DNA of 21,975 nt from positions 1 through 21,975 of the IMG/VR virus record IMGVR_UViG_3300034356_001749; one strand, 5' to 3'. Shown here in pieces: positions 1-21,975 of the stretch; within the stretch, counting starts at the first letter, position 1, and each line of letters opens with the position of its first letter. The position numbers were made by a program, and so were the translations under genes. This DNA is from a virus. The notes beneath the pieces are model-generated. The model was not told the origin of the DNA. It saw nothing but the letters and a program-made list of their open reading frames with translations, and made no database searches.

Positions 1-29
1 GTTGCTCTATCCAGCTGAGCTACAGGACC
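1..29 (-). tRNA. 5' part of a tRNA, cut by window edge
   Basis: On the minus strand the sequence begins GGTCCTG (acceptor strand), followed by T8, A9, the D-stem GCTC, a nine-base D-loop AGCTGGATA, the matching GAGC and A26. This is the canonical first third of a tRNA. The anticodon lies outside the window, so its specificity cannot be read. It starts 6 nt downstream of the stop codon of the neighbouring minus-strand gene, so it is probably co-transcribed with it. Phage tRNA clusters near such small-gene arms are common. Confidence 0.85.
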
Positions 30-35
30 ATTTGG

Positions 36-299
36 TTATCTGTTTACCATATAGATAAACATGCAGACAACAAAGATAATGAATCCTGCTAACATCAGTT
101 GAAGTGGAAGCATTGCCATTTCATGTTCTAAATCATCAATTTTTTGTTCAATACAATATTGCTCATACTGTAAATCACTGAGATAATGAGCTTTTATATC
201 TGGATCCATTTTAGAAGCATAAACTTCCGCAATCTCCCATTCTTTCTCAGCCCATAGGACATTTAAATCTCCAATCTGTTGTTTTCTTGACCGTTTCAT
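36..299 (-). CDS. small C-terminal-anchored membrane protein, unknown function
   Basis: This 87-aa protein has a charged, helical, probably coiled-coil N-terminal two thirds (rich in E/K/Q, residues about 1-62). One hydrophobic segment follows near the C-terminus (LQLMLAGFIIFVVCMFIYMV, about 66-85) and ends in a short NR tail. The topology suggests a tail-anchored protein with a cytoplasmic coiled coil. It starts 3 nt after the stop of the upstream gene at 303-506, so the two form an operon that continues into the tRNA. I do not recognise the family. The ATG lies in an AT-rich leader without a Shine-Dalgarno. Confidence 0.7.
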   Translation of the reverse strand: MKRSRKQQIGDLNVLWAEKEWEIAEVYASKMDPDIKAHYLSDLQYEQYCIEQKIDDLEHEMAMLPLQLMLAGFIIFVVCMFIYMVNR

Positions 300-302
300 A
301 AT

Positions 303-506
303 TTATTTTTTATTGTGTTCTACTTCAAAATGCCATTCACATGCTCCCCATACTACAGTACAGAATATTAAACACTGTACAATCCATGCTAGAGCATTGT
401 AATTATCAAAGTTAAAGGCAGAACCAAGTGTCATCATACCTTCAAGCAATAATGCACATAGTGCAAGTGTAGCCATTCGGCCTACTAAACCAATTGTATT
501 TTTCAT
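303..506 (-). CDS. small two-TM membrane protein, unknown function
   Basis: This predicted 67-aa protein (MKNTIGLVGRMATLALCALL...) has two hydrophobic stretches, about residues 5-28 and 36-55, and a charged C-terminus (EWHFEVEHNKK). A longer reading frame runs upstream to 656. I chose the ATG at 506 because its context, TGATTATGAAA preceded by CTATTTATTTACT, matches the start region of the 856-1764 gene almost base for base. The extra N-terminal residues of the longer frame look like translated leader. It forms an operon with the 36-299 gene. Function is not recognisable; a holin-like or membrane-modifying role is only a guess. Confidence 0.6.
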   Translation of the reverse strand: MKNTIGLVGRMATLALCALLLEGMMTLGSAFNFDNYNALAWIVQCLIFCTVVWGACEWHFEVEHNKK

Positions 507-525
507 AATCATATTTTTTAAAATC

Positions 526-538
526 AGTAAATAAATAG
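526..538 (-). promoter_or_regulatory. shared upstream element CTATTTATTTACT, copy 1
   Basis: The 13-mer CTATTTATTTACT (minus strand) lies 19 nt upstream of the ATG at 506. The identical 13-mer lies 17 nt upstream of the ATG at 1764, and both starts have the context GATTATGAAA. It could be a promoter or a translation-initiation element; the sequence alone does not decide. It differs from the AACAGCTC promoters used further right. Confidence 0.45.
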
Positions 539-805
539 TTACCCGGTGATAAGAACATATAGACACAGATAAATTCAAGTACAAAATCAAAGACCTTCTC
601 TCCCACAAAGGCAAAAACAAAGAATAAGACTCGGTTTTTGTCAGCCAATTGTACACCTCTAGGTACTTAACCTGTCTGACTAATGAGTTCTATCTCAGTA
701 AAAGTTGGAGAGAAGCGGTAGATTTTAATGTAGTTAATAAATCTTTTTGTAAGGGCTCAAGGCCCGATATAAGTCTTTTTCTGGATTCTTATCACCAGAC
801 ACAAA

Positions 806-840
806 GAGCAAGAGAATCAGCTTATGCCTATCTCTTGCTC
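806..840 (-). terminator. 10-bp perfect hairpin downstream of the 856-1764 gene
   Basis: GAGCAAGAGA (806-815) pairs perfectly with TCTCTTGCTC (831-840) across a 15-nt loop, about 16 nt after the stop of the minus-strand gene. On the minus strand it is followed by TTTGTGTCT, a poor T-tract. It may be a weak or factor-assisted terminator or a 3'-end stabilising stem. Confidence 0.45.
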
Positions 841-855
841 ACCTATCAGTCCCTA

Positions 856-1764
856 TTACTCAGCAGTAATAAACATGTCTATTACTGGCTGAAATCTAGG
901 GTCAACACTAATTCTTAGTGCAGCAGCGGCTTTAACCTGCTCTTCACGAGCAGCATTAAAGTCAGCATTCTCTTTCTGTACCTGATTACGGTACGCTTCA
1001 AATGCTTGTGATCTAATCTCAGATTGCTTACTTGTTTCAGCATCATACTGAGCCCATAAGTCTGAACAAACTTTCTGGATGCGTGCATTCTCATCACTCA
1101 CTAGGTTCTTAACCTTAGCTTTGAAATAGTTTACACGTTGCTCATATGTTCTATGTGCAGAAGCAATTTGCTCATGAGTAGCTAACAACTCCTGAGAAGT
1201 GTGATGCTTGTTAATTTTAACAGGTGTTCTTTCACCATCTTTAACACTCATCCACTCAATTGAGGGCAAGTCAGCTACTTCTCTACGCATCTTGTCTAAT
1301 TTACCACGGTTGTGGATAAATTGACCAAGATGAGCAGCCATAGCCTCAGCCTCCAAATACTCAGAGTGTTCAGATCCAGAAAGTTGTTCCCAACCCCAAG
1401 ACTCTGATACATTAGCAGGAACATCAGGTTCAGGAATCTCATCAAACTCCGGTCTTACAATATGACTAGAATCAAAGCTAGTATGAATGAGTCTGCTAAT
1501 AACAGAGTCTTTCTCCTTAATAGCTTCCATCAAGAATGCCTGAGTAGCATGTAGTCTACCTTTCTCCTTGAGTAACTCAAGAATAGCTGAAGGCATAGGA
1601 TATGCATCAACTAATGAGTAGCTATCACGGCCAACAACAATAGACTTAGAACATACATTGTATGACTCCAACTCACGTTGAATTTCCAATGCACGTTGGT
1701 TGCACAAGTTACTAATAGATTGTGCTTGGGACATAGAAAGTCCTTTTGTAGATAAATGTTTCAT
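856..1764 (-). CDS. 302-aa coiled-coil phage protein, unknown function
   Basis: This soluble protein has no membrane segment. It has helical, charge-rich N-terminal (about 1-110) and C-terminal (about 150-290) regions. Between them is an acidic, proline-containing linker (FDEIPEPDVPANVSESWGWE, about 107-126). The C-terminal half is strongly coiled-coil-like (ARIQKVCSDLWAQYDAETSK...). It is the largest gene of the left arm. I do not recognise a catalytic motif. Its ATG sits in GATTATGAAA and shares the upstream CTATTTATTTACT element with the 303-506 gene, so the two are probably controlled alike. It could be an early phage scaffold or host-interacting protein, but that is not supported by any motif. 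Confidence 0.75.
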   Translation of the reverse strand: MKHLSTKGLSMSQAQSISNLCNQRALEIQRELESYNVCSKSIVVGRDSYSLVDAYPMPSAILELLKEKGRLHATQAFLMEAIKEKDSVISRLIHTSFDSSHIVRPEFDEIPEPDVPANVSESWGWEQLSGSEHSEYLEAEAMAAHLGQFIHNRGKLDKMRREVADLPSIEWMSVKDGERTPVKINKHHTSQELLATHEQIASAHRTYEQRVNYFKAKVKNLVSDENARIQKVCSDLWAQYDAETSKQSEIRSQAFEAYRNQVQKENADFNAAREEQVKAAAALRISVDPRFQPVIDMFITAE

Positions 1765-1781
1765 AATCAGAATAAAAATTA

Positions 1782-1794
1782 AGTAAATAAATAG
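1782..1794 (-). promoter_or_regulatory. shared upstream element CTATTTATTTACT, copy 2
   Basis: The 13-mer is identical to the element at 526-538 and lies 17 nt upstream of the ATG at 1764. The surrounding leader is very AT-rich. Confidence 0.45.
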
Positions 1795-1814
1795 AATTAA
1801 TAAGTTACAAATCA

Positions 1815-2110
1815 GAACCCCTCTGCACTCAGTTGTAATCCTGTTTCATTCCCGGTCTAAAGTAGAGTAATCACTCTCTACTAAAATAGCCAGTTCGTCA
1901 ACATATCAGGTGATTAATCCTGTAGCGGTCTCCATGAATTACAACTGCTCACCCTTGGGAAGTGAGTTATGGTGCATTAGTTCAGTCCTTAAGGTATATG
2001 GACCAAAACCTACTGTCTTGTAACTACACTGGACAGTCCCGCGCCAGCAGCTTACTGGATAGAAGATTCACGAGTTTATAGTCAGAACAATCTTCAAACA
2101 ACCTGACTTA
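1815..2110 (-). ncRNA. candidate structured noncoding RNA, possible pseudoknot
   Basis: This stretch has no usable ORF but many complementary pairs. A 10-bp perfect long-range helix joins CAGTTGTAAT (1830-1839) to ATTACAACTG (1938-1947) and encloses a 7-bp hairpin AGTAGAG/CTCTACT (1861-1867/1876-1882). ACTGTC/GACAGT (2012-2017/2032-2037) contains an inner TGTA/TACA stem. GAAGATT/AATCTTC (2062-2068/2089-2095) interleaves with AGTCAG/CTGACT (2080-2085/2103-2108), the geometry of an H-type pseudoknot (or two alternative stems). CTCAC/GTGAG-type small hairpins lie between. It starts 5 nt after the stop codon at 2114, so it could be an autonomous RNA or a long 3' UTR. The minus strand is inferred from neighbouring genes. 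I could not match it to a known class; no tRNA arm or convincing intron core is visible. Confidence 0.4.
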
Positions 2111-2113
2111 AAA

Positions 2114-2275
2114 TTATATGCTATTCTCAATTGAAGTTTCCTGAGATGCATTATTAGCATCTTGTCTTCTCTCTTCATAGCACTGCTGACACTCATGAAC
2201 TTCATCACAAGTGCAAGTTAATTCCGGTGAAATACTGTATAACATATACATATCTCTTGCATCTTCAAACATCAT
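2114..2275 (-). CDS. 53-aa cysteine-rich small protein
   Basis: The frame reads MMFEDARDMYMLYSISPELT, then CTCDEVHECQQCYEERRQDA, and ends NNASQETSIENSI. Four cysteines in the pattern CxC-x6-CxxC (residues 21, 23, 30, 33) with a histidine at 28 suggest a small zinc-binding knuckle. It begins 3 nt after the stop of the 2279-2458 gene, the tight spacing of an operon. A second ATG overlaps (2272), giving a one-residue shorter version. No family recognised; the structured segment 1815-2110 follows directly. Confidence 0.6.
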   Translation of the reverse strand: MMFEDARDMYMLYSISPELTCTCDEVHECQQCYEERRQDANNASQETSIENSI

Positions 2276-2278
2276 AGT

Positions 2279-2458
2279 TTAATAGTTATAGAATGGAACA
2301 ATGTGTAAGTATAGTTTATTACCTAATTCATCAAGAGGATGATGGTCTGTAATAACATCTGCCTTAGCATATAACTTATTGCCACATATGTAATGTGTTG
2401 GTGACTCATTAGTCACACGGTCATATATAGTCTGACCATCTGAGATAAATCTTTTCAT
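2279..2458 (-). CDS. 59-aa small protein, unknown function
   Basis: The frame reads MKRFISDGQTIYDRVTNESP, then THYICGNKLYAKADVITDHH, and ends PLDELGNKLYLHIVPFYNY. It looks like a small mixed alpha/beta protein with two GNKLY repeats (residues about 26-30 and 46-50), possibly a short internal duplication. The ATG at 2458 lies in an AT-rich leader (ATCTTCTATGAAA). Upstream is the TATATAG repeat cluster rather than an AACAGCTC promoter. It probably forms a two-gene operon with 2114-2275. Function unknown. Confidence 0.6.
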   Translation of the reverse strand: MKRFISDGQTIYDRVTNESPTHYICGNKLYAKADVITDHHPLDELGNKLYLHIVPFYNY

Positions 2459-2761
2459 AGAAGATATATTTAGGGGGGTAATGGGACTATTCCCGGAGTC
2501 TTTTACTGTCTTCTAACTGTATATAGTAATAGAACATATAGAGATAAAACTAATAGTTTATATAGTAAAGCATATAGTAGTAAGTATATAGTAAGAGTTA
2601 TGTACTTATGTAGTTTTAGCCATATATTCCTGTTCTGTAAGTCTTCTAGTTGATTTTATGTTAGCTTAGTTAAGTATAGAAAGGCAGAGAGGTTTTTAGT
2701 CCATAACTCTGAAACCCCCGTCCACACTAGGATCCGTACCATTTTATAACAACAGCATAGG
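2459..2761. other. 303-base gene-free stretch
   Basis: No gene is supported. The stretch holds the short leader of the 2279-2458 gene (with an unusual run of C's on the minus strand near 2473-2478), the TATATAG repeat cluster at 2520-2594, and about 160 bases with no clear structure before the terminator at 2762. It probably contains the promoter for the 2114-2458 operon. Confidence 0.5.
2520..2594. repeat. TATATAG/TATATAGTAA repeat cluster
   Basis: TATATAGTAA occurs exactly at 2520-2529, 2559-2568 and 2585-2594. Close variants lie at 2571-2580 (CATATAGTAG) and 2535-2541 (CATATAG). The last three units are spaced 12-14 bp. They could be protein-binding iterons, stacked AT-rich promoter elements or simply low-complexity DNA. 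TATATAG also recurs in the gap around 3445-3452 and 3512-3520. Confidence 0.45.
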
Positions 2762-2798
2762 TAAAAAAACAAAGCACCCTAACGTTAGTTAGAGTGCT
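2762..2798 (-). terminator. intrinsic terminator of the 2806-3144 gene
   Basis: The minus-strand RNA reads AGCACTCTAAC-TAAC-GTTAGGGTGCT then TTTGTTTTTTT. The 11-bp stem has a single U-G wobble that pairs only in the minus-strand transcript, which confirms the direction. Confidence 0.9.
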
Positions 2799-2805
2799 AT
2801 GTGGG

Positions 2806-3144
2806 TTAGGCATTAACAGCCATGCTTGCCACATTTGAGAAGTCAAATGTTGCAACAGCAGGTGCTTGTTCGCCTGCTTTGTGAATCATCTTGGTTTCAA
2901 TGACCTCACCTGTGGCTTGATTAACAGCCTTATAATCAGAAACTTGTAAATCAGCAGTAAGCTGAGTACCAATGGACTTAGCCAATAAGGTACGTGAAAG
3001 GGTTTCTGTACCTTTCATGAAACGCACATGGTAACGTTGGTTACCTTCTGCATCTTTTTCCTTGTTAGGAACTACCTCAATGCCTGTGGCATTTAGTAGT
3101 TGCTGAAAACTAACAATAGAACGGGTGTTTGAAAATGTTGCCAT
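2806..3144 (-). CDS. 112-aa soluble phage protein, unknown function
   Basis: MATFSNTRSIVSFQQLLNAT begins a soluble, probably beta-rich protein with alternating hydrophobic/polar segments. Examples are RYHVRFMKGTETLSRTLLAK (about 37-56) and a hydrophobic, alanine-rich C-terminus (ATFDFSNVASMAVNA). It contains no cysteine and no catalytic motif I recognise. It has its own AACAGCTC promoter at 3176-3197 and its own strong terminator at 2762-2798, so it is monocistronic. Its leader (about 30 nt) is longer than those of the sister cassettes, and its stop codon lies just outside the terminator hairpin. A nucleic-acid-binding or inhibitor role would be a guess. Confidence 0.75.
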   Translation of the reverse strand: MATFSNTRSIVSFQQLLNATGIEVVPNKEKDAEGNQRYHVRFMKGTETLSRTLLAKSIGTQLTADLQVSDYKAVNQATGEVIETKMIHKAGEQAPAVATFDFSNVASMAVNA

Positions 3145-3175
3145 TTTGGTAAAAAGATTAAGTTAACAATAAATA

Positions 3176-3197
3176 TCAATATGGGTTAAGAGCTGTT
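3176..3197 (-). promoter_or_regulatory. early-type promoter, copy 1 (drives 2806-3144)
   Basis: AACAGCTC-TTAACCCATA-TTGA on the minus strand. It shares an extended upstream TTCGCAGCTTT block and the ACCCAT spacer with copy 2 at 3396-3417, so these two look like a duplicated pair. Confidence 0.75.
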
Positions 3198-3228
3198 TTC
3201 TAAAGCTGCGAACGAAGTGAGCCCTAAC

Positions 3229-3265
3229 AAAAAAAAGGTAAGACTCTGTGCACTAGAGCCTTACC
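3229..3265 (-). terminator. intrinsic terminator of the first small RNA
   Basis: The minus strand reads GGTAAGGCTCT-AGTGCAC-AGAGTCTTACC followed by eight T's. The 11-bp stem has one G-U wobble valid only in the minus-strand RNA. Confidence 0.9.
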
Positions 3266-3391
3266 CACCACACCTTTGCAGTCAGTGTGATTACCATTTC
3301 TTGTTCCTAGATGGTTATCTCTGAGGCTTAATCTTACGGTTCCGCTTTCCGCCTGCTTGTACTTCACAGGATAAATAGTAAGATATACGAA
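3229..3391 (-). ncRNA. candidate phage small RNA 1, about 160 nt
   Basis: The unit is bounded by an AACAGCTC promoter (3396-3417) and a strong terminator (3229-3265), with no convincing gene between them. The RNA can fold with a closing helix ATCTTAC/GTAAGAT (3378-3384 with 3331-3337). This encloses a CCTG/CAGG hairpin (3367-3370/3352-3355) and a short CGG/CCG stem. A CACAC/GTGTG hairpin (3285-3289/3269-3273) and the terminator stem follow. A 61-codon frame across it starts inside the promoter core and reads through the terminator, so I treat it as spurious. It sits among single-gene early cassettes, so it was probably made early. Function unknown. Confidence 0.6.
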
Positions 3392-3395
3392 TATA

Positions 3396-3417
3396 TCAAA
3401 ATGGGTCATGAGCTGTT
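3396..3417 (-). promoter_or_regulatory. early-type promoter, copy 2 (drives small RNA 1)
   Basis: AACAGCTC-ATGACCCATT-TTGA on the minus strand, with the same spacing as the other eight copies. It is preceded by TTCGCAGCTTTT, which is shared with copy 1 and may also form a small AAAGGC/GCTTTT hairpin. Confidence 0.75.
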
Positions 3418-3471
3418 ATTAAAAGCTGCGAAGCCTTTATATACTATATATAGACAATCCTAACACTACCC

Positions 3472-3487
3472 TTGATTATCAGGCAGT
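3472..3487. repeat. 16-bp repeat TTGATTATCAGGCAGT, copy 1
   Basis: An exact 16-mer that is also present at 3920-3935. It contains the palindrome TGATTATCA and can form an imperfect hairpin with the preceding ACTACCC. It lies in the short gap between the 3544-3852 terminator and the small-RNA promoter. Confidence 0.6.
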
Positions 3488-3530
3488 TACAAATTGTTGG
3501 TCTCATTTCTCTATATATAGTAGTAGAGAC

Positions 3531-3558
3531 AAAACAAAAGCTCTCAATTAAGAGAGCT
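3531..3558 (-). terminator. terminator overlapping the 3544-3852 stop codon
   Basis: The minus strand reads AGCTCTC-TTAATT-GAGAGCT then TTTGTTTTG. The TGA stop (3544-3546) lies across the loop and 3' arm of this hairpin. Confidence 0.85.
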
Positions 3559-3852
3559 CAAGTTGAATCCATTAGCAATACTGAAGTCCATTGGCTTTGG
3601 GAATCTTATTCTTCTAAACCCAACAGGCTTACCATTAAGAAACTTAAAGCCTTTCCATCTACCTGACTGAAAATCAACCTGTTTCACTTGTATAAGAGTA
3701 TCCTCATCAAGACTATTAAGGTCATTTTCACCAAAGATGTGGACTATTAAATCCTCTCCAGATGTAGTGCGGACAAGGCATTTAGCAAATGGTGTGTCGT
3801 TTAGGGCTAACTGAACATTAGATACAAACCCTACAAAATGTGCATATAACAT
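3544..3852 (-). CDS. 102-aa soluble phage protein, unknown function
   Basis: This small protein appears beta-rich: MLYAHFVGFVSNVQLALNDT, then segments such as TSGEDLIVHIFGENDL and VDFQSGRWKGFKFLNGKPVG, and ends FSIANGFNLSSLN. Basic/aromatic runs (GRWKGFKFLNGKPVGFRRIR, about 67-86) could bind nucleic acid, but no family is recognised. The frame extends upstream to a TTG at 3873. That TTG is the conserved TTGA of the promoter, so I take the ATG at 3852. It is monocistronic, with its own promoter (3870-3891) and terminator (3531-3558). Confidence 0.75.
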   Translation of the reverse strand: MLYAHFVGFVSNVQLALNDTPFAKCLVRTTSGEDLIVHIFGENDLNSLDEDTLIQVKQVDFQSGRWKGFKFLNGKPVGFRRIRFPKPMDFSIANGFNLSSLN

Positions 3853-3869
3853 ATAATAAGTTTTAAAAT

Positions 3870-3891
3870 TCAAGAGAAGTTATGAGCTGTT
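3870..3891 (-). promoter_or_regulatory. early-type promoter, copy 3 (drives 3544-3852)
   Basis: AACAGCTC-ATAACTTCTC-TTGA on the minus strand, ending 17 nt before the chosen ATG. Confidence 0.8.
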
Positions 3892-3919
3892 TTACTAAAA
3901 ATGCTCATTTTATAACTGC

Positions 3920-3935
3920 TTGATTATCAGGCAGT
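3920..3935. repeat. 16-bp repeat TTGATTATCAGGCAGT, copy 2
   Basis: An exact copy of 3472-3487. Here it is extended upstream by ACTGC, giving a hairpin ACTGC-TTGATTATCAG-GCAGT (3915-3935) between two early cassettes. It may be a secondary terminator or a protein-binding palindrome. Confidence 0.6.
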
Positions 3936-3969
3936 GAGTCTACTTGCTCCACAGGCTGGAGACAAAAGT

Positions 3970-3990
3970 AAAAAGGGGATATTACTCCCC
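3970..3990 (-). terminator. terminator containing the 3982-4203 stop codon
   Basis: The minus strand reads GGGGA-GTAATA-TCCCC then TTTTTACTTTTG. The TAA stop (3982-3984) lies in the loop. Confidence 0.85.
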
Positions 3991-4203
3991 TTGTACATAG
4001 TAAGCATCAGGTGCTTGAGCATATATTTCTTCAAGCTCATTAATTATTCTAATAAGCTCTTCAGTGCTAATATTATTTTTATAATCAACACTATACTCCA
4101 TATGACTTACTTCTTCATATTTTGTATCATCACTTATTAAAGCATTAATGCCATGGATAGCATTTAAAAGTTTTTCTTTTGTTTGGTTTAAAGTAAATTT
4201 CAT
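3982..4203 (-). CDS. 73-aa small helical protein, unknown function
   Basis: MKFTLNQTKEKLLNAIHGIN begins an acidic, mainly helical protein: two amphipathic helices (about 5-25 and 46-63), separated by a polar stretch (SDDTKYEEVSHMEYSVDYKN). It has no cysteine pairs or enzyme motif. Its own promoter (4219-4240) leaves a 15-nt leader, and its own terminator overlaps the stop codon. It is one of the chain of single-gene early cassettes. Function unknown; small acidic early phage proteins often bind host enzymes, but nothing here proves that. Confidence 0.7.
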   Translation of the reverse strand: MKFTLNQTKEKLLNAIHGINALISDDTKYEEVSHMEYSVDYKNNISTEELIRIINELEEIYAQAPDAYYVQGE

Positions 4204-4218
4204 AATATATAGTTTAAT

Positions 4219-4240
4219 TCAAAAATTGTTATGAGCTGTT
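4219..4240 (-). promoter_or_regulatory. early-type promoter, copy 4 (drives 3982-4203)
   Basis: AACAGCTC-ATAACAATTT-TTGA on the minus strand, directly abutting the T-rich tail of the upstream gene's terminator. Confidence 0.8.
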
Positions 4241-4265
4241 AAAAATATAAGGGAGTTAGACTCCC
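4241..4265 (-). terminator. terminator containing the 4256-4585 stop codon
   Basis: The minus strand reads GGGAG-TCTAA-CTCCC then TTATATTTTT. The TAA stop occupies the loop. The T-tract runs straight into promoter copy 4. Confidence 0.8.
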
Positions 4266-4585
4266 CTATATTGTGTGCTCAATCTGACATATGCTGTATC
4301 AAGCTTGTCACTGTCCACTTGGTCTTTGACATACTTAACTGCACTCAAGACAGCTGTGAGTTCTTCCCAAGTGAGTCTTACACCTATAAGTTCTTCTTTT
4401 TCCCACAATGTCTTGTATAGCTCTGTATTTGCTATTTCTTGTTGCAGAGAGTTTCTTATATCCATATAGGCCCATAGTCTACCAATATCAGATGCATCTA
4501 ATGAGTTCTTCTCACCTTCTAAATTGAGACACTTAATGTTATCACTAAGCATATCAATTACTCTTAATAATGTGTTTGTATCCAT
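4256..4585 (-). CDS. 109-aa helical protein, unknown function
   Basis: MDTNTLLRVIDMLSDNIKCL begins an all-helical, acidic protein. Predicted helices cover about residues 3-22, 31-59 (SDIGRLWAYMDIRNSLQQEI...) and 71-92 (TWEELTAVLSAVKYVKDQVD). It ends RLSTQYRGV. It has no membrane segment and no catalytic motif I recognise. It has its own promoter (4602-4623) with a 16-nt leader and its own terminator, with the stop codon in the hairpin loop. Function unknown. Confidence 0.75.
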   Translation of the reverse strand: MDTNTLLRVIDMLSDNIKCLNLEGEKNSLDASDIGRLWAYMDIRNSLQQEIANTELYKTLWEKEELIGVRLTWEELTAVLSAVKYVKDQVDSDKLDTAYVRLSTQYRGV

Positions 4586-4601
4586 AATGTATAGTTTTAA
4601 A

Positions 4602-4623
4602 TCAAGATGAGTTATGAGCTGTT
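4602..4623 (-). promoter_or_regulatory. early-type promoter, copy 5 (drives 4256-4585)
   Basis: AACAGCTC-ATAACTCATC-TTGA on the minus strand, abutting the preceding gene's terminator. Confidence 0.8.
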
Positions 4624-4624
4624 A

Positions 4625-4656
4625 GAAAAAATAAAAGAGGACCTTAATAGTCCTCT
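4625..4656 (-). terminator. terminator containing the 4644-4859 stop codon
   Basis: The minus strand reads AGAGGAC-TATTAAG-GTCCTCT then TTTATTTTTT. The TAA stop (4644-4646) is in the loop. Confidence 0.85.
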
Positions 4657-4859
4657 TCTAGAATTAAACCTACCACATTGTCTCTCTTTGCTTGAGAGAT
4701 AATGTCTTCTATGGCCTCATTAGTCCATCCACGTAATAGTGTAATGGCTCTTTCACTGAGACCTTCTCCAAACTTTAGGATCATGAGTCCGTCAAGTTCA
4801 TCAATAAGGTTTTGTTTTCTGCTATTAGTAGCAGAGCTGATAAAATAAATTGCAAGCAT
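4644..4859 (-). CDS. 71-aa small protein, unknown function
   Basis: MLAIYFISSATNSRKQNLID starts with a short hydrophobic strand (residues 1-9) and continues into helices (about 14-30, 35-60). The acidic C-terminus reads GLILEEDY. The hydrophobic start is too short for a signal peptide or membrane anchor. It has its own promoter (4879-4900) and stop-in-hairpin terminator. No family is recognised. Confidence 0.7.
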   Translation of the reverse strand: MLAIYFISSATNSRKQNLIDELDGLMILKFGEGLSERAITLLRGWTNEAIEDIISQAKRDNVVGLILEEDY

Positions 4860-4878
4860 GTGGCATAAATTAATTGGT

Positions 4879-4900
4879 TCAAGAAAGGTTATGAGCTGTT
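4879..4900 (-). promoter_or_regulatory. early-type promoter, copy 6 (drives 4644-4859)
   Basis: AACAGCTC-ATAACCTTTC-TTGA on the minus strand. The seven-T tail of the small-RNA terminator runs directly into it. Confidence 0.8.
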
Positions 4901-4927
4901 TAAAAAAACAGACTTAACGTATCTGTT
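4901..4927 (-). terminator. intrinsic terminator of the second small RNA
   Basis: The minus strand reads AACAGA-TACGTTAAG-TCTGTT followed by T's. The stem is 6 bp and the T-run continues to promoter copy 6. Confidence 0.75.
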
Positions 4928-5075
4928 GTGAGGAACTCCCCCTTCCGTCAGAAGGTTTGGCAACGGTTAGCTTAAAGACACTAACAAACGGTGTTATTAA
5001 AGACATATCTTCCCCAAGCTCTCTGAGCTCAGCCATTGGTTGTATTACAACCACCCACCCAACCGAGAAGATATG
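4901..5075 (-). ncRNA. candidate phage small RNA 2, about 170 nt
   Basis: A full promoter-terminator unit (promoter 5076-5097, terminator 4901-4927) with no credible ORF. It folds strongly: a perfect 11-bp helix GACATATCTTC/GAAGATATGTC (5067-5077 with 5002-5012) lies at the very 5' end, so its outermost bases may fall just upstream of the real start. The helix encloses GGTTGT-AAT-ACAACC (5038-5052) and AGCTC-AGA-GAGCT (5017-5029). It is followed by GTTAG/CTAAC (4966-4970/4981-4985), CCTTC-TGACG-GAAGG (4941-4955) and the terminator stem. A G-rich run (GGTTGGGTGGGTGG) is exposed in the first domain. The layout resembles small RNA 1: a 5' closing helix around two hairpins, then 3' hairpins. Function unknown. 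Confidence 0.65.
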
Positions 5076-5097
5076 TCAAAATAGTTTATGAGCTGTT
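5076..5097 (-). promoter_or_regulatory. early-type promoter, copy 7 (drives small RNA 2)
   Basis: AACAGCTC-ATAAACTATT-TTGA on the minus strand; the long 5' helix of the RNA begins at the final bases of this element. Confidence 0.75.
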
Positions 5098-5100
5098 ATA

Positions 5101-5132
5101 TATAGAGAAAGATAACCCATTACAGGTTATCT
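5101..5132 (-). terminator. terminator containing the 5120-5344 stop codon
   Basis: The minus strand reads AGATAACC-TGTAATG-GGTTATCT then TTCTCTATATATA. The 8-bp stem is perfect and the TAA stop (5120-5122) is in the loop. Confidence 0.8.
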
Positions 5133-5344
5133 CTATCTAATACAGCTGGAATGCTATCCATAGGACACTCCATTAGATGCCCATCAATGCTCTCTATTAC
5201 TACAGAGTTAGGTCTTAACTCTAAGTAATATTCTGTTTTGACATGTTCTGCCTTGGCTCTAATAGAACCCATGACATATCCTGTAAAGACGCCAAGGGCA
5301 AATATCAGGACAACTAATAATGAAAGTTTCTTTTCTTGATTCAT
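5120..5344 (-). CDS. 74-aa N-terminally anchored membrane protein
   Basis: A short basic N-terminus (MNQEKK) precedes one hydrophobic segment (LSLLVVLIFALGVFTGYVMG, residues 7-26). A soluble, probably exposed domain of about 48 residues follows (VKTEYYLELRPNSVVIESID... DSIPAVLDRDNL). Two cysteine-free beta strands seem likely, apart from a single C in MECPMD. It could be a signal-anchor protein or, less likely, secreted; no cleavage site is obvious. An early phage membrane protein could serve superinfection exclusion, but that is inference. It has its own promoter (5363-5384) and stop-in-hairpin terminator. Confidence 0.75.
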   Translation of the reverse strand: MNQEKKLSLLVVLIFALGVFTGYVMGSIRAKAEHVKTEYYLELRPNSVVIESIDGHLMECPMDSIPAVLDRDNL

Positions 5345-5362
5345 AATTGATAGATTAAATAT

Positions 5363-5384
5363 TCAATAAAGGTGATGAGCTGTT
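5363..5384 (-). promoter_or_regulatory. early-type promoter, copy 8 (drives 5120-5344)
   Basis: AACAGCTC-ATCACCTTTA-TTGA on the minus strand, abutting the upstream terminator. Confidence 0.8.
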
Positions 5385-5417
5385 AGAGAAAATGAGAAGC
5401 CCTAGAAGGGCAACTCA
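5385..5417 (-). terminator. terminator overlapping the 5402-5602 stop codon
   Basis: The minus strand reads TGAG-TT-GCCC-TTCTA-GGGC-TT-CTCA then TTTTCTCT. The TAG stop (5402-5404) lies in the loop and the last stem base. Confidence 0.75.
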
Positions 5418-5602
5418 TCTCCATCATGCTGTAGCACATCAGTCACGTGGGCCTTATGCATACAATCTTCACACATTGTATGAAAGTATACAGCACCTTG
5501 CCGTTGAGCAACTTGGATACCATCTTCATAGATAGGTATCAATTCAAAATCATAGGCAACTGGTTGACCGCAGCTGCAGTCTGGATGCAAAACTTTTTCC
5601 AT
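5402..5602 (-). CDS. 66-aa putative zinc-binding protein
   Basis: MEKVLHPDCSCGQPVAYDFE carries CxC at residues 9/11. CEDC follows at 44-47 with histidines at 41, 49 and 52. Paired CxC and CxxC 32 residues apart suggest a zinc-ribbon-like fold, which in phage early proteins often serves nucleic-acid or protein binding; the role here is unknown. It is the first gene of the minus-strand arm, next to the strand switch. Its promoter (5626-5647) is the most divergent copy (TGGA for TTGA). Start context ACCATGGAA; leader about 23 nt. Confidence 0.75.
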   Translation of the reverse strand: MEKVLHPDCSCGQPVAYDFELIPIYEDGIQVAQRQGAVYFHTMCEDCMHKAHVTDVLQHDGDELPF

Positions 5603-5625
5603 GGTAAATGTTTTAGGTAAATAAT

Positions 5626-5647
5626 TCCAAATAGGTGGTGAGCTGTT
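5626..5647 (-). promoter_or_regulatory. early-type promoter, copy 9 (drives 5402-5602)
   Basis: AACAGCTC-ACCACCTATT-TGGA on the minus strand. It is the rightmost copy and has one change in the downstream box. Confidence 0.7.
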
Positions 5648-5840
5648 CAGAACACAGGGGGTACCCCCGCGCGGGCAGAGGGGTGGGGGGTCTGTTGCAT
5701 ATGGGCCCCAACATCCTCTTACATAGTATAAATTCCCTCCCGTAGTTGTTTATTCCCTCCAGAGTTCCTACCTTTACCTTGCTACAGATGAAACAGATTG
5801 CCCGGGGGGTTCTTTTTTCATTCGTTTACCCCTGGGCTAT
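5648..5840. other. strand-switch spacer with G/C-rich palindromes
   Basis: This divergent intergenic region contains the perfect 12-bp palindrome GGGGGTACCCCC (5657-5668). It overlaps the palindrome CCCGCGCGGG (5666-5675) and is followed by G-runs (GAGGGGTGGGGGGT). That composition is foreign to the rest of the window. Further right are two ATTCCCTCC repeats about 21 bp apart and a second G-rich patch (CCCGGGGGG near 5800). Plausible roles are an origin, a regulator site or a G-quadruplex-forming region; none is proven. A 29-codon frame (5788-5877) overlaps the next gene's start and is not supported. Confidence 0.5.
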
Positions 5841-5864
5841 TTGTATAGCAGTAACCAACACATT

Positions 5865-6497
5865 ATGGCATATATAGAACATAATTTTTTTCCGCTGAAA
5901 GTATTTGTTAGGAATGAGTACATGTACCAGCATAAGAAGGGACACGGAGAATTCACCCCGGGGGTTATTGTGTCAGTAAGATGCATGCCAGGACAAGCTG
6001 CGTTATTTCAAGTACTCTTAGAGAATGGCGTACTTAGAGATAAGTTACCAAGCCATGCTTTACTTACTGAACCAGAGACTCCGGATCCAGATCTACCTTT
6101 TCACTTCTTACAGATATGGAATTGTTTCTCTTATAACTTTACTTTACTACACTTGTCTTACGTATATGATACCAGAGTAGAAGTATACATGAAGGATCAC
6201 AAGTTCTACCCGGGTAGTTACTATGCTACCATTAACTGGGGAGCTAGTGACCCCAATACAGATCTATCATTAGCAGAAGATCCACTAGAGCATAAAAGCC
6301 ATCATATCATTTTACTTGATAACGGACAGATTGCTCTGCAACCTAATAACCGGATCAAGTGGTCTGAGCCAAGCTTTGTTACTAAACCATTCCCAGAGAG
6401 ACCTGACTATCTAGTCAATACAGATTATTATAATTGTGAAGGATTTGATAAGTGGCACACAGAAGATTCAGATAGGATGTTTTATGATAATGAATAA
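5865..6497 (+). CDS. conserved Bacteroidetes-phage protein of unknown function
   Basis: This 210-aa soluble protein contains FFPLKVFVRNEYMYQHKKGH near its start, GEFTPGVIVSVRCMPGQAAL, then the blocks LQIWNCFSYNFTLLHLSY and LEHKSHHIILLDNGQIALQP. The order PLKV-x-VR-x-EY, HKKGHGEFTPG, LQIW-x-CFSYN, SDPN, EHKSxxIIxLDNGQ, QPNNR is, from memory, a signature of an uncharacterised family widespread in aquatic and gut Bacteroidetes phages. No catalytic motif is evident. A TTG 24 bases upstream is in frame, but the ATG at 5865 gives the expected N-terminus. It is the first gene of the plus-strand arm. Confidence 0.85.
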   Translation: MAYIEHNFFPLKVFVRNEYMYQHKKGHGEFTPGVIVSVRCMPGQAALFQVLLENGVLRDKLPSHALLTEPETPDPDLPFHFLQIWNCFSYNFTLLHLSYVYDTRVEVYMKDHKFYPGSYYATINWGASDPNTDLSLAEDPLEHKSHHIILLDNGQIALQPNNRIKWSEPSFVTKPFPERPDYLVNTDYYNCEGFDKWHTEDSDRMFYDNE

Positions 6498-6513
6498 TTT
6501 TGTATATTAATAG
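6495..6513 (+). promoter_or_regulatory. promoter-like element upstream of 6515
   Basis: TAATTTTG fits the Bacteroidetes -7 box TAnnTTTG and is followed by TATATTAATAG. The ATG begins 2 nt later, so the transcript would have an extremely short leader. The same TTTTnGTATATTA core recurs at 8662 and 17381. Confidence 0.5.
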
Positions 6514-6514
6514 T

Positions 6515-6928
6515 ATGAAGAAAATAGACATGGGTAAGTTTGTTCTATTAGTAGGCAAAGATGCAACTGAGATCTTTGACTATTATAATGTAGATCAGAT
6601 GCACGGGTTAAACCGTAAAGATGCTCAAGCTGAAGAAGTTGATAAGACTAAAGGCAATGGTGTCTATATATATGGGTGGACCAACTATGATCCTCGGGAC
6701 AAGAAGTTAAAAGCCAAAGCACCCTACAAACCATTTCTATTTCTAAATAAGAAACACTTTAAAGGAGACTTTACTGATATAACACTAGTAAATCATGAGG
6801 CTATGCATGTAGCAATACTCTTGAATAACTGGAAGATTATGAATAAAGAAGAAGATGCAATTAGTCAAGCAGAAGAGTATACTAACAAAATAGTTAGACT
6901 TCTTAAGTTAGACAAGTTTACAAATTAG
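6515..6928 (+). CDS. small HExxH zincin-like protein
   Basis: This 137-aa protein starts MKKIDMGKFVLLVGKDATEI. The motif VNHEAMHVAI places HExxH at residues 94-98, the zinc site and catalytic glutamate of zincin metallopeptidases. Acidic residues 14-15 positions later (EED, 112-114) could supply the third ligand, as in gluzincins. No signal peptide is present, so it would act in the host cytoplasm or virion. The family seems recurrent in Bacteroidetes phages beside the 5865-type protein (recollection, not checked). A frame extension to a TTG at 6500 falls in the promoter-like element; the ATG at 6515 is preferred. Protease activity is inferred from the motif only. Confidence 0.75.
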   Translation: MKKIDMGKFVLLVGKDATEIFDYYNVDQMHGLNRKDAQAEEVDKTKGNGVYIYGWTNYDPRDKKLKAKAPYKPFLFLNKKHFKGDFTDITLVNHEAMHVAILLNNWKIMNKEEDAISQAEEYTNKIVRLLKLDKFTN

Positions 6929-6939
6929 TATATTAGTAT
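6924..6939 (+). promoter_or_regulatory. late-type AT element upstream of 6955
   Basis: ATTAGTATATTAGTAT resembles the TTTTnGTATATTA elements at 6498, 8662 and 17381 but overlaps the preceding stop codon. It lies about 15 nt before the ATG at 6955. Confidence 0.4.
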
Positions 6940-6954
6940 TATAAATTTATAACA

Positions 6955-7092
6955 ATGGCAAAGATTAAAGAAGGTACTACAAAGTTGGCTAAGGTAAGAG
7001 TGTCCAGGCCAGGTGTTCATGCTAAAGCAAAGACTAGCAAGTTGAAGAAAAGCAAGAACTACAAAAAAGCTTACCGTTCACAGGGTAGATAA
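6955..7092 (+). CDS. 45-aa highly basic conserved phage protein
   Basis: The sequence is MAKIKEGTTKLAKVRVSRPG, then VHAKAKTSKLKKSKNYKKAY, ending RSQGR. It is almost entirely lysine/arginine-rich, with the block RPGVHAKxKTSKLKxSKNYKKxYxxQGR. I remember this block as recurrent in Bacteroidetes phages, including crAss-like ones. Size and charge suggest binding of DNA or RNA, possibly packaged with the genome, but this is unproven. It is not part of the overlapping operon further right; a terminator lies 58 nt beyond its stop. Confidence 0.8.
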   Translation: MAKIKEGTTKLAKVRVSRPGVHAKAKTSKLKKSKNYKKAYRSQGR

Positions 7093-7099
7093 ATATTAT

Positions 7100-7107
7100 T
7101 ATATTTG
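7100..7107 (+). promoter_or_regulatory. Bacteroidetes-type -7 box TATATTTG
   Basis: An exact TAnnTTTG match 7 nt after the stop of the basic protein and 43 nt before the terminator at 7151. If active it would make only a 65-75 nt RNA with no ORF; otherwise it is a chance match in the 3' UTR. Confidence 0.35.
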
Positions 7108-7150
7108 CAGGTGTTCATAATTAATTGTTTAAGAAGTTAAACTATAGAAA

Positions 7151-7178
7151 AGCTCAGATCAAAAGTCTGGGCTTTTTT
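7151..7178 (+). terminator. intrinsic terminator after the basic-protein gene
   Basis: AGCTCAGA (7151-7158) pairs with TCTGGGCT (7166-7173) with one U-G wobble and a seven-base loop. T's follow to 7178. Confidence 0.9.
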
Positions 7179-7194
7179 ATTTAGAAAAGTTTTT

Positions 7195-7202
7195 TATATT
7201 TG
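7195..7202 (+). promoter_or_regulatory. -7 box TATATTTG immediately before 7207
   Basis: An exact TAnnTTTG box only 4 nt before the ATG of the first operon gene. The usual spacing puts the transcription start at or next to the ATG, implying a leaderless or nearly leaderless mRNA for the 7207-8597 operon. Confidence 0.6.
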
Positions 7203-7206
7203 TTTC

Positions 7207-7458
7207 ATGGTACAGAAGTTCAAGAAGAAACCTGTTGTTATTGAAGCAGTTCAGTGGACTGGTAAAAACCAATATGAGGTAATGAACTTTTGTAAGACCT
7301 GTTACTTAACCAGTAGTGGAACAGTAAAGGATCTATACATTGATACCTTAGAGGGTGATATGTTAGCCAACGTTGGTGATTATATTATTAAAGGAGTAGC
7401 CGGAGAGTTTTATGCATGCAAGCCAGACATCTTTGCTCTTACATATGAGAATGCATGA
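7207..7458 (+). CDS. small phage protein of the KKPVVIEAVQW family
   Basis: This 83-aa protein starts MVQKFKKKPVVIEAVQWTGK. It contains YIDTLEGDMLANVGDYIIKG (about 45-64) and GEFYACKPDIFALTYENA. The pattern (KKPVVIEAxQW ... TLEGxMxAxVGDYIIKGVxGEFYxCKPDIF) belongs to a small beta-rich protein found in a great many phages and prophages, with no established function I know of. It is the first gene of an operon whose members overlap by ATGA or similar. Start is fixed by the ATG 4 nt after a -7 box. Confidence 0.85.
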   Translation: MVQKFKKKPVVIEAVQWTGKNQYEVMNFCKTCYLTSSGTVKDLYIDTLEGDMLANVGDYIIKGVAGEFYACKPDIFALTYENA

Positions 7459-7814
7459 CCCAACACCAGTTGGACATATGGCAGAAGTTGACAGCTGAGT
7501 CAGAAACCAACCTTGAAGCAAGGATTAAATTTGATAAATATATGGAAGAACAAGAACCAGTGGTTACCATCAGAGAAGTAAGAGTACCCACATTCGGAGA
7601 ACAATTAGTTGGATTAGATTTCAATCCAAGTGAAGATGAGGATGTACAAAAAGTAAAAGAATTAGCAGCAGAGATTGCTGAGATTCTTAAACGTAGATAC
7701 TCTAGTGATACAAGAACTCCAGTAAAAAGTTTGTTATTTGATCATGCAGTAGGTGAGATACTGAATGCACAAATGGCAGTAGTTAAAGTAATAACAATGA
7801 ATAAAGAAAAATGA
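7455..7814 (+). CDS. probable Acb2/Tad1-type hairpin protein (cyclic-nucleotide sponge)
   Basis: In this 119-aa protein, a linker-like N-terminus (1-45) leads into TFGEQLVGLDFNPSEDEDVQ (46-65). Two helices follow: KVKELAAEIAEILKRR (66-81) and KSLLFDHAVGEILNAQMAVV (91-110), ending KVITMNKEK. The arrangement FGexxVGlxFNPSgdexV ... AElxdlL ... A(i/v)xxixxAQMxxVKxiT matches my memory of phage proteins with the Acb2/Tad1 hairpin domain. Family members include proteins that sequester cyclic oligonucleotides (CBASS) or gcADPR-type signals (Thoeris). Here the usual AQMWAVKAxTW is AQMAVVKVITM, lacking the tryptophans, so ligand specificity is uncertain. Many family members have no tested function. It overlaps its neighbours by ATGA on both sides. 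Confidence 0.65.
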   Translation: MTQHQLDIWQKLTAESETNLEARIKFDKYMEEQEPVVTIREVRVPTFGEQLVGLDFNPSEDEDVQKVKELAAEIAEILKRRYSSDTRTPVKSLLFDHAVGEILNAQMAVVKVITMNKEK

Positions 7815-8086
7815 AATTACACGGAAAGAGAATACTAGTAAATAAACCTGAGGTAAAAGAATCAGCGTTTGAATTATCTGAAAAAGATAAAGCTTTGGTA
7901 GAAGCAGAAATGAGAACTAAGTGGACAGCACTTGAGATCTTTGCAATTGGTGATGAAGTTGAGAAATTTCAAGCTGGAGATAAAGTATATCTTCAGATGA
8001 ATGCACTCAATACCTCAGAAGTAGTAGATGTTGAAGGAGCTCTTAAGCTTATGGTAAGAGAGCATGATATTGCAATTACATGGTAA
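7811..8086 (+). CDS. GroES-like small phage protein
   Basis: This 91-aa protein starts MKLHGKRILVNKPEVKESAF. The N-terminal strand GKRILV (5-10), the FAIGDEVEKFQAGDKVYLQM block (44-63) and the C-terminal LMVREHDIAIT (80-90) match the GroES beta-barrel pattern (lGkRilV, vaiG..v..f..GDkVyl, lvvre.DI). The size is close to GroES (about 95 aa). The glycine-rich mobile loop that contacts GroEL is replaced by a charged helical segment (KESAFELSEKDKALVEAEMR, 16-35). It may therefore be a modified co-chaperonin working with host GroEL, or a barrel fold with another role. Translationally coupled to its neighbours (ATGA upstream, ATGGTAA downstream). Confidence 0.7.
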   Translation: MKLHGKRILVNKPEVKESAFELSEKDKALVEAEMRTKWTALEIFAIGDEVEKFQAGDKVYLQMNALNTSEVVDVEGALKLMVREHDIAITW

Positions 8087-8397
8087 ACTTTAGTCAAGAA
8101 GCTGAGCAACAATATGAAAAGGTCATGTGTTCCAAAGAGGAGATCTCTGGTACCCCTATTGATATTAGTTCTCGGATTATTATTGTTAATGATGCTACAA
8201 GACCTAATCACTATGGTGGTAAGGATAATCCGTATGAAGTATTCAATGTATTAGAAGCTTGGAAACTAGATAAAGATTTTTATCTTGGTAATGTAATTAA
8301 GTATGTTGCTAGAGCTGGAAAGAAAAGTAAGACTACTGAGAAAGAGGATCTTCAAAAAGCTTTAGTATATTTACAAAGACGAATTGATTCACTATGA
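8080..8397 (+). CDS. DUF3310 family phage protein
   Basis: This 105-aa protein has the full DUF3310 signature: RPNHYGGKDNPYEVFNVLEA (41-60), FYLGNVIKYVARAGKKSKTT (67-86) and EDLQKALVYLQRRIDSL (89-105). The family is widespread in phages of many hosts. It is often labelled nucleotide-kinase-like, but its biochemical role is not firmly established; it commonly sits near nucleotide-metabolism or early genes. The first 40 residues are a variable extension. The start overlaps the previous stop (ATGGTAA), and its own stop overlaps the next ATG (ATGA). Confidence 0.9.
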   Translation: MVNFSQEAEQQYEKVMCSKEEISGTPIDISSRIIIVNDATRPNHYGGKDNPYEVFNVLEAWKLDKDFYLGNVIKYVARAGKKSKTTEKEDLQKALVYLQRRIDSL

Positions 8398-8597
8398 TCT
8401 GGATTAAGATACTTTTAGCAGCATTTGCCATAGGATGCATAGTAATGTTTTGGGTTATTGTAAATGCAATGACAAGACCTGTATATAACAAGATGTACAA
8501 TATGTATGTTGAGGATGAGAAAGGACGTGCTATTGCAAACTGGACTATTGCCGCTATAATATTAGTATCTTTTTTATTAGGTTATATGCTTGGCTAA
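8394..8597 (+). CDS. 67-aa two-TM membrane protein (possible holin-like)
   Basis: The protein has a membrane segment MIWIKILLAAFAIGCIVMFW (1-20, continuing to about 26) and a short polar loop (PVYNKMYNMYVEDEKGRA). A second segment is WTIAAIILVSFLLGYMLG (50-67). Small size and two TM helices with a charged loop are compatible with a holin or a membrane accessory protein. No endolysin is visible nearby, so this remains open. It is the last gene of the overlapping operon, followed by a strong terminator. Confidence 0.7.
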   Translation: MIWIKILLAAFAIGCIVMFWVIVNAMTRPVYNKMYNMYVEDEKGRAIANWTIAAIILVSFLLGYMLG

Positions 8598-8618
8598 TAT
8601 AAACTCCTACCCTGTCAC

Positions 8619-8650
8619 AGTCCCTAGTTGCTTTAGCTAGGGACTTTTTT
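8619..8650 (+). terminator. strong intrinsic terminator ending the 7207-8597 operon
   Basis: AGTCCCTAG (8619-8627) pairs perfectly with CTAGGGACT (8637-8645), followed by TTTTTT. It separates the operon from the fibre locus. Confidence 0.93.
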
Positions 8651-8661
8651 ATGTGATTAAT

Positions 8662-8677
8662 TTTTAGTATATTATAG
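8662..8677 (+). promoter_or_regulatory. late-type promoter element before the fibre locus
   Basis: TTTTAGTATATTATAG ends 1 nt before the ATG at 8679. Close variants stand before other plus-strand units (6498, 12567, 16860, 17381). With no leader left, either the element acts from further upstream (TAATTTTTAG resembles TAnnTTTG) or the mRNA is nearly leaderless. Confidence 0.5.
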
Positions 8678-8678
8678 T

Positions 8679-8984
8679 ATGGCGGAATTTAATAAACAAG
8701 GTACTCTAGCTGTAACAGGAACAGTACTCCATACCGGAGTAGAAGGACAATCTTTTAATAGTAAGGTTGCTCTAATGCGTTTCAATAATCCACTAGCTTA
8801 TACCGTTACATTACAGAGATATGAGGCTAGTACAGCAAGTACAGTTACTATATATACATTAACGTTATCAGCTGGTGATACACTTACTGATAATTTTAAT
8901 TATTCATTAGAGCCTGGCGATCAGTTAATTGCCACATCAAATATTACAGGGACAGCATATTATATATACGGAATTGATTACTGA
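8679..8984 (+). CDS. 101-aa small beta-rich structural protein
   Basis: MAEFNKQGTLAVTGTVLHTG starts a Ser/Thr-rich, all-beta protein with no cysteine or charged clusters. The middle reads MRFNNPLAYTVTLQRYEAST and the C-terminus TAYYIYGIDY. Such composition is typical of small virion decoration or fibre-associated proteins. It overlaps the giant fibre gene (TGATG), so the two are translationally coupled and probably assembled together. No family name can be given. Confidence 0.75.
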   Translation: MAEFNKQGTLAVTGTVLHTGVEGQSFNSKVALMRFNNPLAYTVTLQRYEASTASTVTIYTLTLSAGDTLTDNFNYSLEPGDQLIATSNITGTAYYIYGIDY

Positions 8985-11900
8985 TGCAGTTAACAGATAA
9001 AGATGGAAATGTATTTGGTGTAGGTGGATTAGAGATAACTACATCTACTGGTAAACCAAAGATTCCGGTAATAAATACAGATATAACTATTGGTACTACA
9101 ACTATAGTAGGTGGAGTAGCTGGTAGATTACTATTTGATGATGCTGGTGTAGTAGGTGAGACTAATGGTGTACATTGGGATAAGGTTAATAGTAGAATGG
9201 GATTTGGCACAGTCACTCCCGCTTATGGAATTTCACATATAGGAAATATTGGCGTAGCAGCTATATTTTCACAACGTGATTTTGGTTTTGGAGCATATTC
9301 TCAAATAACTCAAAGAGCAAGTTATATTGCATATACTACAGATGGTACAACAGGTTTAGCAATAGGAGCAGCTTCAGGTGCTGCTAGAATACAAGGATTT
9401 AATGGATTACCTGCTACATCTGACAAACCTATATTCCTTCAATCATTAGGTGGTAATGTTGGTATTGGTACTACTACTGATGCAGGATACAAACTAGATG
9501 TAAATGGTACTACAAGGGTAAAAGGAACTGGTACAACATCTGCCACTACAGCATTTACAGTAACAAATAGTGCTGCTACATACAATTCTTTGATTATTAG
9601 AGATGATGGTACATTTGTTTTTGGGAATCCGAATAATGGAGTAACTTATTTATCAGCAGCACCTAACGGAAACATTGTAGCAAATTATTTTAACGCAACT
9701 CTTGATTTAGGAGCAGGTAGAAAAGTAACATCTGTTCAGTATTTTTCTTCAGGTTCAATCACAGCGGCTTCAGCACTTGCACAAGGAGTATTCTTCAATA
9801 ACACACTCGTAGCAGCAGCCAACAATGATGTCCTTGTAGGATTAGATATAGCACCTACTTTTACTAATGGTGCATTTACAGGTCTTGAAAATATACATAT
9901 TAGGAGTATAAGTTCTGCAAATGCTACAGTTGTAAAAAATATTTTATTAAAAAACACAGGTACAGGTAATGGTTCGGGTGTTTCAATAGGATTTAACAAT
10001 CTTAATGCAAACAATTTATCACACGCTTTTATTAAAAGTTATTATGTTATACCAAGTGGGATGGCTATGTCATTTGGAACGGGTGGTGGTAGTTCTTTGA
10101 CTTCAGAAGGTACAACCGCTCTTGTATTAAATGCAGACCAAACCGCCAATTTTACGGCAAGAGTAATTGCAAATTCAGGAGGTTTTCAAGCAACAGGGAC
10201 AACTACTAATCTATTGATGTCGGATAATGGAACTCCTATAATAACACGAAATGGCTCAACAGGTATTCAATTCCTTAAAGATGCATATTGGCAAACCTTT
10301 TCAATCTTTACAAACAATACCGAAAATTTAAGAGTAGCCTCCACAGGAAACGTATTAATTAATACTACTACAGATGCAGGTTTTAAGTTAGATGTAAATG
10401 GTACTGCAAGGATACAGGGTAATACTACATTAACTGGTACTTTAACAATGGGTAATGGAAGATTTAGTTATTCTGCAAATCCAAATGATTGGTTTACTAT
10501 TTCAGGTAACCAAGGTCTAATACTAAATCAAGTTAATGGTAATAATGGAAGTATAGTGTTAGGAGCTTCTAATAGTGCAAATTTTACAGTAGCACTTACT
10601 AATACAACTAAATATGGGGTATCAATTTCAAGACCAGTAACACCTATTGCAGGATCAACCAATTTAAATTACAATAGTCTTGAAATTGATAATGTTATTG
10701 ACTATACAAATGCAACTAATTCAATAGTAAGAGGATTATATATTCATCCAACATTGACTTCTGTTACAGACTTTAGAGCTATTGAAACTACAGTAGGTAA
10801 TGTGTTATTTGGTACTACTTCTGGCAATGTAGGAATAGGAACTACTAATCCTCTATATAACCTTGAAGTAGTTAGTTCAACAGGATATGCAGGTATAGGA
10901 ATAAGATCAGCACAAAATAATAATGCTGAGTTAAGCTTTCAAAATGCTAGTTATCCAACTCCTAGATGGACAATCAGGGCTTCTGCTGCAGCGGATGGAT
11001 CTTCAGGAAATTTAGTTTTTCAAAGAAATGCTTCTACATTTCCAATGACTATAACATCTGGAGATAACGTACTTATAGGCACAAGCATAGACTCTAGTTA
11101 TAAGCTAGATGTAAATGGTACAGTTAGAATTACAGATAATTTGTTTTTAGCAAGTACAAAAGGACTTTACTTTACAACAACGGCATTAGGTATTTTAGGA
11201 AATAGTGGTATAGGTACAATTAGTTTTTTAACAAATTCTATCAGTAGATTAAGTATTGATAATAGTGGAAATATAAATGCTATAAATTCTCCAACTGCTG
11301 CATTTTCAAATATATTTATAACAGGAAGTAATATTGAATTTAGAAATGGTATTCATTATTTTAGTTGGGAAAATAACGGAAATTTATTTCAGATTAAAAA
11401 TATAACTAATGCTAATACTATTCCATTTGCAATATTTAAAGCAACAAACAACATAGGCATCAACACCACCACAGACGCAGGATTTAGATTAGATGTTAAT
11501 GGTAATACCCGTTCAAGTAGATTTTATGCAACTGATGGAATTACATTAGCAAGAATTTCATTTGAAGGATTTAACAATCAAGTAGGGATAGACTATAATT
11601 CAACATCAGGATTATTTAAATTTTTTGCATCAGGAAATAATTTTTTAAGTGCAGGTTGGAATTTAGATACAATTATTGCTCCCGTTAGAAATACAGTTGA
11701 TAATATTGGAGATGTAGTTATACAAGGTGGAGGAAGTGAAAGAGTAAGATTTAAAGCTAATGGTAACGTAGGTATTGGAACAACTACTCCAAGTTATAAA
11801 CTACATACAGTTGGATCAGCAGGATTTGACAATGGAGCAAGTGGGGATGCTATTACTATTTTAAACTCAGGATACATACAATCAAGTTTAATAAGATTTA

Positions 11901-12544
11901 GAGGTTTTGCTACTCAATTTGTTATACAAGACAATTCATACAATATTAAATTTGCAATATCTACATCAGGTAGTTTTTCTTATTTTAATACGGGAGGTAA
12001 TGTAGGTATTAATACCACAACAGATTCGGGTTATACATTAAATGTAAATGGAACAGGATACTTTAATGGTAATGTAAAAGTTAATGGAGCTATACAAGCT
12101 TCAACACCTACAGCTAGTTCTTATATATGTCACATAGGACTAACAGCTGACCAAGTGCTAGTTTCAGGAGCTGATGCTGTATTAGATTTTGTAGACATTG
12201 CAGATACTAATAACTGGTATGACCCAACTACTAAGAGATTTTTACCAAATGTTGCCGGATACTATCATATAGATTTCTCACTATGGTTTGAACCATCTCC
12301 AGTAAGTACAGGACAGTACAATATCCAAGTAAGAAAGAACGGAACAACAGTAATGATCATACAGCAACCTACTATAAATAATGGCACAGGACAATCATTA
12401 ATGAGTTCTAAGCTAGTTTATTTTAACGGGACAACAGATTATATAGATTTCACAGCTTATCAATCTACAGGAAGTAATAGAAACATTTGGAAAGGTACAG
12501 ATAGCTCCGGAACATATGCTACTATACATTTATTAGCGGTATAA
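8984..12544 (+). CDS. 1186-aa tail fibre with C1q-like tip
   Basis: A large receptor-binding fibre. The N-terminus contains GRLLFDDAG...HWDKVNSRMGFGT, a junction module shared with the 14302 and 15701 genes. The shaft carries repeated units of the type GNVGIGTTTDAGYKLDVNGT at about residues 155, 455, 614, 694, 823, 926 and 1004, interspersed with variable beta domains. A RGLYIHPTLTSVTDFRAIET cassette precedes residue 614. The C-terminal 140 residues (about 1045-1186: NWYDPTTKRFLPNVAGYYHI ... FSLWFEP ... NIQVRKNGTTV) match a C1q/TNF-like trimeric jelly roll, a common fibre tip. No S74 chaperone motif (SDxRLKxNI) is present, so trimerisation probably depends on the tip. It lacks the MLNNITNFFNLI anchor of the following fibres. 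Codon style changes along the gene (for example near 11455), which suggests cassette exchange. Confidence 0.9.
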   Translation: MQLTDKDGNVFGVGGLEITTSTGKPKIPVINTDITIGTTTIVGGVAGRLLFDDAGVVGETNGVHWDKVNSRMGFGTVTPAYGISHIGNIGVAAIFSQRDFGFGAYSQITQRASYIAYTTDGTTGLAIGAASGAARIQGFNGLPATSDKPIFLQSLGGNVGIGTTTDAGYKLDVNGTTRVKGTGTTSATTAFTVTNSAATYNSLIIRDDGTFVFGNPNNGVTYLSAAPNGNIVANYFNATLDLGAGRKVTSVQYFSSGSITAASALAQGVFFNNTLVAAANNDVLVGLDIAPTFTNGAFTGLENIHIRSISSANATVVKNILLKNTGTGNGSGVSIGFNNLNANNLSHAFIKSYYVIPSGMAMSFGTGGGSSLTSEGTTALVLNADQTANFTARVIANSGGFQATGTTTNLLMSDNGTPIITRNGSTGIQFLKDAYWQTFSIFTNNTENLRVASTGNVLINTTTDAGFKLDVNGTARIQGNTTLTGTLTMGNGRFSYSANPNDWFTISGNQGLILNQVNGNNGSIVLGASNSANFTVALTNTTKYGVSISRPVTPIAGSTNLNYNSLEIDNVIDYTNATNSIVRGLYIHPTLTSVTDFRAIETTVGNVLFGTTSGNVGIGTTNPLYNLEVVSSTGYAGIGIRSAQNNNAELSFQNASYPTPRWTIRASAAADGSSGNLVFQRNASTFPMTITSGDNVLIGTSIDSSYKLDVNGTVRITDNLFLASTKGLYFTTTALGILGNSGIGTISFLTNSISRLSIDNSGNINAINSPTAAFSNIFITGSNIEFRNGIHYFSWENNGNLFQIKNITNANTIPFAIFKATNNIGINTTTDAGFRLDVNGNTRSSRFYATDGITLARISFEGFNNQVGIDYNSTSGLFKFFASGNNFLSAGWNLDTIIAPVRNTVDNIGDVVIQGGGSERVRFKANGNVGIGTTTPSYKLHTVGSAGFDNGASGDAITILNSGYIQSSLIRFRGFATQFVIQDNSYNIKFAISTSGSFSYFNTGGNVGINTTTDSGYTLNVNGTGYFNGNVKVNGAIQASTPTASSYICHIGLTADQVLVSGADAVLDFVDIADTNNWYDPTTKRFLPNVAGYYHIDFSLWFEPSPVSTGQYNIQVRKNGTTVMIIQQPTINNGTGQSLMSSKLVYFNGTTDYIDFTAYQSTGSNRNIWKGTDSSGTYATIHLLAV
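10376..10407 (+). repeat. 32-bp exact repeat between fibre genes, copy 1
   Basis: A 32-base stretch beginning GCAGGTTTTAAGTTAGATGT and ending AATGGTACTGC is identical at 13110-13141 in the next fibre gene. It encodes AGFKLDVNGTA. Identity at synonymous sites points to recent duplication or recombination. Confidence 0.8.
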
Positions 12545-12566
12545 TTTCTAGGATTTTACAATTATT

Positions 12567-12583
12567 CTTATTATATTATATAG
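12567..12583 (+). promoter_or_regulatory. late-type AT element before 12597
   Basis: CTTATTATATTATATAG lies 13 nt before the ATG. It is similar to the other TATATTATA elements of the plus arm but less exact at the 5' half. Confidence 0.4.
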
Positions 12584-12596
12584 TAAGAATGTACCT

Positions 12597-14282
12597 ATGT
12601 TAAATAACATTACTAACTTTTTCAATCTGATAAGGACTGGAATGGTTAAATCACAATTGGAATCATCTGACTTATTACCTGTTGGTACTAGAGATAGTGC
12701 ATATGGTGGAAGTTATAAGCCAACAATGGTTAAGTATTCTGATCTAGCTGCTCAGATTTTAGCCGGAGTTCCTCCCCTTACAATAGGTATAACTCCTATT
12801 GCATCAGGTACTGCAGGTAAATTATTATATGAAGGTGCCGGAAATGTATTGAATGAATCACCTGTTTTTAATATTGACCCGTTAACAGGATTTCTTGGAG
12901 TAAATACAACTACTCCTCAGTTTGCTATTGACATGCAATTTAGTACATTAGGATTCTATTCAGATCCTACTTATAATGCATATTTTGGATTAAATAACGG
13001 GGGCCTTTACTTAAGTTCACATACAAGATTTGTATTTAATACATCATTAGCAAATAGCGCCCTTACAATAGAACAAAGTGGTAATATACTTATTAATACA
13101 GGTTTTGACGCAGGTTTTAAGTTAGATGTAAATGGTACTGCGAGGTTCACGGGACAATTCTCATCGGGTGCAAATATAAACTTTCAAATACGTCAAAATT
13201 CGGGAAATCCAAACTTTCAAGTAAGAGGGGACGGATATGTTCAATTTAATAACTACACTCCTTTATCGGGTGGCACAATGAACGTTCTTGACGGAAGCAG
13301 AATATCTATGTTTGGTGGTGGTCCATTATCAGGTAACATTAACCAATTTTCAATGAGTCACCTGTTCCAAACAAATGATAGTTCTCATACTTATACAGGC
13401 GTTCTCATATCTACAACCATCAACCAAACCGGTGGAGCAAGCGGCATTACAAGAGGTCTTTACGTTAATCCAACTTTAACGGCAGCGGCAGACTTCAGAG
13501 CAATAGAAACAACTGCAGGCAATGTTATTTTCAACGGAGGCAACGTAGGTATTGGGACGAGTAGTCCTGCTTATGTGTTAGATGTGGTTGGTGGTTTTAG
13601 AATAGGCTCATCAACTATTAAGTTAGGAATGGGTGAAAGCGGAGGTAACTCCGTGTTTGTGGGTAGCTTAACAAATCAACCTTTAAAATTCCTTGTAAAC
13701 ACGAATGAATATGCAAGAATAGCCACCACAGGCAACGTCCTAATCAACACCACCGGAGACTCAGGTTTCCGCTTAGATGTTAATGGCACGGCAAGGGTGC
13801 AGGGTTTGATAACAGGAACAGCCGGTATAACAATTTCAGGAAGTTCAAGTTTTACGTCAGGGTATTTAGGTATTGCTTCAACAGGCTCGGGTGGTATTTA
13901 TGGTCTTACTGCAAATCAGCCTTTATATATTTGGAATCGTCAAACATCAACAGGAAATGGAATAGTTATAGACGATTTTAATGGTGTTGGTGCAAATAGT
14001 ATTAGTTTAAATTTACTAAATATATCAGGTTCTTATAATACGTCAGGAACTTGTGTACATAATACATTAATGATAAGTCGTGCAATAAATATGCCTTTAG
14101 GAAATCAAACTGTTCGAGGATTTTATTATAATCCGACTTTAACTAACACAACAGGATTAGTTGCTCACTTTGCCTTCCACTCAACAAGTGGACGAGTGAG
14201 ATTTGAAGGACTCCCTACTTCATCTGCAGGACTTTCATCAGGAGACATTTGGAATGATGGTGGAATAGTTAAAATAGTTTAA
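12597..14282 (+). CDS. 561-aa tail fibre, anchor-family member 1
   Basis: The N-terminal anchor MLNNITNFFNLIRTGMVKSQ...DLLPVGTRD...YKPTMVKYSDL (1-50) is shared with the 14302, 15701 and 17898 genes and distantly with 17420. It presumably docks the fibre on the virion. The shaft modules are LGVNTTTPQFAID (about 98), NILINTGFDAGFKLDVNGTA (162), GLYVNPTLTAAADFRAIETT (286), GNVGIGTSSPAYVLDVVGGF (315) and NVLINTTGDSGFRLDVNGTA (379). The end (GLPTSSAGLSSGDIWNDGGI plus VKIV) is a common phage-fibre C-terminus. Segments around 13130-13800 use markedly more C/G-ending codons than the flanks. Receptor specificity cannot be read. Confidence 0.88.
   Translation: MLNNITNFFNLIRTGMVKSQLESSDLLPVGTRDSAYGGSYKPTMVKYSDLAAQILAGVPPLTIGITPIASGTAGKLLYEGAGNVLNESPVFNIDPLTGFLGVNTTTPQFAIDMQFSTLGFYSDPTYNAYFGLNNGGLYLSSHTRFVFNTSLANSALTIEQSGNILINTGFDAGFKLDVNGTARFTGQFSSGANINFQIRQNSGNPNFQVRGDGYVQFNNYTPLSGGTMNVLDGSRISMFGGGPLSGNINQFSMSHLFQTNDSSHTYTGVLISTTINQTGGASGITRGLYVNPTLTAAADFRAIETTAGNVIFNGGNVGIGTSSPAYVLDVVGGFRIGSSTIKLGMGESGGNSVFVGSLTNQPLKFLVNTNEYARIATTGNVLINTTGDSGFRLDVNGTARVQGLITGTAGITISGSSSFTSGYLGIASTGSGGIYGLTANQPLYIWNRQTSTGNGIVIDDFNGVGANSISLNLLNISGSYNTSGTCVHNTLMISRAINMPLGNQTVRGFYYNPTLTNTTGLVAHFAFHSTSGRVRFEGLPTSSAGLSSGDIWNDGGIVKIV
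13110..13141 (+). repeat. 32-bp exact repeat between fibre genes, copy 2
   Basis: Identical to 10376-10407; the sequence context diverges immediately on both sides (TTGAC before, GAGGTTCAC after). Confidence 0.8.
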
Positions 14283-14301
14283 GCATAAGAAACAATACAA
14301 T

Positions 14302-15690
14302 ATGTTAAACAATATCACAAACTTCTTCAATCTAATTAAAACCGGAAAGGTTAAGACTCAATTAGATGGCACAGATCTTCTACCAATAGGTACAAGGGAT
14401 AACCGTTTTACTGGACAGTATCAACCTACTATGATCAAATATTCTGATCTAGTAGCAGGAATGATTGGAGGATCTAACGGGCAAGTATTGTTTAAAGACA
14501 ATGGAATTGCAAATGGTGCATCTAATCTATATTGGGATAAAGTAAATGAAAGATTGGGTATTGGCACGAGTACGCCTGCATTTGCATTAGATGCTTTAGC
14601 ACCTCAATATGGTGGTTTTAGATTTATGGCTTCTGACGCTACTTTTTTAAGGTTAGATACCACAACAACTAATTTCCAAATTAGTCAGTCAAATACTCAA
14701 ACAACTTTAACAACAAGTAATTATGGTCCGCTTTATTTCATAAATAACGGAGCTGCTTCAATAAGACTTTCTCTTTTTGCTAATGGCAACTTTGGCATAA
14801 ACACAACAACCGATGCAGGTTTCCGCTTAGACGTTAACGGAACTGCTAGGGTGCAGGGGAATACTACTTTTTTAGGTAGTATAGCGGGTAGTAATGCCGG
14901 TCGTTTTGTTATTGCAGCACAGAATTTTGCGGTAAATATAACTTCTAACAACCCTATGAATGGGGAAGGAAGTTTAATAACAACAGGTGAAATTACAACT
15001 ACAGATAACCAAACTAAAAATGTCATTAATGTAAACAATGCAGTAACTTCAACTTCTGCAAGTTTTAATACGTTGAATGGTTTTGCGTTTACCTCAACTA
15101 TAAATCAAACTCTTGGAACAATAAGAGGCTTATTTATTGCGCCAACCATAACTGCTTCAACTAACTTTAGAGCAATTGAGACTACACGAGGCAATGTCTT
15201 GTTTGGTTCAACAAGCGGCAACGTCCTAATAGGTACCACCACAGACTCAGGGTTTAAACTTGATGTAAATGGTACTGCTAGGGTGGTAAATACACTCTCA
15301 GTAAATACGGGGAATGTATCGGGTCAAGGTATTCAAATGGGGAGTGACTCAAATATTGGTATCTTCAACAATGGTGGTGTTATGCAACTAAGGCAGTATT
15401 CAAATTCATTTGAATTAGCAGGAGGCGGAACTACTGTATTTTTACGCACTGACGGTAATCGTATAAACACAATAGCTAACTATGGAATAGCATTAGGAAC
15501 ACTCAATGTAACAACTGCAAGTGCTTCTGCTATTTTAGAGGCATACTCCACAACAAAAGGCTTCCTACCCCCACGAATGACTACAACACAAAAGAATGCC
15601 ATTGCAACACCTGCTGCGGGACTAATGATATATGACACAGACTTAAACAGACCTTGCTTCTTTAACGGGACATCTTGGATAACATTATAA
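14302..15690 (+). CDS. 462-aa tail fibre, anchor-family member 2
   Basis: The anchor MLNNITNFFNLIKTGKVKTQ...LLPIGTRD...YQPTMIKYSDLV (1-50) is followed by the GQVLFKDNG...YWDKVNERLGIGTSTPA junction (about 60-93). Shaft repeats NFGINTTTDAGFRLDVNGTA (about 162) and NVLIGTTTDSGFKLDVNGTA (about 307) flank a RGLFIAPTITASTNFRAIET cassette (about 274). The tip (about 415-462: ASAILEAYSTTKGFLPPRMT ... GLMIYDTDLNRPCFFNGTSW) is a conserved adhesin end-module, shared with 15701 and frequent in Bacteroidetes surface proteins. It lies 19 nt after the previous gene with no visible promoter, so it is probably co-transcribed. Confidence 0.88.
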   Translation: MLNNITNFFNLIKTGKVKTQLDGTDLLPIGTRDNRFTGQYQPTMIKYSDLVAGMIGGSNGQVLFKDNGIANGASNLYWDKVNERLGIGTSTPAFALDALAPQYGGFRFMASDATFLRLDTTTTNFQISQSNTQTTLTTSNYGPLYFINNGAASIRLSLFANGNFGINTTTDAGFRLDVNGTARVQGNTTFLGSIAGSNAGRFVIAAQNFAVNITSNNPMNGEGSLITTGEITTTDNQTKNVINVNNAVTSTSASFNTLNGFAFTSTINQTLGTIRGLFIAPTITASTNFRAIETTRGNVLFGSTSGNVLIGTTTDSGFKLDVNGTARVVNTLSVNTGNVSGQGIQMGSDSNIGIFNNGGVMQLRQYSNSFELAGGGTTVFLRTDGNRINTIANYGIALGTLNVTTASASAILEAYSTTKGFLPPRMTTTQKNAIATPAAGLMIYDTDLNRPCFFNGTSWITL

Positions 15691-15700
15691 TACATAGACA

Positions 15701-16855
15701 ATGTTAAATAACATAACAAACTTCTTTAACTTAATTTCTACTAAAAAAGTAAAGACACAGTTAGATCCTACTGACCTTTTAGCAATTGGTACTAAAGATC
15801 CTAGATTCTCAGGTAACTATCAGCCTACACTTATTGAGTATTCTAATTTTGTATCCGGATTAGTTGGAGGTTCAAATGGTCAAGTACTATTCAATGACAA
15901 TGATACCATTAGTGGTGCTGCTAACTTTTACTGGGATAAGATAAACCAAAGAGTAGGAATAGGTACAAGTACACCTGCACATCCTTTAGATGTAAGAGGT
16001 GTTAATGAAATAATCAAAATTACTGCAACAGGTGGCGGTGCTACCATTAAGATGCAGAATTCTTTTGGTTCTACTTGGAATGTTGGTACAACAGGAAATG
16101 ATTTTTATTGGTTATATAATGGTATAAATACATTTATGACCATTAAGAATAATGGTAATGTTCTTATTGATACCACAACAGATTCTGGCTATAAACTTGA
16201 CGTTAACGGAACTGCGAGGGTGCAGGGGAATGCAACGGTTCAATCGTTGTTAGTGCCAACTACTAATCTTTACGATATTGGTACTTTAGGCGTAAGATTT
16301 AGAGACGGTTATTTCAAAGGAATCTTGCTTGCAACTGAAATGTATGCGGAGCAATTTAGATTTGCAGCTACAAATTATAAGATTCTAAATGTTGGAGGAA
16401 CTCAAATAGCACAATGGTTTGGAACAGGTAACTTATTAATTCAAAACGGAGGAACGTTTACAGACGCAGGCTTTAGACTTGACGTGAATGGTACTGCGAG
16501 GGTGGTAACAAGCATATTAGTAGGTGCAGGTTCGGGTACGGGAACAGTTCAAACGGGAGTTTGTAGAGCAACTTACTTTAATAGTTATGCTAATAACTTT
16601 ACAATATTTGAAACTAACAACTCTACGGGAAATGCTAAATTTTATCAAGGTGTTTCAGTGGGTACAAGTTCAGACCCCGTTGCTTCGGCACAAGTTGAAA
16701 TAGTAAGCACAACACAAGGTTTCTTACCTCCACGAATGACTTCTGCTGAAAGAACTGCAATATTAACACCAGCAGTAGGACTCATGGTATATCAAACAGA
16801 CGCTACGGAAGGACTATATATTTATAAATCCACAGGATGGGCTTTGAATTCTTAA
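15701..16855 (+). CDS. 384-aa tail fibre, anchor-family member 3
   Basis: The anchor MLNNITNFFNLISTKKVKTQ...LLAIGTKDPRFSGNYQPTLI (1-45) is followed by the junction GQVLFNDND...YWDKINQRVGIGTSTPAH (about 61-93). Repeats are NVLIDTTTDSGYKLDVNGTA (about 152) and FTDAGFRLDVNGTARVV (about 253). The tip TTQGFLPPRMTSAERTAILT...GLMVYQTD (about 336-384) matches the end of the 14302 fibre. It is the shortest of the three long anchor-family fibres, with fewer shaft cassettes. It starts 10 nt after the previous stop. It presumably forms a trimeric side fibre. Confidence 0.88.
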   Translation: MLNNITNFFNLISTKKVKTQLDPTDLLAIGTKDPRFSGNYQPTLIEYSNFVSGLVGGSNGQVLFNDNDTISGAANFYWDKINQRVGIGTSTPAHPLDVRGVNEIIKITATGGGATIKMQNSFGSTWNVGTTGNDFYWLYNGINTFMTIKNNGNVLIDTTTDSGYKLDVNGTARVQGNATVQSLLVPTTNLYDIGTLGVRFRDGYFKGILLATEMYAEQFRFAATNYKILNVGGTQIAQWFGTGNLLIQNGGTFTDAGFRLDVNGTARVVTSILVGAGSGTGTVQTGVCRATYFNSYANNFTIFETNNSTGNAKFYQGVSVGTSSDPVASAQVEIVSTTQGFLPPRMTSAERTAILTPAVGLMVYQTDATEGLYIYKSTGWALNS

Positions 16856-16859
16856 TTAT

Positions 16860-16877
16860 TTTTACTATATTATATAA
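16860..16877 (+). promoter_or_regulatory. late-type AT element before 16890
   Basis: TTTTACTATATTATATAA, close to the elements at 8662 and 17381, lies 12 nt before the ATG. Confidence 0.45.
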
Positions 16878-16889
16878 TAACATAAAGAC

Positions 16890-17162
16890 ATGGAAACAAC
16901 AACAACACCACAAGGAGTAGCTATTCAACCAGTAGTATTCCCATTAAATGAAGGTACAGCAACTAGATTAACTGTATTAGTACTTAACTTTACTACAGAT
17001 GCTACAACAGCAACTACTTACTATCAGTTATTAACTGAAGAAGGAGCACAATTACGTCAAGGTAACTATACTATGACAGAAGAAGAATTTGCTAATTGGG
17101 GTACTGACAATAACGTAGTAAACCAATATGTAGCAGATGCTATTGGAGTAGTACTTATTTAA
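16890..17162 (+). CDS. 90-aa small structural-region protein
   Basis: METTTTPQGVAIQPVVFPLN starts a Thr-rich protein with predicted beta strands (RLTVLVLNFTTDATTATTYYQLLTEE split around 26-51). An acidic segment (MTEEEFANWGTDNNVVNQYV, about 62-81) and a hydrophobic end (GVVLI) follow. It is similar in feel to small proteins that accompany fibre genes in Bacteroidetes phages, but I cannot name the family. It has its own AT-rich promoter-like element. Confidence 0.75.
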   Translation: METTTTPQGVAIQPVVFPLNEGTATRLTVLVLNFTTDATTATTYYQLLTEEGAQLRQGNYTMTEEEFANWGTDNNVVNQYVADAIGVVLI

Positions 17163-17165
17163 TTA

Positions 17166-17173
17166 TATATTTG
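17166..17173 (+). promoter_or_regulatory. -7 box TATATTTG before 17191
   Basis: An exact TAnnTTTG match 17 nt before the ATG of the 56-aa gene, a normal short-leader spacing for Bacteroidetes. Confidence 0.55.
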
Positions 17174-17190
17174 TAAAAAAATAAATAATT

Positions 17191-17361
17191 ATGGAAAATA
17201 ACCAACGTCCACAGGCTAAGCCTATTACTCTTTCAGTTCAACACTTAGAAGTATTAGAAAACTTTATTAGTGAGATGCCAACTAAATATGGTGTAGCACT
17301 ATTAAACTTTTTATCTCAAGTAGCTCAGGAGCAAGATTCCGCGGAAACCGTAGAAGAATAG
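17191..17361 (+). CDS. 56-aa small helical protein
   Basis: The frame reads MENNQRPQAKPITLSVQHLE, then VLENFISEMPTKYGVALLNF, ending LSQVAQEQDSAETVEE. It is a mainly helical, soluble protein with an acidic tail. It lies between two promoter-like elements (TATATTTG at 17166 and TTTTGTATATTATAAT at 17381), so it may be its own transcription unit. It has no recognised family; it could be a chaperone or accessory for the fibres, on position only. Confidence 0.7.
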   Translation: MENNQRPQAKPITLSVQHLEVLENFISEMPTKYGVALLNFLSQVAQEQDSAETVEE

Positions 17362-17380
17362 TTTGTGTTTTATAAATATT

Positions 17381-17396
17381 TTTTGTATATTATAAT
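17381..17396 (+). promoter_or_regulatory. late-type promoter element before 17420
   Basis: TTTTGTATATTATAAT, nearly identical to the elements at 6498 and 8662, here with a 23-nt leader to the ATG. Confidence 0.5.
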
Positions 17397-17419
17397 GTAT
17401 ACATTTAATATTTATAACC

Positions 17420-17893
17420 ATGGACATTTTAAATTTTATTTCTTGGATTAAAGCAGGAGAGTATAGAACTACTCTTCCTACAGATACGTCTAACCTTATT
17501 GCTATTGGAGCTAAAGACCCTAGTCGTGATGATGGTTACAGACCAATGGCAATTAATGCCGCACCATTACAGTCACTATATGATACTGCTAATGTAGCTC
17601 AAGCAACTCTTATTACCAATGCGGTAACTGTAAATGCACTTAACGGTATTATTACTACTGTATCTTCAACTCTTGCTGGAGCTACTACAACTTTCTTTAC
17701 AGTAAACAATTCAGATGTACTTGCTACTTCTAGAATTTTACTTACGTTAGAATATGATGAAGCTGCTACCGGGATTCCTGTAGTTAGAGTTGCAGACATT
17801 GTAGCTGGTTCATTTAAAGTTGTTATTACTAATGCTGCCGCAGCTACTGCATTAAACGCTGCACTTAGAGTTCATTTCCTTATTATAGCATAG
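17420..17893 (+). CDS. 157-aa short fibre, divergent anchor-family member
   Basis: The N-terminus MDILNFISWIKAGEYRTTLP...LIAIGAKDPSRDDGYRPMAI (1-47) keeps the anchor layout of the MLNN family: a hydrophobic helix with a basic tail, then L-x-(A/P)IGxKD, then YxPM. It diverges in sequence. The remaining 110 residues (TLAGATTTFFTVNNSDVLAT ... ARVHFLIIA-like end) are a beta-rich Ala/Thr-rich head with no LDVNG repeats. It is probably a short trimeric fibre or adaptor. It is the first gene after a promoter-like element, with the 17898 fibre 4 nt downstream. Confidence 0.8.
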   Translation: MDILNFISWIKAGEYRTTLPTDTSNLIAIGAKDPSRDDGYRPMAINAAPLQSLYDTANVAQATLITNAVTVNALNGIITTVSSTLAGATTTFFTVNNSDVLATSRILLTLEYDEAATGIPVVRVADIVAGSFKVVITNAAAATALNAALRVHFLIIA

Positions 17894-17897
17894 TAAT

Positions 17898-18590
17898 ATG
17901 TTAAATAACCTCACAAACTTCTTTAATCTTATTAAGGTCAGAATGGTAAAAACTGTTCTGGAAGATAGTGATTTGTTTGTGGTTGGTACTAGAGATACAA
18001 AATACGATGGTAGTTATAAACCCGTAGTAGCACCATTAAGTGCTGTTGTTAATTCTGTTATTAATCAGTTACCTCCAGGATTATATAGTCTATTTGCACA
18101 AACAGCTAATAGTATTCCTGTTACTGGCACAACTGCAGAAACCTCTTTAATTAATGGAGGTGTAGGTACGTTATCTGTACCGGCTAATGGATTTCAAGTA
18201 GGAGATAGTTTTAGAGCTATAATGGCTGGAGTTTTAAATGTAGCCAATAATCAGACTATAAGGATCAAAGTAAAAACAGGAAGTGTAATTCTTTTAGATA
18301 GTGGTCTTCAAAATATTACTAATATTACTAATGATGTTTTTTCTTTAAACATTGATTTTACCATTAGACAACTTGGAACAACTGGTGTAGCATCTATAGT
18401 TTCATTAGGCACTTTTCATTATGCAAAAACATCAAACACTAGTGTTCAAGGTTTTGCATTTAATGTAGTAAACAATACAACTTTTAGTACTACTATACCA
18501 AATACTCTTGATATAACAGTACAGTGGGGAAGCAATGCTGCTGGAAACAGCATTTTCAGTGATATATTTATTTTAAACAAAACATATTAA
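17898..18590 (+). CDS. 230-aa short tail fibre, anchor-family member
   Basis: The anchor MLNNLTNFFNLIKVRMVKTV...DLFVVGTRDTKYDGSYKPVV (1-45) is joined to a jelly-roll-like tip. The tip begins LFAQTANSIPVTGTTAETSL and continues GVGTLSVPANGFQVGDSFRA, ending FSDIFILNKTY. That tip type (TETSLxxxGxGxLxVPAxxFxxGDSF) recurs at the ends of many phage fibres, as I recall it. It has no LDVNG shaft, so this fibre would be short. The shared anchor with a different tip is clear domain shuffling. Confidence 0.85.
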   Translation: MLNNLTNFFNLIKVRMVKTVLEDSDLFVVGTRDTKYDGSYKPVVAPLSAVVNSVINQLPPGLYSLFAQTANSIPVTGTTAETSLINGGVGTLSVPANGFQVGDSFRAIMAGVLNVANNQTIRIKVKTGSVILLDSGLQNITNITNDVFSLNIDFTIRQLGTTGVASIVSLGTFHYAKTSNTSVQGFAFNVVNNTTFSTTIPNTLDITVQWGSNAAGNSIFSDIFILNKTY

Positions 18591-18592
18591 TC

Positions 18593-18937
18593 ATGTCAGT
18601 AGGAAATTTAAAGACATACGGAAATAAAGGAAACAATTTTCCATTCCAATTAAATGTACTTCAAGGTTTATCTTCTGTAGTAAATGCACTTACTGGAGCA
18701 ACATCCGGAGATGCTAAGACTACAACCATTGCAAGACCAGCAGCTGCAGGAACAGTTGCTGCAGGAGCAAATAGTGTTTCTATAGCAAATGTAGGTGCAG
18801 CCAATGGTACAGTAAAAGGAGTAACTTTAAAGCCAGGAGAAACAATTACATTTGATGCGGGAGCAATTAACAATACTCTAGATGCAATAGCTTATGTAGC
18901 CACGGGAACAGAGTTTCTAATCATTACAGTAGTATAA
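18593..18937 (+). CDS. 114-aa conserved Bacteroidetes-phage structural protein
   Basis: MSVGNLKTYGNKGNNFPFQL is a highly characteristic N-terminus (GNLKTYGNKGNNFPxQL) that I recall from many Bacteroidetes phages. An Ala/Thr-rich beta domain follows (GAANGTVKGVTLKPGETITF and DAIAYVATGTEFLIITVV). Its position between fibres suggests a small virion or fibre-base protein. It starts 2 nt after the previous stop and is 6 nt before the next gene, so it is co-transcribed. Confidence 0.8.
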   Translation: MSVGNLKTYGNKGNNFPFQLNVLQGLSSVVNALTGATSGDAKTTTIARPAAAGTVAAGANSVSIANVGAANGTVKGVTLKPGETITFDAGAINNTLDAIAYVATGTEFLIITVV

Positions 18938-18943
18938 CATACT

Positions 18944-20413
18944 ATGTCTACTAAAATCAACTTATATAAACAATCCGGAACGGATGTTGATACTAGGGTG
19001 AACTTTAATGTGCCTAGATCATTAACCTATGGGCTAAATGCTAGGGCTAATGATGATGGTGGAGTAAGTGAATCAGACAACTGTGAGTATAATACTCTTA
19101 ACACTCTGTATGGTATCAACTATGAACCTCTTCCTATTCAACCTGAGACAGCTGCATATTTAGCTTTTACAGGAATCACGGGAACCACTGAAGTTAATGC
19201 TATTAACAAATTAGTATATGAGTTAAAGCAGAATAACCTATGGTCAAAGATGAAAGCGGTATATCCGTTTGTTACTGATAATAGGAATCTTGCTTCATAC
19301 ACAGAGAATTTTACCAATGCTTATTGGTCAAAAGTGAATCTAAGTGCTACTTTAGAAGGTACCAATTTAAGTTCTAATTTTTATAAAATAGCGGATTCAA
19401 TTAATGGAGTTGATAATTTTTTCTTTCTTTCACAAAACTTAGTAGTAGGAACAACTTATACAGTATCAGCTAATTTTAAGAAAGGAGAATATGAGTATGT
19501 TCAAATACACCCAAGTAGTAGTCCAGGAGCAAAATTTAATTTAGCAGATGGTACTATTATATATAATACTGTAACAAACGCTACAATAACTAATATAGGT
19601 GATGGCTGGTATAGATGTTCAATTACTTTTACTGCTGCAGGAGCTGCTATACATTTTAGCCCAAATAAAACAGCTGTAGGATATTATAATTATTCAGGAA
19701 CAATAGGTTCTGGCATTTATATGCAATCTCCCCAATTTGATCTAGGGACTGTTGCTACACCATACCAACCAATAATAACTACACAACAAGAATACATTTC
19801 TACACAGTTTAAATATAACCTTATTGATGGTTTTAGTTTTAAACTAGTATTTAATGGAGGTTGGAACATGTCAAATCAGGGTGCCACTCCTAATGGAGTT
19901 AATGGGTATGCTGATACTCAACTTGTGCCATCGTCCGTGTTAACGAATAATAATTATCATTTAAGCCACTATTCAAGAACTCAAAAAACAAATGCAAACG
20001 AAATAGATTTAGGTGCTGATAATGGTACGGCTTCTTCAACATTAGCTATTGACCAATATTATTTAGGTGTTTCAGGTAAAGCATTTGTAGCAGGGGGTTT
20101 TCCTACATATTCAATTGTAATAAATAATACCGATACTCTTGGGTTATTGGTAGGAACAAGAACATCATCAACATCAGCTAAGTTATTTATGGATGGTTCG
20201 TTTTTAGCTCAAAATACTACTGCAAATGTTGGTACTTTACCTAATCTTAGGTTGTATTTATCTGCTATTAATACAGCAGGTAATGTTGCTGCAGAATACT
20301 CAGCTAAACAAACCGCCTTCAGTTCTATCGGAGACGGCCTTACAGATTCAGAAGCATCTATACTATATAGTCTTGTACAACAATACCAAACCTTCTTAAA
20401 TAGAGCCATATGA
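18944..20413 (+). CDS. 489-aa spike/adhesin with lectin-like domains
   Basis: The N-terminal part (1-110: MSTKINLYKQSGTDVDTRVN ... FTGITGTTEVNAINKLVYEL) is followed by a carbohydrate-binding-like beta-sandwich. That domain begins NLASYTENFTNAYWSKVNLS (about 114-133), with the hallmark IGDGWYRCSITFTA (about 217-230) and a closing DLGTVATPYQP. The second half (about 285-489) resembles a concanavalin-like module in phage spike proteins (ADTQLVPS..., LFMDGSFLAQ, GDGLTDSEASILYSLVQQYQ). It probably binds surface glycans. The same NL-x-YS/T-x-NFTNAYW signature occurs in the next spike gene at 20625. Its stop overlaps the next ATG (ATGA). Confidence 0.8.
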   Translation: MSTKINLYKQSGTDVDTRVNFNVPRSLTYGLNARANDDGGVSESDNCEYNTLNTLYGINYEPLPIQPETAAYLAFTGITGTTEVNAINKLVYELKQNNLWSKMKAVYPFVTDNRNLASYTENFTNAYWSKVNLSATLEGTNLSSNFYKIADSINGVDNFFFLSQNLVVGTTYTVSANFKKGEYEYVQIHPSSSPGAKFNLADGTIIYNTVTNATITNIGDGWYRCSITFTAAGAAIHFSPNKTAVGYYNYSGTIGSGIYMQSPQFDLGTVATPYQPIITTQQEYISTQFKYNLIDGFSFKLVFNGGWNMSNQGATPNGVNGYADTQLVPSSVLTNNNYHLSHYSRTQKTNANEIDLGADNGTASSTLAIDQYYLGVSGKAFVAGGFPTYSIVINNTDTLGLLVGTRTSSTSAKLFMDGSFLAQNTTANVGTLPNLRLYLSAINTAGNVAAEYSAKQTAFSSIGDGLTDSEASILYSLVQQYQTFLNRAI

Positions 20414-20625
20414 TAGAGGTAGGACAACTTACTATAGAAGAGAAAGACCAATTGGTAGGCCAATGGTATGCTCCCGACAGTTTTTTTAATCCAGTGCAGG
20501 ATATTAATGACGTATGGATCATCAGTCAAGAGGAGATGAACAACTGCATTAATCCGGAGTTTCAGTGGGTAAAAGAACTACCACTTATTGAATATATTCC
20601 CAAACCTACACCAAGTCCATTCTGA
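20410..20625 (+). CDS. 71-aa conserved small phage protein
   Basis: MIEVGQLTIEEKDQLVGQWY continues DSFFNPVQDINDVWIISQEE, and NPEFQWVKELPLIEYIPKPT sits near the end. It is a soluble acidic protein, overlapping both neighbours (ATGA at 20410, TGATG at 20625). From memory, similar small proteins with the QWYxPDSFFNPVQDxNxxWxIS pattern accompany spike genes in Bacteroidetes phages, so a fibre-associated or chaperone role is plausible but unproven. Confidence 0.8.
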   Translation: MIEVGQLTIEEKDQLVGQWYAPDSFFNPVQDINDVWIISQEEMNNCINPEFQWVKELPLIEYIPKPTPSPF

Positions 20626-21975
20626 TGAGTAATCTATTAAATGCAGCATCATTAGTTCTTACTCCTAATTCATATAAGGAAGGTAAACTATACTCAGTGA
20701 TCCCAAATACGGGAGCTGGTGATATGACAGTAGTAAGAGCAACAACAGCAACGCGTGTCAATAGTGCGGGGTTGGTTGAGTTAGTGCCTTATAATTTGTT
20801 GAGTTATTCAAACGCATTTAACACATTTCCGTGGGCTATGAATGTCACAAGTGGACAAGCGGGAAAAGATGGGCAAAACAATGCTTGGTTATTAACAAAA
20901 GTGACGGCAACATCAAATGATTTATATAATTCAAATGTTTATAACGGCGACCAAACTTTTACGATTTATGTAAAAAAAGAGTCGGGCAAAGGGTTCAAAT
21001 TATATCCCATTGGAACAACAACTACAAGTGTTGAAGTAAACTTACAGACGGGGGCTGTTCTTAATCAAGGAGGGGCTATAACATCAACCACAGTTGAAGC
21101 GTATTCATCAACTTGGTGGAAAATTTCGGTTGCGTTGAATATGATAAATAGTAGTTATTATATTTATGTAACGGATGGGGCGGGTACACAGATTGCAAGT
21201 TCAATCACAATACAAGACGCCCAAGTGAATATAGGTTTTACCGCCAAACCATATTTCCCCACAACCGACCGCCTAAACATTCCACGACTTGACTACTCTA
21301 AAGGTACTTGTCCAAGTTTGTTAGTTGAACCGCAGAGGACTAATTTGGCATTGTATTCAAACGCATTATCTACTGGTACAAATGTTGTTGATTATAGTAC
21401 AACAACACCAAATGTATATATTTCTCCAGATGGAACGCAGAATGCAATGCAATTCACTGAAACAACTGACAACGGCCGACACGGATTTTACCAATATACC
21501 ACAGTAACCGCACAAGCTTATACAGCAAGTATTTTTACAAAACAAACTGGGCGCAGATATATTGCTTGCACAAGTGATATGACGGGAACCGCTGTTACAT
21601 CATACTTTGATTTACAAACTAAAAGCGTAGTAAGTGCAGGAAGCGGGCACAATTGTTCTATTCAAGATTTTGGGAATGGGTGGTTGCGTTTAATTTTAAC
21701 ATTTACCGCATCAGCGGGGTCTCGCTATGTAATTTGGGGGGGTTCACCTGATGGAACAAATATTGCTTATTTAGGCAGCACATCAATTTCACAAACATTT
21801 TATGGCTACCAACTCGAAGCAGGCTCATACGCTACTTCATACATACCAACAACCTCAGCAAGTGTAACACGAAACGCAGATTTTTTAACGAGAGCAGGGT
21901 TTGGCAATACTTCAACAAGTGGGACTTTATTTTTTGACTTTTATGCTGAAAAAATTGAAAGTTCTAATGGTATGT
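20625..21975 (+). CDS. spike/adhesin protein, 3' end outside window
   Basis: An uninterrupted frame of 450 codons runs from ATG 20625 to the window end. It starts MSNLLNAASLVLTPNSYKEG. There are two copies of a carbohydrate-binding-like spike domain. The first is LVPYNLLSYSNAFNTFPWAM (about 62-81), with STWWKISVAL. The second is VEPQRTNLALYSNALSTGTN (about 231-250), with NGWLRLILTFTA and the closing QLEAGSYATSYIPTTSASVT. A concanavalin-like domain seems to begin at about 425 (TSGTLFFDFYAEK). The LDYSKGTCPSLLVEPQRTNL linker is typical of phage head-spike/tail-spike proteins. Codons ending in G/C (GCG, GGG, ACG) are more frequent than in the neighbours, suggesting acquisition from a different background. 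The start overlaps the previous stop (TGATG). Confidence 0.85.
   Translation, partial: MSNLLNAASLVLTPNSYKEGKLYSVIPNTGAGDMTVVRATTATRVNSAGLVELVPYNLLSYSNAFNTFPWAMNVTSGQAGKDGQNNAWLLTKVTATSNDLYNSNVYNGDQTFTIYVKKESGKGFKLYPIGTTTTSVEVNLQTGAVLNQGGAITSTTVEAYSSTWWKISVALNMINSSYYIYVTDGAGTQIASSITIQDAQVNIGFTAKPYFPTTDRLNIPRLDYSKGTCPSLLVEPQRTNLALYSNALSTGTNVVDYSTTTPNVYISPDGTQNAMQFTETTDNGRHGFYQYTTVTAQAYTASIFTKQTGRRYIACTSDMTGTAVTSYFDLQTKSVVSAGSGHNCSIQDFGNGWLRLILTFTASAGSRYVIWGGSPDGTNIAYLGSTSISQTFYGYQLEAGSYATSYIPTTSASVTRNADFLTRAGFGNTSTSGTLFFDFYAEKIESSNGM

Follow-up and report, generated by a model that had tools for sequence, protein, structure and literature searches.

A 22-bp repeated element as a candidate early promoter of crAss-like phages and its possible co-evolution with the virion RNA polymerase

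On the minus strand between positions 3176 and 5647 of the window (the whole stretch of 21,975 nt analysed here), the motif AACAGCTC-N10-TTGA occurs eight times exactly and once in a slightly altered form, and the remainder of the window contains none. The arrangement of these copies and of their counterparts in related genomes indicates that the 22-bp element is probably a phage-specific early or pre-early promoter of crAss-like phages, likely to be read by a possibly co-evolving virion RNA polymerase. Each of the nine copies would drive its own short protein-coding or RNA unit, and most of these units end in an intrinsic terminator. The most likely reader would be the giant DFDxD virion polymerase, carried in the capsid and ejected alongside the DNA, and promoter sequence and polymerase specificity may evolve together as matching partners. 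No viruses of the human gut are more abundant than crAss-like phages, for which a giant injected RNA polymerase is characteristic. We found no described promoter of such an enzyme in the literature consulted; the arrays supply concrete candidates, each with its start site predicted.

Nine copies and the units behind them

Exact matches on the minus strand lie at 3176, 3396, 3870, 4219, 4602, 4879, 5076 and 5363, and the copy at 5626 has a single mismatch, TGGA for TTGA, in full agreement with the first-pass annotation, which had also correctly described the spacer as mostly ATAACnnnTn. Its term 'invariant' was too strong, since TGGA occurs once in the window and CTGA or TGGA replaces TTGA in approximately one or two copies per array of the relatives. 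With two mismatches allowed, the pattern matched ten times in the window compared to a mean of 2.0 (maximum 5) in shuffled sequence; the tenth match, with two mismatches at 16543 on the plus strand, is chance-like. In a weight-matrix scan of the window, all nine copies reached at least 28.7 bits and everything else stayed below 14 bits.

Each copy heads a single-gene or single-RNA unit. The distance of 15–31 nt from TTGA to a start codon given in the earlier annotation holds if translation is taken to begin at AUG codons (at 3852 for the copy at 3870 and at 4859 for the copy at 4879), which corresponds to 17–33 nt from the predicted +1 to the AUG where the copy does not begin an RNA. The copies at 5076 and 3396 stand ahead of RNA-like units without a convincing ORF. 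A longer version of unit 7 with a TTG start at 3873, proposed by the ORF tool, was rejected because this start falls within the promoter motif itself. The features of the array and its neighbour are as follows:

5841–6497, plus strand: divergent flanking gene (PHROG 3704 'ferredoxin'/PurM-like), neighbour of the array
5626–5647, minus strand: candidate promoter 1, AACAGCTCACCACCTATTTGGA; predicted +1 is the G at 5627
5402–5602, minus strand: unit 1, ORF of 66 aa; stem-loop/T-rich terminator at 5411–5399 overlapping the stop codon
5363–5384, minus strand: candidate promoter 2, AACAGCTCATCACCTTTATTGA; predicted +1 at 5364
5120–5344, minus strand: unit 2, ORF of 74 aa; hairpin GATAACC..GGTTATC at 5131–5111 over the stop codon
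5076–5097, minus strand: candidate promoter 3, AACAGCTCATAAACTATTTTGA; predicted +1 at 5077
5002–5077, minus strand: RNA-like unit behind promoter 3; 13-bp closing stem, -34.6 kcal/mol, z -6.0
4902–4998, minus strand: second conserved RNA, TTTGTTAGTGTCTTTAA...CGGAAGGGGGAGTTCC...; hairpin and T-run at its end
4879–4900, minus strand: candidate promoter 4, AACAGCTCATAACCTTTCTTGA; predicted +1 at 4880
4644–4859, minus strand: unit 4, ORF of 71 aa; terminator at 4660–4632 over the stop codon
4602–4623, minus strand: candidate promoter 5, AACAGCTCATAACTCATCTTGA; predicted +1 at 4603
4256–4585, minus strand: unit 5, ORF of 109 aa; terminator at 4267–4250 over the stop codon
4219–4240, minus strand: candidate promoter 6, AACAGCTCATAACAATTTTTGA; predicted +1 at 4220
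3982–4203, minus strand: unit 6, ORF of 73 aa; terminator at 3992–3973 over the stop codon
3870–3891, minus strand: candidate promoter 7, AACAGCTCATAACTTCTCTTGA; predicted +1 at 3871
3544–3852, minus strand: unit 7, ORF of 102 aa, ATG at 3852; terminator at 3559–3538
3396–3417, minus strand: candidate promoter 8, AACAGCTCATGACCCATTTTGA; predicted +1 at 3397
3236–3397, minus strand: RNA-like unit behind promoter 8, no convincing ORF; 12-bp terminator hairpin at 3266–3236, then a T-run
3176–3197, minus strand: candidate promoter 9, AACAGCTCTTAACCCATATTGA; predicted +1 at 3177
2806–3144, minus strand: unit 9, ORF of 112 aa; terminator at 2798–2773

Ten intrinsic terminators were found where 1.9 were expected, and seven of them lie at the ends of minus-strand units. 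Most units thus have a terminator of their own, suggesting that each is expressed separately. The second conserved RNA is preceded by a separate promoter in L043 and L019, and none is obvious in the window. By eye, the unit 2 protein was judged to contain one membrane helix.

Predicted start site and layout of the element

The most plausible layout is that of a contiguous promoter spanning about -20 to +2, with +1 predicted at the G of TTGA from the geometry of the RNA stems and from purine conservation in this column. The terminal stems of two RNA units start at or beside this G, and in the RNA beginning at 5077 the 5' strand of the stem starts exactly there. In the second RNA family the 5' end coincides with this position when the promoter is of type A, B or C; behind type I it lies no more than one base away. 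Among 159 sites from relatives, the +1 column holds a purine in 148 (93%) and +2 is A in 129; the columns neighbouring +1 contain 23–58% purine.

These observations bear on two further readings, in which the element is not primarily a promoter. As a short, strongly conserved, multicopy repeat confined to one region it resembles an operator or an iteron-like replication or packaging repeat, but it is always oriented with the units, its distance to the start codon, or to the 5' end of the RNA, varies little, the spacing of the copies (about 200–475 bp) is dictated by gene length, the start-site signature RA has a fixed position and terminators precede most copies, which makes such a function very improbable. 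A role at the RNA level, as a signal for translation, a site of processing or a shared leader, might be suggested by the closeness of the start codons. We regard it as scarcely credible, since RNAs without ORF are preceded by the element as well, the part conserved within a genome is the upstream 13 nt and not the leader, and RNA stems starting at the G of TTGA would leave most of the element outside the stable RNA.

The layout also speaks to the question whether the host RNA polymerase reads the promoter. The first-pass annotation had set the element apart from the host TAnnTTTG/TTTG promoter, and rightly so: it does not conform to TTTG-N17-21-TAnnTTTG, TAnnTTTG was not enriched and the element has neither a -35/-10 nor a -33/-7 layout. 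It had also considered that TnTTGA could stand in for part of the -7 box, which is contradicted by the other variants, where RA is all that is conserved at the start; TTGA is more probably the start site. These features weigh against a host polymerase redirected by a phage factor that is injected with the DNA, for example a giant cargo protein co-evolving with the element, although T4 AsiA/MotA provide a well-known precedent for redirection (PMC5312081). Hairpin promoters were considered as well: a hairpin of 5 bp of any kind is present in only 36 of 175 sites, and no conserved inverted repeat was found among them.

Confinement to one array and lineage-specific variants

The exact window motif was absent from 30 related contigs, and this absence, at first sight an argument against conservation, led to the variant motifs. 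Their left half differs by lineage (AACATCTT, TACAACTT, GCCGCTT, ACTGTGT, TACTTCTT and others) and is uniform within each genome, with 5–16 sites per genome. The relatives, several of them close, have over a dozen variants between them, and where tested the variant arrays score well above shuffles. Orthologous units are kept across relatives whose arrays differ in the left half: unit 1 has orthologues in L010, L015, L019, L039 and L048, each behind its own promoter type, and the PHROG 3704-type flanking gene is 90–97% identical between phages of differing promoter type. The unit 9 protein shows 78–82% identity in the type-A relatives L013, L015 and L020.

In five relatives of 73–120 kb, strong sites are limited to a single array of 1.7–3.5 kb on one strand, which supports the phage-specific early promoter proposed in the first-pass annotation and answers its question about the motif elsewhere in the genome. 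The near-complete type-B genome G021 (117,768 bp) has 12 strong sites at 95.9–98.8 kb on one strand and a single weak site (15 bits) outside the array; G028, G043 and G044 show the same confinement, as does G042 save for weak sites. From the genome layout and from crAss001 (PMC8375218) we infer that the array genes are early genes.

Composition and unit order of the arrays differ between close relatives and the modules are flanked by near-identical 22-mers, so that the repeats could chiefly be recombination cassettes in which promoter-gene-terminator modules are shuffled at the element and promoter activity is secondary. Imported modules would, however, carry foreign promoter types, and the arrays are uniform, with no mixed array seen. 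This uniformity supports the promoter as the selected function and shuffling as at most a side effect, leaving a primarily recombinational role with hardly any probability.

Dinucleotide shuffles were used as controls for motif discovery, as reverse-complemented or reversed sequence retains a mirrored motif and is uninformative. With tail-fibre genes unmasked the search returned coding repeats; the genomes were then masked and rerun. Motif discovery gave no convincing array in G060, G066, G073, G099 and G059, and array scores of the cultured phages phi14:2, Fpv20 and Lbo-JY46 were within or barely above the shuffle range. For crAss001 the score was 106, compared with at most 79 in shuffles, and the motif responsible is A-rich and does not resemble the window element. 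Matches to the 17-base pattern in L009, L012, L016 and L018 are lone copies outside any array and were treated as unrelated.

The virion polymerase as probable reader

The array-bearing relatives are crAss-like phages (order Crassvirales): contigs of 112–122 kb among them have opposed arms, their capsid protein distantly matches csAssE-Sib and cr7_1, and their helicase distantly matches crAss001, DAC15 and phi14:2. They represent a distant branch, since their major capsid protein does not reach 29% with that of any isolate. The first-pass annotation had suggested looking for a crAss-type virion RNA polymerase, and all five long, near-complete array contigs encode a giant protein of 3,438–5,259 aa with a DFDxD or DYDGD motif. 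Its profile matches the phi14:2 virion RNA polymerase (PDB 6VR4; E=1.1e-30) with DFDxD aligned; a direct PDB search with two of the giant ORFs gave no match. A polymerase gene is absent from the window itself, and the exact type-A array is not linked to one on any contig; the closest case is G083, whose array is type-A-like and whose polymerase carries DFDVD. No T7-type polymerase was detected, in a search without positive control.

Two large cargo ORFs adjoin the polymerase gene in the relatives and are as divergent as the polymerase (22–44% identity), and one of them could be a specificity factor, for example for a redirected host polymerase. Searches for the sigma-70 domains of regions 2 and 4 were negative in the five relatives and the window, and early transcription of phi14:2 is reported to be rifampicin-resistant and performed by the virion polymerase (PMC10136315). 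Together with the missing host-type layout, this renders redirection of the host enzyme unlikely.

For reading by the virion polymerase, a lineage-specific left half and copies that change together are expected from matched evolution of promoter and enzyme. Using only the catalytic region for polymerase comparisons, promoters differ between G095 and G076 (TerL 92%, helicase 94%, polymerase core 47%) and between G062 and G072 (96%, 91% and 51%), whereas G044 and G076 (93%, 85% and 96%) and G072 and G069 (75%, 75% and 71%) have a common promoter. G082, G097 and G071 have polymerase cores 74–79% alike, yet their promoters differ. Over all genomes the covariation is modest: in 15 genomes, promoter and polymerase distances correlate with r=0.35 (partial Mantel r=0.33, p=0.014). 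Once the three DFDGD/DYDGD genomes are removed, the value drops to 0.07 and loses significance. The promoter also correlates with the helicase at r=0.38, or 0.36 allowing for the polymerase. A 17-genome Mantel run that included the mis-seeded G079 (one site) was left out of these results. The replacement of all copies together between close relatives suggests that the signal evolves with the virion polymerase. Tentatively, polymerase cassette and promoter array could form a matched, exchangeable specificity system with incompatible 'allotypes' that diversify much more rapidly than other parts of the genome, perhaps driven by avoidance of cross-transcription in mixed infections or by host factors directed against the polymerase. 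A concerted swap of the promoter at a dozen sites while terminases are about 95% identical is unusual and raises the question of its driver. The naturally occurring pairs of polymerase and promoter variants also offer a route to locating the DNA-reading part of the enzyme; a first candidate is an N-terminal stretch around residues 540–720 of the G072 polymerase, which type F possesses and type G lacks.

The promoters of T7, T3 and SP6 are contiguous sequences of about 20 bp that end at the start site and combine a shared core with a variable specificity part. The layout predicted here is similar, but the polymerase encoded is of the crAss-type two-barrel kind. The nearest described counterparts of the giant DFDxD protein, which the relatives encode next to two large cargo ORFs, are the homologous phi14:2 gp66 virion RNA polymerase (PDB 6VR4) and crAss001 gp47/gp49/gp50; early transcription is assigned to this enzyme in the literature (PMC8375218, PMC10136315). 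Compared to its distant relatives studied here, phi14:2 has no comparable array detected in its early region. N4 virion polymerase promoters are hairpins (PMC4496689); the likeness would lie in an injected polymerase that reads early promoters. The phiKZ-related phage AR9 has early promoters of the form AAATATATATTAT-N6-G(+1) and late promoters of the form AACA-N6-TA/G (PMC5312081), which are likewise short, conserved and phage-specific with a fixed start, as predicted for the window phage. They differ in length and spacing: AACA lies at -20 to -17 in the window element instead of about 11 nt upstream, and it occurs in types A and B only and is absent from most variants, which does not fit an AR9-type late promoter. 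In relatives of Thermus phage P23-45, pre-early genes are preceded by a conserved motif wherever the virion two-barrel polymerase, gp96 in P23-45, is present (PMC10770324). There, presence or absence of a similar, shared motif tracks the enzyme, whereas the relatives of the window phage display more than a dozen variants.

The array and its predicted transcription units

The first-pass annotation listed nine minus-strand copies of a 22-bp bipartite element ending in N10-TTGA between 3176 and 5647, and a pattern search of the window found all nine at the positions given. The motif had also been called invariant, which holds for eight copies, whereas the ninth has TGGA. All nine scored 28.7 bits or more in a weight-matrix scan, and no other position in the window reached 14 bits; with two mismatches allowed, the pattern gave 10 matches compared to 2.0 expected by chance. 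Rather than being spread through the genome, which the annotation had named as evidence against a promoter, sites of at least 18 bits formed a single array of 1.7–3.5 kb on one strand in all five related genomes that were scanned whole.

Downstream of every copy, the minus strand carries either an ATG, 17–33 nt from the G of TTGA and preceded by a short AT-rich leader, or a stretch with no convincing ORF, as for the copies at 5076 and 3396. Most units are closed by a hairpin and T-run, often overlapping the stop codon. A terminator scan of the window gave 10 hits compared to 1.9 in shuffles, and seven of these lay at minus-strand unit ends. The array is therefore a chain of independent promoter-gene-terminator units. 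The unit proteins had no informative match in PHROG or Pfam. There is good support for interpreting the element as an early promoter specific to the phage, and readings as a host promoter, an operator or a chance repeat are disfavoured.

The G of TTGA is the predicted +1. The RNA unit behind the 5076 copy forms a closed fold (–34.6 kcal/mol, z –6.0), and the first base of its 13-bp terminal stem is this G. In relatives, a second RNA family (GATATAA-AAGGAATG...TTATATC-TTTTT) has its 5' end at this position when it follows a promoter of type A, B or C; behind type I the end lies no more than one base away. Of 159 sites in many genomes, 93% have a purine in the column of this G and 81% have A in the following one, compared to a purine share of 23–58% in neighbouring columns. 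With +1 at this G, the element would span about –20 to +2.

Promoter types among relatives

The exact window motif was absent from all contigs of the wider group that were searched, although orthologous genes were present. Every unit in the IMG/VR contigs L039, L041 and L048 has AACATCTT at its start, and nearly all begin with AACATCTTwTTAC; units of L043 and L046 start with TACAACTyATTAC, and those of L044 with TGCCGCTTTTAAC. A motif search upstream of the divergent flanking gene in 80 loci, plus genomes recruited by polymerase, yielded ACTGTGTTTTAC, TACTTCTTTCTAC, TACAGCTTTTTAC, TATAACTTTATAA, ACAACTTTTATTG, ACCATTTTATAAC and others. All nine arrays tested scored well above dinucleotide shuffles (window array 253, shuffle maximum 73). 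Each genome's array has one promoter type. Most types keep a core of roughly CTy-N3-AC, followed by RA 7 nt later, and the bases to its left vary between types. The surprising part is this lineage-specific, concerted replacement of promoters.

The candidate polymerase

No close relative of the window, a virus record of 21,975 bases, was found among deposited phages; the same array and neighbouring genes are present in IMG/VR contigs. The helicase downstream of the array in contig L020 gives a link to contigs as long as 126 kb and has distant matches to crAss001, DAC15, phi14:2 and Flavobacterium phages. The related genome G021 (117,768 bp, type B) is crAss-like, with opposed arms and giant ORFs; no isolate has a capsid protein that reaches 29% identity to its own, and the matches include crAss capsid proteins. 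The most similar isolate capsid protein (28.5% over 99%) is that of Leptolyngbya phage Lbo-JY46 (PP438436.1), whose recorded host is a cyanobacterium; a contaminating Bacteroidota bacterium in that culture may have been the true host.

Evidence on the polymerase comes from relatives, as the window ends short of that region. A giant ORF of G021 carries a DFDVD motif, and a profile of five giant ORF proteins matched the phi14:2 polymerase structure 6VR4 (E=1.1e-30) with the catalytic motif aligned. In G021, G028, G042, G043 and G044 the polymerase ORF encodes 3,438 to 5,259 aa, and polymerase and both adjoining cargo ORFs have diverged much more than the genes for capsid, terminase and replication proteins. 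Dedicated promoters of virion polymerases have been described for N4, where these are hairpins (PMC4496689), AR9/phiKZ (PMC5312081) and P23-45 (PMC10770324). For crAss-like phages, temporal gene classes and the virion enzyme are known (PMC8375218, PMC10136315, PMC10172136); no promoter of this enzyme was found in the literature searched, which did not include the main structural paper. The early region of cultured phi14:2 gave no comparable array, and the A-rich motif obtained from crAss001, which scored slightly higher than shuffles, is unlike the array element. Judged from sequence, the virion polymerase is the candidate reader that would best explain the array promoter.

Compared to G021, genomes with other promoter types have polymerase ORFs of 30–38% identity over the aligned length, at 89–94% for the capsid protein, 79–84% for terminase and 90–97% for the divergent flanking gene. 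Terminase, helicase and polymerase core were compared across 15–17 genomes. Promoters differ between G095 and G076 (terminase 92%, helicase 94%, polymerase 47%), G062 and G072 (96%, 91%, 51%), and G021 and G028 (helicase 92%, polymerase 51%). G044 and G076, with polymerases 96% identical, have a common promoter type, and G072 and G069 have an identical type with distant backbones (75/75%) and polymerases at 71%. Against a simple rule, promoters are still similar in G069 and G098 (polymerase 63%) but differ among G082, G097 and G071 (74–79%). A distance test on 15 genomes gave a modest correlation (partial r 0.33, p=0.014), which lost significance without the DFDGD/DYDGD genomes, and promoter distance correlates with helicase as well. 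Co-evolution of promoter and polymerase is likely, not proven. DNA reading may be done by a polymerase region other than the one compared, or by a cargo protein.

Other features

Window 4902-4998 (–); L043:2092-2182; L019 near 7620: strongly conserved RNA-like stretch TTTGTTAGTGTCTTTAAACTAACCGTTGCCAAACCTTCTGACGGAAGGGGGAGTTCCTCACAACAGATACGTTAAGTCTG
Window 1780-2110 (–); L044:3560-4110; L046:5160-5540: conserved stretch between genes, CTTCCCAAGGGTGAGCAG...GAGTGCAGAGGGG
Window 8984-16855 (+): row of large proteins resembling tail fibres, with repeats of motifs similar to GIGTTTDAGYKLDVNGTARVQG
Window 5841-6497 (+): PHROG 3704 gene, annotated PurM/ferredoxin

The TTTGTTAGTGTCTTTAAACTAACCGTTGCCAAACCTTCTGACGGAAGGGGGAGTTCCTCACAACAGATACGTTAAGTCTG stretch occurs behind differing promoter types and in the window has no Rfam match. 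Members of the second RNA family (L010:9874-9946, L039:2822-2919, L043:1959-2054 and L166) have the form GATATAAyAAGGAATGTTTCC...GGAAACACTTGTTATATC-TTTT with complete pairing of the 5' and 3' ends, and the closing stem continues into the T-run. The CTTCCCAAGGGTGAGCAG...GAGTGCAGAGGGG stretch, which lacks the array promoter and in the window precedes a 302-aa gene, is possibly another structured RNA. Several of the tail-fibre-like proteins have the N-terminus MLNNITNFFNLI in common. Outside these phages, PHROG 3704 occurs mainly in cyanophages and pelagiphages; here it is very conserved in crAss-like phages.
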